Of a stretch of 53,500 nt of DNA, positions 1 to 53,500 are shown piece by piece; the stretch's first letter is position 1; every line of letters begins with the position of its first letter. The notes beneath the pieces are model-generated. The model saw only the letters and a list, made by a program, of their open reading frames with translations, was not told the origin of the DNA and did not search any database. This DNA is from Ignavibacteriota bacterium. Lineage in GTDB: Bacteria; Bacteroidota; Ignavibacteria; UBA10030; UBA6906. The stretch lies in the NCBI GenBank assembly GCA_003162635.1, contig PMNE01000043.1, positions 38,192 to 91,691 on the forward strand, read 5' to 3'. Position numbers and translations under genes: made by a program.

Positions 1-2153
1 AAAGCCCATGCTATGCTGATGCCGTCGAATGTGCTCGTTCCTCTCCCCACTTCATCCAGCAGGATCAGGCTGCGCGGCGTGGCGGCGTTCACGATATGGG
101 CCGCTTCATGCATCTCCACCAGAAACGTGCTCTCGCCGGAGGAGATGTTGTCGCTTGCTCCCACGCGTGTGAAGATCCGGTCAACGATTCCCACGAAGGC
201 GCTTCGTGCAGGGACAAAGCTCCCAATTTGGGCGAGCAGGACGATAAGTCCTGTCTGCCGCAGGTAGCTCGACTTCCCGCTCATGTTCGGTCCGGTGATA
301 ATCAGAATCTGATCGGCGGAGGTATCGAGATGGACATTGTTGGGTATGTACGATTCCCCCGGTGGGAGGAGGCGCTCGATCACCGGATGGCGGCCATCGA
401 CGATATCGAGGACCGTGGAATCGTTGACTTCGGGACGGACGTACCGGTTCTCCACCGCCACGGAGGCAAGCGAACAGAGACAATCGAGCGTGGCGAGGAT
501 GCGTGCGTCGTCCTGGATGGTCTCCGCGTGCCCGGCAATGCGGAGTCGGAGGCCCTGAAAGAGTTCTGTCTCGAGCGCGAGGATCCGTTCTTCCGCGTGG
601 AGAATCTTCTCCTCGAACTCCTTCAACTCGGGAGTGACAAATCGCTCGGCATTGGCGAGGGTCTGTTTGCGGATGTAGTCCTGAGGCGCCTTTTCCCGGT
701 GCGTGTTGGTGATCTCGATGTAATACCCGAACACGTTGTTGAAACCCACCTTGAGGGAGGGAATCCCCGTCCGCTCCCGCTCGGTCTTCTGGAGGGCGGC
801 GATCCATTGCTTGCCGCCCAGCGCAAGAGAGCGGACCTCGTCAAGTTCCGGGTTGTACCCGGTGCGGATGACTCCCCCGTCGGCAAGGGTGGCGGGGGGA
901 TCGGGCTCGAGGGCGCTTTGGAGAAGCGACACGATCTCGGGGAGAGGATGAAGCCCCTCCCGGGACTCCCGGAGCAGGCCAGAGGTGGCGGGGGAAATGA
1001 CGCTCTGCAGGCCCGCTGTTGCAATGAGAATGGTCTGGAGTCCCGTCATGTCCCGGGGGGTCGCGCGTCCCGTGCAAATCCGCGTGTTGAGCCGTTCCAG
1101 GTCGCCGATCCCGGCCAGAATGTCGGTGCATCCTTCCCGCAGCCGCGCATTGGTAACCAGCTCCTCAACGGCGTCGAGACGGGCACGGATTGGCGTGACG
1201 GCATTGAGCGGTGCGTTCACCCATTGTTTGAGCAACCGCCCTCCCATGGGAGTTGAGGTCCGGTCAATGACCGTGAACAGAGATCCGGCTTCTGAACCCG
1301 CGGTCGTTGCCGTAATCTCAAGGTTCCTCTTCGTCGATGGATCGAGGACGATGTGGCTCCCAATGTCGTACCGGACGAGGCGCCGGATGTGGAGGAGGTT
1401 GGATTTCTGTGTCTCCTGCAGATACCCCAACACAGCACCGGCGGCCGCGACGCCTGTTTCCATCTCGTCGAGTCCGAAACCTTTGAGCGTCAGGGTGTCA
1501 AGCTCGCGCGTCAGGAGATCATAGGCGTAGTCGCGCGTGAAAAGCCAGTCGTCCCGCTTTGTATAGAGACCGCGAAAAGCAGGGCCGAGGATCTCTCGCA
1601 CGGCTTCCGCATCCCTCTTCTGAACAATGATTTCCGAAGGAGCAATGGATGCGACGTGCTCGGCGAGGGCGTAAAGGGGGATCTCGCCCACACGGAAGTC
1701 GGCAGTGGAGACATCGACAAAGGCGAAACCGACCGGGTCGTCATGGGTTGCAAGGGGGGACGAGAGAGCGACCGCCGCAAGGTAATTGTTCTGTTTCTGC
1801 TCCAGCACGCGGTCGGAGAATGCCACCCCGGGGGTGACGACTTCTACGACGTCCCGTTTGACGATCCCTTTGGCATGTTTGGGGTCTTCGAGTTGCTCGC
1901 AAACGGCGACACGGTACCCCGCCTTGAGAAGCTTGGGCAGGTACGTGTCGAGTGCGTGATGGGGGAATCCGGCAAGAGGGATTTCCCCGGCAGCGCCGTT
2001 GCCGCGCTTTGTCAATGTGATTCCCAGAACGCGCGAGGTGGTGGCTGCGTCTTCTTCAAACGTCTCGAAGAAATCGCCCATCCTGAAGAGGAGAATCGTG
2101 TCCGGGTAGCTCGCCTTGACGCGGGCATATTGCTGCATGAGGGGTGTTGACAT
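1..2153 (-). CDS. mutS: DNA mismatch repair protein MutS (C-terminus cut by window edge)
   Basis: MutS binds mismatched or looped DNA and starts methyl-independent or methyl-directed repair. The reading frame is open from the ATG at 2153-2151 to the window edge, giving about 717 of the usual 850-880 residues. Near the N-terminus is the mismatch-wedge motif GDFFETF (Phe28, Glu30). The ATPase domain carries the Walker A motif GPNMSGKSS at about residue 620, the signature SSGESTF, and the Walker B motif LLDEVGRGTSTFDG at about residue 698. The missing part is only the end of the ATPase domain and the dimerisation helices. The start MSTPLMQQYA is where the family begins. No Shine-Dalgarno sequence precedes it; a weak TTGATT-N17-TTAATT lies only 5 nt upstream of the ATG, so a leaderless mRNA is possible but uncertain. 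A 386-codon open frame on the other strand is antisense shadow. Confidence 0.97.
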   Translation of the reverse strand, partial: MSTPLMQQYARVKASYPDTILLFRMGDFFETFEEDAATTSRVLGITLTKRGNGAAGEIPLAGFPHHALDTYLPKLLKAGYRVAVCEQLEDPKHAKGIVKRDVVEVVTPGVAFSDRVLEQKQNNYLAAVALSSPLATHDDPVGFAFVDVSTADFRVGEIPLYALAEHVASIAPSEIIVQKRDAEAVREILGPAFRGLYTKRDDWLFTRDYAYDLLTRELDTLTLKGFGLDEMETGVAAAGAVLGYLQETQKSNLLHIRRLVRYDIGSHIVLDPSTKRNLEITATTAGSEAGSLFTVIDRTSTPMGGRLLKQWVNAPLNAVTPIRARLDAVEELVTNARLREGCTDILAGIGDLERLNTRICTGRATPRDMTGLQTILIATAGLQSVISPATSGLLRESREGLHPLPEIVSLLQSALEPDPPATLADGGVIRTGYNPELDEVRSLALGGKQWIAALQKTERERTGIPSLKVGFNNVFGYYIEITNTHREKAPQDYIRKQTLANAERFVTPELKEFEEKILHAEERILALETELFQGLRLRIAGHAETIQDDARILATLDCLCSLASVAVENRYVRPEVNDSTVLDIVDGRHPVIERLLPPGESYIPNNVHLDTSADQILIITGPNMSGKSSYLRQTGLIVLLAQIGSFVPARSAFVGIVDRIFTRVGASDNISSGESTFLVEMHEAAHIVNAATPRSLILLDEVGRGTSTFDGISIAWA

Positions 2154-2193
2154 GGAGGAATTAACTGAAAACGGGGGGAAAAATCAATGAAAC

Positions 2194-2220
2194 AAAAAAA
2201 GGGGAGGGTTTCCCCTCCCC
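2194..2220 (-). terminator. Rho-independent terminator of the pilin-like operon
   Basis: Positions 2201-2220 form a perfect 8-bp GC stem (GGGGAGGG / CCCTCCCC) with a 4-nt loop. Read on the minus strand it is followed by seven T (2200-2194). It sits 65 nt after the stop codon of the last pilin-like gene and just upstream of mutS, so it should separate the two transcription units. Confidence 0.9.
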
Positions 2221-2284
2221 GAAGAGACATTCGCAACGGCGTACTCAATCAAACAAAGGTTTCATAGTCTTGCCGTCGGGACTT

Positions 2285-3601
2285 TCAGTCCTCCCACCAG
2301 GAGACGAGTTCATAACTGTCGGAATATGGATAGCTCGGCGGTTGCAGCGAATCGAACCTTGCGTCATTGTGGATCCTGTACGAGAACCCGTTCAAAAATT
2401 GAAGCGGTGGTCCCGGGTTGAACACGCCGAGACTTCCGGCACTGATCTGGGTCACCCCGCCGAAGAGATTGACACTTCCGCTCACGGGAATGTTCCAGAA
2501 ATTCTCCGCAGTCAATTCCCCGTTCTGACAATAGACGGCCGCCTGGATATTGAGCTGGGAAGATGCGTTGCGTGTGTTGTCCTGAGTGATATACGCCATC
2601 CGTCCGGCGACGATACCGAGCATGTCGGGAGAGCTCGGATTGTTGACCGGGTTTATCTTCGCAGTGACACTGCCGTCTATCCATACATTTCCCTTGTTGA
2701 CCGCTGCCCCGGTTCCCGAAAAGGCCGCAACGGTGAGTGACCCGGAGTAAACCCCCTTGATACGGAGATCAGCGTTCTTGACGACCATGACGCCGCCCGG
2801 GGCCAGGGTGGTAATAGGCATCGTCGTATCCATCCCCCCTCCCCCCGGAGGAGACTGGACGCGCACGTTGTCATTGATAAAGGTCAGTGCCACATCTTTC
2901 CCCCCGTTCGCGTTGCCATCATAGTACCATCCTGCTGCTGCAGTGAGTCTGGCCTCCAGGGCGGAAGTGTTCGGGCGCTTTTTCTGAATGCCCCACTGGA
3001 ACCCCCCGTTGTAGACCGGGTTGGCGGTGGGACCAAGTACCGCCGCGAGGCTTCCGGTGATCTTGTCATGGAAATACGGCGTGCCATCGAAATTAAAATG
3101 GTTGTTGGTGTGTGCCGGGCCCCATACCGAATCACCCGTGATCTTCCAGTCGGCGTACCCGTAGTACGGTCCCTTGTTGCCGTTCTTGTCGATGTATCCG
3201 TTGATTTCGCTCTCGGTGAACCAGCTGAACTTTGCAAACTGGACGTGCTTGAATACCCCCTCGACGGTGTCACGGTATTGAATTCCATTCTGGTCTGACA
3301 TATTCGTCACGGCGACGCTCCGCAACGTCACCCAGAGCGGTTGAGGAAGGTCCGGAATGTAGCTAATGGAATCCCTTCCACCGAAGAAGGTCACGCCGAA
3401 ATTCGGCGGAGCACTCCCCCTGTTGAGCAAATAGTTCGTTCCGACATTTGCTCCCGACACCGCAATGTTATGCACTTGGGTCGTTGAGTAGTAGCCCATA
3501 TAGGCATCGACTGTTTTTACGCTGTTCTGACCGATATTGGTCAGGGCTATCCCGACGAGCAGAGTCAGCCCTATGACATAGACGATGGTCGATTTGCCCA
3601 T
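2285..3601 (-). CDS. PilX-like exported protein with N-terminal membrane anchor, 438 aa
   Basis: Function unknown. The protein starts with a short positive stretch and one hydrophobic helix (about residues 5-22, starting MGKSTIVYVIGLTLLVG), followed by a long extracytoplasmic domain rich in Gly, Asn, Ser and Thr. That domain includes a Gly-Pro-Pro-rich linker near the middle and a beta-strand-rich C-terminal half with repeated GSV/GNV turns. This layout resembles PilX or DUF4900-like pilus accessory proteins. There is no GFxxxE prepilin leader. The start at 3601 has a good ribosome site (GAGGGAAG). It is the last gene of a three-gene operon, 11 nt after the PilW-like gene, and ends before a strong terminator. 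A role as tip or accessory subunit of a surface fibre is inference from architecture and neighbours. Confidence 0.75.
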   Translation of the reverse strand: MGKSTIVYVIGLTLLVGIALTNIGQNSVKTVDAYMGYYSTTQVHNIAVSGANVGTNYLLNRGSAPPNFGVTFFGGRDSISYIPDLPQPLWVTLRSVAVTNMSDQNGIQYRDTVEGVFKHVQFAKFSWFTESEINGYIDKNGNKGPYYGYADWKITGDSVWGPAHTNNHFNFDGTPYFHDKITGSLAAVLGPTANPVYNGGFQWGIQKKRPNTSALEARLTAAAGWYYDGNANGGKDVALTFINDNVRVQSPPGGGGMDTTMPITTLAPGGVMVVKNADLRIKGVYSGSLTVAAFSGTGAAVNKGNVWIDGSVTAKINPVNNPSSPDMLGIVAGRMAYITQDNTRNASSQLNIQAAVYCQNGELTAENFWNIPVSGSVNLFGGVTQISAGSLGVFNPGPPLQFLNGFSYRIHNDARFDSLQPPSYPYSDSYELVSWWED

Positions 3602-3612
3602 GATCTTCCCTC

Positions 3613-4215
3613 TTAGCCGTGACGTTTAATGTTTCGCGAAGCGAGCCGCGTCTGTCGCCAGTACGCCGCCGCATATTCAGAGTTTTCCGTGTTCACCGCT
3701 GCCTGAACCTGATAGGGACTTTCCACGCGCAATGAAACCTCTATAGTCCAGATTTGACTGTAGAGAGACGTCGACAGGGGGGGGATCTCCGTGCCGTGCG
3801 CATCGAAATACCGCAACTTAAATTGTGTGACACCAAGTCCGGCTGCTCCGCCCGCGTCCTCTTGATTGAGCTTCCTGTAGAGCACCCGGATGGCCGGATT
3901 CGGCAGGGTGGTCAGGGGAGCACCTGCGAACCATTCGACGCTGTCGACAGAACCATCCCGGTCCATATCCGCATAGAACTTGATATGGGAGGTATCGGCG
4001 AGCGCGATGCACATTTTCGGATCGGCAACGTGATATCCGATCTTGCGAAAGTCATATTCCAGATTGCGGACGAGCTCACTCATCGATTCCTGCACGTTGA
4101 GGTTTGTCACGGAAGAGGTGGCGGTCCCCATGATCGACCCATTAAGCTGCAATCCCATAAGGATGACGTAGCCTGCGATAATGACGGAACCGATGATATC
4201 AAGCATGACGGACAT
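3613..4215 (-). CDS. PilW/PulJ-like minor pilin homologue without leader peptide, 200 aa
   Basis: The N-terminal helix (residues 4-22, starting MLDIIGSVIIAG) has the spacing of a mature type IV pilin helix, with Asp6 where pilins have Glu5. The next segment, SELVRNLEYDFRKIGYHVAD (residues 46-65), is typical of PilW/PulJ minor pilins. The C-terminal motif TQFKLRYFDAHGTE, followed by IWTIEVSLRVES, also matches that family as I know it. No leader with a Gly-Phe or Gly-Met cleavage site precedes the helix, so the protein may stay anchored. The ATG at 4215 has an AGGAAG ribosome site 9 nt upstream. It lies 28 nt after the first gene and 11 nt before the PilX-like gene. Assignment to the pilin superfamily is moderately supported; function is inferred. 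Confidence 0.75.
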   Translation of the reverse strand: MSVMLDIIGSVIIAGYVILMGLQLNGSIMGTATSSVTNLNVQESMSELVRNLEYDFRKIGYHVADPKMCIALADTSHIKFYADMDRDGSVDSVEWFAGAPLTTLPNPAIRVLYRKLNQEDAGGAAGLGVTQFKLRYFDAHGTEIPPLSTSLYSQIWTIEVSLRVESPYQVQAAVNTENSEYAAAYWRQTRLASRNIKRHG

Positions 4216-4243
4216 GGATGCTCTTCCTTTCCCGAAAAGATCG

Positions 4244-4810
4244 TTAGTTCCAGTAGCTCATGATGGAAGGATACACAAGGGTATCATTGGAAGACGGACT
4301 TGTGACCGTCACGATGATCTTCTTATGCCAGGTCTGCCTTATGGTATATGCGACGTCGAGATTAGGTGGATTGACGTAGCAAACGGTACAGTGCACAAAG
4401 TACTTCGCTCGAATACCGGGAATAATCGTCTCCCAGTTGGAGCCCGGCGTCGAGGCGGTGTCCGCAGCGACGTTACTTTTGTAAACGAGGAACAACCCAT
4501 TAAAATCATCAAAGTCATTGAAGTCTTTTGCCCCGTGATAACTCTCCCCCACATCAGGTCCGAGCAATGCGGGAGTCGTAAAGTAGCTCGAATCATAGAC
4601 AGCCGCTGCGTTTGTGTCGGCAATGGCCTTGTCGAACATCTTCCCGCTGGCTTCCTCGACGATCGAGGTGGCCAGCGAGATCGCTGTGACACCAAACTCA
4701 CTGGTGTACATTGTATCGGTTGCCTGGTATACGCTGGAGTTCGCATTAAGAATGAGAACGCCGAGCAAGACAACAGCTCCGATGACCAGCATCATTTGAC
4801 CGAGATTCAT
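4244..4810 (-). CDS. Pilin-like membrane-anchored protein (PilV-like position), 188 aa
   Basis: First gene of the operon. I chose the ATG at 4810 (MNLGQMMLVIGAVV) because a GGTGA ribosome site lies 5-7 nt upstream and the hydrophobic helix begins right there. An in-frame ATG at 4837 would add nine unlikely residues. Residues 5-22 form one membrane helix, followed by about 165 extracytoplasmic residues. A pair of close cysteines (FVHCTVCYVN) lies around residue 145 and could form a disulfide or bind a metal. Like its two neighbours it looks like a mature pilin or pseudopilin lacking a leader peptide. It occupies the place PilV holds in pilVWX clusters. Similarity to a named family is weak. Confidence 0.7.
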   Translation of the reverse strand: MNLGQMMLVIGAVVLLGVLILNANSSVYQATDTMYTSEFGVTAISLATSIVEEASGKMFDKAIADTNAAAVYDSSYFTTPALLGPDVGESYHGAKDFNDFDDFNGLFLVYKSNVAADTASTPGSNWETIIPGIRAKYFVHCTVCYVNPPNLDVAYTIRQTWHKKIIVTVTSPSSNDTLVYPSIMSYWN

Positions 4811-4840
4811 TGCTTCACCGCAGTATGGTGAGACCATAAC

Positions 4841-4874
4841 GGCCTCTTCGCGGAACAGTCGTAAGAGGCCTCTT
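4841..4874 (-). promoter_or_regulatory. Foldable leader element upstream of the pilin-like operon
   Basis: In the leader of the minus-strand operon, 31-64 nt before its first ATG, GGCCTCTT at 4841-4848 can pair with AAGAGGCC at 4863-4870 (8-bp stem, 14-nt loop). The second element is itself part of a 12-nt palindrome, AAGAGGCCTCTT (4863-4874), so two foldings exclude each other. A further GC hairpin (CCGGGG / CCCCGG) lies at 4925-4941. The 354-nt gap 4811-5164 holds these structures, the palindrome at 5001 and the terminator at 5061, and no gene. Confidence 0.4.
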
Positions 4875-5000
4875 CAAACAAAGAACAAAGTGTCAAAACA
4901 CTCACAGATCCTGACTGACAACTTCCGGGGAAGACCCCCGGAGACCAGAAAAGGACCGCTACATCCTGGGATCACGTTAGAGAAATCCTGCGAATATAGC

Positions 5001-5016
5001 TGTGACGTAGTTCACA
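5001..5016. promoter_or_regulatory. CRP/FNR-type operator (TGTGA-N6-TCACA)
   Basis: The sequence is a perfect match to the TGTGA-N6-TCACA consensus of the CRP/FNR superfamily. It lies about 190 nt upstream of the first pilin-like gene and faces no other start codon. Two placements are possible on the minus strand. With a -10 of TAACGT (4974-4979) the dyad is centred near -41.5, the classic activator position. With TATATT (4994-4999) as -10 the dyad fills the spacer and would repress. A degenerate second copy, TGTGA-N6-TGCAC, lies at 5033-5048. Confidence 0.55.
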
Positions 5017-5060
5017 AGAGCATGGTACTGTGTGTGACTTGAGTGCACTTAGGTTACGGC

Positions 5061-5099
5061 AAAAAAAGAAGCGCTCAAAATCACACGATTTTGGCGCTT
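5061..5099 (-). terminator. Rho-independent terminator after the methyltransferase/MTHFR gene
   Basis: The inverted repeat AAGCGC-(T)-CAAAATC / GATTTTG-GCGCTT (5069-5099, 4-nt loop) is followed on the minus strand by C and then seven T (5067-5061). It lies 66 nt past the stop codon of the gene ending at 5165 and separates it from the pilin-like operon. Confidence 0.88.
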
Positions 5100-5164
5100 T
5101 TGCGATCTCTCCGCTCTTGCCCCGAAAATGCGAGATCAACAAAGATATGCCGATCAGCCACTTT

Positions 5165-7009
5165 TCATGATAACTCTCCTCCGAGGATAGAGAATATCCC
5201 GTCGATTCTCCCCATGGGCGCAGAAAGCTGAACACCGGCTACTTCCCCCCGGACCTGTTCAAAGGTGTCGCGCGCGATCGCAACTCCCTCCGCGAATCCT
5301 TCCTCCTTTGTCGTCGTTCTCCTCATCCGCTCCATGATTTCGGGTGGGACGCTTGCCCCCGGGACTTCGTTGTTCATGAACTCGGCATTCCGGTAGGAGA
5401 CAAGCGGCCATATCCCGCAGAGCAACGGCTGCTTGATGTGCGCGATTCGCTTCATGAACCGTTCAAGGATCCGGAGATCAAAGACCGGCTGCGTGATGAT
5501 GTACTCCGCCCCCGCTTCGATCTTCCAATCGAGGCGCCTAAGCTCCTCATCCATGTTGATCGCGCCGGGGTTGGCTCCGACGCCGATACTGAACCCGGTC
5601 GGCTCGCCGATGGGGTTCCCGGCGAGGTCGAGTCCATGGTTGAGCCGATTCATGACGTTGGTGAGGCCGATCGCGTCGACATCGAAGACCGCAGTGGCAT
5701 TCGGATAACTCCCAAGCTTCGGCGGATCTCCCGTCACAGCGAGGACATTGCGCACACCGAGCGCCCACGCACCGAGCAGGTCCGATTGCATGCCGATGAC
5801 ATTCCGGTCGCGACAAGCGAAGTGGAGGACCGCTTCGATCCCCACTTCGCGCTGGATGATCGCCGAAAGGACGAGCGCAGACATGCGTGCCGAGGCACGC
5901 GGTCCGTCGGGGATATTGATCGCGTCAATACCGAAATGGTGGAGCCGCCGGGCCTTCGCAACTTCCTTGGCAGGTGACACGCCTTTCGGCGAAACCAATT
6001 CCACAAGCGTGACAAACTGCTTCTTGGCCAGTCTTGTTGCGAGTCGGGATTTTTCCGTCGGCTCGTAGACGTGAACGGCCTCCGGAGCAACGACAGCCAG
6101 TTCTGTTCCGGACACATCCATCCGCTTCACCGGGCGGAGGGCCCGGACAGCCCGCCTGATGGCGCGAATGTGCGCGGGATTTGTCCCGCAGCAGCCGCCG
6201 ACGATCGTTGCGCCCGTCTGAATGAAACGCTTCGCATACTCCGCCATGTACTCCGGCGACGTCATGTAGATGTTGCGCCCCCCGATGCTTTGCGGCAGAC
6301 CGGCATTGGGCTGGACGGAAATGGGAAGGGGGGTGAGCGTCTTCAACGTCTCAAGCGCTTCGAGCATCGACTTCGGTCCGACAGAACAATTGAGCCCGAT
6401 CGTGTCAACGCCGGAATCGCCGACCGCTTTGACAAAGCTCTCGAGCGTCGCACCGCTCAGGAGATTGCCGTCGTCGTTGATCGTCACCTGCGCCATGATC
6501 GGGGTGTCGGGGTTGACCTCCTTGACGGCGCGGATCGCCTGCAGTAACTCAGGGACGAGAACGAACGTCTCCAGTATGATCATGTCGGCTCCCCCGTCCA
6601 GAAGACCCTTCACCTGCTCACGGAATGCCTCCCGCGCCTCCTCGAAGGAGACCTTCCCGAGCGGTTCGATCAGTACTCCGAGCGGGCCGACGGATCCCGC
6701 GACAAGGGTCTCGTCGCCGGCAACGGCTTTTGCAAGCTGGGCCCCCCGCTTGGCGATCTCGTAGGCCTTCTTCTCGAGGCCGTGGGCCGCCAGCCGAAAG
6801 CGGTTGGCGCCGAAGGTGTTCGTCTCGATGACGTCTGCACCGGCGGTGACATATTCACGGTGCACCTCGGTCACGATGTCGGGATTGGTGAGGTTCAGCT
6901 CATCGTAACAGGTGTTGATAAAAACCCCCTTTTCATACAGGTATGTACCGACCCCCCCGTCAAAGACGATGACCTCATTCTCCCGCAGGCGCTCTCGAAG
7001 ACCTTTCAT
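5165..7009 (-). CDS. Bifunctional homocysteine S-methyltransferase / methylenetetrahydrofolate reductase (YitJ type)
   Basis: Two enzymes of methionine and one-carbon metabolism in one 614-residue chain. The N-terminal half is a Zn-dependent homocysteine S-methyltransferase barrel with its three zinc cysteines at Cys208 (GLNCSVGP), Cys273 and Cys274 (GGCCGTNP). The C-terminal half, from about residue 315, is a MetF-type flavin barrel (FACRDRN, AVTGDPP, FSIGVGANPG) that reduces methylene-THF. Length and order match YitJ of Bacillus. I chose the ATG at 7009 because MKGLRERLRE leads straight into the conserved VFDGGVGTYL. An upstream in-frame ATG at 7165 would add 52 residues lying across the promoter. 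Transcribed from a TTGGTC-N17-TATACT promoter, divergent from pepF, and ended by the terminator at 5061. Confidence 0.93.
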   Translation of the reverse strand: MKGLRERLRENEVIVFDGGVGTYLYEKGVFINTCYDELNLTNPDIVTEVHREYVTAGADVIETNTFGANRFRLAAHGLEKKAYEIAKRGAQLAKAVAGDETLVAGSVGPLGVLIEPLGKVSFEEAREAFREQVKGLLDGGADMIILETFVLVPELLQAIRAVKEVNPDTPIMAQVTINDDGNLLSGATLESFVKAVGDSGVDTIGLNCSVGPKSMLEALETLKTLTPLPISVQPNAGLPQSIGGRNIYMTSPEYMAEYAKRFIQTGATIVGGCCGTNPAHIRAIRRAVRALRPVKRMDVSGTELAVVAPEAVHVYEPTEKSRLATRLAKKQFVTLVELVSPKGVSPAKEVAKARRLHHFGIDAINIPDGPRASARMSALVLSAIIQREVGIEAVLHFACRDRNVIGMQSDLLGAWALGVRNVLAVTGDPPKLGSYPNATAVFDVDAIGLTNVMNRLNHGLDLAGNPIGEPTGFSIGVGANPGAINMDEELRRLDWKIEAGAEYIITQPVFDLRILERFMKRIAHIKQPLLCGIWPLVSYRNAEFMNNEVPGASVPPEIMERMRRTTTKEEGFAEGVAIARDTFEQVRGEVAGVQLSAPMGRIDGIFSILGGELS

Positions 7010-7054
7010 TCTTTCACTTCTCCCGGACGGATAAGATTGTGCAAAATGCTCCAC

Positions 7055-7068
7055 GGTGCAGATGCACC
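7055..7068. promoter_or_regulatory. Perfect inverted repeat at the start of the methyltransferase/MTHFR transcript
   Basis: GGTGCA-GA-TGCACC lies immediately downstream of the predicted transcription start (about 7071) of the minus-strand gene. It could be an operator or a short hairpin at the mRNA 5' end. I know no regulator with exactly this site. Confidence 0.4.
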
Positions 7069-7077
7069 TTCTTCTAT

Positions 7078-7106
7078 AGTATACAAAGTTTCCTCTTCTC
7101 GACCAA
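7078..7106 (-). promoter_or_regulatory. Sigma-70 promoter of the methyltransferase/MTHFR gene
   Basis: -35 TTGGTC (7106-7101), 17-nt spacer, -10 TATACT (7083-7078), minus strand. The predicted start near 7071 gives a leader of about 60 nt, too short for a SAM riboswitch. Confidence 0.65.
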
Positions 7107-7126
7107 GAACTGTACGCGCGGGCGGG

Positions 7127-7155
7127 TTGTTGTTTCTCCCCCGAAATCGTACATT
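7127..7155 (+). promoter_or_regulatory. Sigma-70 promoter of pepF
   Basis: -35 TTGTTG (7127-7132), 17-nt spacer, -10 TACATT (7150-7155). The predicted start near 7162 gives a leader of about 27 nt that includes the AGGAG ribosome site. The -35 lies 20 bp from that of the divergent promoter. Confidence 0.55.
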
Positions 7156-7188
7156 TTACGCACATCCATCAAAGGAGATCAGGGCCTC

Positions 7189-9039
7189 ATGGCAGCAATA
7201 CCCGGCTTGGCCGCCCCCGGCGTGGGGCGCGATAGGTCAAAAATACCAGAGAGTGAGACGTGGAATCTGAAAGACCTCTATCCTGACCAGAGTGCCTGGC
7301 GGACTGCGAAAGAGGCATTTGTACCGAGACTTGATGCGATTGCGACCTTTCGGGGACGGCTTGCCGAAAGTCCTCAAGTGCTCCTCGCCTGCATGACACT
7401 TCTGAGCGATCTCTCCCAGGAATTCACCCGGCTGTACGTCTACGCGAGTCTCGCTTCCGACCTCGACACGCGGGATGCTTCCTGTCTGGCCATGGTGCAG
7501 GATATGGGGCAGATCGGGGTTGATTTCGGGGCACGGAGTGCCTTTGTGCAGCCTGAAGTGCTCCAAATCCCCCGGGGTGTCTTCGACGGCCTTTTCGCGG
7601 CGGAACCCGGCCTGGAGATCCACAGAATGACACTTGACGATATTGTCAGGAGGAAGGACCACACGGGGAGCGAACCCGAGGAGAAGATCATTGCCGATGC
7701 CGCTTTGATGGCGGACGGTCCCGACAACATCTATGGAATCTTCTCGAACGCCGAGTTCCCGTTTCCTACGGTAACGCTTGAGCAGGGAGAGCAGGTCCGC
7801 CTCGACAAGGCCGCGTTCAGTCTCTACCGCGCCGCCCCGAACCGAAGCGATCGGAGAAATGTTTTTGCCGCGTACTTCGGGGCGCTGCACGCCTACAGGA
7901 GGACATTCGGCACGCAACTGTACGCACAGGTGAAGAAGGATATGTTCTACATGAAGGCCCGGCATTATCCGTCGTGTCTCGCCGCGGCCCTTGACGGGAA
8001 CAATATCCCCGTCGAAGTATACCACAGTTTGGTGGCAAACGTGCGCGCCAGCCTCGGGACGTTTCACCGGTATCTCATGCTCCGCAGATCAGTACTGGGA
8101 ATTGATACACTGCACTACTATGACCTCTATGCCCCCCTCATCAAAGAGGTCGACCTCACATTCACATACGACCAGGCAAAGGAACATGTGCTTGCGTCGC
8201 TTCACCCGCTGGGGGAGGAGTACGTTGCAGTGGCGACTCGTGGCCTTGCGGAGCGCTGGGTCGACGTGTATCCGAACGAGGGGAAACGCTCCGGCGCCTA
8301 CTCGCAGGGAGGAGTCTACAGCGTTCATCCGTACATGCTCCTCAACTTTAACGGCAAGTACGACGACATGAGCACCCTTGCCCATGAACTCGGGCACACG
8401 ATGCACAGCCATCTTGCCAATGCGACGCAGCCGTATCCGACATCGCAGTATTCGATTTTTGTTGCAGAGGTTGCTTCCACCTTCAACGAGGCGCTCCTCC
8501 TCGACCACATGCTCAAGAGCATCGACGACGACAGCGTCCGTCTGGCCCTGCTCGGGAACTACCTTGACGGATTGAAGGCGACCGTTTTTCGGCAGACTCA
8601 GTTCGCAGAATATGAACTGCGGATCCACGAGATCGCAGAGCGCGGCGAATCGCTCACGGGCGACCTGTTGAGCACTCTCTATGGCCGGATCGCCGGGGAG
8701 TACTACGGTCAGGAGAAGGCAGTGTGCATTGTCGACGATGACATCGGGGTCGAGTGGGCAAGCGTCCCCCATTTCTATTACAACTTCTACGTCTACCAGT
8801 ATGCGACGTCATTCACGGCATCGGCGGCCCTCTCGGAGGAGGTTCTGGGTGGAGCTGCAGGGGCAAGGGAACGCTATCTCAATCTCCTGCGGGCCGGAGG
8901 CGCTGATTACCCAATGGCTCTCCTGCGGAAGGCGGGGATCGACATGACCACGCGGCATCCGTTCGACCTCACGATGCGGAAGATGAACAGAGTGATGGAT
9001 GAGATGGAGGCGATCCTCAAGAGGACGGGGCGCGCGTGA
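7189..9039 (+). CDS. pepF: Oligoendopeptidase F (M3B metallopeptidase)
   Basis: Cytoplasmic zinc peptidase that degrades short peptides. The protein is 616 residues, close to the family norm of about 600. The M3 zinc motif HELGH is at His399-Glu400-His403 in the segment STLAHELGHTMHSHLAN. The third ligand is expected in the segment FVAEVASTFNEALL, about 25 residues downstream. The helical N-terminal domain begins WNLKDLYPD, the usual PepF opening. I chose the ATG at 7189 because an AGGAG site precedes it and the predicted promoter lies between it and the earlier in-frame start at 7039. No signal peptide. It converges on the DHODH-like gene, and the two share the hairpin at 9100. Confidence 0.95.
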   Translation: MAAIPGLAAPGVGRDRSKIPESETWNLKDLYPDQSAWRTAKEAFVPRLDAIATFRGRLAESPQVLLACMTLLSDLSQEFTRLYVYASLASDLDTRDASCLAMVQDMGQIGVDFGARSAFVQPEVLQIPRGVFDGLFAAEPGLEIHRMTLDDIVRRKDHTGSEPEEKIIADAALMADGPDNIYGIFSNAEFPFPTVTLEQGEQVRLDKAAFSLYRAAPNRSDRRNVFAAYFGALHAYRRTFGTQLYAQVKKDMFYMKARHYPSCLAAALDGNNIPVEVYHSLVANVRASLGTFHRYLMLRRSVLGIDTLHYYDLYAPLIKEVDLTFTYDQAKEHVLASLHPLGEEYVAVATRGLAERWVDVYPNEGKRSGAYSQGGVYSVHPYMLLNFNGKYDDMSTLAHELGHTMHSHLANATQPYPTSQYSIFVAEVASTFNEALLLDHMLKSIDDDSVRLALLGNYLDGLKATVFRQTQFAEYELRIHEIAERGESLTGDLLSTLYGRIAGEYYGQEKAVCIVDDDIGVEWASVPHFYYNFYVYQYATSFTASAALSEEVLGGAAGARERYLNLLRAGGADYPMALLRKAGIDMTTRHPFDLTMRKMNRVMDEMEAILKRTGRA

Positions 9040-9099
9040 CGGAGGGATTTGCGGCCGGCCTGAGCGTCGCTGCGCCGTCATTCTCTGCAGGAAAAGAGA

Positions 9100-9129
9100 C
9101 AGGCCCGGCTCCTTACGGAACCGGGCCTG
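9100..9129. terminator. Shared terminator hairpin between convergent pepF and the DHODH-like gene
   Basis: CAGGCCCGG-(C)-TCC / GGA-(A)-CCGGGCCTG makes a 12-bp stem with one mismatch and a TTAC loop. On the minus strand it runs into TCTCTTTTCC, a fair U-rich tail; on the plus strand the tail is poor. It is most likely the terminator of the minus-strand unit and may also stop pepF. Confidence 0.7.
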
Positions 9130-9162
9130 CAGTGTCTTCGTACGCGCGATCGGACGGAGGTG

Positions 9163-10158
9163 CTACCGATAGCTGTTCAGCGCCTTCATGTAGTTCGCCC
9201 GCTCGAAGGCAGCGGGATCGGCGATCGATTTCTGGCTCATGCTCCCCTTCATCTGCTTTACCGAAGTGTACTCGTGCTCGACCATCCATTGATCAAGCTC
9301 CGCCAACACTTCCTTGATCCGTCCGGGCCCGTTCTTTAGCAGCTCGGAACACATCATGGTGACATCGGCCCCGGCCATGAGCATCTTCAGCACATCCCGG
9401 GTCGTGTGGATGCCGCTGGTGGCGGCAAGGTTTGCCTTGATCCGTCCGTGAAGGATCGCGATCCAGCGTAACGGCAGGCGCAGTGCCTGCGGCGTGCTCA
9501 AGATGACATTCGGGGTGACTTCCAGCAATTCCAGGTCGATATCCGGCTGGTAAAAGCGGTTGAACAGGACGAGGCCGTCCACGCCGGCTGCATCAAGACG
9601 GTGTGCCATGCCCGCCATGGAGCTGAAGAAGGGACTCAGCTTCATGGCAACCGGGATCTTGACGGCTTGCTTGACAGCCCGGAGGACGTCAAGATACCGC
9701 TCCTCAACGTCCGATCCTGCGAGCTTTGGATCGGTCGGAATGTAGTACACATTCAGCTCTATTGCGTCGGCGCCGGCTTCCTCGATCTTCGCGGCAAACC
9801 GGACCCACCCGCCGGTCGAAATCCCGTTGAGGCTTCCGATGACCGGAATTCCGAGAGACTGCTTCGCCTTGTGGAGCAGTTCCACGTATTCCTCCGGACC
9901 GAGGTTATAATCGTCGGACTCGGGGAAGTAGGTGAGTGCCTCGGCGAAGCTCTCGGTGCCGTAGGAAAGATAGTGTTCGAGCTCGGCTGATTCATGCTCG
10001 ATCTGCTCTTCGAAGAGGGAATACATGACAATTGCCGCCGCGCCGCTGTCTTCCAACCGCTTTATCCCGTCCAGCGAATGCGACAAAGGACTTGCCGATG
10101 GAACGATCGGGTTTTTCAGTGAAAGCCCGAGATATGTCGTGGAGAGATCCATACTCAT
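9163..10158 (-). CDS. Dihydroorotate dehydrogenase-like protein
   Basis: A 331-residue flavin-dependent TIM-barrel protein of the PyrD family. It opens with [20 protein letters not shown], has the conserved IGSLNG strand and KLSPFF (catalytic lysine region), and ends in a Gly-rich phosphate-binding region ([22 protein letters not shown]). Family members of this class often sit next to pyruvate:ferredoxin oxidoreductase, as here: nifJ ends 55 nt upstream on the same strand. No PyrK-type partner is adjacent, so true dihydroorotate oxidation is not established and another substrate is possible. The start ATG at 10158 or the one at 10152 (two residues shorter) are both acceptable. Confidence 0.88.
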
Positions 10159-10213
10159 AGTTCCGTCCGTCTGTTCTTCATGGTGATGGTTTCGTCAAAG
10201 GCGTGCGCCCTTC

Positions 10214-13200
10214 TCAATCCTTTCCTGCTTCCTGAGCCATTGCCTCATACTTCGCAACCCGCCGCTTGGCATCCCCCTCTGCAAGAGCCATCAGGTCCTT
10301 CGCCGCCTCCGGGTTGCTCTTCGTGAGCATCTTGTATCGCGTTTCCATGTATGCGTAGTCCTCGAAGCTGATCTTCGGCGGCTTCGAGTCGAGCTTAAAC
10401 GGATTCTTTCCCTCCTTTGCCAGCAACGGGTTGTAACGGTAGAGCGGCCAGTGACCGCTTTCCACCGCCATTCGCTGGTTGTTCATTCCCTTTGCCATGT
10501 CGATCCCGTGCGCGATGCAGTGGGAGTATGCGATGATCAAGGACGGACCGTCGTACGCTTCCGCTTCGACGAAGGCGCGGATGGACTGCATGTCGCTGCT
10601 TCCCATCGCTACGGCCGCCACATAGACGTATCCGTAGTTGATGGCCATCATGCCGAGATCCTTCTTCGCGATTGGTTTTCCGCCGGCGGCGAATTTCGCC
10701 ACCGCGGAGCGGGGAGTCGATTTCGACATCTGTCCGCCGGTATTCGAGTAGACCTCCGTGTCGAGGACCAGAACGTTCACATTGCGTCCCGACGCGAGCA
10801 CATGGTCGAGCCCGCCGTAGCCGATGTCATATGCCCAGCCGTCACCTCCCATGATCCAGACGCTCTTTTTCACCAGCATGTCTGCGAGACTCATCAGACT
10901 CTTCGCCTCGGGCGACGGGGTGGCGGCGAGTTTCTGTTTGAGGGCGGCCACGCGTTCGCGCTGTTCGTAGATGCCCGCTTCTGTCGACTGATCGGCGTTC
11001 AGGAGCCCCTGTGTCAGCTGGTCGCCAATCTGCGATGCGAGCGACTGGACGAGCTCCCGCGCCATCTGGTTGTGCTTGTCAATGGTGAGCCGCATGCCGA
11101 GTCCGAATTCCGCATTGTCTTCAAACAGCGAATTCGACCACGCCGGTCCGCGCCCTTCCTTGTTCTGCGCCCAGGGAGTCGTCGGCAGGTTTCCGCCATA
11201 GATCGAGGTGCACCCTGTGGCGTTGGCGATGACCATCCGGTCTCCGAAGAGCTGCGACGCGAGCTTGATGTAAGGGGTCTCGCCGCATCCCGAGCAGGCG
11301 CCGCTGAATTCGAAGAGCGGCTGGAGGAACTGTGAGCCCTTCACCGTATCGACTTTCACCGTCCGGCGGTCCGTCTCGGGGAGAGCGAGGAAGAACTCGA
11401 AGTTTTCCTTCTCCTGCTCACGCAGAGGCGGCTGCGGCATCATGTTGATTGCCTTCAGCCTTGTCTCCGACTTGTTTTTTGCGGGGCAGAATTCGACGCA
11501 CAAACCGCAGCCTGTGCAATCTTCCGGGGCGACCTGCACCGAATACTTCACTCCCTTGTACTCAGGCCCCTTGTAGTCCATCGACTTGAAGGTCGAAGGG
11601 GCGCCGCTGAGTGCGGCGGGGTCGAATACCTTTACGCGGATGGACGCGTGCGGGCAAACGAGTGCGCATTTGTTGCACTGGATGCAGACCGTCGTATCCC
11701 ACACGGGAATTTCCAGCGCGATGTTCCGTTTCTCCCACTGCGCGGTGGCGGTCGGATATGTGCCGTCGACAGGCATAGCGCTGACGGGAAGATCGTCGCC
11801 AAAACCCGCCATAATCGGAGCGGTCACCTTCTGCACAAATGCGGGGGCCTTCGCCGACACCACGGGGGGCATTTCAATCGTGCTCGTGACCTTTGACGGC
11901 ACCTTCACTTCAAAGAGGTTGGCAAGCGTTTGGTCGACGGCCGCATAATTCTGCTGGACGATCGTGTCCCCCTTCTTCCCGTACGTCTTTTTGATCGATT
12001 TCTTGATTGCTTCGATCGCCTCGTCACGGGGCAGAACGCCGCTGATGGCAAAGAAGCAGGTCTGCATGATCGTGTTCACGCGCGAACCCATGCCGGTCGC
12101 CTGCGCCACCTTGTATCCGTCGATCACATAAAACTTGATCTTCTTGTCGATGATCTCCTGCTGCGCATGCCGCGGGAGCTTGTCCCACACTTCGTTCTGA
12201 TCGTAGAGACTGTTCAACAGGAACGTTGCTCCGGGCACGGCGGCCTTCAGGACATCGTAGCGCTCGAGGAACATCCACTGGTGGCACGCCACGAAATTGG
12301 CCGCGCTGACCAGGTACGTCGAATGAATCGGTCGCGGCCCGAACCGCAGGTGTGACGTCGTCGTGGACCCCGACTTCTTGGAGTCGTAGACGAAATAGCC
12401 CTGGGCGTAGTTCTCCGTGTCCTCGCCGATGATCTTGATCGAATTCTTGTTGGCTCCGACGGTGCCGTCTGCGCCCAGGCCGAAGAACAGGGCCCGGACG
12501 ACGTCGTTCGATTCGGTGGTGAACGTGTGATCGACAACGAGACTCGTATGACTGACATCGTCGGTAATGCCGACGGTGTAATGATTCTTTGGTGTTTCTT
12601 TTTTCAGCTCGTCGAAAACCGCCTTCACCATTGCAGGGGTGAATTCCTTGGACGAGAGTCCATACCGGCCGCCGACAACGGTCGGGCAGGAGGAAAACGG
12701 CGCAGTATGCGAGGCAAGGGTCTCAACGATCGCCGTGAGAACGTCCTGATACAGAGGTTCGCCTGCACCGCCCGGCTCCTTGACCCGGTCGAGTACTGCG
12801 ATCTTCTTGACGCTCGGCGGAAGAGCATTGATGAAGTGGTTGACGGCAAATGGACGGAAGAGGCGAACTTTCAGCAGGCCGATATTCTCCCCCTTTGCAT
12901 TCAGGTATTCCACGGTCTCCTGAGCGGCTTCGGCGCCGGAGCCCATGATGATGAGAACGCGGTCGGCGGTCGGCGAACCGACATACTCAAACAATTTGTA
13001 GTGCCGTCCCGTCAGCGCCGCGAATTTGTCCATCTGTTTCTGGACGATGTCGGGACAGGCGGAATAGAAGGGGTTGACGGTCTCACGTCCCTGAAAGTAC
13101 ACGTCGGGGTTCTGCGCGGAACCGCGCAGGACCGGATGATCGGGCGAGAGTGCGCGCCTGCGGTGCGCCTGCACCAGCTCGTCGTCGATCATGGCCCGCA

Positions 13201-13774
13201 TATCCTCGTCGGTGAGCTGCTCGATCTTCATGACTTCATGAGAGGTTCGGAACCCGTCGAAGAAATGGATGAAAGGGACCCGAGCTTCGAGCGTGGATGC
13301 CTGTGCGATGAGAGCATTATCCATAATCTCTTGAACAGAGTTCGACGCGAGCATTGCGAACCCTGTGGACCGGGTAGCCATGACGTCGCTGTGGTCGCCG
13401 AAGATGGAGAGTGCCTGGGCGGCAAGGGCCCGGGCGGAAACATGGAACACGGTGGATGTCAGCTCGCCGGCGATCTTGAACATATTCGGGATCATCAGCA
13501 GGAGACCCTGCGAAGCCGTGAAGGTGGTCGAGAGCGCTCCGGCCTGCAGCGCACCATGCACCGCTCCGGCCGCTCCCCCTTCGCTCTGCATCTCGGTGAC
13601 CGACGGGACTGTCCCCCAGAGGTTTTTTCTCCCCTGAGCAGACCACTCATCGGCCCATTCCCCCATGTTCGAGGAGGGGGTGATGGGGTAAATTGCGATG
13701 ACTTCACTCAGTTTGTGAGCAACATACGCGGCGGCTTCGTTGCCGTCGATCGTGACCATTTTCCTTTTCATCAT
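10214..13774 (-). CDS. nifJ: Pyruvate:ferredoxin (flavodoxin) oxidoreductase, single-chain
   Basis: This enzyme oxidatively decarboxylates pyruvate to acetyl-CoA with reduction of ferredoxin, or runs in reverse. It is an oxygen-sensitive enzyme of anaerobic metabolism. The chain is 1186 residues, the usual length of the fused homodimeric form. In order: pyrimidine-binding domain (IAIYPITPSSNMGEWADEW), gamma domain, and a 2x[4Fe-4S] ferredoxin domain with CIQCNKCALVCP near 695 and CTGCGLCVEFCP near 750. Then come CSGCGETPY near 825, which ligates the proximal cluster, and the TPP site GDGWAYDIGYGGLDH near 975 with SNTGGQMSKSTPRSA. All cluster cysteines are present. The start MMKRK has GGCGAAG upstream. 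It is probably cotranscribed with the DHODH-like gene. Confidence 0.97.
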   Translation of the reverse strand: MMKRKMVTIDGNEAAAYVAHKLSEVIAIYPITPSSNMGEWADEWSAQGRKNLWGTVPSVTEMQSEGGAAGAVHGALQAGALSTTFTASQGLLLMIPNMFKIAGELTSTVFHVSARALAAQALSIFGDHSDVMATRSTGFAMLASNSVQEIMDNALIAQASTLEARVPFIHFFDGFRTSHEVMKIEQLTDEDMRAMIDDELVQAHRRRALSPDHPVLRGSAQNPDVYFQGRETVNPFYSACPDIVQKQMDKFAALTGRHYKLFEYVGSPTADRVLIIMGSGAEAAQETVEYLNAKGENIGLLKVRLFRPFAVNHFINALPPSVKKIAVLDRVKEPGGAGEPLYQDVLTAIVETLASHTAPFSSCPTVVGGRYGLSSKEFTPAMVKAVFDELKKETPKNHYTVGITDDVSHTSLVVDHTFTTESNDVVRALFFGLGADGTVGANKNSIKIIGEDTENYAQGYFVYDSKKSGSTTTSHLRFGPRPIHSTYLVSAANFVACHQWMFLERYDVLKAAVPGATFLLNSLYDQNEVWDKLPRHAQQEIIDKKIKFYVIDGYKVAQATGMGSRVNTIMQTCFFAISGVLPRDEAIEAIKKSIKKTYGKKGDTIVQQNYAAVDQTLANLFEVKVPSKVTSTIEMPPVVSAKAPAFVQKVTAPIMAGFGDDLPVSAMPVDGTYPTATAQWEKRNIALEIPVWDTTVCIQCNKCALVCPHASIRVKVFDPAALSGAPSTFKSMDYKGPEYKGVKYSVQVAPEDCTGCGLCVEFCPAKNKSETRLKAINMMPQPPLREQEKENFEFFLALPETDRRTVKVDTVKGSQFLQPLFEFSGACSGCGETPYIKLASQLFGDRMVIANATGCTSIYGGNLPTTPWAQNKEGRGPAWSNSLFEDNAEFGLGMRLTIDKHNQMARELVQSLASQIGDQLTQGLLNADQSTEAGIYEQRERVAALKQKLAATPSPEAKSLMSLADMLVKKSVWIMGGDGWAYDIGYGGLDHVLASGRNVNVLVLDTEVYSNTGGQMSKSTPRSAVAKFAAGGKPIAKKDLGMMAINYGYVYVAAVAMGSSDMQSIRAFVEAEAYDGPSLIIAYSHCIAHGIDMAKGMNNQRMAVESGHWPLYRYNPLLAKEGKNPFKLDSKPPKISFEDYAYMETRYKMLTKSNPEAAKDLMALAEGDAKRRVAKYEAMAQEAGKD

Positions 13775-13784
13775 CTTCGCCTTG

Positions 13785-13790
13785 ATTATA
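13785..13790 (-). promoter_or_regulatory. Candidate -10 element of nifJ
   Basis: TATAAT on the minus strand lies 10 nt before the nifJ ATG, with no convincing -35 at 16-18 nt. If it is used, the mRNA leader would be only about 4 nt. The rest of the 13775-13952 gap holds a seven-T run just after the aguA stop but no clear stem. Confidence 0.3.
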
Positions 13791-13952
13791 GAGGTATACG
13801 GAGGTCGTGAGCAGTACTTTTCTCTCTTCTGCCCGCCATTACGTCCAATTTCATGCCATGCACTATGTGCGAAAATGGTCCCAAATCGCGGATTTCCGCT
13901 CCCAGGATTCCAAGAATTGAGAAAGCGAATGATGAAGTGGGAAAAAAAGAGT

Positions 13953-15035
13953 TCAGGGCTGGCTCAGGGGTTGCTGCTGGGTCATGCAGTGGAGGGTTCC
14001 AAGCCCCCACAGGAGATCGACCGCGTGGATCCCGATGACCGGACGGTCGGGGATGAGGTCGGCAAGCGTGCCGAGGGCGACCCGGTCCTTGGGATCGTTA
14101 AACGTTGGGACGATGACAGCAGCGTTGGCAATGTAGAAGTTCGCGTAGCTTGCCGGAAGTCTCATGCCGTTGAAGATCAGGGGGGAGGGGAGCGGGAGGA
14201 GTATCACCTCGGGCTTCATTCCATCCTCTAATCTCATTTCCTGCATGCGTTCCTTGTTCTCCTGCAACGGGCGATAGTTGGGGTCAGCCGGGTTCTTCTC
14301 TTCGCACAGCACGATCGTCGTAGGATTGACGAACCGGGCAAGGTCGTCCACATGTCCGTGCGTGTCGTCGCCGGCGATTCCCTTGCCGAGCCAGAAGACG
14401 TTCGTGACCCCCAACGCATCGTGCAGCGCCTTCTGATATCCCCGGCGATCCAGGCCCGGGTTGCGGACCTGGATTGCGTTATCGAGCAGGCACTCCTCGG
14501 TTGTCAGGAGAGTGCCGCGCCCGTTGACATCAATCGCACCGCCTTCCAGGACGAAAGGCATGGTGCCCGCAAGCGGTTGGTGAATGGGAATATGAAGTTT
14601 GCGCGCGACGCGCGCCGGAATAAGGCGATCCTTCGTGTGGTTGAGGTACTTCGCCCAACCGGTGAACCGGAAATTGTTGATCGCCACTTCCGGGTGCGGG
14701 TTCTCACGGCGGACGAACATCGGGCCAAAATCGCGGGTCCATCCGCGATCTGTCGGGAAGGTAAAGAATCGAACATTGCCGGACGGGACTCCAACGCGTT
14801 GGAGGACGCGCCGGGCGGACCGCTGGTGGGCGGCGGAATCCACAATGATTCTGACCTGCTCGCCGCCGGAAATTTTCCTGACGATCTCTCCGTACACCCA
14901 GGGAATCGGGGCGAACTTGCCGGGCCAGTCTGTCGTGTTGTGCGGCCAGCCGAGCCAGGTGGCGTCATGCCGTTCCCATTCGGCCGGCATGCGATAGCCA
15001 AGGGATGCAGGTGTCTGCGGGGAAGGGGCTACGAT
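13953..15035 (-). CDS. aguA: Agmatine deiminase (agmatine iminohydrolase)
   Basis: Converts agmatine to N-carbamoylputrescine plus ammonia, the second step of the arginine-decarboxylase route to putrescine. Conserved features seen: YRMPAEWERH, TWLGWPHN, the substrate site TDRGWTRDFGPMFV, FVLEGGAIDVNG, DDTHGHVDDLARFV, and the catalytic Cys in GTLHCMTQQQP. The start is problematic. The only standard codon near the N-terminus is the ATG at 14990 (345 aa), which cuts into the conserved TPASLGYRMPAEW and has no ribosome site. An in-frame ATC at 15035 gives 360 aa, keeps the conserved opening and has GGGAG 6 nt upstream; I give that longer form. The gene overlaps or abuts the end of aguB, so translation is coupled. 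If only ATG is accepted, use 13953-14990. Confidence 0.9.
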   Translation of the reverse strand: MVAPSPQTPASLGYRMPAEWERHDATWLGWPHNTTDWPGKFAPIPWVYGEIVRKISGGEQVRIIVDSAAHQRSARRVLQRVGVPSGNVRFFTFPTDRGWTRDFGPMFVRRENPHPEVAINNFRFTGWAKYLNHTKDRLIPARVARKLHIPIHQPLAGTMPFVLEGGAIDVNGRGTLLTTEECLLDNAIQVRNPGLDRRGYQKALHDALGVTNVFWLGKGIAGDDTHGHVDDLARFVNPTTIVLCEEKNPADPNYRPLQENKERMQEMRLEDGMKPEVILLPLPSPLIFNGMRLPASYANFYIANAAVIVPTFNDPKDRVALGTLADLIPDRPVIGIHAVDLLWGLGTLHCMTQQQPLSQP

Positions 15036-15949
15036 TGTCGGCTCCCGGGTTCGTCGTCGAGGAACCTGCGCATGATGCCGCCGTACGCGTCGATCCGCCG
15101 GTCGCGAAGAAACGGCCAATTGCGCCTGACGTCCTCGATGTGTGCGCTCTCCATCTCGGCCAGCAGGATCTCTTCTTTGTCGGGGGACGCTTCCGCGAGA
15201 ATCACTCCCTGCGGGTCGGCGATAAACGAAGAGCCCCAGAACTCTATCCCCGGGGCGTTTGCTTGCGGGACTTCGTGCCCGATTCTGTTCACCGCGGCGA
15301 CATAGACGCCGTTGGCGATGGCATGTCCGCGCTGGACCGTTTGCCACGCTTCCCGCTGCGTTGCGCCGTAGCGCGCCTTCTCATGCGGGTGCCATCCGAT
15401 TGCCGTTGGGTAGAACAGAACCTCTGCCCCCTGCAGGGCCGTCAGGCGCGCCGCTTCCGGATACCACTGGTCCCAGCAGATGAGCGTCCCGATCTTTCCC
15501 ACCGCAGTGGAGAATGCCCGAAACCCGAGATCGCCAGGGGTGAAGTAATACTTCTCATAATAGAACGGGTCGTCCGGAATGTGCATCTTCCGGTAGAGAC
15601 CGACAAGCGTCCCGTCAGCGTCGGCAACAGCGGCACTGTTATGGTACACGCCCGGCCCGCGCCGTTCGAACAACGGGATGATAAGTACCACACCGAGAGA
15701 TCGCGCCAGCGCTGCAAGCCGTTGCGACGTAGGACCGGGGATGGGTTCGGCGAGGTCGAACGAGGACGCTTCTTCGCTTTGACAGAAGTAGCGTGTCCGG
15801 AAGAGTTCGGGAAGGCAAACGACCTTCGCGCCGGCCTTTGCGGCGTCGGTGATAAGCGCGGCAGCATGATCGACATTGGCGGCGGGGTCGGCCCCCACGG
15901 CCATCTGAACAAGGCCGATCAGGTAACGTCGTGTTTCGATTGGAGGCAT
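15029..15949 (-). CDS. aguB: N-carbamoylputrescine amidase
   Basis: Nitrilase-superfamily enzyme that hydrolyses N-carbamoylputrescine to putrescine, CO2 and ammonia. It is the partner of the agmatine deiminase encoded just downstream. The catalytic triad is visible: Glu48 (CLPELF), Lys121 (YRKMHIPDD) and Cys158 (LICWDQWYPE). The length of 306 residues is close to the family norm. I chose the ATG at 15949, just before the conserved strand RRYLIGLVQMA. An in-frame start at 16243 would run antisense through the neighbouring gene and across the promoter. The promoter at 15986-16014 puts the transcript start about 30 nt upstream. Its last codons overlap the aguA start region. Confidence 0.94.
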   Translation of the reverse strand: MPPIETRRYLIGLVQMAVGADPAANVDHAAALITDAAKAGAKVVCLPELFRTRYFCQSEEASSFDLAEPIPGPTSQRLAALARSLGVVLIIPLFERRGPGVYHNSAAVADADGTLVGLYRKMHIPDDPFYYEKYYFTPGDLGFRAFSTAVGKIGTLICWDQWYPEAARLTALQGAEVLFYPTAIGWHPHEKARYGATQREAWQTVQRGHAIANGVYVAAVNRIGHEVPQANAPGIEFWGSSFIADPQGVILAEASPDKEEILLAEMESAHIEDVRRNWPFLRDRRIDAYGGIMRRFLDDEPGSRQS

Positions 15950-15985
15950 CGGTGGAGGCAAGGGGATAGTCGTTCGTGTGTGGAA

Positions 15986-16014
15986 AATATACGGCGCGCT
16001 CGCGAGAGATTCAA
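15986..16014 (-). promoter_or_regulatory. Sigma-70 promoter of aguB-aguA
   Basis: Minus strand: -35 TTGAAT (16014-16009), 17-nt spacer, -10 TATATT (15991-15986). Predicted start near 15979. It is back to back with the DUF2085 promoter, with 24 bp between the two -35 boxes. Confidence 0.7.
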
Positions 16015-16038
16015 GGCGCCACGTTTCATCGTGAATCC

Positions 16039-16067
16039 TTGATTCTCGTTGGATTTTCCGGTATGTT
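16039..16067 (+). promoter_or_regulatory. Sigma-70 promoter of the DUF2085 gene
   Basis: -35 TTGATT (16039-16044), 17-nt spacer, -10 TATGTT (16062-16067). The ATG at 16073 begins 5 nt after the -10, so transcription should begin at or next to its A, giving a leaderless mRNA. Confidence 0.55.
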
Positions 16068-16072
16068 CCCGC

Positions 16073-16594
16073 ATGTCGTGGGCCGAAAGGACATACGCAG
16101 TGATCCTTGCCGGGGTAGCGCTCTGGTGCGGCGGCTTCCTTCTCGCCCCTGCGTGCGTGGCCTCCGGGTCTCCCGCACTTTCCGCGGTCGGCGGTGCGCT
16201 GTATGCTTTGTATCATCCGGTCTGCCACCAGATGGAGAGCCATTCACTGCATCTCATGGGCCTCCCGCTGGCTGTCTGCTGCCGTTGCTCGTTCATTTAC
16301 TTCGGATTCCTCGCGGCGACCGTCTTCTTTCCCTTTCTGGAGAATCTTCGACGGCCGAGAACGCTCCACCCTTCATTGGTGGTCATCGCTCTTGTCCCGA
16401 TGCTGGTGGATGTCGGGCTGGGGTTGATCGGCCTTCATCAGGCCACGTTCACGACCCGCGCGCTTACGGGATTCTGGTTTGGGGTGCTCACGCCTTTTCT
16501 TTTGATTCCTGCGGCCATCGAGGGAATCTGCGCATTGCAGGGGGAACAATCGCCACCATCCATCATTTCTGAGAAAGGACTCAATGATGCCTGA
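16073..16594 (+). CDS. DUF2085 family membrane protein, 173 aa
   Basis: Predicted inner-membrane protein of unknown function with about four hydrophobic segments. The cysteine pattern HPVCHQMESHS followed by CCRCSFIYFGF is the hallmark I associate with DUF2085. These Cys/His residues may bind a metal or be redox active, but this is unproven. Start choice: the ATG at 16073 (MSWAERTYAV) rather than the in-frame TTG at 16049, because the predicted -10 overlaps the latter's coding stretch and no Shine-Dalgarno precedes either. The 3' end overlaps the next membrane-protein gene by 11 nt, so the two are translationally coupled. Confidence 0.8.
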   Translation: MSWAERTYAVILAGVALWCGGFLLAPACVASGSPALSAVGGALYALYHPVCHQMESHSLHLMGLPLAVCCRCSFIYFGFLAATVFFPFLENLRRPRTLHPSLVVIALVPMLVDVGLGLIGLHQATFTTRALTGFWFGVLTPFLLIPAAIEGICALQGEQSPPSIISEKGLNDA

Positions 16595-17108
16595 GAAACC
16601 AAGCAAGTTGATGCCTGCGATTTACGGCGGCGTCATCATGGGAGCCATTTCCGGCATCCCGTTTCTGAACTTCATCAACTGCCTTTGCTGCGCCGGGATC
16701 ATCTTTGGCGGGTTCATGGCGGTGTTCTTCTATAATAAAGATCTGAAACCAGGCGATCCCCCGCTGATGAGCTCCGATGCGCTGCAGCTTGGGGCGCTCG
16801 CCGGAGTTTTTGGGGCTATCACAGGGGACATTCTGACGGTCATTCTCCATTTCGCCCTTGGAAACATTGTTGCCGGAACGACAGGAGGGATGATCATGTC
16901 GATGTACGATCGTCTTGGCATTCTCGATAAGATGCCTCCGGAGGCGCTCGAGCAGATGCAGGAAGGGTTTAAATCGCAGGCGCTTTCTGCATTGGCCATC
17001 ATCCCGCCCTTCATTATCGATCCGCTTTTCGGGCTGATCGGAGGACTCATCGGAGGGAGCGTGTACAAGTCCAAGGGTCCTGCTGCGCAACCGCCAGCGA
17101 CGGTCTAA
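16584..17108 (+). CDS. Conserved membrane protein of unknown function, 174 aa
   Basis: Starts MMPEKPSKL at an ATGATG pair overlapping the end of the DUF2085 gene, with AGGA a few nt upstream. Residues 10-50 form two hydrophobic segments with a double cysteine (FINCLCCAGIIFGG). A long Gly-rich stretch around 70-105 and a C-terminal pair (ALAIIPPFIIDPLFGLIGGLIGG) give about four or five membrane spans. A soluble loop with GILDKMPPEALEQMQEG lies between them. I do not recognise a named family with confidence. Coupling to the DUF2085 gene suggests a shared job in the membrane. Confidence 0.75.
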   Translation: MMPEKPSKLMPAIYGGVIMGAISGIPFLNFINCLCCAGIIFGGFMAVFFYNKDLKPGDPPLMSSDALQLGALAGVFGAITGDILTVILHFALGNIVAGTTGGMIMSMYDRLGILDKMPPEALEQMQEGFKSQALSALAIIPPFIIDPLFGLIGGLIGGSVYKSKGPAAQPPATV

Positions 17109-17132
17109 CAAGTCTTGCGAAGTGTGAACTCT

Positions 17133-17167
17133 TCTCCCCCGGGGATCGAAGGCAATCCCGGGGGAGA
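17133..17167. terminator. GC-rich hairpin after the membrane-protein pair
   Basis: TCTCCCCCGGG (17133-17143) pairs perfectly with CCCGGGGGAGA (17157-17167), 11 bp with a 13-nt loop. It lies 25 nt past the stop codon of the upstream gene. No T run follows, so it may be a weak or factor-assisted terminator or an mRNA-stabilising hairpin. The rest of the 17109-17270 gap shows no gene and no convincing promoter. Confidence 0.45.
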
Positions 17168-17270
17168 TGCATCTCCGCCTTCCCTCCCCTTGATGTTGTC
17201 CATCCAATTCCCTTCCTTGAAATCACCTCCTTGACCGGTCTCACTTCTTTACCCTGCGTACAAGGCGTCA

Positions 17271-18626
17271 ATGAAACGGCTTCTCATCCTGATGATACTC
17301 GCCTGTGGGACGGCGCTCGCCGGAGACGGGCACCTCTCCCTCCCGTACATCCGCTGGACACTTCCCAATGGCCTCGACGTCATTCTCCATGAAGACCACA
17401 GCGTTTCCACGATCGCCGTTGACGTGTGGTATCATGTCGGCTCCGCGCGCGAGAAGCCGGGGAAGACGGGCTTTGCACATCTGTTCGAGCACCTGATGTT
17501 CGAAGGGTCTCAACATGTCCCTCAGGGGAAATTCGACGAGTGGCTGGAGGCGGCAGGGGGCGACAACAACGGGTCGACAACCAATGATCGGACGAACTAC
17601 GAGGAGGTCATTCCGAACAATGCCCTTGCTCTTCCGCTCTTTCTCGAATCGGACCGGATGGGCTTCCTCGTCGAAGCAATGTCTCCGGGGAAGGTGAACG
17701 CGCAGCGGGACGTTGTAAAAAATGAAAGACGCGAGAACTACGACAATGAACCGTACGGACTTGCATCCTTGTCGATCGAGGAGAACCTCTTCCCGGAGAA
17801 TCATCCATATCACTGGCCTGTGATCGGGTCGATGGAGGATCTTGCCTCCGCAAGTTATCAGGACGTGGTCGATTTCTTCCGGAAGTACTACGTGCCGTCC
17901 AATGCGACTCTCGTGATCGCGGGGGATGTGAACGTCGACACGACGAAGGATCTGGTGGAAACGTGGTTCCATGATGTTCCCGGCGGCCCCGCCGTTCCCC
18001 CCCAGGCCGCGCCTCCTGTTTTTCTTACGGAACAGAAACGAGTCGTACTGGAAGACCGTGTACAGCTCCCCCGGCTGTACATCGCCTGGCCGACTCCTCC
18101 CGTCTTTGCGCCGGGAGATGCCGAGATGGATATTCTTGCCGCCATCCTTGCCGGGGGGAAGAACTCGCGTCTGTATAAGCGGTTGGTCTATGAATTGCAG
18201 GTTGCCCAGGACGTCAGTGCATTTCAGGACGGCCGGCGGTTGGCGTCGATCTTTGAGATCGTCGTCACCGCGAGGGAAGGGCATCGCCTCCGCGAGATCG
18301 AAAAGCTCGTGTGGGAAGAGATCCGCGCCCTCACCACAACACCGCCGGCTCCCCGGGAAGTCGAGAGGGCCGTGAACCAGATCGAAGCGTCATTCCTCGA
18401 CCGGCTGGAGAGCGTGCAGATGAAGGCGGAATTGCTGAACATGTATGTTGCGGCAACAGGCAATCCCGACTATCTGAACGAAGATCTTGCGCGCTATAAG
18501 GCCATCGACCCGGGCGATATCCAGGCGATGACAGCGACGTATCTTCGCGCTGACGGCTGTGTCGTTCTCAGCGTCTTCCCTCTGGGCAAACCGGAACTTG
18601 CTGCGCCCAAGGAGGGCCGGCCATGA
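17271..18626 (+). CDS. M16 family zinc peptidase, catalytic subunit
   Basis: Insulinase/mitochondrial-processing-peptidase-type protease, 451 residues. A signal peptide (MKRLLILMILACGTALAG) sends it to the periplasm. The inverted zinc motif is complete: His70-Leu-Phe-Glu73-His74 (FAHLFEHLMFEGS), with the third ligand at Glu152 in VVKNERREN. The C-terminal M16 domain (from about residue 210) carries the usual barrel repeat. AAGG precedes the ATG. Its stop overlaps the ATG of the next gene (ATGA), which encodes the non-catalytic partner. The pair should form an alpha/beta heterodimer for peptide clean-up or protein processing in the periplasm. Confidence 0.93.
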   Translation: MKRLLILMILACGTALAGDGHLSLPYIRWTLPNGLDVILHEDHSVSTIAVDVWYHVGSAREKPGKTGFAHLFEHLMFEGSQHVPQGKFDEWLEAAGGDNNGSTTNDRTNYEEVIPNNALALPLFLESDRMGFLVEAMSPGKVNAQRDVVKNERRENYDNEPYGLASLSIEENLFPENHPYHWPVIGSMEDLASASYQDVVDFFRKYYVPSNATLVIAGDVNVDTTKDLVETWFHDVPGGPAVPPQAAPPVFLTEQKRVVLEDRVQLPRLYIAWPTPPVFAPGDAEMDILAAILAGGKNSRLYKRLVYELQVAQDVSAFQDGRRLASIFEIVVTAREGHRLREIEKLVWEEIRALTTTPPAPREVERAVNQIEASFLDRLESVQMKAELLNMYVAATGNPDYLNEDLARYKAIDPGDIQAMTATYLRADGCVVLSVFPLGKPELAAPKEGRP

Positions 18627-20122
18627 CAAGGATCCTGTGGAGAGTACACCGGAATCTTCCTGATCGGCGGCAGCGCTGTGCAACCGTCCTCCTCCTTGTT
18701 CTCTTTCTCTTCCTGCCGGCGCTCGTGCCGGCCCAACCGGATCGGTCGCACCCGCCCGCCCTGGGATCTCCGCCCCGGCTTACGCTCCCCGCTTTGCAGC
18801 ATCTCACTCTCTCGAACGGTGTGCCGGTTCTCCTGCTGGAGAAGCACACAGTTCCTCTTGTGCAGATCAATCTTATCGTTCGGGCGGGATCGCTCATGGA
18901 TCCTCCGGGCAAGCAGGGGTTGGCCGATATGACGGCCTCCATGCTCATGGAAGGGGCCGGTCACCGCACGTCGCTGGAGCTTGCGGATGCCATCGACTTT
19001 CTCGGCGTGCAGATCAGTTCTGAGTCGGGGCGCCACACCATGGGTGTCAATCTCCACACGCCTCTCTCGAAACTGGATTCTGCGATCGTGCTGATGGCGG
19101 ATATCGTCTGCCGTCCGACGTTTCCTCCGGAGGATCTGGAGCGGTTACGGAAGGAACGACTCACGGAGATGATGCAGGGACGCGACGATCCCGACTATAT
19201 CGCGTCGGTCGCTTTCGGACACGCGCTCTATGGGGCCCATTCGTACGGCGTCCCCAAATTGGGGACCGATCAGGGTGTACGCGCAGTGACCACGGCCGAT
19301 GTTCTCACATTCCACCGCAAGTACATTGTGCCGGCCAATGCCACCATCATCGTGGTGGGGGACGTGACCCCCGTAACGATCCTTCCGAGGTTGGAGCGGG
19401 CTTTTGGCTCGTGGAAAGGCAGCGGTGCCATTCCACCTCCCGTTCCCCCGATTGTTCCTACGGCAGGAAGGACGCTCATCCTCATCGACAAACCGGGTGC
19501 GGAGCAATCGGTCATTCGCATTGGCCGCGTGGCGGCGCCGCGCCTGACGGATGACTATGATGCCATGACGGTGATGAATACGATTCTCGGCGGTTCTTTC
19601 ACTTCCCGCCTTAACCAGAACCTGCGGGAGCGGCACGGCTATACATACGGGGCCTCCTCAGGATTCGATTTTCGACCCCTTGCCGGACCCTTTATCGCGT
19701 CTTCTTCCGTGCAGACCGCTGTCACCGACAAGGCGCTGGGCGAATTCCTCAAGGAGTTTCAGAGAATGCTGGTCATGGTTCCGGATTCGGATCTTGTTCG
19801 GGCGAAGAACTATATGGCTTTTCGGTTTCCAGGCGGATTTGAAACCGTGTCACAGATTGCAAACCGCCTCGAAGAACTCGTGATTTACGGCCTGCCCGAC
19901 GATTACTTCGACGGTGCCATCGACCGGATCCTTGCAGTGACGAAGGGGGATGTCCTCCGCGCAGCCGAGAAGTACATCCGGATGGAGAATCTTGCGTTCG
20001 TCATCGTCGGAGATCTTGCAACGATCGCGGACAGCGTGAAGAGTCTGGACATCGCCCCGGCATCGGTCCTGACGGTGGATGATGCGCTTGGCCCCCTGCA
20101 GCATCGTGCGCCGGGTGAGTAG
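18623..20122 (+). CDS. M16 family protein, non-catalytic partner subunit
   Basis: A 499-residue protein with a long signal sequence (hydrophobic core about residues 21-36, ending ALVPAQ) and two M16 domains. At the place of the zinc site the sequence reads GLADMTASMLMEGA, so His-x-x-Glu-His is lost and the subunit cannot be catalytic by itself. The C-terminal domain keeps the substrate-binding Arg-Tyr signature (NLRERHGYTYGASSGF). This is the standard pairing of an active and an inactive M16 chain. It overlaps the catalytic gene by 4 nt, so equal expression is expected. Confidence 0.92.
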   Translation: MTRILWRVHRNLPDRRQRCATVLLLVLFLFLPALVPAQPDRSHPPALGSPPRLTLPALQHLTLSNGVPVLLLEKHTVPLVQINLIVRAGSLMDPPGKQGLADMTASMLMEGAGHRTSLELADAIDFLGVQISSESGRHTMGVNLHTPLSKLDSAIVLMADIVCRPTFPPEDLERLRKERLTEMMQGRDDPDYIASVAFGHALYGAHSYGVPKLGTDQGVRAVTTADVLTFHRKYIVPANATIIVVGDVTPVTILPRLERAFGSWKGSGAIPPPVPPIVPTAGRTLILIDKPGAEQSVIRIGRVAAPRLTDDYDAMTVMNTILGGSFTSRLNQNLRERHGYTYGASSGFDFRPLAGPFIASSSVQTAVTDKALGEFLKEFQRMLVMVPDSDLVRAKNYMAFRFPGGFETVSQIANRLEELVIYGLPDDYFDGAIDRILAVTKGDVLRAAEKYIRMENLAFVIVGDLATIADSVKSLDIAPASVLTVDDALGPLQHRAPGE

Positions 20123-20129
20123 AAGTGTG

Positions 20130-20825
20130 ATGAAACCCGGTGTGACACACCTGCAAAGCGAAATTATTGCGTGCCGCCGCTGCCCGCGCCTCGTCCGCTG
20201 GCGTGAACGAGTTGCCCGCGAGAAAGTAAAACGGTTTGTGGGAGAAACCTACTGGGGGAAACCCCTTCCGGGATTTGGAGATCCCCGGGGACGACTTCTG
20301 CTCGTCGGTCTTGCGCCGGCCGCGCACGGGGGTAACAGGACTGGGCGGATGTTCACGGGAGACGAGAGCGGCAACTGGCTCTTCCGCGCGCTGCACGATG
20401 CCGGCTTCGCCAATCAGGCCCAATCAACCGGGCGCGGCGATGGATTGATCCTCACCGATTGCTACATCACAGCGGCGTGCCGATGCGCCCCTCCACAGAA
20501 CAAGCTTCTTCCTGTCGAACTGTCGCGGTGCAGGCCGTTTCTCCTCCGGGAGATCGCAATGCTGGCGAACGTGCGCGTCGTCGTGGGATTGGGGCGGGTC
20601 GGATTCGATGCTGCACTCTCTGCGTACCGCGAGGTAGGGCGCATTCAGTATTCCCGGCGGCCTGCATTCGGGCATGAGGCCCGATATGAAATCAATGGGC
20701 TCGTGTTTATCGCGTCCTTTCATCCGAGCCAGCAGAACACCTTCACCGGCCGGCTGACGCGTCCCATGTTCCATCAGGTCTTTCGTGAGGTTCGGCGGAC
20801 ACTGGGGAAGAGGGAGAGCGTCTGA
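20130..20825 (+). CDS. Uracil-DNA glycosylase, family 5 (UdgB-like)
   Basis: Removes uracil and some other deaminated bases from DNA. Motif 1, GLAPAAHGGNRTGRMFTGD (from residue 60), is the family 5 type, which lacks the catalytic Asp/Asn of families 1 and 4. The C-terminal motif is FHPSQQNTFTGRLT. Cysteines for a [4Fe-4S] cluster are present at Cys15 and Cys18 (CRRCPRL) and in the segment DCYITAACRCAPP. 231 residues. I chose the ATG at 20130; GTG at 20115 or 20127 are alternatives, all just after the M16 gene. UdgB is best known from thermophiles and actinobacteria, so its presence is mildly informative about lifestyle. Confidence 0.88.
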   Translation: MKPGVTHLQSEIIACRRCPRLVRWRERVAREKVKRFVGETYWGKPLPGFGDPRGRLLLVGLAPAAHGGNRTGRMFTGDESGNWLFRALHDAGFANQAQSTGRGDGLILTDCYITAACRCAPPQNKLLPVELSRCRPFLLREIAMLANVRVVVGLGRVGFDAALSAYREVGRIQYSRRPAFGHEARYEINGLVFIASFHPSQQNTFTGRLTRPMFHQVFREVRRTLGKRESV

Positions 20826-20893
20826 CCAGGGTCCTTTTCCCGAGCGTCGTCGATAGGCGCTCTTTCACTGCTATTCTTCGAAGGGGTTCATTC

Positions 20894-21994
20894 GTGGGAA
20901 AACTGGCACTCATTCTCTCCGGCGGGGGAGCGCGGGGGGCTTTCCAGGCGGGAGCACTCGTCGAACTTCTTTCGTACTTCGAACGAACGGGGCGGCGAAT
21001 CAATATTCTTTCCGGCACTTCTGTGGGCGCGCTCAACGGGATGAGCATCGCGCAGGCGGTCGACCTTCGTGCCGCCCGCGAGGAAATCGAGAGCCAGTGG
21101 AAGAAACTCCGCAATCGGGACGTCTACAAGATACGCGGGTGGGGGATCTTCGGCCTGGTGCTGAAGTTCGCGACGACGCGCATGGACCGCTGGCCCGGGG
21201 TGCGGGGTGTTGACTCGCTGTTTGACAACACTCCCCTCTACAACAGATATGTCCGCGAGTATTTTCGTCACGACATGATAAGAGCACGGCACACCGTGGA
21301 TGAGTTTTATGTCAGCTTGAGTTCCCTCAACACCGGAGCCGCGTACGTCAAGTCGGTGACCGATGAGCCGGACACGGACAAAGCCATGGCGTATATTATG
21401 GCATCGACGATTACAACCGTCGCGTACCCCCCCGTGCGAACGGTGGTGGACGATCCGCGGATCCCCGCGCCGCTTCGAAGCTTGCCGCAGTGGTACGCCG
21501 ACGGCGGCATTTCCAACAAGACACCGCTGAAGAGCGTCCTGCGGTTCGGGGGGATTTCCGAACTCTTCGTGGTCAATACCTATCCGTCGTATCCCATGAT
21601 GACAGAGCAGAGCATCCGCGCGGTATTTCCCAACGTCTTTGCGATGCTGATGCGGACAGCCCTGGAGCTCCTGCCGAACCTCTATTTCCTCCGCGACATG
21701 GAGTCGGTGCAGGACGTGAACAACGACCTTGCGGCCTGGGATCGTCTCGTCCGTGAGGCGCTCGCCGCCTGTTCCGACGAAAAGACGAGGGCGGCGCTCT
21801 TCAACCTCTTTCACGCAGCAGAATGTTCGTTCTCCTTCAAGGAGGGGAACAAACAGGTCATCGACCCGGTGATCATCGCGCCCGATGAAGAACTCCCCGT
21901 GCAGGACACAGAATTCGTGCAGCCGAAGCTGGGTGAGACGTTCGAGATGGGGAGGGAGAAAGCGAGGCTGGTCCTGGAGAAAAGGGGCGACTGA
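20894..21994 (+). CDS. Patatin-like phospholipase
   Basis: Cytoplasmic Ser-Asp dyad lipid acyl hydrolase of 366 residues. Seen in order: the oxyanion loop SGGGARGAFQAG (residues 9-20), the nucleophile elbow GTSVGALNG (GxSxG, near residue 42), and the catalytic Asp in WYADGGISNKTPL (near residue 200). A C-terminal helical extension of about 120 residues ends in a charged tail. The GTG start at 20894 has AAGGGG 9 nt upstream. The 68-nt gap after the glycosylase gene contains no obvious promoter, so it may be part of the upstream transcript. It converges on the histidine kinase with a 24-nt gap. Confidence 0.9.
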   Translation: MGKLALILSGGGARGAFQAGALVELLSYFERTGRRINILSGTSVGALNGMSIAQAVDLRAAREEIESQWKKLRNRDVYKIRGWGIFGLVLKFATTRMDRWPGVRGVDSLFDNTPLYNRYVREYFRHDMIRARHTVDEFYVSLSSLNTGAAYVKSVTDEPDTDKAMAYIMASTITTVAYPPVRTVVDDPRIPAPLRSLPQWYADGGISNKTPLKSVLRFGGISELFVVNTYPSYPMMTEQSIRAVFPNVFAMLMRTALELLPNLYFLRDMESVQDVNNDLAAWDRLVREALAACSDEKTRAALFNLFHAAECSFSFKEGNKQVIDPVIIAPDEELPVQDTEFVQPKLGETFEMGREKARLVLEKRGD

Positions 21995-22018
21995 CGAGGC
22001 GCCGGCGGCGCGCCCGCG

Positions 22019-23218
22019 TCAGCCGAGGCGAATCCGGAACGTCGTTCCTTCGCCGGGAGTGCTCTGCTTGACGAAGAGCTTTCCTTTGTGATATTCCTCG
22101 ATGATGCGTTTCGAAAGACTCAGGCCGAGCCCCCAGCCCCTTTGCTTTGTGCTGTATCCGGGGCGGAAGACATCCTTGTGGAACCGCGGGTCGATCCCCT
22201 TTCCGGTATCCGTGACATCGATTGTCGTCCTCCTTCCTGACTGCGTCAGGTGGAACGTGACCCTCCCCGACGGTCCCTCCATGGCATCGAGAGCATTCTT
22301 CATCAGATTCTCGACGACCCACTCGAAAAGATCCCTGTTGATGAACGCACGAAACTCTCCCGGTGTCGCAATGATGAGGTCCACCCTCTTGCCCGACCGT
22401 GGAATGCGTTTCGCGATGTAGGCGATGACCCCACGGATGACTTCGGCGAGGTCCTCGTCTTTCAGGTCGGGGCGCGAGCCGATCTTGGAAAAGCGGGCAG
22501 CCACCTTGTTGAGCCGTTCGATGTCGTTCCCGATTTCCTGCAGACTTTCGGCAACAGCCGGGATATGCTCGCCATCCGCGCGTGCCCTCTCAAGCCACCC
22601 GATGATACTGGACAACGGCGTGCCGAGCTGATGCGCGGTTTCCTTCGCCATCCCCACCCAGATATTACTCTGTTCCGTCCGTTTGATAGTGGTGAACCCG
22701 ACGTACGCAACGAAGATGAACACCGCCGCCAGGAGAATCTCCCACACGGGAAGCCAACGAAGCTGAACGATCAGGTCGGATTCGCCGTAATGAACATAGT
22801 TCAGCACTGTCGTGTCGTTCAGTGCGATCTTGATCGGCTTGTTGTGCCGGTCCATGACCGGGAGCAGCGGCCGGACGACCTCTCGCTGCTGATCCAGCGT
22901 CAGCGACGTATCGACCTTCACGTTCTTCCAGTACAGGGGATTGTCGTGGACATCGGTGAGGATGACCGGGAAGTCGATGGTGCCGATCACCTCTTCAAAG
23001 AGAAAGCTGAAATCGCCCGAGGAGGCCCGATCGCTGGTGATGTACTCGTACGATTTCGCGTAGAGATCGACGACCTGCTGTTCATGCGTGAGGAGTTTCG
23101 CCGTGATCCGGTTGGAATACACGAGCATGGCGATGACGAATGCCGACGCAAGGACGAGGAGTCCGATCTTGAGATTTGTCGTCTTCATGGGAGAGGAGGG
23201 AGTGGCGACGTCCTTCAT
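22019..23218 (-). CDS. Orphan sensor histidine kinase with variant H-box
   Basis: Membrane histidine kinase of 399 residues. A first membrane helix near residues 19-38 is followed by an extracytoplasmic loop of about 120 residues, a second helix near residue 155, and the kinase core. The H-box reads AKETAHQLGTPLSSIIGWLE, with His followed by Gln-Leu-Gly-Thr-Pro rather than Glu-Leu-Arg-Thr-Pro. N-box (NLMKNALDAM), G1 (DTGKGID), F-box (FRPGYSTK) and G2 (GWGLGLSL) are intact, so it should autophosphorylate. No response regulator is adjacent. It follows purA by 19 nt. The start is uncertain: ATG at 23218 (used), TTG at 23230, or ATG at 23188 nearest the first helix. Confidence 0.87.
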   Translation of the reverse strand: MKDVATPSSPMKTTNLKIGLLVLASAFVIAMLVYSNRITAKLLTHEQQVVDLYAKSYEYITSDRASSGDFSFLFEEVIGTIDFPVILTDVHDNPLYWKNVKVDTSLTLDQQREVVRPLLPVMDRHNKPIKIALNDTTVLNYVHYGESDLIVQLRWLPVWEILLAAVFIFVAYVGFTTIKRTEQSNIWVGMAKETAHQLGTPLSSIIGWLERARADGEHIPAVAESLQEIGNDIERLNKVAARFSKIGSRPDLKDEDLAEVIRGVIAYIAKRIPRSGKRVDLIIATPGEFRAFINRDLFEWVVENLMKNALDAMEGPSGRVTFHLTQSGRRTTIDVTDTGKGIDPRFHKDVFRPGYSTKQRGWGLGLSLSKRIIEEYHKGKLFVKQSTPGEGTTFRIRLG

Positions 23219-23237
23219 AGTGACGCGCAATCGAATG

Positions 23238-24509
23238 TTATGAGCATGTCACTGTCTGGTCGCGCCGGGCACCGACCGAGACCAGCCAGACGGATGTCCC
23301 GGTCAGCCCGCCGAGCGCCTCCACATAGCGACGCGCATTGGACGGGAGATCGGCATACGACCTCACCGAGGAGATCGGCTCCTTCCAGCCGGGGAATGAT
23401 TCGAAGACCGGGGTGATGCGCTCCAGTGTCGCGAGATCCGTCGGGAACGATTTCAGCCGTTTTCCCTTGACCTCATAACCGACACAGATCTTGATCTCCT
23501 CGAACGTATCGAGCACATCGAGTTTGGTGATGGCAATGCGGGTGATGCCGTTGATCATGGCCGAATACCTGAGGGCAACTGCATCGAACCAGCCGCATCG
23601 GCGGGGTCTTCCCGTTGTTGCACCGAATTCCTGCCCGATCGTCCGGAGCCGCTCGCCGGTGGCGTCCAGGAGTTCCGTGGGGAACGGCCCATTTCCGACG
23701 CGTGTGCAATAGGCCTTGACGATGCCGACGATATCGCTGACTGCCGTTGGCGGGATGCCCAAACCTGTGCATGCTCCCCCGGACGTAGGATTGGAGGATG
23801 TGACATAGGGGTAGGTGCCGTGATCGACATCGAGGAGAGCGCCCTGTGCCCCCTCGGCAATGATCCGTTTGCCGTCAGCAAGGGCCTTATTCAGGTACAG
23901 GGCCGTGTCGGTGATGTATTCGTCGATCTTCTTGTCAAATGCCTCGTACTCTGCGATGATCGCGTCGACGTCGATCTTCGTTTCGCCATACACTTTCGTC
24001 AGGATCTGGTTTTTCTCTTCGAGGTTGGCTGTGATCTTGCGGGCGAGGACATCGCGATCCAGAAGGTCGACGATTCGTATGCCGTTCCGTGTGGCCTTAT
24101 CGATATATGCCGGTCCGATGCCGCGGCCGGTGGTTCCGATCTTGTTTGTGGTCTGCTCCCGGATGACGTCGAGCAGCTTGTGGTAGGGCATGATCAGGTG
24201 GGCGTTGTGGCTGATGAAGAGCCGCCCGCCCACATTGAATCCGGCCGCTTGCAGTTGTGCGATCTCGCCCAGGAGGGCTGAGGGATCGATGACGACGCCA
24301 TTACCGATCACGCAGCAAATATGGGGGTGGAAGATGCCCGAGGGGAGAAGGTGGAGAACAAACTGGCGATCGCCGATGCACACGGTGTGCCCCGCGTTCG
24401 CGCCTCCCTGGTAGCGTGCCACGATATCGGCATCGCCGGCAAGCATGTCGACGATCTTTCCTTTTCCTTCGTCGCCCCATTGGGCGCCGACAATAATCTG
24501 AACCGGCAT
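23238..24509 (-). CDS. purA: Adenylosuccinate synthetase
   Basis: GTP-dependent ligation of IMP and aspartate, the first step from IMP to AMP. 423 residues, full length. The nucleotide loop GDEGKGK is at residues 12-18 with catalytic Asp13. The catalytic His41 is in GANAGHTVC. Further conserved stretches are NKIGTTGRGIGPAY and EGAQGALLDVDHGTYPYVTSSN. The start MPVQIIVGAQWGDEG is standard. No ribosome site and no clear promoter are visible in the 36 nt between the upstream terminator and the ATG, so expression may rely on read-through or on a promoter I cannot recognise. The histidine kinase follows in the same direction. Confidence 0.97.
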   Translation of the reverse strand: MPVQIIVGAQWGDEGKGKIVDMLAGDADIVARYQGGANAGHTVCIGDRQFVLHLLPSGIFHPHICCVIGNGVVIDPSALLGEIAQLQAAGFNVGGRLFISHNAHLIMPYHKLLDVIREQTTNKIGTTGRGIGPAYIDKATRNGIRIVDLLDRDVLARKITANLEEKNQILTKVYGETKIDVDAIIAEYEAFDKKIDEYITDTALYLNKALADGKRIIAEGAQGALLDVDHGTYPYVTSSNPTSGGACTGLGIPPTAVSDIVGIVKAYCTRVGNGPFPTELLDATGERLRTIGQEFGATTGRPRRCGWFDAVALRYSAMINGITRIAITKLDVLDTFEEIKICVGYEVKGKRLKSFPTDLATLERITPVFESFPGWKEPISSVRSYADLPSNARRYVEALGGLTGTSVWLVSVGARRDQTVTCS

Positions 24510-24546
24510 GATGGTTTGTCTGGCTGAAGTGATGAGGGGACGTCAC

Positions 24547-24583
24547 AAAAAAAACCCCCGACCCTTGCTGCACAAGGTCGGGG
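24547..24583 (-). terminator. Rho-independent terminator after the STAS gene
   Basis: CCCCGACC-(C)-TTG / CAAGGTCGGGG (24556-24583, one bulged C) is followed on the minus strand by a run of eight T (24554-24547). It ends the secD-secF-STAS unit 20 nt after the STAS stop codon and lies 37 nt before purA. Confidence 0.9.
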
Positions 24584-24602
24584 AATCACCACAGAGAAGC
24601 AA

Positions 24603-24944
24603 TCACTTTCCGAAGCTTGCCGCGGCTCCGTCAACCGTGGGGAATGTCTCGAGGACACCGCCGAGCTTTGTGACCTTGATGAGAGCCAGGATTTTCTCGG
24701 AAGCACCCGCGATCTTCAGCGCGCCTCCTGCATTCTTCAGCGTGCTCGCAGCGCCGATGAGCAGCCCGAGGCCCGAGCTGTTCATGAATTGCACCCTGCC
24801 GAGATCGAGAACGATGCGAACCTGCATGAGGTCCGCCAATTCGTGTACCTTGGCATTCAATGCGTTGGCATCGGGCCCCCCCATCAGGTTCCCTTCGAGC
24901 CGGATGATCGTCGTCTTTCCCAGGGATGTCGTTGTAATCGTCAT
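24603..24944 (-). CDS. STAS-domain anti-sigma factor antagonist
   Basis: A 113-residue single-domain protein of the SpoIIAA/RsbV class. The phosphorylation site lies in FMNSSGLGLLIG, with Ser56 at the position of SpoIIAA Ser58; Asn55 replaces the usual Asp. When unphosphorylated, such proteins bind an anti-sigma kinase and free a sigma factor, or act in other partner switches. A strong ribosome site (GGAGGAG) precedes the ATG. The gene is last in the secD-secF operon, 43 nt after secF. No RsbW-type kinase or PP2C phosphatase is in the window, so its partners are elsewhere. Confidence 0.92.
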   Translation of the reverse strand: MTITTTSLGKTTIIRLEGNLMGGPDANALNAKVHELADLMQVRIVLDLGRVQFMNSSGLGLLIGAASTLKNAGGALKIAGASEKILALIKVTKLGGVLETFPTVDGAAASFGK

Positions 24945-24987
24945 GGCAACTCTCCTCCGACGCGGCAGGAATCCGCCGCCGCCGGCA

Positions 24988-25905
24988 TCAATCGATCAGC
25001 TTCGCCTGTGCTTTGCCTCGCAGCGACCATTCAAGGGCCATGGCGCTTGCAATGTAGATCGAGGAATACGTCCCTGTGGTAATGCCGATGGTGAGCGCAA
25101 AGGCAAACCCGCGGTTTACTTCGCCCCCGAACATCAGAAGCACGATCAGCACGACAAAGACCGTCCCGGAGGTGATGATGGTACGGCTCAAAGTTTCGTT
25201 CAGACTCTTGTTCATCAGTTCTTGCAGCGGCATGTTCCGGAAGATCTTCTGGTTTTCACGGATACGGTCGAAGATGACGACGGTATCATTCATTGAAAGG
25301 CCGACGAGCGTCAGGAACGCAGCCACCATCGACTGGTTCAGCTCGAGGTTCAGCATTCCGTCACATATCGAGACGAGTCCGAGCGTGACCAAGACGTCGT
25401 GGAACAGCGCGACCACCGCGCCGACCCCGTAGATGAATTTGAAGCGGAATCCCACATAGATGCCGATCGCGATGAGGGAGGCCATGACGGCGTACACTGC
25501 ATTCCGCCGAAGTTCGGTGCCGACCTTTGGGCCGATCTTGTCTTCCCTCAACACGCTGAACTGATTCTGTGGGAATCGTTCGGTCAACCCTCCCCTGATC
25601 CTTTCGGCGATCGTGCTGCCTTCCCCCTGTTCCACGGTCTGGATCAGGATGTCGCGCGGGCTGCCGAATGATTTGATCTCGGCCTTGCCGAAGCCGATCT
25701 TGTCCATTGCCGCGCGGAGGTCCCCGATGGTCACCGGCTCCTGAAAGCGAACGATCAGCTCCGTGCCGCCGAGAAAGTCGATGCCGTAGTCGAATCCTTT
25801 GATGGCCAGCGACACCATGCCGAGAAGAATGACGCTTGCGGAAACCGTGTACCAGATCTTCCGCTGGCCCATGAAATCGATGTTTGTTTTGCCGAAGAAA
25901 CGCAT
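24988..25905 (-). CDS. secF: Protein translocase subunit SecF
   Basis: Inner-membrane partner of SecD. The pair uses the proton gradient to drive late steps of Sec export. 305 residues, six predicted membrane helices and one periplasmic domain after the first. The signature FDYGIDFLGGTELIV follows helix 1. The conserved helix 4-5 motif SMNDTVVIFDRIREN is present. The start MRFFGKTNIDFMGQRKIWY is typical. It lies 26 nt after secD on the same strand. Confidence 0.97.
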   Translation of the reverse strand: MRFFGKTNIDFMGQRKIWYTVSASVILLGMVSLAIKGFDYGIDFLGGTELIVRFQEPVTIGDLRAAMDKIGFGKAEIKSFGSPRDILIQTVEQGEGSTIAERIRGGLTERFPQNQFSVLREDKIGPKVGTELRRNAVYAVMASLIAIGIYVGFRFKFIYGVGAVVALFHDVLVTLGLVSICDGMLNLELNQSMVAAFLTLVGLSMNDTVVIFDRIRENQKIFRNMPLQELMNKSLNETLSRTIITSGTVFVVLIVLLMFGGEVNRGFAFALTIGITTGTYSSIYIASAMALEWSLRGKAQAKLID

Positions 25906-25931
25906 GTGATCTACCCCAAAGTGATAGTCGT

Positions 25932-27794
25932 TTAGCCGAAGCTCACGCGGGCGCCGTACTTCTCGATCATGACGTTCAGGATCACCCGTGAGATAATCAT
26001 GGCGCAGAACAACGAGGCCACGATCCCTATCATCAGCGTGAGGGCGAAGCCCTGCACCGGCCCCGAACCGAATTGGAACAGGATGACACCCGTGATAAAC
26101 GTCGTCACGTTCGAGTCGAAAATGGCCGTGAACGCCTTTGTATATCCGGCGTCGATGGCGGCGCGGATGGTCTTTCCCAATGACAGTTCTTCGCGGATAC
26201 GCTCGTAGATGAGCACATTCGCGTCCACCGCCACGGCAAGCGTCAGAATAAGCCCGGCGATGCCCGGCAGTGTGAGCGTCCCCTGGAAGGCCGCAAGGAC
26301 CGCCAGAACAAACAGAAGGCAGAAGATCAGCGCGATATCCGCCACACCGCCGCCGGACCTGTAGTACACGAGCATGAACAGAACCGTCAACACCGTCGCG
26401 AGAGTGGAAGAGATTATTCCGCTGCGAATGGAATCCTCGCCGAGGGACGGCCCGACGGACCGCTGTTCAACAATCTCCACCGGTGCGGGGAGGGCGCCTG
26501 CCTTCAGGACGATCTCAAGGAGGCGGGCCTCTTCAATATTGTCCATCCCTTCGATCATGGAGGACCCGCCGGTGATCTTGTTCCGCACGACCGGTGCGGA
26601 GAACACGGCGTTGTCGAGCACGATGGCGATACGCTTGTTGATGTTCGCGCCGGTGATCCGTGCCCAATCATGCGACCCCTCGCTGTTCATTTCCATCCGG
26701 ACGATGGGTTGGTTGTAACTCTGGTCGAGGGTGGCTTGTGCCGATGTCACGACACCGCCGGTCAGTTCCGGCGTGCTTTTGACCGGATAAAGGGTGAAGT
26801 AGCGCTTCCCGTTTCCCAGCACGCGCCCTTTGGCGCTCCAGATGAGCTGCATATCGGCGGGGAGGATGCGCTTGACATCGTCCCGGTCCAGAATCCTCCG
26901 GACTTTCTCCTTGTTCTCTTCTGCAACAACCGCCTCGCCCGGGAATTGCTGCGCGTTCACGATCGCCAGGGAGAAGAAGGGATGCTTCTTGGCGAACACT
27001 TCCGGTGACACTTCCCCCTCGGCAGTGGCAATCTTCGTTGTGTCTCCCGTCGAGTCCGGCATCGCGGCGGTGGCTGACGTGTCGGTGGAGTCCGTCACGT
27101 TGCTGGCCGCGAGCAACTTGTCGATGGATTCCATGACCCGGTACATAATTTCCGGTTCCTTGAGCAGTTTGAACTCGAGGAGAGCAGTCCCCTGAAGAAG
27201 GGTGCGGACTTCGGCCTCCCGGGTCACACCGGGAAGGTCCACGATGATCCTGTTGCTTCCGAGTTTCTGGATCGACGGCTCGGACACGCCGTACTGATCG
27301 ACGCGGTTGCGGACGATCTCCATGCCGCGGTCGATCGCCTTCGTCGTCTCATCGCTCAGGAATTTGTAAATATCGTCGTTGGTATCGCGCAGATTGCGGT
27401 AGTACCGGCTCATCCTGATCTGGCGCGCCTCGAACTTCTTCCGGAGGAGGAGAACGGGGGAAGTGTCGGTCTTGCGCGATTCCTCACGCACTTCCTTCAT
27501 AACCTGGGCGAAGACGTCGTCCCTGTTCTTCGCGAGGTCCTCGATCAGCTTGAGAACGTCGACTTCCAGGACGACGCGCATCCCTCCCTGAAGGTCGAGT
27601 CCGAGTTTGATGCGCTTGGCGCGGTATTCCTTGATGTCGTTCTCGTGGTTTTCCACAAACTGCACGCTGTCCTGGCCATGAAGGGTGCTGAGGGTCTTGC
27701 GGAGCGAGTAGTCTCTATAGGTGGGCCAGAGAAAATAAAGGGAGAGCAGCGCCGCTGCCGCGATCAACAGAATTTTGCCGGTGTACTTTTTCAC
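25932..27794 (-). CDS. secD: Protein translocase subunit SecD
   Basis: Inner-membrane Sec accessory protein with a large periplasmic P1 domain. 620 residues from a GTG start at 27794, chosen because GGAGG lies 7 nt upstream and the first helix (KKYTGKILLIAAAALLSLYF) begins there. An in-frame ATG at 27854 lies between promoter and ribosome site and is unlikely. Seen: KLGLDLQGGMRVVLEV after helix 1, a linker near residue 240 rich in Thr, Ser, Asp and Ala, and the C-terminal membrane domain with VDANVLIYERIREEL. Promoter at 27876-27904. Operon secD-secF-STAS. Confidence 0.97.
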   Translation of the reverse strand: MKKYTGKILLIAAAALLSLYFLWPTYRDYSLRKTLSTLHGQDSVQFVENHENDIKEYRAKRIKLGLDLQGGMRVVLEVDVLKLIEDLAKNRDDVFAQVMKEVREESRKTDTSPVLLLRKKFEARQIRMSRYYRNLRDTNDDIYKFLSDETTKAIDRGMEIVRNRVDQYGVSEPSIQKLGSNRIIVDLPGVTREAEVRTLLQGTALLEFKLLKEPEIMYRVMESIDKLLAASNVTDSTDTSATAAMPDSTGDTTKIATAEGEVSPEVFAKKHPFFSLAIVNAQQFPGEAVVAEENKEKVRRILDRDDVKRILPADMQLIWSAKGRVLGNGKRYFTLYPVKSTPELTGGVVTSAQATLDQSYNQPIVRMEMNSEGSHDWARITGANINKRIAIVLDNAVFSAPVVRNKITGGSSMIEGMDNIEEARLLEIVLKAGALPAPVEIVEQRSVGPSLGEDSIRSGIISSTLATVLTVLFMLVYYRSGGGVADIALIFCLLFVLAVLAAFQGTLTLPGIAGLILTLAVAVDANVLIYERIREELSLGKTIRAAIDAGYTKAFTAIFDSNVTTFITGVILFQFGSGPVQGFALTLMIGIVASLFCAMIISRVILNVMIEKYGARVSFG

Positions 27795-27875
27795 TGCGAA
27801 ACCTCCGAGGTCAAGCGTACGGGGATGGTAACGGATGCATGGCAGGATGACCACATCGAATCGTGCAAGCTCACT

Positions 27876-27904
27876 AATATACGCTCACCCCCAGAGAAAG
27901 TCAA
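27876..27904 (-). promoter_or_regulatory. Sigma-70 promoter of secD-secF
   Basis: Minus strand: -35 TTGACT (27904-27899), 17-nt spacer, -10 TATATT (27881-27876). Predicted start near 27869, leader about 75 nt. It is the best -35 match in the window. Confidence 0.8.
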
Positions 27905-27915
27905 CGAAAAAAGCG

Positions 27916-27944
27916 TTGCTTTTGCAGGATTTTCCGATTATATT
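27916..27944 (+). promoter_or_regulatory. Sigma-70 promoter of the ppiD operon
   Basis: -35 TTGCTT (27916-27921), 17-nt spacer, -10 TATATT (27939-27944). Predicted start near 27951, leader about 158 nt. Only 11 bp separate its -35 from that of the divergent secD promoter. Confidence 0.75.
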
Positions 27945-27989
27945 AATTTTCGTTTCAATTCTTCTTGTCCCGAGCCCCCCGAGAAAATG

Positions 27990-28087
27990 CCTCGGCTCTG
28001 CGTGCGGAGCCGATGTCGGAAGGGTACCAACAACGTCACCAGCGAATTCGCCGAGCTCATCGATCACAGCATCCGCGGTCCTCGGCG
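27990..28087 (+). promoter_or_regulatory. Structured leader of the ppiD mRNA
   Basis: The stem CGGCTC/GAGCCG (27993-27998 with 28007-28012) and the stem CGCCGAG/CTCGGCG (28049-28055 with 28081-28087) lie in the leader, the second ending just before the AGGAGGG ribosome site. GCCGAG at 28050-28055 could instead pair with CTCGGC at 27991-27996, so alternative folds exist. The 314-nt gap between secD and ppiD holds the two promoters and this leader; I see no gene in it. Confidence 0.35.
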
Positions 28088-28108
28088 CTGAGGAGGGTGT
28101 TTCCCCAT

Positions 28109-30244
28109 ATGCCTATCATGACTCGCATGCGCGACAGCATGCCCGTGATCCTGTTCGGACTGCTCATCGCCTTTTTGATCACCATCGTCTTCGAGTGGGG
28201 AATGGACTACCTCGGCATGCGCGGAGGGGGGCAGTCGGATGTCATCGGGAAGGTGAACGGCCACAAGATTACGTACAAGGAATTCTCCGAACTGGTCAAG
28301 ACCCTCTCGGATAACGCCAAGACTCAGACGGGCCAGGAGCCCGACGAGTCGATGCAGCCGCAGCTTCGCGAACAGGCGTGGGAGTCCATCATCAACCAGC
28401 GCCTCGTCGACGAGGAAGTCCAGCGGCTCGGCATCACGGTGAGCGACCAGGAGCTGACCGACTGGGTGTACGGGGAGAACCCGCCTGAGGACCTCAAGAG
28501 GAACTTCATCGATTCGACCGGCCAGTTCAACAGGGAACTCTATGAACAGGTTCTCCGGAATCCGAACCAATATATCACCGACCCCCGGGGCTCCGATCCC
28601 AATTACGGTGTGAAGCGGCTGCAGGAGTTCGAGAAACAGCTCCGCCTGCGGCGCATCCAGGAAAAATTGCAGAGCGTCGTTGGTGCGTCGGTGCGCGTGA
28701 CCGACGGGGAGGCCCGGCAGAGGTTTATCGACCAGTACGAACACTATGAGGCAAGCTACGCCCTCTTCGATCCTGCGGTGCTCGTCAAGGACGGCGATGT
28801 CAGCGTCACGGACGCCGATCTGCACGCATACTACGACGAGAATGTGGATCAGTTCAAGTATGAAGGGTCGCGAAAGCTGAAGTATGCGGTATTTCTTGAG
28901 ACCCCATCCGCATCGGATTCCTCCGACCGCCGGAAGGAGATTGAGGACGTGGCCGCGAAAGCACGCAGCGGCGCCGATTTCCTCCAACTCGTCTCGACGT
29001 ACTCCGATAAAGCGGATAGCGGTGCGTTCTTCCATCGGGGGGAGTTAAGCCCCCGACTTGACAGCGCGGTGTTCGCAGCGGCTCCCGGCGCAATCATCGG
29101 CCCCATCGACGCAGAAGACGGCCTCCATGTCGCCAAGATCCTTGCCGAAAGGAAATCCGACAAGGAATATGTCCACGCGGCGCACATCCTCATCCCCGTG
29201 ACCGCTCCTGACAGTGCCCAGGCGATAGCGCAAGCGAAATCCATCGCCGCGATGGCCCGCGAAGGAAAGAACTTTGCCGACCTCGCGCGGGAGTATTCCC
29301 GTGACCGCTCCAACGCTTCCAGCGGTGGAGATCTCGGATGGTTCGGCAAGGGACGGATGGTCCCTGCGTTTGAAAAGGCGTGCCTCGGCGCGACCCCCGG
29401 ACAGATTGTCGGACCTGTGCGTACGCAGTTCGGTCTCCATATTATCAAGGTGTACGGCCGTGACTCCAGGGAAGTAAAGGTGGCGAACATCACCACAAAA
29501 ATCACGGTGGGTTCCCAGACGAAGAACGATATTGCCGACAGGGCGAAAGATTTCTCCTACAATGCACGGCAATCCGAATTCAGTCAGGAAGCCCAGCAGA
29601 CGGGGATAGAGTTGCGCGAAACGCAGGTGCAGGAAAAGGGTGGCGTGGTCCCCGGTATCGGCGTCAACGAGGCAATCGTCCGGTGGGCGTTCGGCGCGAA
29701 GGTGGGGGCGGTGAGCGAGCCGTTCACGATCACCAACGGCTCAGCGGTTCTTTCCGTTGCAGAGGTGAAGGAAGCAGGGGTGAAGAAATTTGATGAAGTG
29801 AAGGAGAGTTTGCAGGGTCCCGTTCTCCGGAAAAAGAAACTGGAGAAGGCGAAGCAACTCGCCGCCGATGCCCGCGCGCTCCTTGCACCCGGGGAAGGCC
29901 TCGAGATGCTGACGCAGAAGAATCCGTCCATCCATGTTCAGACCACCGGCCCGTTTACCGCGTCGGGCGTCATCGCAGGGATCGGCCGCGACCCGGGTTT
30001 TGTCGGCGCAGCGTCCGGTCTCACGATCGGACAGATCTCCCCCCCCGTGGAAGGACTGCGGGGCGCGTACCTGATACAGCTCACCGTCAAATCGGGATTC
30101 GATTCGACTGCCTTTGCGGGACAAAAGGAACTGCTCCGATCGCGTATGCTTCAGGAGAAGAAAAGCCGCTTCGTGTCGGATTGGCTCCAGAGGCTGAAGG
30201 AAAAGGCGGACATTGAAGACAAGCGAGACATCTTCTTCCGTTGA
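28109..30244 (+). CDS. ppiD: Periplasmic peptidyl-prolyl isomerase, PpiD/SurA type
   Basis: Membrane-anchored periplasmic chaperone, 711 residues. One N-terminal helix (MPVILFGLLIAFLITIVFEWG) is followed by a SurA_N-like helical region (residues about 45-230). Then come an apparently degenerate parvulin-like segment (about 270-355) and a canonical parvulin domain (about 355-455, YVHAAHILIPV to TQFGLHIIKVYG with GGDLGWFGKGRMVPAFEKA). C-terminal helices follow. It should assist outer-membrane protein folding near the Sec exit. Start: ATG at 28109, 11 nt after AGGAGGG; the ATG at 28118 is an alternative. It heads an operon with a small barrel protein, a methyltransferase and aroK. Confidence 0.92.
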   Translation: MPIMTRMRDSMPVILFGLLIAFLITIVFEWGMDYLGMRGGGQSDVIGKVNGHKITYKEFSELVKTLSDNAKTQTGQEPDESMQPQLREQAWESIINQRLVDEEVQRLGITVSDQELTDWVYGENPPEDLKRNFIDSTGQFNRELYEQVLRNPNQYITDPRGSDPNYGVKRLQEFEKQLRLRRIQEKLQSVVGASVRVTDGEARQRFIDQYEHYEASYALFDPAVLVKDGDVSVTDADLHAYYDENVDQFKYEGSRKLKYAVFLETPSASDSSDRRKEIEDVAAKARSGADFLQLVSTYSDKADSGAFFHRGELSPRLDSAVFAAAPGAIIGPIDAEDGLHVAKILAERKSDKEYVHAAHILIPVTAPDSAQAIAQAKSIAAMAREGKNFADLAREYSRDRSNASSGGDLGWFGKGRMVPAFEKACLGATPGQIVGPVRTQFGLHIIKVYGRDSREVKVANITTKITVGSQTKNDIADRAKDFSYNARQSEFSQEAQQTGIELRETQVQEKGGVVPGIGVNEAIVRWAFGAKVGAVSEPFTITNGSAVLSVAEVKEAGVKKFDEVKESLQGPVLRKKKLEKAKQLAADARALLAPGEGLEMLTQKNPSIHVQTTGPFTASGVIAGIGRDPGFVGAASGLTIGQISPPVEGLRGAYLIQLTVKSGFDSTAFAGQKELLRSRMLQEKKSRFVSDWLQRLKEKADIEDKRDIFFR

Positions 30245-30965
30245 ACGCGCGTGCAAGGGGGACCGCTTCCGGTTCCCCCTTCTGCTCCTGTGCCTTCTCT
30301 GCGTCGTTTCCCCCCTTCGTGCGGGCGATGGATCGTGGTCTATCCTCATCACGGGGAACCTCACCACAAGCTCACAATTGTTCCTTTCTCCCGATGCCGT
30401 CGATCCCGCGGCACGCAGTGCGCGGCTCGGGATCAGCAATTCTTTCGGCGCGGGAGCCGAGATCCGCTACCGCTTTCCTGATGCCCATATCGCCGTGAGT
30501 CTTGCCTCCGATATTCTGCGTGCACGCGCCTCCGACGATATCGTCGCCTTTCCCGGGACGACGATTCCGGTCAGCGACGGGTTCACCGCCGTTCCGGTGG
30601 AGCTGACGGGATACTTCATCGTTCCCTTTTCCGGTGAGCGGTTCGAGGTCTTTATGGGGGGAGGAGCAGGGGTCTATTTTGGCAAGCGGCACTACGTCGT
30701 CGGGGCCACCGAAGCCCCGTCGACGGGAACGACGGCAGGCTACGGGATTCACGTCCTCACCGGTGTGCGCTACAGGTTTGCGGGCCCGTGGGAAGCTGTC
30801 GCCGCGATGAAGTTCCGTGACCTGCAATTCCACACATCGAACGCGTTCTCCGAATCCTCCATCACCTCTCAAGGCGTCCTCATACACCTCGGGACGCAGC
30901 CGTTCACATCACGGACCCAGACCGACGGCATCATCTTCCAGCTCGGCCTTGCGTATACGATTTGA
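30213..30965 (+). CDS. Small exported beta-barrel-like protein, 250 aa
   Basis: Unnamed protein with a signal sequence (RFPLLLLCLLCVVSPLRAG, residues about 19-38). The mature part alternates polar and apolar residues and Gly/aromatic turns (GAGAEIRYRFPDAHIAVSL, YFIVPFSGERFEVFMGGGAG), and ends in strands finishing IIFQLGLAYTI. This pattern suggests an outer-membrane beta-barrel of about eight strands. Start: TTG at 30213 is the only plausible initiator, making a 32-nt overlap with ppiD. Its position after a periplasmic foldase gene fits an envelope protein. Function unknown. Confidence 0.72.
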   Translation: MKTSETSSSVERACKGDRFRFPLLLLCLLCVVSPLRAGDGSWSILITGNLTTSSQLFLSPDAVDPAARSARLGISNSFGAGAEIRYRFPDAHIAVSLASDILRARASDDIVAFPGTTIPVSDGFTAVPVELTGYFIVPFSGERFEVFMGGGAGVYFGKRHYVVGATEAPSTGTTAGYGIHVLTGVRYRFAGPWEAVAAMKFRDLQFHTSNAFSESSITSQGVLIHLGTQPFTSRTQTDGIIFQLGLAYTI

Positions 30966-31669
30966 TGGACCCCACGCGCCCCTTTCCTGCCGTTCCTCCC
31001 GCGATCGCGGCACGCTACGATGCAGCGTTTCGCGAAGTGCGATCGGGATTCTTCCGGTGGTCGATCCTCTCTGTGAACGATACGAACAGCCTTGTGGACG
31101 CGATCTCTCCCGCAAGGTTCGCAGTCGATGAACGCCTCCCCTATTGGGCGGATCTCTGGTGCTCGTCGGTGACCTTGGCAGGTGACCTCCGTGCGCGCCC
31201 GGCCATGGCGGGAATGCGCGTGCTTGAACTCGGCTGCGGACTCGGTCTGGCGGGGATCGCGGCAGCACAGGCGGGAGGCGCGGTGACCCTGACGGACTAC
31301 GAAGAGGATGCCCTCCTCTTTGCCCGGTGTAACGTTCAAGCGAACCTCACTCTCGAGGAACAAGCAAGGGTCAAGATCATGCCGATGGACTGGCGCACGA
31401 CGGGTGGCGATGCGACGTACGATCTCGTGATAGGCGCCGATATCGTCTACGAACGGGTGAACTTCCCCCCGATTCTCTCACTCCTCAGGCGGGCGGTCCG
31501 CCCCGGCGGCGTTGTCCTCATCGCGGACCCCGACCGTTCTCTTGGAAGGGATTTTCTCCGGGAGGCCGGCGAAAACGGATTCCATGTGACAAGCCGAAGG
31601 TCACGTGAAGAACACGGCGGCCGGACGACGAATGTCGTCATCAGCGAATTGAAAGCCCCGGCCTCATGA
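30965..31669 (+). CDS. Class I SAM-dependent methyltransferase (Methyltransf_16-like)
   Basis: A 234-residue cytoplasmic methyltransferase. The SAM motif I is VLELGCGLGLAGIAAA (near residues 84-99), followed by the acidic strand VTLTDYEEDAL, a motif IV-like LVIGADIVYE, and GGVVLIADPDR. The N-terminal part with LPYWADLWCSSVTLAGDL is typical of the lysine methyltransferase 16 / Nnt1 group, so the substrate may be a protein lysine, but I cannot tell which. The ATG at 30965 overlaps the stop of the upstream gene by one nt (TGATG), and its end overlaps aroK by four. It is inside the ppiD-aroK operon. Confidence 0.82.
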   Translation: MDPTRPFPAVPPAIAARYDAAFREVRSGFFRWSILSVNDTNSLVDAISPARFAVDERLPYWADLWCSSVTLAGDLRARPAMAGMRVLELGCGLGLAGIAAAQAGGAVTLTDYEEDALLFARCNVQANLTLEEQARVKIMPMDWRTTGGDATYDLVIGADIVYERVNFPPILSLLRRAVRPGGVVLIADPDRSLGRDFLREAGENGFHVTSRRSREEHGGRTTNVVISELKAPAS

Positions 31670-32229
31670 CGCCGCCCCTGTTGCATCGTTCCTCACGCAT
31701 CTACCTCATCGGATTCATGGGATGCGGGAAGTCCACCGTGGGGCCTATTCTCGCAAACGCGATCGGGTATGATTTCGCCGATCTGGACGATGAAGTCGAA
31801 TCCGCGGCGGCCACCTCCATTGCAGCGGTGTTTCGGGAGAGAGGCGAGGCGGGATTCCGCCTCCTTGAACGCGAAGCGCTCCGAGCGCTTGCCCGGCGGG
31901 AAAGAATTGTCGTGGCTCTCGGAGGGGGAGCTCCATTGGATGAGGAAACAAGGGGGGTCATGACTGCGACAGGCGTCGTCGTCTATCTACGCTCATCGCT
32001 GGACGATTTGTTCGCACGCCTGCGGAAGAAATCGGATCGTCCGCTGTTGCTGTCGGACCAGGGGACAGTTCTCGACGAAGAAGCTCTGCGCGAACGTATT
32101 CAATCGCTGCTGGGGAAGCGCGAGCCCGCCTATCGTTGCGCGGATATCATCGTCGAGACCGACGGCGTCCGGCTCGGCCTCACCGTCGATACCATCGTCA
32201 AGCGTCTTTCCCCGCACCTCCCCGGCTGA
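31666..32229 (+). CDS. aroK: Shikimate kinase
   Basis: Phosphorylates shikimate to shikimate-3-phosphate with ATP, towards chorismate and aromatic amino acids. 187 residues. Walker A GFMGCGKST at residues 16-24 (Lys22), shikimate-binding Asp in DLDDEVE, the Gly triplet ALGGGAPLD, and the lid with KKSDRPLL. It overlaps the methyltransferase by ATGA and is the last gene of the ppiD operon. No terminator is obvious before the hldE1 promoter 39 nt downstream. Confidence 0.95.
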   Translation: MTPPLLHRSSRIYLIGFMGCGKSTVGPILANAIGYDFADLDDEVESAAATSIAAVFRERGEAGFRLLEREALRALARRERIVVALGGGAPLDEETRGVMTATGVVVYLRSSLDDLFARLRKKSDRPLLLSDQGTVLDEEALRERIQSLLGKREPAYRCADIIVETDGVRLGLTVDTIVKRLSPHLPG

Positions 32230-32267
32230 GCAAAGCAGATGCGAGCGGCCTCCGGTCCCGCAACTCC

Positions 32268-32296
32268 TTGCTTATCAAGGAGTTCATCGGTATATT
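32268..32296 (+). promoter_or_regulatory. Sigma-70 promoter of hldE1-hldE2-tamB
   Basis: -35 TTGCTT (32268-32273), 17-nt spacer, -10 TATATT (32291-32296), identical hexamers to the ppiD promoter. Predicted start near 32303, so the leader before the GTG is only about 13 nt. Confidence 0.75.
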
Positions 32297-32315
32297 TTCC
32301 ATTCGGGACGAACCA

Positions 32316-33323
32316 GTGATATCACTCTCTGAACATACACTCAAAACCCTGCTCGATGGTTTTGCAGGGAAAAAGATCGGCGTGGTCGGCGACCTCATGG
32401 TTGACAAGTATTATTGGGGTGCCGTTCACCGTGTGTCCCCGGAAGCTCCGGTTCCGGTCGTGGAAGTGGAATCGGAATCCACGCGATTCGGCGGTGCTGC
32501 AAATGTGGCGAACAATATCCGTTCGCTCGGGGGAACTCCGTACCTCGTCGGTCTCATCGGCGACGACTACCCGGGTTCCCAGTTCGCCGAGATGGTGAAG
32601 AGCCAGGGACTGGATACCTCGGGGATCATTGTCGACTCTAATCGGCCGACGACGATCAAGACGCGCGTCATCGCGGCGGGACAGCATGTCGTCCGTATCG
32701 ATAATGAATCGAAGCGGGATTGTCCGGCGGATCTTGAGATGAGGATCATCAATGCAATCCGGGCGGATCTTGAAGCGGTCGATGGCATCATCATCGAAGA
32801 CTATAATAAGGGGGTCGTTACCCGCAATGTGATCCACGCGGTGGTGGACGCTGCGCACCGGGCAGGTATCCCCGTGACGGTCGATCCGAAGTTCAATAAT
32901 TTCTTTGAATACCGTGGCGTGACCGTCTTCAAACCGAACAGGCGTGAAGTGGAAGATGCAATGGGGGAGCGTCTCAAGACCCCGGCGGATGTCGAGAGAG
33001 TCGGATGGAAGCTCCTGCAAACACTGGGAGCCGAGAATGTTCTCCTGACGCGTTCCGAAGAAGGAATGACTCTCTTTGAATCGAAGGGGGAGATGACACA
33101 TCTTCCGACCGCAACTGATGCCGTCTTGGACGTTTCGGGTGCCGGTGATACGGTGATTGCCACTCTCACCATGGCTCTTGTGGCAGGTGCCGGAATCAAG
33201 GAGGCGTGCGCCCTTGCGAATTGTGCCGGAGGCGTCGTGGTCGGCTCTGTGGGGATTGTGCCAATCCTTCCGGACCAGCTCCGTGCAGCGGCGCTGCAGA
33301 CCGGCAGAAAGGACGGCCGCTGA
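32316..33323 (+). CDS. hldE1: D-glycero-beta-D-manno-heptose-7-phosphate kinase
   Basis: PfkB-family sugar kinase that adds the 1-phosphate in ADP-heptose synthesis for the LPS inner core; also known as RfaE domain I. 335 residues. Seen: GDLMVDKYYWG near the start, the PfkB glycine motif FGGAANVANNIRSLGG, TKTR-type substrate residues, and the catalytic DVSGAGDTVIATL near the C-terminus. The GTG at 32316 is supported by the promoter immediately upstream and by GGGACG. The in-frame reading upstream runs antisense through aroK and is not real. Here the kinase and nucleotidyltransferase, fused in E. coli HldE, are two genes overlapping by one nt. Confidence 0.93.
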   Translation: MISLSEHTLKTLLDGFAGKKIGVVGDLMVDKYYWGAVHRVSPEAPVPVVEVESESTRFGGAANVANNIRSLGGTPYLVGLIGDDYPGSQFAEMVKSQGLDTSGIIVDSNRPTTIKTRVIAAGQHVVRIDNESKRDCPADLEMRIINAIRADLEAVDGIIIEDYNKGVVTRNVIHAVVDAAHRAGIPVTVDPKFNNFFEYRGVTVFKPNRREVEDAMGERLKTPADVERVGWKLLQTLGAENVLLTRSEEGMTLFESKGEMTHLPTATDAVLDVSGAGDTVIATLTMALVAGAGIKEACALANCAGGVVVGSVGIVPILPDQLRAAALQTGRKDGR

Positions 33324-33811
33324 TGGGGCGTGTGCTTTCATTGCCGGCGCTCGTCCGTCGGCGCAGGCGGCTCGCGCGGGAAGGGAAGAAGGTCGTGTTC
33401 ACTAATGGCACGTTCGACATTCTCCACCGGGGACACGTCGAATACCTGGCAGCCGCACGTGCGATGGGAGATGTGCTGATTGTCGGTCTGAATACCGATG
33501 CATCGATCCGCCGCCTCAAGGGAAGAGGACGGCCGATCAATCCGGGGCGCGACCGGGCAGCCGTGCTTGCCGCCCTCCGTTCGGTTGACTACGTCTGCTT
33601 TTTTGGCGCATCGACCCCCGCACGCATGATCAGTCGCGTGATGCCGGACGTGCTCGTGAAGGGAGCCGATTGGAAGACACGCGATATTGTGGGGAGAGAT
33701 GTGGTGGCGGCTCACGGAGGCGCCGTGCGAAGGGTACGCCTGACGCCGGGCCGGTCCACCACGGAGATCATCGAGCGTGTGCTGAGGAACTACGCGGGCC
33801 GACGCCGTTGA
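33323..33811 (+). CDS. hldE2: D-glycero-beta-D-manno-heptose 1-phosphate adenylyltransferase
   Basis: Nucleotidyltransferase that makes ADP-D-glycero-heptose (RfaE domain II). 162 residues. The cytidylyltransferase-fold motifs are VVFTNGTFDILHRGH (HxGH at His35-His38) and LTPGRSTTEII near the C-terminus. The chain begins MGRVLSLPALVRRRRRLARE, the usual short helix before the fold. The ATG at 33323 shares a nucleotide with the hldE1 stop (TGATG). tamB follows after 31 nt, grouping LPS-core sugar synthesis with envelope transport. Confidence 0.93.
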   Translation: MGRVLSLPALVRRRRRLAREGKKVVFTNGTFDILHRGHVEYLAAARAMGDVLIVGLNTDASIRRLKGRGRPINPGRDRAAVLAALRSVDYVCFFGASTPARMISRVMPDVLVKGADWKTRDIVGRDVVAAHGGAVRRVRLTPGRSTTEIIERVLRNYAGRRR

Positions 33812-33842
33812 CGAGGGCTCCGTTCCCGGAGGAGTGGACATC

Positions 33843-36800
33843 GTGAGGAAGTTTCGCATCATTGCGCTGTACCTGCTGGTCGGCCTGCCGCTGTTTGTCC
33901 TCCTTCTCAGCGCGTTTACTCAAACACGCATCTTCCGCGAGCGCATCCGTGCGCTTGCCCTCAACGAACTGGATTCCTTGCTCAATGCGGATGTTCAGCT
34001 CGGGGAGCTCCGGGGCGATCTCCTTACAGGGTTCTCGGTTGACAGCATCCGCGTTGACGTTGACGGCAAACCGTTGCTCCGCCTCGATCGCCTCGAAGTC
34101 TCGTACAACCTTCTTCTTCTTCCGCGAAGGATCGTCGGGATACGCTCCGTCACGCTTGTGCGTCCACGTGTCTTTCTCTTCCGCCCCAGGGGAGGCGAAT
34201 GGAACTTTGTGCACATGCTCAAGCCGGATACCTCCCAGCGGGGGCCATCGTCCTGGACCGTCCGTCTCCGGCAGGTCGAGATCCGCAACGGCACCGTCTC
34301 CCTCTGCGATTCCACGGCCCTGACACGCCCCGACCATGACCCGCCGGACGGGCGTACAGTGGAGTATCATGCGTTCACTCTCCACGATCTCACCATCGCC
34401 ATGTCGGCCGAGATCCAGTCCGAGATGAAGCGCGTCACCATCCAATCCTGCTCGTTCATCGCCGACTCGCCGGACATCCAGCTCAAACGGTTCTCGGGGA
34501 TGTTCGCGCTCTCTCCCGGTGAAGTCCGGGTCGACAGTCTCCGGCTCACGACGGCAAGGTCGGACCTCGCAATCAGCGCTTCGATGGAAGATGTGGATCT
34601 TGCCAAAGGGATCGATCTTCTCTCGCTCCGAGCCGTTCCAACAGAGCTCTCTCTGCGGGCAAACCCAATCGACCTGGACGAGCTGAAAGAATTTCTCCCG
34701 CCGCTCCATTTCCTTACGGGGAAGCTTACACTCGATCTCCGGGCCGACGGACATTTCGGCGATCTGATCCTGCCGCGCGCCGATCTGCACTTTGGTTCGT
34801 CCTCCCTCTTTCTCAGGGGGAGGGTTATCAATCTGCACGATCCGAAGGACCTGACGCTGAGCGTGAAGGTGACCGAAAGTACTGTCGTGCCCGCAGACAT
34901 TCCCGCCCTGATGCCGCCGCTTAACCTTCCGGACATGAGTTCCGTGGGGACGGCAACGCTCAACCTCGAATTTGACGGTAGACCCGCTGACTTTCAGACG
35001 AAGTTTCTTCTTGAAACCCCGGCGGGGAGCATACAGTCGTCGGGATTGTCTCTGATCATCGGCGGGCCGTCGCGACTTGCGTACGGCGGGGACATTCTCT
35101 TCAGCGGCATCGATTGCAGCCGCATCCTGGACGACCCCAGGATGACCAGCAATCTGAACGGGATGGCGAAGATCAAGGGAAAAGGGATACGCCTCCACCA
35201 GCTCGCATCATCCCTGGTGCTGTCAATCGATTCTTCCTCCTTCCGCGGTCTCCCGCTCAATCAGACCCGTCTGACGATCGAGGCCTCCCAAAGGTCGGTC
35301 ACAGGGAACGCCACGGTGGCGCTCGGCGACATGCACGCCCGTCTCCAGGCGCGGCTGACGGAGCCGGAGAATGCTCCCCCCGAGTTCCATGTGGACGGAG
35401 ACGTCACCTCGCTCAACCTCGAGGATGTTTTGCATGACTCGACGTACAATAGTGACATCACGATGAAGTTGAACGTTGACGGGACCGGTCTGACGTGGAA
35501 CACGTTGAGCGGCACGATGGCCTTCGATCTCACAACGTCGCGGTACCGCGACTACACCGTGACGCAGGGTGACTTCCATCTGGCAATCGACCAGAGTGAT
35601 TCATTGCACAAGAAGCTCCAGTTCGAATCCAATATTGCCGACCTGACCGTGACGGGGGCGTTCGACCTCGACTATCTTGCCCGCCTGGTACCGTTCGAGG
35701 TGGGCAACCTCCGTGCGGCTCTCGTCGAGAAACTGTCGGTCATCGATTCCTCCTTCGCACACAGCATCGACCGGAAAGCGCTCCTCGCCGCAGAACAGTC
35801 GCTTGCCGCAACGCCGCGACACATCGATGCCCACTATGTTCTCCACGTCAAGAACCTGGAGCCGCTCTCCGTGGCGGCTGGCAAAGAGACATTCAACGGC
35901 TCGGGGGTGCTGAGCGGTGTGCTGAAGGGTTCCTCCGAAAATCTCGCGATGAACGCCGACCTGTCGGTGAACGACTTCTTCTACGGCAATGCCGACTCGG
36001 GAATCCTCGTGGAAAACGGCAAAGTGTCACTGGACATGCAGGCCCTGAAGCCGGCGGCCCCGCTCCGGAGTCTGGTGCTTCGCCTCGAAACTCATGCCGA
36101 CAAGATGCTTGTCGATCGGAGGGAGTTCGACACTCTTGCGGCCAAACTGGAATACCACAACGAGACGGCGGTGTCGGAAGCCGGTCTGACCTACGGCAAA
36201 GACGTTCGCCTGCACGGGAGCGGCGTGGCTCGCGTGACGGAAAACAGCGTTGCCGCGGATGTTCGCACTCTTGATGTCGGCTACCGTGATTTCCTTTGGC
36301 ACGCAGACAGCGGGGCGAGCGTGAAGATCAACCAGGTCAGCGCAGAGTTGTCAGGCCTCGTCATGCGCCGCGATACCCAGACTGTTGCCGTGCGCGGGAT
36401 GATCGGAAAGGGGCGGTCCCTGAGCGGGACAGTTAGCGGGACTCATCTCGATCTCGATGACCTGAAGTACCTTCTCCGTGAGGAGGAGTTGGGAACTCAG
36501 GGAAAGGCCTTCGCCGGCGCGGCGGACATCGACGTGGGCGTCTCCGGCACGCTCATGGATCCCCGCTTCACGGCAACGCTGATTGCCGACAGCGTTTCAT
36601 TCCGCACTCTCCCGTTCGGCCGGATCGACGGCACTTTCCTTTACCGCGACCGGCAGATCACCTCTCATGTGGAAGTCCGTGCTGCAAAAGCTCCTCCCGC
36701 ATCCGAACCGATCATGTCCGTCTACGGCACGCTTCCCGTCGATCTGCGTCTGGCGGAGACGGATGTTCCGCTGCCGGAACAACCGATGAATCTCAAGATT

Positions 36801-38384
36801 GTGTCGCGAGGGGTGCAGATGAATATCCTCGATCCCCTTCTCCCGACGTTCAACGAATTGCGCGGCATCATGGAATGCGACCTCACCCTTGCGGGGACGG
36901 CGGGCAATCCCACCTACGATGGGCACATCACCATCAAGGATTGCTCGTTCCTGTTCGTCCCCAATAACATCTCCTATACGATGGAAGCGACGATGCGTCC
37001 GGCGGGAGACCGCATCAGGGTCGACGACTGCGTCATCAGGAATCTCCCAGAGGACAGGCATTCCGGGCAGGATGGGATGATCCGGGTTGGCGGAGACTTC
37101 GCACTGCACGGATTCAGGCCGGGCGATTTCAATCTCACGGCAGCGGGACAGCTCCTGGTCGTGAAGGAAACCACGCGCAAGTCTTCGCTTGAGGTGTACG
37201 GGGATCTCTTTGTGGAAATAGGCCAGCCCCCGCTTCGGTTCACCGGGGAAGTCGACAATTCCCTCCTGAAGGGATCCCTGCTCATCCGCAACTCAACGCT
37301 GATCTTTCCCCCGACGAAGTCGGAAGTCGCCGATGAATCAGCGAGCTCGGTTCCCGTCGTTTTCGTTGACGATACGACGAGCGTTGCCAGCTCGCGCCAA
37401 CGGAGTCTCGTCGCCCGGTATTTTGAAGAGTCGCGGAGCATGCACGACGCCGCCGGAGACAGCACGGAACTTCATGCCTCAAAGTCATTCATGGACGGAC
37501 TCCACTATGACCTCGACATCGAGACAAGCGGCGGCAATACGGAGATCCGCATGATCTTCAATCCAGCTACGAGCGAGGAGCTCGTTGCGACGCTGGACGG
37601 CCGGTTCAATATTGCGGAGGATGGGAAGCGGTGGACGGGCGACCTGACAATCAGCAGGGCGTACTACAATTTTATCAAGAGGTTTGATGCGACGGGCTCG
37701 ATCAGGTATGCGGGAGATTTTCTGGACCCGGAATTAAACATCAGTGCGACGTACAAAGGAACCCGGACCATTGCCGATACGACAAGCGGTTCCCGCGTGG
37801 AACAGATCGTCGTCACCGCAAAGATCACCGGGTCACGCCAGTCGCCAAAGGTCGAATTTTCCATGACCATCGACGATGTCGACTATGCGCAGTATGCGCT
37901 GCGGAACCGATCGACATCGAACGACGTGCAGTCGGATGCCATCCAGTTCATTCTGGCCGGGACATTTCCCCTGACCACGTCGCAAAAGAACGACCTGGCG
38001 ACGGAGATGCGCCAAACCGCCAGTCTCTCCCTGCTGACCGGCGCCACATCGCTTCTGACCGGCGCGTTTTCGGATTTCATTCATACGCAGACGGGACTCC
38101 CGATCACCGTTGAACTGAGTTACGGAAACAAGGAATCGACCGAACTGCGGCTCAGCGGGACGGCCTTGAGCGGGTACTGGCGGTACGGCGGCACCATCCT
38201 GAACGATCCGCTCAGCAATGCGAACCTCAGCATTCTGTATTCCTTGGGTACGATTTTCAGCAACCCCTCGCTTCGCAACCTCATGTTCGAGCTCGAGCGG
38301 AAGACCGAGCCTGGGATCACCGGGCTCACCAACGACATCAAGCGCGTCAATTCGGCGCGCCTCTTCTACCGTTTTTCTTTCTGA
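33843..38384 (+). CDS. tamB: Translocation and assembly module / AsmA-like protein TamB
   Basis: A very large (1513 residues) inner-membrane-anchored, periplasm-spanning protein of the AsmA-like bridge family, thought to carry phospholipids to, or aid insertion of proteins into, the outer membrane. One N-terminal helix (IIALYLLVGLPLFVLLLSAF) is followed by an AsmA-like N-terminal region and over a thousand residues of repeating amphipathic beta strands. The C-terminal TamB (DUF490) domain covers the last 400 or so, ending in an aromatic-rich strand (ARLFYRFSF). I prefer the GTG at 33843, 10 nt after GGAGG, over the GTG at 33834, which touches the ribosome site. rnr follows 22 nt downstream. 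Confidence 0.93.
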   Translation: MRKFRIIALYLLVGLPLFVLLLSAFTQTRIFRERIRALALNELDSLLNADVQLGELRGDLLTGFSVDSIRVDVDGKPLLRLDRLEVSYNLLLLPRRIVGIRSVTLVRPRVFLFRPRGGEWNFVHMLKPDTSQRGPSSWTVRLRQVEIRNGTVSLCDSTALTRPDHDPPDGRTVEYHAFTLHDLTIAMSAEIQSEMKRVTIQSCSFIADSPDIQLKRFSGMFALSPGEVRVDSLRLTTARSDLAISASMEDVDLAKGIDLLSLRAVPTELSLRANPIDLDELKEFLPPLHFLTGKLTLDLRADGHFGDLILPRADLHFGSSSLFLRGRVINLHDPKDLTLSVKVTESTVVPADIPALMPPLNLPDMSSVGTATLNLEFDGRPADFQTKFLLETPAGSIQSSGLSLIIGGPSRLAYGGDILFSGIDCSRILDDPRMTSNLNGMAKIKGKGIRLHQLASSLVLSIDSSSFRGLPLNQTRLTIEASQRSVTGNATVALGDMHARLQARLTEPENAPPEFHVDGDVTSLNLEDVLHDSTYNSDITMKLNVDGTGLTWNTLSGTMAFDLTTSRYRDYTVTQGDFHLAIDQSDSLHKKLQFESNIADLTVTGAFDLDYLARLVPFEVGNLRAALVEKLSVIDSSFAHSIDRKALLAAEQSLAATPRHIDAHYVLHVKNLEPLSVAAGKETFNGSGVLSGVLKGSSENLAMNADLSVNDFFYGNADSGILVENGKVSLDMQALKPAAPLRSLVLRLETHADKMLVDRREFDTLAAKLEYHNETAVSEAGLTYGKDVRLHGSGVARVTENSVAADVRTLDVGYRDFLWHADSGASVKINQVSAELSGLVMRRDTQTVAVRGMIGKGRSLSGTVSGTHLDLDDLKYLLREEELGTQGKAFAGAADIDVGVSGTLMDPRFTATLIADSVSFRTLPFGRIDGTFLYRDRQITSHVEVRAAKAPPASEPIMSVYGTLPVDLRLAETDVPLPEQPMNLKIVSRGVQMNILDPLLPTFNELRGIMECDLTLAGTAGNPTYDGHITIKDCSFLFVPNNISYTMEATMRPAGDRIRVDDCVIRNLPEDRHSGQDGMIRVGGDFALHGFRPGDFNLTAAGQLLVVKETTRKSSLEVYGDLFVEIGQPPLRFTGEVDNSLLKGSLLIRNSTLIFPPTKSEVADESASSVPVVFVDDTTSVASSRQRSLVARYFEESRSMHDAAGDSTELHASKSFMDGLHYDLDIETSGGNTEIRMIFNPATSEELVATLDGRFNIAEDGKRWTGDLTISRAYYNFIKRFDATGSIRYAGDFLDPELNISATYKGTRTIADTTSGSRVEQIVVTAKITGSRQSPKVEFSMTIDDVDYAQYALRNRSTSNDVQSDAIQFILAGTFPLTTSQKNDLATEMRQTASLSLLTGATSLLTGAFSDFIHTQTGLPITVELSYGNKESTELRLSGTALSGYWRYGGTILNDPLSNANLSILYSLGTIFSNPSLRNLMFELERKTEPGITGLTNDIKRVNSARLFYRFSF

Positions 38385-38406
38385 CACCATCTGCCGGGAG
38401 GCATCG

Positions 38407-40563
38407 ATCGCCACTCTCAAGCAACGAGCTCTGACCTATCTGACGGCGCATGTGCGGAACGCATCGACCGTCAAAGAGATAGCCCGCCACCTCCGCGTGA
38501 AGGGGAAGGAGGAGTACGATGCTCTCCGCATGCTCCTGGAGGACATGGAGCGCAAGGGGACCCTCGAGGCGGACGACCAGGGGAAACTCAGGATTGCACG
38601 GAATCGTCCGGCGGCGAAAGGGAAAGCAGTCGGACCGCAACGCATCGTCGGCACGCTCACGCTGACGCGGAAAGGCGCCGGGTTCGTTGCAGTGGAGGGA
38701 AGCGATGAAGAAATCTACATTCCCCCCCGTTTCGTCCATACCGCTTTTCCAGGCGATACCGTGGAGGTGGTCCCGTTTGCCCCTTCCCGCGGACGGAGAC
38801 GGCCGGACGATCACCGCGAGGGAGACATCGTCAGGATCGTCGAAAGGAAGGTGATCACGGTGACCGGACGCCTGGAAGCGACACGGACATCGCTGTTTGT
38901 GGTTCCTGATGACGAGCGCATCCCGCGAGACGTGGCTGTGTCACGCGATGACACCAAAGGAGCGAAGCCCGGTGACAAGGTCGTCGTCCGGCTGCACGAA
39001 TGGACGGACGAACATCTCAGCCCGGAGGGTGAGATCGTGGAAGTCCTCGGTTCTGCGGGTGACGCCCGCGTCGAGGTGCTCAGCGTTGCGAGAAATTTCG
39101 GATTGCCGGCAAATTTTCCGCCGGAAGTGGAAAGGGAGGCGTCGGCGCTGCGCGGGACGATCAGTCTCGACGACCTTGCAGGCCGCGTGGATTACCGCCG
39201 GCGGATGGTGGTGACGATCGACCCGGAAGATGCACGGGATTTCGACGATGCGCTGTCGCTCGAACGCATCGACAACGACACGATGCGCTTGGGGGTTCAC
39301 ATCGCCGACGTGAGTCATTATGTCCGTGAGGGGACGTCACTGGACCAGGAGGCCTTCTCCCGAGGGACGAGCGTGTACCTTGTCAACGAGGTGATCCCGA
39401 TGCTTCCGGAACGCCTCTCGAACGACCTGTGCAGCCTGCGACCGGATGTCGATAGACTGACCTACAGCGTCTTCATGGACGTGAATGCCAATGGCGTCGT
39501 GGCGTCCCACAGGATCGCCAAAAGCGTCATCCATAGCGCCCGCAGATTCACGTATGAAGAGGTGCAGAAGATCATTGAAGCGCGTGCCGGCGAATGTGCG
39601 GACCTTCTCCTCCCGCTTCACGCCCTTGCGAAGGTCCTGCTGAAACGGCGCCGCAAGAACGGAAGTCTCGACTTCGATACGGGAGAGGCGAAATTCACGT
39701 TCGATGCAGAGGGGCTGCCGGCGCAAATCATCAAGAAGACACGCCTCGATGCGCACCGGCTTGTCGAGGAATGCATGCTGCTGGCCAACCAGACGGTGGC
39801 CCGTCACGTCGGCGCGGTGCGCCGGGAGGAAGAAGTGAAGCCGTTCCTCTATCGGGTGCACGATCTCCCCGATCCCGTCAAGCTGCGGGAACTCGCGACG
39901 TTCGTCCATCAGTTCGGTCTCTCCCTCGATGCAAAGAACGGAGTCTCTTCCCACGAACTGCAGAAATTGCTTGACCAGGCGGAGGGGACGGAAGTGGAGA
40001 ACATCATCAACGATGTTGCTCTCCGTTCGATGGCGAAAGCGGTCTATTCGCCGAAGAACATTGGGCATTACGGATTGGCGTTTACGCATTACGCCCACTT
40101 TACGTCGCCGATCCGGCGCTATCCCGACCTCGTCGTCCATCGCCTGCTCAGCGAATATGCTGCAGGCGTCGACCAGCGGCGGATCGAGGAGATCCGGGCC
40201 CGCTTGCCGGAAATCGCGCGCCAGTCGTCCGCGCGGGAACGGCTGGCCGTTGGAGCGGAGCGAGAGTCCGTGAAGGTGATGCAGGTCGAGTACATGAAGC
40301 GTCACGTGGGAGACCATCTGTCAGGCGTCATCACCGGCGTCACCAATTTTGGACTGTTCGTCGAGATCAACGACCTTTTGGTGGAAGGACTCGTTCCTGT
40401 CCGCGAGCTCACCGACGATTACTATCTCTTTGATGAGAAGAAATACTCCCTCCGCGGCCGTTCGACGGGGAAGACCTATCGGCTGGGGGATTCCGTCAAG
40501 GTCCAGGTCGTTGCGGTGCATCCGGACAGGCGGACCATCGACTTTGCCGTCGTGGAATCCTGA
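38407..40563 (+). CDS. rnr: Ribonuclease R
   Basis: 3'-5' exoribonuclease that degrades structured RNA. In order: winged-helix N-terminal domain (residues 1-65, VKEIARHLRVKGKEEYDALR), two cold-shock domains, and the RNB catalytic domain with its Asp cluster (TIDPEDARDFDDALSLE). Then come HYGLAFTHYAHFTSPIRRYPDL and a C-terminal S1 domain (SGVITGVTNFGLFVEINDLLVEGLV). The start is unusual. There is no ATG, GTG or TTG in frame between 38218, deep inside tamB, and a GTG at 38452 that would cut the winged helix. An in-frame ATC at 38407 lies 5 nt after GGGAGG exactly at the domain start; I use it (718 aa). A conservative call would be 38452. Confidence 0.93.
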   Translation: MATLKQRALTYLTAHVRNASTVKEIARHLRVKGKEEYDALRMLLEDMERKGTLEADDQGKLRIARNRPAAKGKAVGPQRIVGTLTLTRKGAGFVAVEGSDEEIYIPPRFVHTAFPGDTVEVVPFAPSRGRRRPDDHREGDIVRIVERKVITVTGRLEATRTSLFVVPDDERIPRDVAVSRDDTKGAKPGDKVVVRLHEWTDEHLSPEGEIVEVLGSAGDARVEVLSVARNFGLPANFPPEVEREASALRGTISLDDLAGRVDYRRRMVVTIDPEDARDFDDALSLERIDNDTMRLGVHIADVSHYVREGTSLDQEAFSRGTSVYLVNEVIPMLPERLSNDLCSLRPDVDRLTYSVFMDVNANGVVASHRIAKSVIHSARRFTYEEVQKIIEARAGECADLLLPLHALAKVLLKRRRKNGSLDFDTGEAKFTFDAEGLPAQIIKKTRLDAHRLVEECMLLANQTVARHVGAVRREEEVKPFLYRVHDLPDPVKLRELATFVHQFGLSLDAKNGVSSHELQKLLDQAEGTEVENIINDVALRSMAKAVYSPKNIGHYGLAFTHYAHFTSPIRRYPDLVVHRLLSEYAAGVDQRRIEEIRARLPEIARQSSARERLAVGAERESVKVMQVEYMKRHVGDHLSGVITGVTNFGLFVEINDLLVEGLVPVRELTDDYYLFDEKKYSLRGRSTGKTYRLGDSVKVQVVAVHPDRRTIDFAVVES

Positions 40564-40580
40564 GCCATCAGGCCGTCGGT

Positions 40581-40609
40581 TTGCATTTTGGCGATGGGGT
40601 GAGTAAAAT
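40581..40609 (+). promoter_or_regulatory. Sigma-70 promoter of the protease-propeller-barrel gene
   Basis: -35 TTGCAT (40581-40586), 17-nt spacer, -10 TAAAAT (40604-40609). Predicted start near 40616, leader about 39 nt before the ATG at 40655. Confidence 0.6.
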
Positions 40610-40654
40610 ACCGTTGGCAGTTGTTGAGGAGTGAACCATCGAGTGAGGGGAATC

Positions 40655-43600
40655 ATGTCTTTCGCGGGTCGTGGTGCCGGGTGGCGATTTGTGCTTGCGC
40701 TCGCAGTGTGTACAGTGCTCGCTGCGGGTGCGCATGCACAGGACGAGGAATTCGGGAAGAACAAGGTCCAGTACACCAGGTTTCAGTGGTGGTACATCCA
40801 GAGCGACCATTTCGACATCTACTTTTCGCAAGGCGGGCAATACCTCGCGGAATTCACTGCGGCGGCGGCGGAATCCGCATATACCTCGATCAGCAAATCC
40901 TTCCGCTACCAGCTCGTCAACCGCGTTCCCATCATTGTGTACAATTCACACAACGATTTCCAGCAGACCAATGTGATCTCGGAATATCTCGAAGAGGGGA
41001 TCGGCGGCGTCACGGAACTCTTCAAGAACAGGGTGGTCATCCCTTTCGAGGGGGACTACAAGAAATTCCGTCATGTCATCCACCATGAGCTGGTGCATGC
41101 CGTCGTCAACGATATGTTCTATGGCGGGTCGATCCAATCGATCATTACGAATAATATCACTCTCCAACTGCCGCTCTGGTTTAACGAGGGGCTCGCGGAA
41201 TATGAAGCTCTGAAGTGGGACACTGATTCGGACATGTACCTGCGCGATGCAACGGTCCACGAGATTCTCCCGCCGCTGCAACAACTCTACGGCTATGCAG
41301 CGTACCGCGGTGGACAATCGCTGTGGTGGTACATCGCCTCCAAGTACGGCGACCAGAAGGTCGGAGATATCCTCAACCGCATCAAGAGCACACGGAACGT
41401 GGAAGCGGGATTCCACGGCGCACTCGGACTCTCTCTTGAAGAACTCAACGAGCGCTGGCAGAAGGAAATGAAGGTCGAGTACTGGCCGGATATCGCGAAA
41501 CGGGAAGAGCCGGCCGATTATGCGCACCGCCTGACGGACAACAAGAAGGACGGAGGTTTCTATAATACCAGCCCCGCCATTTCGCCGCAGGGAGACAAGA
41601 TTGCATTCATCACCAACCGGCATGAATTCTTCGAAGTGTACATCATGAGCGCAACGGATGGCGCCATCCTTCAGAAAGTGTCCGGCGGGTCGACGACGAA
41701 CAACTTTGAGGAACTGCACCTCCTGACACCCGGCATCAGCTGGTCGCCGGACGGGAAACGACTTGCCATCTCGACAAAAGCGGGGGAACAGGACGCCATC
41801 CTGCTGATCGATGTCGCAACGGGGGAGGAAGAGAAGCTTACCTTCGATCTCGACGGCATTTTCTCCATCGACTGGTCCCCCCGGGGGGATGCGCTCGCCT
41901 TTGTCGGGAACATCAAGCATCAATCCGATATCTTCATCTATAGTTTTGCCGGTGGCCGTCTGACGAACATGACAGACGATGTGTTCAGCGACGGGCGCCC
42001 CGCGTGGTCGCCCGACGGCACGACGATTTATTTCTCCTCGGACCGCGGCCCCGTGACGGCGGATACCGTCAAGGACATCCGCCCGTATGACTACAGCCAG
42101 AACGATCTCTATGCAATGGATGTGGCGACGAGAAAGATCGAACGACTGACCGATTGGGCCGGCAGCGATGAGGGTTCGCCTGCCATATCACCGGACGGGA
42201 AGAAAGTGCTGTTCATCTCCGACCGGAGCGGCATCAATAATATCTATGAGCTCAACCGCGAAACGAAGGCAATACGCCCGATCACCAACTCCCTCAGCGG
42301 CGTCTACCAACTCTCGCTGTCGCGCGACGGCTCGAAACTGGTCTTTTCGTCCCTCGTCCAGGGCGGTTTCGATATTTTCCTGATGCGGAATCCGTTCGAC
42401 AAGACCCTGAAGACCGGAGAGATCGAACCGACGGAATTTGTCAAGACGCTCAATGCGGGGAGGACGAGACCGGACGATACCATGCGACCGGCCGATTCGA
42501 CCGGGGTGGCGGAAACGAAGAAGACCGTGCCCGCGGCTGCGGATACGGCTGGATTGTACGGGAATGACGTGCAGATCGACTTCAGTTCCTACGTGTCCAA
42601 AGACTCCTACAGCGATGCGGTGCCAAAGGACTCCACTATTGCCCATATGCCGAAAATCGCGGAGAATGTCGACGCACAGGGGAACTACAAGGTCAACAAG
42701 TATAAGCTCAACTTCACGCCCGACGTCGTTTACGGCAATGCCGGCTACAACACATTCTACGGTGTCACGGGATCCACCGTTGTGGCGTTCAGCGATCTGC
42801 TCGGCGACCACCAGATCATTTTTGCCACGAACCTTCTTCTCGATCTCAAGAACAGCGATTTTTCCCTGCAATATTTTTACCTCCCGAACCGCCTGGACCT
42901 CGGCTTCGGCGGGTTCCACAGCGCGCGTTTCATTCTCATCGATGACGCCTACGGCGGAAGCGTCTACCGCTTCCGGACATACGGGGCAAACGTCGCGGCG
43001 ATGTACCCGTTTGACCGGTTCGACCGGATGGATTTCGGGTTGAACTGGTTTAATATCTCCCGCGAGAATATCGACGTCCCTGAGGACCCGGTGGAATACC
43101 GGACGGTCCTTGTGCCGAGCATCGGCTACACGCACGACACCTCGCTCTGGGGATACACCTCGCCCATGATCGGCACCCGCTACAAACTGGGGTTGTTCGG
43201 TACACCGAAACTCGGCGTCAACGGGCTCAGCTTCCTCAACGTGACCGGAGACTACCGCACATACCTGCGGCTGGGAAGAAACTATTCTCTGGCATTGCGT
43301 GGGGCCGGCGGGGGGAGCTTCGGGAGAAATCCGCAGAAGTTCATCGTGGGCGGAACGGAGAACTGGATTAACCGGTCGTTTACCAACAACTATATCCCGC
43401 TGCAGAACGCCGAAGACTACATCTTCCTCGAAGCGGGACTTCCCCTGCGCGGCTACGACTACAACGCGGAGATCGGGTCCAAATTCGCCCTGATGAACCT
43501 GGAGTTCCGGTATCCCTTCCTCGCCCTCCTTCAGGCGGGCCCGCTGCCCATCGGCCTTCAGAGTCTCGGGGGCGTCATGTTCTTCGACATGGGATCGGCG

Positions 43601-43801
43601 TGGAACAGAGGCCACGACTACGTCGCGTTTACGAGGAATGCGGAGGGAGAAAGGGTAACGAGAGACTTGTTGATGGGGATGGGAACCGGGATGCGGATCT
43701 ATTTCATCGGATTCCTCGTCCGCTTCGATGTGGCGTGGGCATGGTATATCAGCGGTTTTTCCGAACCCAAGTACTACTTTTCGCTCGGATCCGATTTCTG
43801 A
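40655..43801 (+). CDS. Gluzincin metalloprotease - TolB-like propeller - Omp85-type barrel fusion, 1048 aa
   Basis: Three modules in one exported protein. A signal peptide (cleavage likely after AGAHA, residue 28) is followed by a peptidase-MA-like domain with zinc motif His144-Glu145-Leu-Val-His148 and a WFNEGLAEYEA helix carrying the likely third ligand Glu178 or Glu182. Residues about 290-600 hold repeated PD40/TolB-like blades (SPAISPQGDKIAF, PGISWSPDGKRLAI, RPAWSPDGTTIYFSS, SPAISPDGKKVLF). From about 690 to the end is a beta-barrel of the bacterial surface antigen (Omp85/BamA) type, with YPFDRFDRMDFGLNW, RGYDYNAEIGS and a terminal aromatic strand ending YYFSLGSDF. It has no POTRA repeats that I can see. 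I chose the ATG at 40655 with GGGGA 3 nt upstream; GTG at 40631 or 40643 are alternatives. Probably an outer-membrane protein with a periplasmic or surface protease. Confidence 0.88.
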   Translation: MSFAGRGAGWRFVLALAVCTVLAAGAHAQDEEFGKNKVQYTRFQWWYIQSDHFDIYFSQGGQYLAEFTAAAAESAYTSISKSFRYQLVNRVPIIVYNSHNDFQQTNVISEYLEEGIGGVTELFKNRVVIPFEGDYKKFRHVIHHELVHAVVNDMFYGGSIQSIITNNITLQLPLWFNEGLAEYEALKWDTDSDMYLRDATVHEILPPLQQLYGYAAYRGGQSLWWYIASKYGDQKVGDILNRIKSTRNVEAGFHGALGLSLEELNERWQKEMKVEYWPDIAKREEPADYAHRLTDNKKDGGFYNTSPAISPQGDKIAFITNRHEFFEVYIMSATDGAILQKVSGGSTTNNFEELHLLTPGISWSPDGKRLAISTKAGEQDAILLIDVATGEEEKLTFDLDGIFSIDWSPRGDALAFVGNIKHQSDIFIYSFAGGRLTNMTDDVFSDGRPAWSPDGTTIYFSSDRGPVTADTVKDIRPYDYSQNDLYAMDVATRKIERLTDWAGSDEGSPAISPDGKKVLFISDRSGINNIYELNRETKAIRPITNSLSGVYQLSLSRDGSKLVFSSLVQGGFDIFLMRNPFDKTLKTGEIEPTEFVKTLNAGRTRPDDTMRPADSTGVAETKKTVPAAADTAGLYGNDVQIDFSSYVSKDSYSDAVPKDSTIAHMPKIAENVDAQGNYKVNKYKLNFTPDVVYGNAGYNTFYGVTGSTVVAFSDLLGDHQIIFATNLLLDLKNSDFSLQYFYLPNRLDLGFGGFHSARFILIDDAYGGSVYRFRTYGANVAAMYPFDRFDRMDFGLNWFNISRENIDVPEDPVEYRTVLVPSIGYTHDTSLWGYTSPMIGTRYKLGLFGTPKLGVNGLSFLNVTGDYRTYLRLGRNYSLALRGAGGGSFGRNPQKFIVGGTENWINRSFTNNYIPLQNAEDYIFLEAGLPLRGYDYNAEIGSKFALMNLEFRYPFLALLQAGPLPIGLQSLGGVMFFDMGSAWNRGHDYVAFTRNAEGERVTRDLLMGMGTGMRIYFIGFLVRFDVAWAWYISGFSEPKYYFSLGSDF

Positions 43802-43816
43802 GTCCCGCGGCTTCTT

Positions 43817-43850
43817 CGCACGCCCCGGGATGCTCTTCCCGTGGGGTGCG
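43817..43850. terminator. Hairpin between convergent genes, probable shared terminator
   Basis: CGCACGCCCCGGGA (43817-43830) pairs with TCCCGTGGGGTGCG (43837-43850), 14 bp with two mismatches and a 6-nt loop, in the 51-nt gap between two convergent genes. No T run on either side. Confidence 0.4.
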
Positions 43851-43852
43851 CT

Positions 43853-45325
43853 TCAGTTGACGGGCAGGCGGACGGTGAACACCGATCCTTTCTGAGGGAC
43901 GCTCTCCACGATGATCGTCCCCCGGTGCAGTTCTGCAATCCATTTTGCGATCGAGAGCCCGAGCCCCGTTCCTCCCATGGCGCGGGAACGCGCCTTATCC
44001 ACGCGGTAAAACCTGTCGAAGATCTTCGGAATGTCCTCGGGAGGGATGCCGATCCCGGTATCCGCCACGCGAAAGAGCGCCATACCGTCCTGCTTTGCAA
44101 CCGTCACCGTCACCGACCCCCCCTCCGGCGTGTACTTGATCGCATTGTCAATGAGGTTCAGAAACAGCTGCCGCAACCGCCCCCGGTCCCCCACAATGGT
44201 GATCGGCGTCCCGGCCTCAAGCGTGATCCGGATTTTTTTCTCCGACGCGAGGATCTCGCAGTCTTCGTACAGTTCTTCTGCAACCGTTTTCAGGTTGACC
44301 TCGGAAAACTCAGCCCGAAATAACCCCTGGTCCGCTTTCGCCAGCGTAAGCAGGTTATCGATGATCGACGTGAGACGGAGGATTTCCTCAAGCGTGCTTT
44401 CGAGCACGTGACGGTACTCTTCCGGGGTCTTCGATCGCCGCAGCGTCAGCTCGATCTCACCCCGCACGATGGTCAGGGGCGTGCGCAGTTCATGCGAAGC
44501 GTCGGCAGAGAACTGCCGGATCTGCGCAAAGGAGTCGTGCAGCCGTCGGATCATGTCGTTGATGGTTGACGTTAACCTGCCGATCTCATCGTCCGGGACA
44601 ACAATGGGGAGCGTCTGATCGAGGTTCTCGGCCGTGATGCGTCGCGTCCGTGTCGTAATATCATTGACGGGCGCGAGCGATTTAGCGGCAAGCGCCAACC
44701 CCCCCACGACCGATGCCGCGAGGGCGATCGGCGCCAGGATGAGAAAGATCCAATAAAGACTTCCCAGAAGATCCCGGACTTCGCCAAGCGGGTAGCCGAC
44801 GAGATAGGTGTAGTTCTTGTCGCGGGAGAGCGCGATGCGGACGGGTTCTCCGTTCAGCCAGCCGTTTGCCATGACGGAGCCATAGACGGCGACCGTATCG
44901 AAGTACACCAGGCTGTCCGTCCCGAGGTTGTACGACCGGTAAATGATCGTCCCCCTCCGATCCGTGAATTGAATGTAGGTCTTCTTCGGTCCTTGCAGAG
45001 TATGCTTATAGATCTGGTTCCAGATCTCATCGGCCTCCACCGTCGTGTCGGGTCCCGTCTCGATCGGACCTGCCGGCATTTGTCCGGCCTGGCGCCGGAG
45101 GATGGCGTCGATGGAACGGCTTCCCGGCTTGATCTTCCATGCCTGCGGCTGGATGAATTCTCTCACCCAGCGGACTTCATTCTTCAGGGAAAGATCAAGG
45201 TTCTCCGAAAGCGTCCTGCTCGTGTAGAAGTAGGAAAAGGCGCCGAAGACCACGAGGGTGGACAGAAGGAGCAATGCGTACCAGACGGTGAGGCGGACGC
45301 GGATCGATCGGATGCGGAGCTTCAA
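43853..45325 (-). CDS. Sensor histidine kinase with HAMP domain
   Basis: Membrane sensor of 490 residues. Helix 1 (residues about 12-33), a periplasmic sensor loop of about 155 residues with no heme or metal motif that I recognise, helix 2 (about 191-213), a HAMP domain (about 214-265), then the kinase. H-box DASHELRTPLT with His278; N-box NLIDNAIKYTPEGG; G1 DTGIGIPPED; F FDRFYRVDKARSR; G2 GGTGLGLSIAKWIAE. This is the EnvZ/CusS class. It follows its response regulator gene by 3 nt. It is transcribed away from the TRAP transporter, which it may regulate; the signal is unknown. Confidence 0.93.
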   Translation of the reverse strand: MKLRIRSIRVRLTVWYALLLLSTLVVFGAFSYFYTSRTLSENLDLSLKNEVRWVREFIQPQAWKIKPGSRSIDAILRRQAGQMPAGPIETGPDTTVEADEIWNQIYKHTLQGPKKTYIQFTDRRGTIIYRSYNLGTDSLVYFDTVAVYGSVMANGWLNGEPVRIALSRDKNYTYLVGYPLGEVRDLLGSLYWIFLILAPIALAASVVGGLALAAKSLAPVNDITTRTRRITAENLDQTLPIVVPDDEIGRLTSTINDMIRRLHDSFAQIRQFSADASHELRTPLTIVRGEIELTLRRSKTPEEYRHVLESTLEEILRLTSIIDNLLTLAKADQGLFRAEFSEVNLKTVAEELYEDCEILASEKKIRITLEAGTPITIVGDRGRLRQLFLNLIDNAIKYTPEGGSVTVTVAKQDGMALFRVADTGIGIPPEDIPKIFDRFYRVDKARSRAMGGTGLGLSIAKWIAELHRGTIIVESVPQKGSVFTVRLPVN

Positions 45326-45328
45326 GGG

Positions 45329-46000
45329 TCAGCCCTCCCGCAGGATGTATCCGACCCCACGAACGGTGTGGAGGAGCTTTAACGGATACCCGGAGTCGAC
45401 CTTGTTCCTCAAATGGTTCACGAACACGTCGATGAGGTTTGTTCCCGTGTCGAAGTGATATTCCCAGATATGTTCCGAGATGATCGTCCGGCTGAGAGTC
45501 CTGTCCTTATTGCGCAGGAAAAACTCCAGCAGGGCGTATTCCTTTGCCGTCAGTTCGATCTCCCGGCCGCCGCGCCGCGCCTTGTGCGTCACCGTATCCA
45601 ATTCAAGATCGGCAGCGGTCAGCACCGTGGCCTTCTCGATCGTGCCACGCCGCAGCAGGGAGCGGACGCGCGCGAGCAATTCCGCGAACGCGAAGGGCTT
45701 GGTGAGATAATCGTCGGCTCCGGAATCGAGGCCTGCTACTTTGTCATCCGTCGAGATCTTCGCCGTCAGCATCAGGATGGGGGAGACCCCGCCGTTCCGT
45801 CGATATGCCCTGGTGAGGTCAAGTCCGTTCATCTTCGGCATCATGACGTCAAAGATAAGGAGATCGTAGCCGCCCGCTTCGGATGCGCGCAGACCTTCTT
45901 CGCCGTCGAACGCAACATCGACTGTGTAGTGCTCGTCTTCCAGTCCCTGTTGGATGAAGCGAGCGACCTTCTTTTCGTCTTCGACGACGAGAATTCGCAT
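45329..46000 (-). CDS. OmpR-family response regulator
   Basis: Two-domain DNA-binding regulator of 223 residues. Receiver: acidic Glu7-Asp8 (VVEDE), phosphoacceptor Asp51 (LLIFDVMMP), Thr79 (MLTA), Lys101 (DDYLTKPF). C-terminal winged helix of OmpR/PhoB type (residues about 128-222; ELTAKEYALLEFFLRN, LIDVFVNHLRNKVD, HTVRGVGYILRE). It is the first gene of the pair, with the kinase starting 3 nt after its stop. The promoter at 46041-46069 is back to back with that of the TRAP operon, so one bound regulator could affect both. Confidence 0.95.
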   Translation of the reverse strand: MRILVVEDEKKVARFIQQGLEDEHYTVDVAFDGEEGLRASEAGGYDLLIFDVMMPKMNGLDLTRAYRRNGGVSPILMLTAKISTDDKVAGLDSGADDYLTKPFAFAELLARVRSLLRRGTIEKATVLTAADLELDTVTHKARRGGREIELTAKEYALLEFFLRNKDRTLSRTIISEHIWEYHFDTGTNLIDVFVNHLRNKVDSGYPLKLLHTVRGVGYILREG

Positions 46001-46040
46001 GAAGAAAAAGGTACGTGGGGAAGCCGGACTTGTTCATGGA

Positions 46041-46069
46041 AAACTACGTCATTTTCGTGCGAGTTGCAA
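46041..46069 (-). promoter_or_regulatory. Sigma-70 promoter of the two-component operon
   Basis: Minus strand: -35 TTGCAA (46069-46064), 17-nt spacer, -10 TAGTTT (46046-46041). Predicted start near 46034. The weak -10 would fit activator dependence. Confidence 0.45.
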
Positions 46070-46080
46070 AAAGAGAGTGT

Positions 46081-46110
46081 TTGGATTCTCGGTTGCGTTT
46101 TTGGTATATT
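46081..46110 (+). promoter_or_regulatory. Sigma-70 promoter of the TRAP transporter operon
   Basis: -35 TTGGAT (46081-46086), 18-nt spacer, -10 TATATT (46105-46110). Predicted start near 46117, leader about 25 nt. Eleven bp separate its -35 from that of the divergent regulator promoter. Confidence 0.65.
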
Positions 46111-46141
46111 CATCCATTGTGGTATTTCGAAATGGCTGAGC

Positions 46142-47008
46142 ATGCACACACCGACAGAGCTCATTCTTACCAGCGCTTTCCTCGTTCTGTTTCCAGGCTG
46201 CTTCCGGGACATTGCAATATCCACGGTGGGCGGAATGGTCGATCAGGGCTTCGAGGCCTTCACCTCAGAAGGCGATCTGGACTTCGCCCAACAGGCCCTG
46301 CCGGGGAACCTGAAGCTCCTCGAGGTCATGCTTCGGAACAAGCCTGACGACGTACGCCTGCTCACGCTTGCCAGCGAAGGATATGCAAGCTACGCCATGG
46401 CGTTCCTGGAGGGGACCGATGATACCCGCGCGCAGGATTTCTACCTGCGTGGGAGAGACTTCGGGATGCACATCCTGCGGCAGGATGCCGCGTTGTCCAG
46501 GGCGCTCGACGGAACGCCGGACGATCTTGTTGCCGAACTTGCGAAACGGGACAAGGATGATGTCCCCGGCATATTCTGGACCGCGTTTAGCTGGGGAAGT
46601 TACATCCAGCTCGCAATGAGCGATCCCAACGCGGTGGCCGATCTTCCCCGTGTCCAGGCGATGATGGAGTTTGTGGCCCGGGTGGATTCCGGCTACTACT
46701 ATGGAGGAGCCCACCTGTTTCTCGGAGCAGTATGGGGGATCAGGCCCAAGATGTTCGGCGGCGACCTGGAGAAATCGAAACTCCATTTTGAAACAGCGCT
46801 GCGTCTTTCGGACGGGAAATTCCTCCTGACCTACGTGTACTATGCGCGAACCTACGCGGTGCAGGCACAGGACGAGGCGTTGTTCGAAGAACTTCTTACC
46901 AAAGTGAGGGAGACGCCCCTCGAGGTTCTCCCCGCGTTCCGGCTCGCCAATGCGGTTGCAAAGAAAAAGGCGGAGATCCTCCTCGCGCACAAATCGGATT
47001 TCTTCTGA
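46142..47008 (+). CDS. TRAP transporter-associated TPR lipoprotein, TatT-like
   Basis: A 288-residue exported helical-repeat protein of the TatT type, which works with TRAP substrate-binding proteins in the periplasm. N-terminal hydrophobic segment MHTPTELILTSAFLVLFPGC, with Cys20 in a loose lipobox (FPGC). The rest is helical, with typical TatT segments LLTLASEGYASYAMAFLEG, FWTAFSWGSYIQLAMSD, GYYYGGAHLFLGAVWG and LLTYVYYARTYAVQAQDEALF. I chose the ATG at 46142 because the promoter lies just upstream; the longer open frame to 45413 is antisense through the response regulator. First gene of the TatT-DctP-DctQ-DctM operon. Confidence 0.88.
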   Translation: MHTPTELILTSAFLVLFPGCFRDIAISTVGGMVDQGFEAFTSEGDLDFAQQALPGNLKLLEVMLRNKPDDVRLLTLASEGYASYAMAFLEGTDDTRAQDFYLRGRDFGMHILRQDAALSRALDGTPDDLVAELAKRDKDDVPGIFWTAFSWGSYIQLAMSDPNAVADLPRVQAMMEFVARVDSGYYYGGAHLFLGAVWGIRPKMFGGDLEKSKLHFETALRLSDGKFLLTYVYYARTYAVQAQDEALFEELLTKVRETPLEVLPAFRLANAVAKKKAEILLAHKSDFF

Positions 47009-47091
47009 TTGCAGGAACGGAGAATGGACATGGGGGAAGGTCTCCTCGCTCAAGTTGCTTTACATCCCGGTTCCACAGCGAAAGGAAAACC

Positions 47092-48093
47092 GTGAAACGT
47101 TACATTCTCACAATGGTATGCACTGCTCTGCTTTCTTCCCAACTCAGCGCACAGCAATACGTGGTCAAATTTGCCACGCTCGCTCCGGAAGGGAGCACCT
47201 GGATCAAAATCATGCGTGAGTATGATGCAGCGATCCGTGCGCAGAGCGGCGGCCGTTTGGGATTCAAAATCTACGCAGGAGGTGTTGCAGGGGATGAGAA
47301 GGATGTGGTCCGTAAGATCAAGCTCGGTCAGTACAACGCCGCCGGATTCACCGGCGTGGGCATCAACGACATCGCCAAAAAGGTCCGCGTCCTCGACGCG
47401 CCGTTCCTGTTCAAGAATCATGATGATGTCGACTTCATCGTCAATAAGTTCGACAAGGAATTTCAGCAGGCACTCGAAGATGGCGGCTTTGTGCTTCTCG
47501 GCTGGGCAGAAGTCGGTTTCGTGTACATCTATTCCGACAGACCGGTGGGATCGGCGGAGGACCTCAGGAATACAAAAATCTGGGTGTGGGAGGGTGATCC
47601 GATCGCCGAAGCGGCATTCCAGGCGATCGGGGTGTCCCCCATCCCTCTGTCCATCACGGATGTCAGTACATCCCTGCAGACAGGGATGATTAACACCGTC
47701 TATTGCTCCCCGTATGCACTGATCGCCCTCTCCTGGTTTACGCGTGTCAAATACATGATGGGTGTGCCGCTGGCAAACAGCCAGGGGGCGGTCCTCATCT
47801 CGAAGAAGATGTTCGATGCGATGCCGAAGGACCTGCAGGATATACTCGTGACCAACGGACGCAAGTACTTCCGACAGCTCACACTTGCAAGTCGCCTGGA
47901 GAATGAGAAAGCGATCTCGACATTGAAGGACAGAGGGATCACGGTGACCATTCCGACGAAAGAAGTGGCCGCGCAGTTCGAATCGACGGGCAAGAAGGCG
48001 CGGCAGCTCCTCGTCGGGAAGCTCTTCTCACAGGAGTTCCTCGACCAGGTCGAGTCATCGGTCCGCACATACCGCCAGGAGCACGGCAAGTGA
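47092..48093 (+). CDS. dctP: TRAP transporter substrate-binding protein, DctP family
   Basis: Periplasmic solute receptor of 333 residues. Signal peptide MKRYILTMVCTALLSSQLSA, then YVVKFATLAPEGSTWIKIM, the usual DctP opening. The substrate carboxylate is normally bound by a conserved Arg in the middle of the protein; here the matching segment reads AEDLRNTKIWVWEGDP. That places the motif but leaves the ligand open, and in TatT-linked systems it is often not a C4-dicarboxylate. GTG start at 47092 with AAAGGAAAA upstream. Its stop overlaps the GTG of dctQ. Confidence 0.94.
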   Translation: MKRYILTMVCTALLSSQLSAQQYVVKFATLAPEGSTWIKIMREYDAAIRAQSGGRLGFKIYAGGVAGDEKDVVRKIKLGQYNAAGFTGVGINDIAKKVRVLDAPFLFKNHDDVDFIVNKFDKEFQQALEDGGFVLLGWAEVGFVYIYSDRPVGSAEDLRNTKIWVWEGDPIAEAAFQAIGVSPIPLSITDVSTSLQTGMINTVYCSPYALIALSWFTRVKYMMGVPLANSQGAVLISKKMFDAMPKDLQDILVTNGRKYFRQLTLASRLENEKAISTLKDRGITVTIPTKEVAAQFESTGKKARQLLVGKLFSQEFLDQVESSVRTYRQEHGK

Positions 48094-48599
48094 GCGTGCT
48101 CAGGCTGCTGGACCGGACTCTGACGAAATTCGTCACCTGGCTGCTGCTTTTCTTCTTCGTGATGATGCTGGGGATCGCCGCGCTGCAAGTCCTCCTGCGC
48201 ATTTTCCTCCACACCGGAATTATCTGGGGAGACGTCGCCGCGCGTCACATGGTCCTCTGGGTGGGGTTCTTTGGCGCGTACATCGCAACGCGAGAGGACA
48301 AGCATTTCCACATCGACGTCCTGACACGGTTCCTCAATCCGAAACTGCGTTCCTGGTTCAGCGCATTTTCCGATCTCTTCGCCATCGTCGTCTGCTGCTT
48401 CATGCTGCAGGCAAGCGTGACGTTTATTGAGGTCGGGATGGATGCTGATTCCATGCTCTTCCTCCAGATCTCGCAGCGGATGGCCGCGATGATACTGCCT
48501 GTCGGATTCGGGCTTATCATGGTGCAGTTCCTTCTTCGGATGATCGTCAATGTCGTCGCAGGAGTGCACGGTCCGGCACCGGAGGAACCCGCATCATGA
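48090..48599 (+). CDS. dctQ: TRAP transporter small permease, DctQ family
   Basis: Small membrane subunit of 169 residues with four predicted helices. The conserved region after helix 2 (WGDVAARHMVLWVGFFGAYIATREDKHFHIDVL) is the DctQ signature. The GTG start overlaps the dctP stop by GTGA, and the stop overlaps dctM by ATGA, so the three proteins are made in step. Confidence 0.95.
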   Translation: MSVLRLLDRTLTKFVTWLLLFFFVMMLGIAALQVLLRIFLHTGIIWGDVAARHMVLWVGFFGAYIATREDKHFHIDVLTRFLNPKLRSWFSAFSDLFAIVVCCFMLQASVTFIEVGMDADSMLFLQISQRMAAMILPVGFGLIMVQFLLRMIVNVVAGVHGPAPEEPAS

Positions 48600-49861
48600 A
48601 CGTCTGGCTTGTCTTGGTTCTTCTTGGAATACTTGCACTTGCCGGAGCACCTCTCTTTACGATCATCGGGGCAATCGGCTTGGTCGCCTTTTCAGCGGCG
48701 GGAACCGATTCGTCCGCGATGATCGCCGAACTGTATAGGCTCGTGCAACTTCCCGCGCTTATTGCGATTCCTCTTTTTACATTTGCAGGGTTCCTCCTCG
48801 CGGAGAGCCAGGCTCCCAAACGGCTGATCAAACTCGCGGAATCGCTTTTCGGATGGATGCCCGGGGGATTGGCCGTCGTGGCCCTCTTCTCCACGGCGCT
48901 CTTCACTGCGTTCAGCGGGGCTTCAGGAGTGACGATTATTGCGCTGGGGGGGCTGATCTATCCAGCCCTCTTGAAGCAGCACTATCCTGAGAGATTCTCA
49001 CTCGGGCTGGTGACAACATCGGGGAGTCTGGGGCTGCTCTTCCCGCCGTCGCTCCCCATTATTCTCTATAGCATCATCGCCCAGGTCAACATCGACCAAC
49101 TGTTCATGGCGGGACTGCTCCCCGGGATGCTGCTGCTCATTATTCTCTCCCTCTACGCGATCCGAACCGGCGTCATCGCAAAGGTCCCCCGCACAGCTTT
49201 CTCCCTGCGAGCGGTTTGGGATGCGCTGAAAGGCGCGGCGTGGGAAGCACCGCTTCCTGTCGTCGTCGTCGGGGGGATTTACGGGGGGATCTTTACGGCA
49301 ACGGAAGCCGCCGCGGTGACGGCAGCGTACGTCCTGGTCGTCGAGGTCTTCATCCACCGCGAAATCAAGTTCTTCGCCGATCTTCCCCGCGTCGTGCGGG
49401 AAAGCATGATACTCGTCGGCGCGATCCTCATCATGCTCGGCGCAGCAATGGGGGTGACAAGCTACCTCGTCGACGAGCAGATACCGATGAAGCTGTTCGC
49501 ATTCATCAGCGCGTACGTGAGCAGTAAAACGGTCTTCCTGATAATCCTCAATTTTTTCATTCTGATCATGAATATGGTGGAGATCTTTTCCGCCATCATT
49601 ATCGTCGTTCCCCTGATTCTCCCTGTGGCGCTCCAGTACGGAGTTGATCCTATACACCTGGGGATCATATTCCTGCTGAACCTCGAAATCGGCTACATGA
49701 CACCGCCGCTGGGACTCAACCTGTTCCTCTCGAGCATCCGGTTCAACCAACCCCTGACGAAGGTGTATCGATCAGTAGTGCCGTTCTTCCTGTTGCTTGT
49801 GCTGACGCTGCTGCTCGTTACGTACCTCCCGCACCTGAGCCTTCTGCTCGTGGGGCAATAA
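48596..49861 (+). CDS. dctM: TRAP transporter large permease, DctM family
   Basis: Main ion-coupled membrane subunit, 421 residues, about 12 helices. Recognisable DctM features: LIAIPLFTFAGFLLAESQAPKRL, the motif AFSGASGVTIIALGGLIYPAL, GSLGLLFPPSLPIILYSIIA, and near the C-terminus LEIGYMTPPLGLNLFL. It uses a sodium or proton gradient with DctP and DctQ. Last gene of the operon; it converges on the GH10-like gene with 24 nt between and no clear terminator. Confidence 0.95.
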   Translation: MNVWLVLVLLGILALAGAPLFTIIGAIGLVAFSAAGTDSSAMIAELYRLVQLPALIAIPLFTFAGFLLAESQAPKRLIKLAESLFGWMPGGLAVVALFSTALFTAFSGASGVTIIALGGLIYPALLKQHYPERFSLGLVTTSGSLGLLFPPSLPIILYSIIAQVNIDQLFMAGLLPGMLLLIILSLYAIRTGVIAKVPRTAFSLRAVWDALKGAAWEAPLPVVVVGGIYGGIFTATEAAAVTAAYVLVVEVFIHREIKFFADLPRVVRESMILVGAILIMLGAAMGVTSYLVDEQIPMKLFAFISAYVSSKTVFLIILNFFILIMNMVEIFSAIIIVVPLILPVALQYGVDPIHLGIIFLLNLEIGYMTPPLGLNLFLSSIRFNQPLTKVYRSVVPFFLLLVLTLLLVTYLPHLSLLLVGQ

Positions 49862-49885
49862 GCACCTCAGGAAGAGCGGCCCTTT

Positions 49886-51649
49886 CTATTCTTTGTTCCT
49901 GCCGATATCGAACTGCTGCTCAACGACGGAGTCTCCAGCCCGCAAACGAACGAAGTAGCGTCCCGCACCTCGAGGGATGTTCCTGACGCCGATGACGTGG
50001 GTCCCCTCTTCCTGAATTCCGTGCGCGAGCGTCGCTGCAATGGAATCGGCCAGACCGCTCCGCCGTGCAACAAGCGTTAACGTGACGTCGGTTGTCCGCG
50101 CAAGGGAATAGGCGACAAGGGCCGGAAAATCACCGCCGTTCGCGAAAGAAGCAGAGAGAGCCGTCGTCTCGGAGAGCTTTCCTTTCAGCGAGAGAAACTC
50201 TTTGCTCGTTCCGCTGGTGACCGGCGAGGATTGACTCTCGTTGTTCATCTTGTCGAGCGCGGTGACGGCATAAAAGTATGTCGGTCCGGCAGGAACCGTC
50301 ACGGTGTCGATGAATAACGTGCGTGCATCGGGTGTGATGCACGCAATAGCATGGGGATCGTCGAAGGGGATGGCAGGCGAAAGGGAACGATAGACGACAT
50401 AGCGAACCGGCCTGTCGCCGTCTTTCGCCGGCGGCGGGGTGACCCATTCGATCTGGAAGATATTTGCCGCAAGTTCTGTCACGCCGACAAACCCCGGTGG
50501 CGGAGTCGGCAGAGAATCCTTCCACGGCATGGGAGGGATGAGCGCGGGGGTCTCGTACCGTGAATTGAAGAGGTTCATCCCCCTGATGTTCTCATAGCGG
50601 AAGTATGATTCGCCGGCAGCGCCGAGGGTGCGGGCACTGTCGATCTGGGCCGGGATCTCGCGGGCAACCTCGGGTTTGTACGCCCCAATGCCGACGTAAA
50701 TGTGGCGGCCCGAGGATGTCCGTTGCCAGTCACGGACGAGTGCGACAAAATCGGGGTTTCCCTTCGATGCTCCGATATCCCAGTAGATCTGGGGAGCGGC
50801 GTAATCCAGCTTCCCCCGCTTGAACCAGCCGCGCGCGTCCTGGGAGAACTCCCGGACCGCACCCGACCACGGTCCTTCACCGGAGGCGTACAGACCGAGC
50901 GGCGCTGCGCCGACTTTGATCGTCGGTTTCACGGCGATAAGGCGGTCGTAGCACTGCGTCATGAACTTGTCGACGTTTGAGCGGCGCCACTGGTCGCGCG
51001 GCGTCCCGTTCCCGTACCGCCGGTACGTGTCCGCGTCGGGGAAGTCGCGGCCGGGATACCGGAGGAAATCGAAATTGATCCCGTCGAGATTGTATCTCAT
51101 GACGAGATCGACGGCCACTTTCACCGTGTATGACCTCACATCCGGGATGCCGGGATCAAGCCAACCCTCCCCGCCGTGGTTGACGGTCCATTCCGGATGG
51201 GCCCGCGTGACGTGCAGAGGCACACTCGAGGCGGCGTTGAGGGGACCGCGCACCTTGAACACGTTGAACCAGGCATGGACCTCGATCCCCGCAGCGTGCG
51301 CTTCCGCAATGAGGAATTCAAGCGGATCCCATCCCGGATCTTTTCCGAGTGTGCCTGTCAGGTTTTCCGCCCAGGGTTCGTAGGCCGAGTGGTAGTACGC
51401 ATCGCCACGGGCTCTGGCCTGGAAATAGATCGTGTTCATATGCCCTGCCTTCAGCGAGCGGACAATTTCACGGAGCGACTGCTGTTGTTCCTGCTTGTCG
51501 GTTGTCTTGGGCCAATCGAGACCGGCGGTCGTGGTCACCCACACAGCGCGTACTTCATACTTCGGGGGAGGAATCCCGTGCAACTGAGCAGCGACCGGTG
51601 CTGCCCCAGTCAGGAGGAGGAGAAGGAGATTACGGAGACGGATGGGCAA
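49886..51649 (-). CDS. Exported GH10-like (GHL10/DUF187) glycosidase with Fn3 and T9SS-like tail
   Basis: A 587-residue secreted protein. Signal peptide LPIRLRNLLLLLLTGAAPVAA from a TTG start at 51649. A (beta/alpha)8 domain of the GHL10 family follows (EVRAVWVTTTAGLDWP, NTIYFQARARGDAYYHS, GIEVHAWFNVFKVRG, LDGINFDFLRYP, LDYAAPQIYWDIG), and then a fibronectin type III domain (near 400-490). The last 90 residues end EEGTHVIGVRNIPRGAGRYF and VRLRAGDSVVEQQF, like a type IX secretion type A sorting domain. The glycosidase target is unknown; relatives act on bacterial glycans. The start is fixed by the promoter at 51681-51709, which overlaps the upstream in-frame start codons. Confidence 0.87.
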   Translation of the reverse strand: MPIRLRNLLLLLLTGAAPVAAQLHGIPPPKYEVRAVWVTTTAGLDWPKTTDKQEQQQSLREIVRSLKAGHMNTIYFQARARGDAYYHSAYEPWAENLTGTLGKDPGWDPLEFLIAEAHAAGIEVHAWFNVFKVRGPLNAASSVPLHVTRAHPEWTVNHGGEGWLDPGIPDVRSYTVKVAVDLVMRYNLDGINFDFLRYPGRDFPDADTYRRYGNGTPRDQWRRSNVDKFMTQCYDRLIAVKPTIKVGAAPLGLYASGEGPWSGAVREFSQDARGWFKRGKLDYAAPQIYWDIGASKGNPDFVALVRDWQRTSSGRHIYVGIGAYKPEVAREIPAQIDSARTLGAAGESYFRYENIRGMNLFNSRYETPALIPPMPWKDSLPTPPPGFVGVTELAANIFQIEWVTPPPAKDGDRPVRYVVYRSLSPAIPFDDPHAIACITPDARTLFIDTVTVPAGPTYFYAVTALDKMNNESQSSPVTSGTSKEFLSLKGKLSETTALSASFANGGDFPALVAYSLARTTDVTLTLVARRSGLADSIAATLAHGIQEEGTHVIGVRNIPRGAGRYFVRLRAGDSVVEQQFDIGRNKE

Positions 51650-51680
51650 TGTGCAACCGGTCGGATGTGCGTGTGAAGGA

Positions 51681-51709
51681 AATATAACCACGCATGGGCG
51701 GGGAAGCAA
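51681..51709 (-). promoter_or_regulatory. Sigma-70 promoter of the GH10-like gene
   Basis: Minus strand: -35 TTGCTT (51709-51704), 17-nt spacer, -10 TATATT (51686-51681). Predicted start near 51674, about 25 nt before the TTG start codon. Same hexamers as the ppiD and hldE1 promoters. Confidence 0.7.
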
Positions 51710-51733
51710 GAAGCGTTGTCCGCTCTCCCCCGT

Positions 51734-51762
51734 TTGTATCTCTCCGCCTCCGTGGGTATATT
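51734..51762 (+). promoter_or_regulatory. Sigma-70 promoter of radA
   Basis: -35 TTGTAT (51734-51739), 17-nt spacer, -10 TATATT (51757-51762). The ATG of radA starts 6 nt later, so the transcript should begin at its A. Confidence 0.65.
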
Positions 51763-51768
51763 ATGCGC

Positions 51769-53133
51769 ATGGCCAAAACACATTCGCGATATATCTGTCA
51801 ATCCTGCGCGTACGAATCGGCCCGGTGGGTGGGACGCTGTCCAAATTGTGGCGAGTGGAATTCATTCGTCGAAGAGCTCATTCCCGGCAAACAGAAGACT
51901 GTGCGGGCCATGGGCGTGAGCGGCGCGGGGGTGGCAGTTCCGCTGAGCGACGTGGATATCGTTGCGGAACCCCGCATGGCGGTTGGCATTCCGGAATTTG
52001 ACAGAGTTCTCGGCGGCGGGATCGTCCCTGGTTCTGTCGTGCTTGTGGGGGGTGACCCCGGAATCGGCAAATCGACGTTGATGATGCAGATGGCCGCCGG
52101 TCTGAGCGGGCCTCCAACACTCTATATTACGGGTGAGGAATCCGTCGGCCAGATCAAACTCCGCGCCTCGCGGCTCGATGCGCCTCCCGCAGATTCGCTC
52201 CTCCTTCTCGCCGAGACGAACCTTGAGATCATCGAACCGGTTGTGGAAAGGACTTCCCCCGGGGTGATCATCGTCGATTCGATCCAGACAATGTACCGGC
52301 CTGGATTGGAAAGCGCACCGGGGACGGTGAGCCAGGTGCGCGAGGCGGCCGCAGCGTTTATGCGGATCGCGAAAACGCGCGGCATACCCGTGTTCCTCGT
52401 CGGCCATGTGACGAAAGAGGGATCCATCGCCGGTCCAAAGGTCGTGGAGCACATGGTGGATACCGTCCTGCAGTTCGAAGGGGAGCAGCACCATGCCTAC
52501 CGCATACTCCGCGCGGTAAAGAACAGGTTCGGTTCGACGAACGAGATCGGAATTTTTGAGATGCACGATACCGGTTTGCGCGAAGTGACGAATCCGTCCG
52601 AACTCTTCCTTGCAGGCCGGCGCTCCGGTTCCTCCGGGTCGACGGTCGTTGCGGGGATGGAAGGGACGCGGCCGCTGCTGGTGGAAGTGCAGGCCCTGGT
52701 GGCGCCCACGAGCTATGGCGTGCCCCAGAGAAGTTCCACGGGTTTTGATGCGCGCCGCCTGCAGATGCTCCTCGCGGTCCTGGAACGCCGGGCAGGAATG
52801 CGTGTCGGTCAGTACGATGTGTTTGTGAATATCGCCGGCGGCATTCGGGTCGATGAGCCGGCGGTGGATCTGGGCATGGCGCTCTCCGTTGTCTCCAGTC
52901 TCCGTGACATCCCCATCGATGCGGGAACCGTTGCGATTGGAGAGATCGGCCTCGGGGGCGAGATCCGGACCGTGAGCCAGATCGAGAAACGCGTTGCCGA
53001 GGCGCAGAAACTCGGATTTGTCCGCTGTGTGCTTCCCCGCAACAACACGCGGAGTCTTCCACGGCACGATGGGATGGAGACGATCGAGGTCGCAACGATC
53101 GACCAGGCCATCACGAAACTGGTCGGCGCGTGA
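51769..53133 (+). CDS. radA: DNA repair protein RadA (Sms)
   Basis: RecA-like hexameric helicase that aids branch migration in homologous recombination. 454 residues, full length. N-terminal zinc finger with Cys10, Cys13, Cys24, Cys27; Walker A GGDPGIGKST (Lys101); the RadA-specific KNRFGSTNEIG motif; and a C-terminal Lon-like domain (GMRVGQYDVFVNIAGGIRVD, GEIGLGGEIR). Start: the ATG at 51769 (MAKTHSRYICQSC) is the family's usual N-terminus. The ATG at 51763 sits upstream of the predicted transcription start, and no ribosome site exists, so the mRNA is probably leaderless. Its stop overlaps the next start (GTGA). Confidence 0.96.
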   Translation: MAKTHSRYICQSCAYESARWVGRCPNCGEWNSFVEELIPGKQKTVRAMGVSGAGVAVPLSDVDIVAEPRMAVGIPEFDRVLGGGIVPGSVVLVGGDPGIGKSTLMMQMAAGLSGPPTLYITGEESVGQIKLRASRLDAPPADSLLLLAETNLEIIEPVVERTSPGVIIVDSIQTMYRPGLESAPGTVSQVREAAAAFMRIAKTRGIPVFLVGHVTKEGSIAGPKVVEHMVDTVLQFEGEQHHAYRILRAVKNRFGSTNEIGIFEMHDTGLREVTNPSELFLAGRRSGSSGSTVVAGMEGTRPLLVEVQALVAPTSYGVPQRSSTGFDARRLQMLLAVLERRAGMRVGQYDVFVNIAGGIRVDEPAVDLGMALSVVSSLRDIPIDAGTVAIGEIGLGGEIRTVSQIEKRVAEAQKLGFVRCVLPRNNTRSLPRHDGMETIEVATIDQAITKLVGA

Positions 53134-53500
53134 CCCGTATGCCCGGTTCTCCCCGCACATTGTTGAAAGCCGGCACGATCGTGACGATGGATTCGGGGCG
53201 ACGCGTGCTCCGCGGCGGCGCCCTCGTGCTGAATGGCTCTACGATCGAAGCCGTCTGCAATGCCGATGAGCTCCGTGCTCTCCGTGAATTCGACGGCAAG
53301 GTGATCGACGAACCACGCTCCACCATCATCCCCGGCTTCATCCAGACGCACATTCATCTGTGTCAGACGCTCTTCCGCGGGCTCGCGGATGACCTGGATC
53401 TGATCAAATGGCTGACGCTGAAGATCTATCCCCTGGAAGCGGCCCACAATGCTTCATCGATGCGTGCCTCCTCACTCTCGGGCATCGCCGAACTGCTCCG
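53130..53500 (+). CDS. Amidohydrolase, N-ethylammeline chlorohydrolase/MtaD-like (C-terminus cut by window edge)
   Basis: First 123 residues of a metal-dependent cytosine-deaminase-type amidohydrolase. After a short beta-sandwich stretch (TLLKAGTIVTMDSGRRVLRG) comes the metal motif PGFIQTHIHLCQTLFRGLADDLDLIKWL (HxH at the end of strand 1). This is the pattern of 5'-methylthioadenosine/S-adenosylhomocysteine deaminases and related chlorohydrolases. The substrate cannot be fixed from this part. The GTG at 53130 overlaps the radA stop by four nt, as several other pairs here do; the ATG at 53139 is the alternative. Confidence 0.85.
   Translation, partial: MTRMPGSPRTLLKAGTIVTMDSGRRVLRGGALVLNGSTIEAVCNADELRALREFDGKVIDEPRSTIIPGFIQTHIHLCQTLFRGLADDLDLIKWLTLKIYPLEAAHNASSMRASSLSGIAELL

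What the first reader, a model, noticed from the sequence alone, without database searches (positions are those of the whole stretch)
2285..4837. Three-gene operon of pilin-like proteins without leader peptides
Three tandem exported proteins each start with one hydrophobic helix that looks like a mature type IV pilin helix, but none carries the basic leader and Gly-Phe-x4-Glu cleavage site. The middle protein still has PilW/PulJ-like sequence. The set stands alone, with its own operator and terminator and no pilus ATPase, platform or peptidase gene. It could be a minor-pilin set adapted to a permanently anchored complex, or leaders may be dispensable in this lineage. I could not match it to a named system, so it is the best candidate for something undescribed in this window.
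Basis: partly seen in the sequence, partly recalled or inferred. Interest (0 to 1): 0.6.

Follow-up and report, generated by a model that had tools for sequence, protein, structure and literature searches.

The report
Leaderless pilins of a peptidase-free pilus
These three genes encode the tip-type subunits of a type IV pilus-like machine in which every subunit is made without the usual cut-off leader and most of the genomes lack the cutting enzyme, an apparent exception to a rule thought to hold for this whole class of bacterial machines.

Summary
The three genes are real and leaderless. They belong to a family found in 53 of 60 related genomes, often in several copies. In relatives the same V-W-X trio sits inside a conserved type IV filament cluster: small pilins, PilC, PilB, [V-W-X], PilT, PilM, PilN/O-like, PilQ. 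The window's own genome has that cluster on another contig, minus the trio. The sister genus has 64-70% identical trios inside the cluster, so the window trio is probably a detached cluster part. W models as a pilin and matches the XcpV/XcpW minor pseudopilin structure. The cluster's small pilins are also leaderless ("MGQQQLLL..." at residue 1). Upstream in-frame starts are absent in 159 of 175 genes. Prepilin peptidase is missing from the own genome and from 69 of 75 near-complete genomes of the order, although 70 of 75 carry the leaderless pilin and 71 the ATPase. Where peptidase exists, it nearly always sits beside a separate, leader-bearing pilin. I read this as a type IV filament machine that translates its pilins directly in mature form. 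No filament has been seen; nothing was tested experimentally.

The parts
4244..4810 (-). Gene V, 188 aa (MNLGQMMLVIGAVVLLG...), GspI/PilV-position minor pilin-like protein without leader. A longer reading from 4837 adds MVSPYCGEA.
   Evidence: ORF; close relatives start at MNLGQ; alignment A3; pN/pS 0.19-0.21/0.72-0.77.
3613..4215 (-). Gene W, 200 aa (MSVMLDIIGSVIIAG...), GspJ/PilW-like minor pilin without leader; invariant Asp6.
   Evidence: 53 of 60 related genomes; alignment A1, D6 invariant; model pLDDT 78.6; Foldseek to XcpV-XcpW complex 5bw0, E 3.4e-4, prob 1.00.
2285..3601 (-). Gene X, 438 aa (MGKSTIVYVIGLTLLVG...), GspK/PilX-position protein without leader, with a large divergent periplasmic domain; weak DUF4900.
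   Evidence: ORF; alignment A4; DUF4900 matched by 20 of 45 members, best E 3.1e-6, window member E 0.024.
2194..2220 (-). Terminator-like hairpin GGGGAGGGGAAACCCTCCCC with T-run, downstream of X.
   Evidence: Consensus scan; three such patterns were found against 2.7 expected in shuffles, and all three are readings of this one hairpin, so statistically unremarkable on its own.
4841..4874 (.). Palindrome AAGAGGCCTCTT (4863-4874) plus half-site GGCCTCTT (4841-4848) just upstream of V; possible operator.
   Evidence: Read from the sequence; conservation and function not tested.

Best explanation
V-W-X are the minor (tip or priming) subunits of a type IV filament machine of the Ignavibacteria and relatives in which all pilins are translated without a leader peptide, so that no prepilin peptidase is needed. 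Proposed working: translation starts at or next to the first residue of the mature pilin; deformylase and methionine aminopeptidase trim the end (MG, MS, MA starts) or leave it (MN starts); the uncleaved hydrophobic helix inserts into the inner membrane with the globular part in the periplasm; V, W and X assemble as a tip complex like GspI-J-K or PilV-W-X; PilC and PilB add leaderless major subunits (MGQQQLLL...) below it; the filament passes the PilQ-type secretin, and PilT retracts it. In the window's genome the trio is not in the machine's cluster but between mutS and a homocysteine methyltransferase/MTHFR gene. Shown by computation: leaderless starts, absence of the peptidase gene, cluster membership of the trio in relatives, machine genes in the own genome, pilin-like fold of W. 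Inferred: assembly, tip role, retraction, N-terminal processing.
For: Conserved order M-PilC-PilB-V-W-X-PilT-PilM-PilN/O-PilQ in 12 loci, 5 more cut by contig ends. Own genome has all of it except the trio on C57; sister genus has trios of 64-70% identity inside the cluster. No upstream in-frame ATG/GTG/TTG in 33/33 M, 43/47 V, 41/47 W, 42/48 X genes; Shine-Dalgarno excess at these starts, M 22/32 against 6.4 in shuffles. PF01478 absent from own genome and from 69 of 75 genomes of the order, PF06750 agrees, while leaderless pilin is in 70 and T2SSE in 71. In the phylum 122 of 137 genomes with the leaderless pilin lack PF01478. 16 of 18 peptidase loci read have a leader-bearing prepilin of a separate machine nearby. 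W fold matches XcpV-XcpW; M model is a long helix plus four-stranded domain, pLDDT 88.
Against: Foldseek of the M model found no significant pilin match, sequence hits of M to pilins are weak (E 0.04-0.2; ComP_DUS at most 0.0012), and hhalign of M with classical pilins of the phylum was negative. V and X have no structure test. The TM-score of W to XcpV-XcpW is modest (0.38-0.49). No filament of this machine is known. A peptidase of an unknown family cannot be excluded, though nothing is there to cut.
Confidence: 0.76

Rival explanations
1. The trio is pilin-derived but forms a permanently membrane-anchored complex that never joins a filament; loss of the leader marks loss of polymerisation.
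For: The window trio stands alone; V, W and X lack the leader; no filament has been observed.
Against: The major-pilin-like M proteins of the same clusters lack leaders too, and the trio is encoded between the PilB and PilT motors with PilC and PilQ; a static complex would not need two motors of opposite type.
Confidence: 0.12
2. Leaders or a peptidase exist but escape detection: non-standard upstream start codons, or a peptidase of an unknown family that cuts within the short N-terminus (for example after the Gly of MG).
For: MG is very common at the start of M, X and many W, and Gly is the residue before the cut in class III leaders; A24 absence rests on profile searches.
Against: Upstream stops lie a median of 4-6 codons away and in 117 of 175 genes none of seven start codons precedes the start; Shine-Dalgarno sites point to the short starts; the same profiles find A24 in 12 of 14 control genomes and next to leader-bearing pilins in relatives; MS, MT, MA and MN starts in W and V leave no Gly at that place.
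Confidence: 0.07
3. V and X are not pilins but unrelated single-pass membrane proteins that travel with W and the machine, for example as a scaffold or adhesin.
For: V and X have no recognisable pilin domain; X has a large divergent domain.
Against: Gene order and sizes fit GspI-J-K and PilV-W-X; the V profile aligns with W over its full length (E 5e-4) and with the N-terminus of M; all three share the helix at residue 1.
Confidence: 0.05

Closest known systems
Minor pseudopilins GspI-J-K (XcpV-W-X) and minor pilins PilV-W-X
   Same: Three genes in a row, one N-terminal hydrophobic helix each, W folds like a chain of the XcpV-XcpW complex, encoded in the machine's cluster in relatives.
   Different: No leader, no Gly-Phe-x4-Glu site; Glu5 replaced by Asp6 in W, mostly Gln5 in V and no acidic residue in X; several alternative trios per genome.
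Type IVa pilus / type II secretion machines (PilB, PilC, PilT, PilM, PilQ)
   Same: Two PilB-type ATPases, PilT, PilC/GspF, PilM-like, secretin in one cluster.
   Different: Major pilin-like proteins begin at residue 1 with MGQQQLLL; no prepilin peptidase in the cluster or, mostly, in the genome.
Classical Bacteroidota type II secretion system (Cytophaga hutchinsonii CHU_3191-3201, PMC5553014)
   Same: Same phylum by my reading, same kind of machine.
   Different: Has Peptidase_A24 and typical pseudopilins; some relatives carry such a leader-bearing system in addition to the leaderless one.
Mitochondrial miT2SS (PMC10128026)
   Same: GspG used without a GspO prepilin peptidase.
   Different: GspG there carries a long presequence thought to be removed by another protease; here there is no presequence at all.
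Melioribacter roseus pil genes (PMC3534657)
   Same: Authors report pilT, pilQ, pilB, pilC but could not find pilA or pilD, the pattern expected of this machine.

Membership tests
Type IV pilin / pseudopilin | Class III leader (hydrophilic, ending in Gly) before the hydrophobic helix | tested here: not met
   No room for a leader in 159 of 175 genes; starts supported by Shine-Dalgarno sites.
Type IV pilin / pseudopilin | Hydrophobic N-terminal helix of about 20 residues continuing as long alpha1 | tested here: met
   W helix 2-57, M helix 3-55; hydrophobic start in V and X.
Type IV pilin / pseudopilin | Glu at position 5 of the mature protein | tested here: inconclusive
   Invariant Asp6 in W aligned with the Glu of TTHA1219; Gln5 in V and M; none in X.
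Type IV pilin / pseudopilin | Alpha-beta pilin fold of the globular part | tested here: inconclusive
   W matches XcpV-XcpW with E 3.4e-4; M has the layout but no significant match; V and X not modelled.
Type IV pilin / pseudopilin | Assembly into a filament by the cognate motor and platform | not testable with these tools
   Needs biochemistry or cryo-EM.
Type IV filament machine | Assembly ATPase, platform protein and secretin encoded together with pilins | tested here: met
   T2SSE, T2SSF, Secretin in the own genome's C57 cluster and in relatives.
Type IV filament machine | Prepilin peptidase (A24) in the genome | tested here: not met
   Absent from own genome and 69 of 75 genomes of the order.
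GspI-J-K / PilV-W-X tip complex | Form a tip complex that primes filament assembly | not testable with these tools
   Inferred from gene order, the W fold and cluster position.

The most novel reading that the evidence does not exclude
A widespread class of bacterial type IV filament machines, present in the Ignavibacteria and several other lineages of the phylum, builds its filaments from pilins translated directly in mature form, without leader or prepilin peptidase (and so without the N-methylation that enzyme performs), and carries exchangeable V-W-X tip cassettes, several per genome.
Probability: 0.72. Interest if true: 0.9.

Novelty: new variant of a known kind. Interest (0 to 1): 0.82.

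Why it matters
Removal of a leader by a dedicated peptidase is treated as a defining step of type IV pili, type II secretion systems and archaella. A machine that skips it would show that the step is not needed for membrane extraction and polymerisation, would explain why pilA and pilD were reported missing in Melioribacter roseus although pilB, pilC, pilT and pilQ are there (PMC3534657), and would reveal type IV filaments in many genomes that annotation and system finders, which look for the leader or its N_methyl motif, overlook.

Tried and rejected
Pfam and NCBIfam scans of the three window proteins gave nothing usable. hhalign of the leaderless pilin against classical pilins of the phylum, and of W against three GspJ-like proteins, was negative (small alignments). 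Foldseek of the M model was negative. Rfam found no riboswitch at the operon or at eight related loci. N_methyl hits in genomes without A24 were checked: G012 and G073 carry leader-bearing proteins outside any machine cluster (possibly contamination), G060 was not resolved, and G030 has one classical pseudopilin without a detected peptidase. A statistical link between leaderless pilin and lack of A24 across the phylum was looked for and not found (odds ratio 0.89): A24 is simply rare there. Literature searches for leaderless pilins or peptidase-free pili found only the Melioribacter remark and miT2SS.

Full report
Three tandem minus-strand genes lie at 4837/4810-4244 (V), 4215-3613 (W) and 3601-2285 (X), between a homocysteine S-methyltransferase/MTHFR gene and mutS (gene names from sequence). 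Each protein begins directly with a hydrophobic helix. Compared with the closest relatives the genes look to be under purifying selection (pN 0.19-0.25, pS 0.70-0.79, synonymous sites near saturation). V most likely starts at 4810, as its close relatives do.

The family is widespread. W has homologues in 53 of 60 related genomes, often several per genome. Close relatives are named Ignavibacteriae MAGs from fens. Almost everywhere the gene is flanked by V on one side and X on the other.

The trio belongs to a type IV filament machine. In 12 loci from the order the gene order is leaderless pilins (M), PilC, PilB, V, W, X, PilT, PilM, PilN/O-like, PilQ, and 5 more loci show the part that their contigs hold. 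The window's genome has this cluster on contig C57: PilB-type ATPase (T2SSE E 6e-61), three M pilins, PilC (T2SSF), a second PilB (E 1.8e-99), PilT (TIGR01420, 317.9 bits against a cut-off of 319.1), a PilM-like protein (weak, Amuc_1101 family E 8e-5), a protein at the PilN/O position (no family match) and a secretin (E 2.5e-27). Only the trio is missing from it. In the sister genus, trios 64-70% identical to the window's stand at exactly that place. In the W tree the window gene groups with these and with orphan trios, while two further trios of a sister-genus genome group with the cluster trios of other genera. I infer that trios move between the cluster and outside positions and are interchangeable. 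One other genome of the family also has a trio between mutS and MTHFR, of another W type.

Leaders are absent, not overlooked. No ATG, GTG or TTG precedes the helix in frame in 33/33 M, 43/47 V, 41/47 W and 42/48 X genes; the upstream stop is a median of 4-6 codons away (some rows are the same gene seen in two overlapping loci, and the automatic start choice misplaces a few). Shine-Dalgarno cores precede M starts in 22 of 32 cases against 6.4 in shuffles, with weaker but positive excess for V, W and X. In 20 loci drawn from other families and classes of the phylum, every M protein again begins at residue 1 with MGQQQLLL or a close variant.

The peptidase is absent. PF01478 is not found in the window's genome (98% complete) and is found in 6 of 75 near-complete genomes of the order; PF06750 agrees, with near-full-length hits in five of those six and short partial hits elsewhere. 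In the same 75 genomes, 70 have the leaderless pilin and 71 the ATPase family. In a sample of 392 genomes of the phylum, 137 have the leaderless pilin and 122 of these lack PF01478; presence of the one does not predict the other. In 16 of the 18 peptidase loci read, a leader-bearing prepilin such as ...GFSLTELMVVLVIIG of a separate machine lies within a few kilobases, usually next door (one of the 16, in L149, seen by eye). This is an internal control: the same methods find leaders where they exist, and peptidase goes with leaders.

Pilin nature. W is modelled as a 56-residue helix and beta strands (pLDDT 78.6), and its only significant structural matches are two chains of the XcpV-XcpW minor pseudopilin complex (E 3.4e-4 and 5.1e-4, TM 0.38-0.49). 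From their length I take these chains to be XcpW (GspJ). Asp6 is invariant in W and aligns with the Glu of Thermus TTHA1219 (E 0.1). The M pilin is modelled with good confidence as helix 3-55 plus a four-stranded domain; its best PDB sequence hits are type IV pilins, though only at E 0.04-0.2, Foldseek gave no significant match, and hhalign with classical pilins of the phylum was negative. V and X rest on gene order, N-terminus and, for V, a modest profile match to W.

How it most likely works. Translation would make the mature N-terminus directly, with Met removed or not by the usual rules; the helix would serve as uncleaved signal-anchor. Net charge on the N side is near zero (M, V, W) or positive (X), and negative just after the helix, which fits an N-in topology. 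V-W-X would prime and cap the filament, PilB and PilC would extend it with M, PilT would retract it. These steps are inferred from the known machines, not shown.

Known background. The superfamily is described as having a prepilin peptidase throughout, sometimes shared between systems (PMC6668835, PMC4471445); MSH loci lack one but live in genomes with another system that has it, and none was detected in Nanoarchaeota. [quoted passage not shown] I found no paper describing leaderless pilins, in a library that lacks most subscription journals.

Verdict: a new variant of a known kind. By the letter of the family definition these proteins fail one defining feature (the leader) and the machine another (the peptidase), so I say that they work like minor pilins and probably derive from them, not that they are standard members.

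Noticed in passing
L025:222-11053 (G032:C30): Four V-W-X trios side by side in one genome, in two orientations: a local expansion of the tip cassette.
   Followed up: no
L033 (G011:C51) and window 1-7165: Same neighbours (mutS, trio, MTHFR) in another genus of the family, but the W protein there belongs to a different branch of the tree.
   Followed up: partly
L080 (G030:C6:31832-31903): A classical leader-bearing pseudopilin (GFSLTELMVVLVIIG) in a genome where no A24 peptidase was found.
   Followed up: partly
L162 (G053:C25:7391-7741): A divergent A24-family gene with no prepilin or machine gene nearby; its substrate is unclear.
   Followed up: no
L127 and L128 (G152, G098): In another lineage of the phylum two divergent trios lie in tandem between PilB and PilT.
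   Followed up: no
L068:2594-4450 (-), own genome contig C57: A second, divergent PilB-type ATPase upstream of the leaderless pilins, with a weak MshEN (c-di-GMP-binding type) match, E 1.2e-4.
   Followed up: no
G074, G075: Up to ten copies of the leaderless pilin per genome, many outside the machine cluster.
   Followed up: no

Follow-up and report, generated by a model that had tools for sequence, protein, structure and literature searches.

A conserved and probably weak AUC start codon in the RNase R gene of an Ignavibacteriota bacterium and its relatives

Gene layout at the locus

The window, i.e., the whole stretch of DNA that was analyzed (53,500 nucleotides from the genome of an Ignavibacteriota bacterium, hereafter G000), contains a tamB-like gene followed on the same strand by rnr, the gene of RNase R (Table 1). 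The name tamB is the label of the earlier note. Already well within tamB the RNase R frame is open, and it continues to position 40563. Its product matched the TIGR02063 model with 770.5 bits (cut-off 597.85) over model positions 3-711 of 711. Pfam matches above cut-offs were obtained for RNB, CSD2, OB_RNB and S1 (PF00773, PF17876, PF08206, PF00575). This full-length TIGR02063 match together with the RNB catalytic, cold-shock and S1 domains identified the protein as RNase R.

Table 1. Features at the junction of the tamB-like gene and rnr (positions of the window).
Feature	Position	Strand	Basis or remark
tamB-like gene	33834..38384	+	ORF list; C-terminus ...ARLFYRFSF* resembles that of relatives
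ATG within tamB, nearest canonical codon upstream	38218..38220	+	rejected as start
tamB-like stop TGA	38382-38384	+	22 nt upstream of ATC
Shine-Dalgarno (SD) GGGAGG	38396..38401	+	sequence; duplex energy -10.3 kcal/mol
rnr, RNase R	38407..40563, stop included	+	718 aa counted from ATC; TIGR02063
ATC, putative RNase R start codon	38407..38409	+	column comparison across 93 genomes
GTG, first canonical codon downstream	38452..38454	+	rejected as start

The earlier note had drawn attention to two features of this junction, and both were confirmed on the sequence. The RNase R frame contains no ATG, GTG or TTG between position 38218, which lies 167 nt inside tamB, and position 38452, and GGGAGG precedes the ATC at 38407 by a spacer of 5 nt (CATCG). 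The TIGR02063 match begins at model position 3, which corresponds to the third codon after ATC. Thus, the N-terminus of the RNase R family falls at the ATC codon.

Codon at the start column in related genomes

RNase R was searched for in 100 genomes, including G000 (the order comprises 98 genomes), and 97 of them gave a match, the others being G006, G067 and G070. We left out G010, G065 and G079, where the match lacked the N-terminus, and G061, where the N-terminus was uncovered, so that 93 genomes were aligned. A genome was said to have no nearby canonical start when no ATG, GTG or TTG occurred from 14 codons before to 2 codons after the column of position 38407. The RNase R of G014 (L020 / L170, C106:25794-27913) gave two separate matches, the N-terminal one with a reported in-frame TGA, suggesting a frameshift or an assembly fault. 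Also, one in-frame TAG was reported in the frame of G099 (C8:24990-27089; N-terminal part in L176).

Twenty-four of the 93 genomes had no nearby canonical start, and all of them carried ATC (23 genomes) or ATT (G001) exactly at the column. The 69 genomes with a nearby canonical start showed many kinds of codons at the same place, with ATC or ATT in 5 of them (24/24 vs. 5/69; Fisher 1e-17, kinship ignored). Isoleucine is thus not generally conserved at this place of the protein, and is present where it is needed as start. The 24 genomes belong to two families, namely f1, the window's own family (13 of 19 genomes), and f6 (11 of 31); the remaining relatives, 6/19 in f1 and 20/31 in f6, have canonical starts. 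The same distribution was found within f1 (13/13 vs. 0/6; Fisher 4e-5) and within f6 (11/11 vs. 3/20; Fisher 4e-6), kinship being ignored in both cases. A non-NTG codon is therefore kept across species in 24/24 genomes devoid of a nearby canonical start, as expected of a conserved non-canonical start, and the proposal of AUC initiation made in the earlier note is supported. ATC represents 440 of the 691 isoleucine codons counted in these RNase R genes; as it is the commonest of them, the predominance of ATC over ATT at the column counts only mildly as evidence. In genus g6 (four species), 10 sites vary within the first 20 codons counted from ATC, and 8 of these are third positions. Two genomes of f6, G096 (L030) and G035 (L172), keep ATC at the column despite an ATG 7 or 5 codons upstream.

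The closest relatives that carry a name are MAGs with the labels Ignavibacteriae, Ignavibacteriales or Bacteroidetes. Among the 67 named loci that were aligned, a canonical codon is present at the column or close to it in those labelled Melioribacter/Melioribacteraceae, Kryptonium, Balneolaceae, KSB1 and Bacteroidales, and ATG stands exactly there in L074, L085, L087, L088 and L093. ATC stands there in L033-L039, L042/L043, L051, L055 and L056, but these loci are the named counterparts of genomes included in the count above and add nothing to it.

Canonical codons also occupy the very same column in some of the 93 genomes (ATG in G016 and G049, GTG in G019, TTG in G011). The earlier note had considered that an ATG at the aligned position in relatives would speak against an AUC start. 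Such ATGs do occur, yet ATC is kept in many other genomes, which indicates an exchange of start codons at one site and not an error in the window. The history of this exchange was followed on a FastTree tree of 71 RNase R proteins from which the start region was omitted; this quickly built tree left 22 forks open. The ATC/ATT state was represented in it by 18 rows, as six of the 24 genomes lacked a full-length sequence. The state required 5 changes, at least 4 of them being forced by starred branches, and each may be a gain or a loss. In view of these changes and of the canonical starts of the other f1 and f6 relatives, the weak start is not indispensable.

Ribosome-binding site

An SD match of at least 4 bases with a spacing of 4-8 nt was found in 24/24 genomes with the ATC/ATT start, and it reached at least 5 bases in 16 of them. 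For internal ATC/ATT codons of the same genes (available parts), an SD match at the start spacing was found in 144 of 608 cases. The median energy of the duplex with the anti-SD was -7.75 kcal/mol for the 24 weak starts vs. -1.5 for the 69 canonical starts, the codon scored in the latter being ATG by preference, then the nearest one, when several were near. Within families, the weak and canonical starts gave -7.4 vs. -5.5 in f1 (p 0.013) and -8.4 vs. -5.7 in f6 (p 0.0007), with kinship ignored in both comparisons. In f1, fair SDs (-4.3 to -8.3) are also found ahead of the six genes with a canonical start. The genes of f3 and f5 start with ATG, except for one GTG, and have almost no SD (median 0.4). 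For example, the RNase R ATG of L131 (G027, f3) and of L147 (G051, f5) lies directly at the end of tamB with almost no SD. The duplex energies thus indicate that a strong SD accompanies the weak start, and its strength and spacing are those of conserved non-canonical starts.

Start codon of infC and initiator tRNA

The gene of IF3, infC, has an AUU or AUC start and is autoregulated by IF3. It was examined in 34 genomes (20 fetched, and 14 of 30 loci), a match to infC having been obtained in 90 of the 98 genomes of the order. An ATT or ATC was found 7 or 8 codons ahead of the IF3_N domain in 34/34 genomes, mostly behind SDs of the GGAG type. In G000, infC is located outside the window (C43:2717, L318) and its ATT start stands behind GTAGGAGGCAGATCC. 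The parallel with infC drawn in the earlier note is therefore apt, with ATT in the window's own genome and ATT/ATC in the 33 relatives examined. Given this constancy across 34 genomes, IF3-discriminated initiation is probably present in the lineage. The infC genes of G015, G009 and G025 have a GTG 7 codons after the ATT/ATC. In G083 (C118:12152-12355, L182), an ATG stands two codons before the conserved ATC, a possible escape from the Ile-type start.

We also considered a changed initiator tRNA. Among 36 pattern matches in G000, one site had the classic form, and ARAGORN assigned it to tRNA-Met with the anticodon CAU; the idea of a changed initiator was rejected. No tRNA was found at the four other pattern sites that were tried (5 of the 36 sites examined in all).

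Other non-canonical starts in the genome

A scan of 1.12 Mb of G000 (36%, 703 genes), in which candidate starts were scored by coding potential and SD with a difference of 3 as pass mark, returned 20 non-canonical-start candidates. The positive control infC, with its ATT behind AGGAGG, ranked second and rnr third. In an earlier and smaller scan (874 kb, 473 genes), where infC was too short to score, rnr ranked first. Within G000, to which the scan was applied, three candidates beyond infC and rnr were inspected by translation. The top-ranked one, C4:28872, has GTC and a coding score of 37 and resembles a shadow frame. For C4:57350 (ATC behind AGGAGG), a membrane-fusion-like protein, the charged N-terminus upstream favours an ATG located 33 codons before. 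The third, at position 2294 of L328 (C53, - strand), is a 389-residue glycosyltransferase-like frame with AGGAGGT 4 nt before a CTG; its first ATG comes three codons on without SD, and CTG is a possible start, ATG being the more likely one. For PNPase, a poly(A)-polymerase-like protein and RNase Y, a canonical codon stands close to the N-terminus. From the scan and from these three RNA-decay genes, Ile-type starts look rare in G000. This genome may have non-canonical starts beyond those of infC and rnr.

Proposed mechanism

On the basis of the alignments, RNase R almost certainly starts at the conserved AUC codon. The strong SD would position the 30S subunit at this codon. The ordinary initiator tRNA (CAU) would then pair with AUC despite a mismatched third base, and the protein would start with fMet. 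Such a weak start would keep RNase R synthesis well under the level of an AUG, and by analogy with other systems a low output owing to the AUC codon is very probable. Also, as IF3 rejects mismatched starts, RNase R output would go up if IF3 were scarce or proofreading relaxed. Since AUC would be read by the ordinary initiator tRNA with a mismatch of the kind rejected by IF3, restraint by IF3 appears probable, although this analogy makes sensitivity to IF3 only somewhat favoured. Considered as a whole, a conserved and deliberately weak AUC start, with a strong SD, read by the initiator tRNA and restrained by IF3, is in our opinion a likely account of the data.

RNase R is a 3'-5' exonuclease which clears defective rRNA and stalled mRNA elsewhere. 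More speculatively, infC and rnr may form a small set of genes read by IF3 and released together when there is too little IF3 for the 30S subunits, an idea which we regard as rather doubtful. If true, RNase R would be raised exactly when initiation is error-prone, and RNA quality control would have its sensor in the proofreading of start codons. The putative AUC start concerns a central enzyme of RNA decay and is conserved in two families of the same order. It provides a concrete candidate for a connection between the fidelity of initiation and RNA turnover, and it would escape gene finders restricted to ATG, GTG and TTG. The site also offers, for comparison, a natural set of replacements, in either direction, between ATC and a canonical codon (ATG, GTG or TTG).

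Alternative explanations

The AUC codon could cut RNase R output by a constant factor with variations of IF3 being immaterial, thus acting as a volume knob and not as a sensor. A strong SD combined with a weak start is what such a set-point requires, and in the available text of PMC9410913 pcnB, another RNA-decay gene, is described as limited by its AUU start. Nothing in our data stands against this possibility, which differs from the IF3-sensing one only in physiology; it is a serious competitor, to which we give a little less than an even chance.

Ribosomes finishing tamB might also restart at the AUC under relaxed rules, in which case the weak codon would matter little. In G000, the four g6 genomes, G012, G008 and G018, 12-22 nt indeed separate the tamB-like stop from ATC. 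However, the gap is 41-54 nt in G015, G009, G001 and G003. A tamB-like tail was recognized in 7 of the 11 f6 genomes, where the gap is 36-122 nt, and ATC/ATT and the SD are still kept in both groups (the tail was not recognized in G004 and in four f6 genomes). Reinitiation is therefore an improbable explanation.

A start elsewhere in the frame, at the ATG of 38218, the GTG of 38452 or another near-cognate codon upstream, is very unlikely. The ATG and the GTG are both in frame, but neither is kept, and the SD spacing suits ATC. Six of the 24 genomes (G018, G020, G005, G013, G017, G088) have an in-frame stop 5 codons upstream of ATC, and their next canonical codon comes 18 to 108 codons into the gene. 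The ATG was rejected because ATC scores higher in the coding-potential scan and because, in the four g6 relatives, whose identity is about 69-70%, a stop closes the frame 5 codons ahead of ATC. The GTG was rejected because it has no SD and because its position is not kept, the first downstream canonical codon lying 7 to 108 codons in across the 24 genomes. The earlier note had argued that a start at this GTG would remove half of a winged-helix domain. Such a start would indeed lose 15 N-terminal residues, but the domain argument was overstated, as no winged-helix domain was reported in RNase R by Pfam at E 0.001. A TTG occurs soon downstream in three genomes (7 codons in G001 and G009, 11 codons in G003). 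Four of the 24 have a canonical codon farther upstream in an open frame (ATG at -63 in G000, ATG at -30 in G004, GTG at -37 in G093, TTG at -16 in G001).

Finally, a sequencing or assembly error at 38409 hiding a true ATG, for which one could invoke that one base change would give a perfect SD-ATG, is as good as ruled out by the ATC/ATT of 23 other genomes at the same column, some of whose named counterparts (L033-L039, L042, L051, L055, L056) come from several projects.

Comparison with known systems

In the literature that we searched (open-licence PMC papers), no AUC start was described for RNase R, and few conserved non-canonical starts are well supported in genes other than infC. AUC was used in a GFP reporter in PMC8299109, the available part of which mentions RNase R in a reference only. 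In that work, GFP expression from AUC in an Escherichia coli suppressor strain was above wild type, which was not so for AUA, GUG and UUG, according to the same part. In a Bacillus subtilis rny reporter, an AUC start accompanied much lower expression (PMC10303841, available text). As indicated in the accessible portion of PMC10158994, the share of full-length product from an AUU/CAU mismatch drops in a reconstituted system as IF3 rises.

The infC gene resembles the RNase R gene by its Ile-type start behind a strong SD, which occurs in G000 itself (ATT). However, the product of infC is IF3, which closes its own loop, and RNase R is not IF3.

Streptomyces sigR has a conserved GTC start with a very extensive SD and is repressed by IF3; replacing GTC by ATG, GTG or TTG overproduces SigR, and IF3 mutants also raise SigR (Feeney, 2017; PMC5472188, excerpts). 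As described there, sigR shares with the RNase R gene a conserved non-canonical start outside infC and an extensive SD. It differs by its codon, by encoding a sigma factor and by the start-codon and IF3 effects that were shown for it.

In Staphylococcus aureus, cvfC1 (AUU) and ccpN (AUA) have conserved weak starts with extended SDs that were mapped by ribosome profiling, and reporters reached about 10% of AUG in poor medium and, in the case of ccpN, as much as 30% when the medium was rich (PMC13009471, available sections). As far as these sections describe them, they resemble the RNase R gene by a conserved non-canonical start and a strong SD, but they are other genes of another phylum and were mapped by ribosome profiling.

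The pcnB gene of E. coli is translationally limited by its AUU start (Binns and Masters, 2002, cited in PMC9410913, partial text). From this description, it shares with the RNase R gene a role in RNA decay and an Ile-type start, which would limit RNase R as well, but it has AUU and encodes poly(A) polymerase, which is unrelated to RNase R.

It is by analogy with these systems that RNase R should be held low and should respond to how strictly initiation is controlled, in the first place by IF3. Conserved weak starts of this kind are thus already known for other genes, and the new feature reported here is a non-canonical start in the gene of RNase R.
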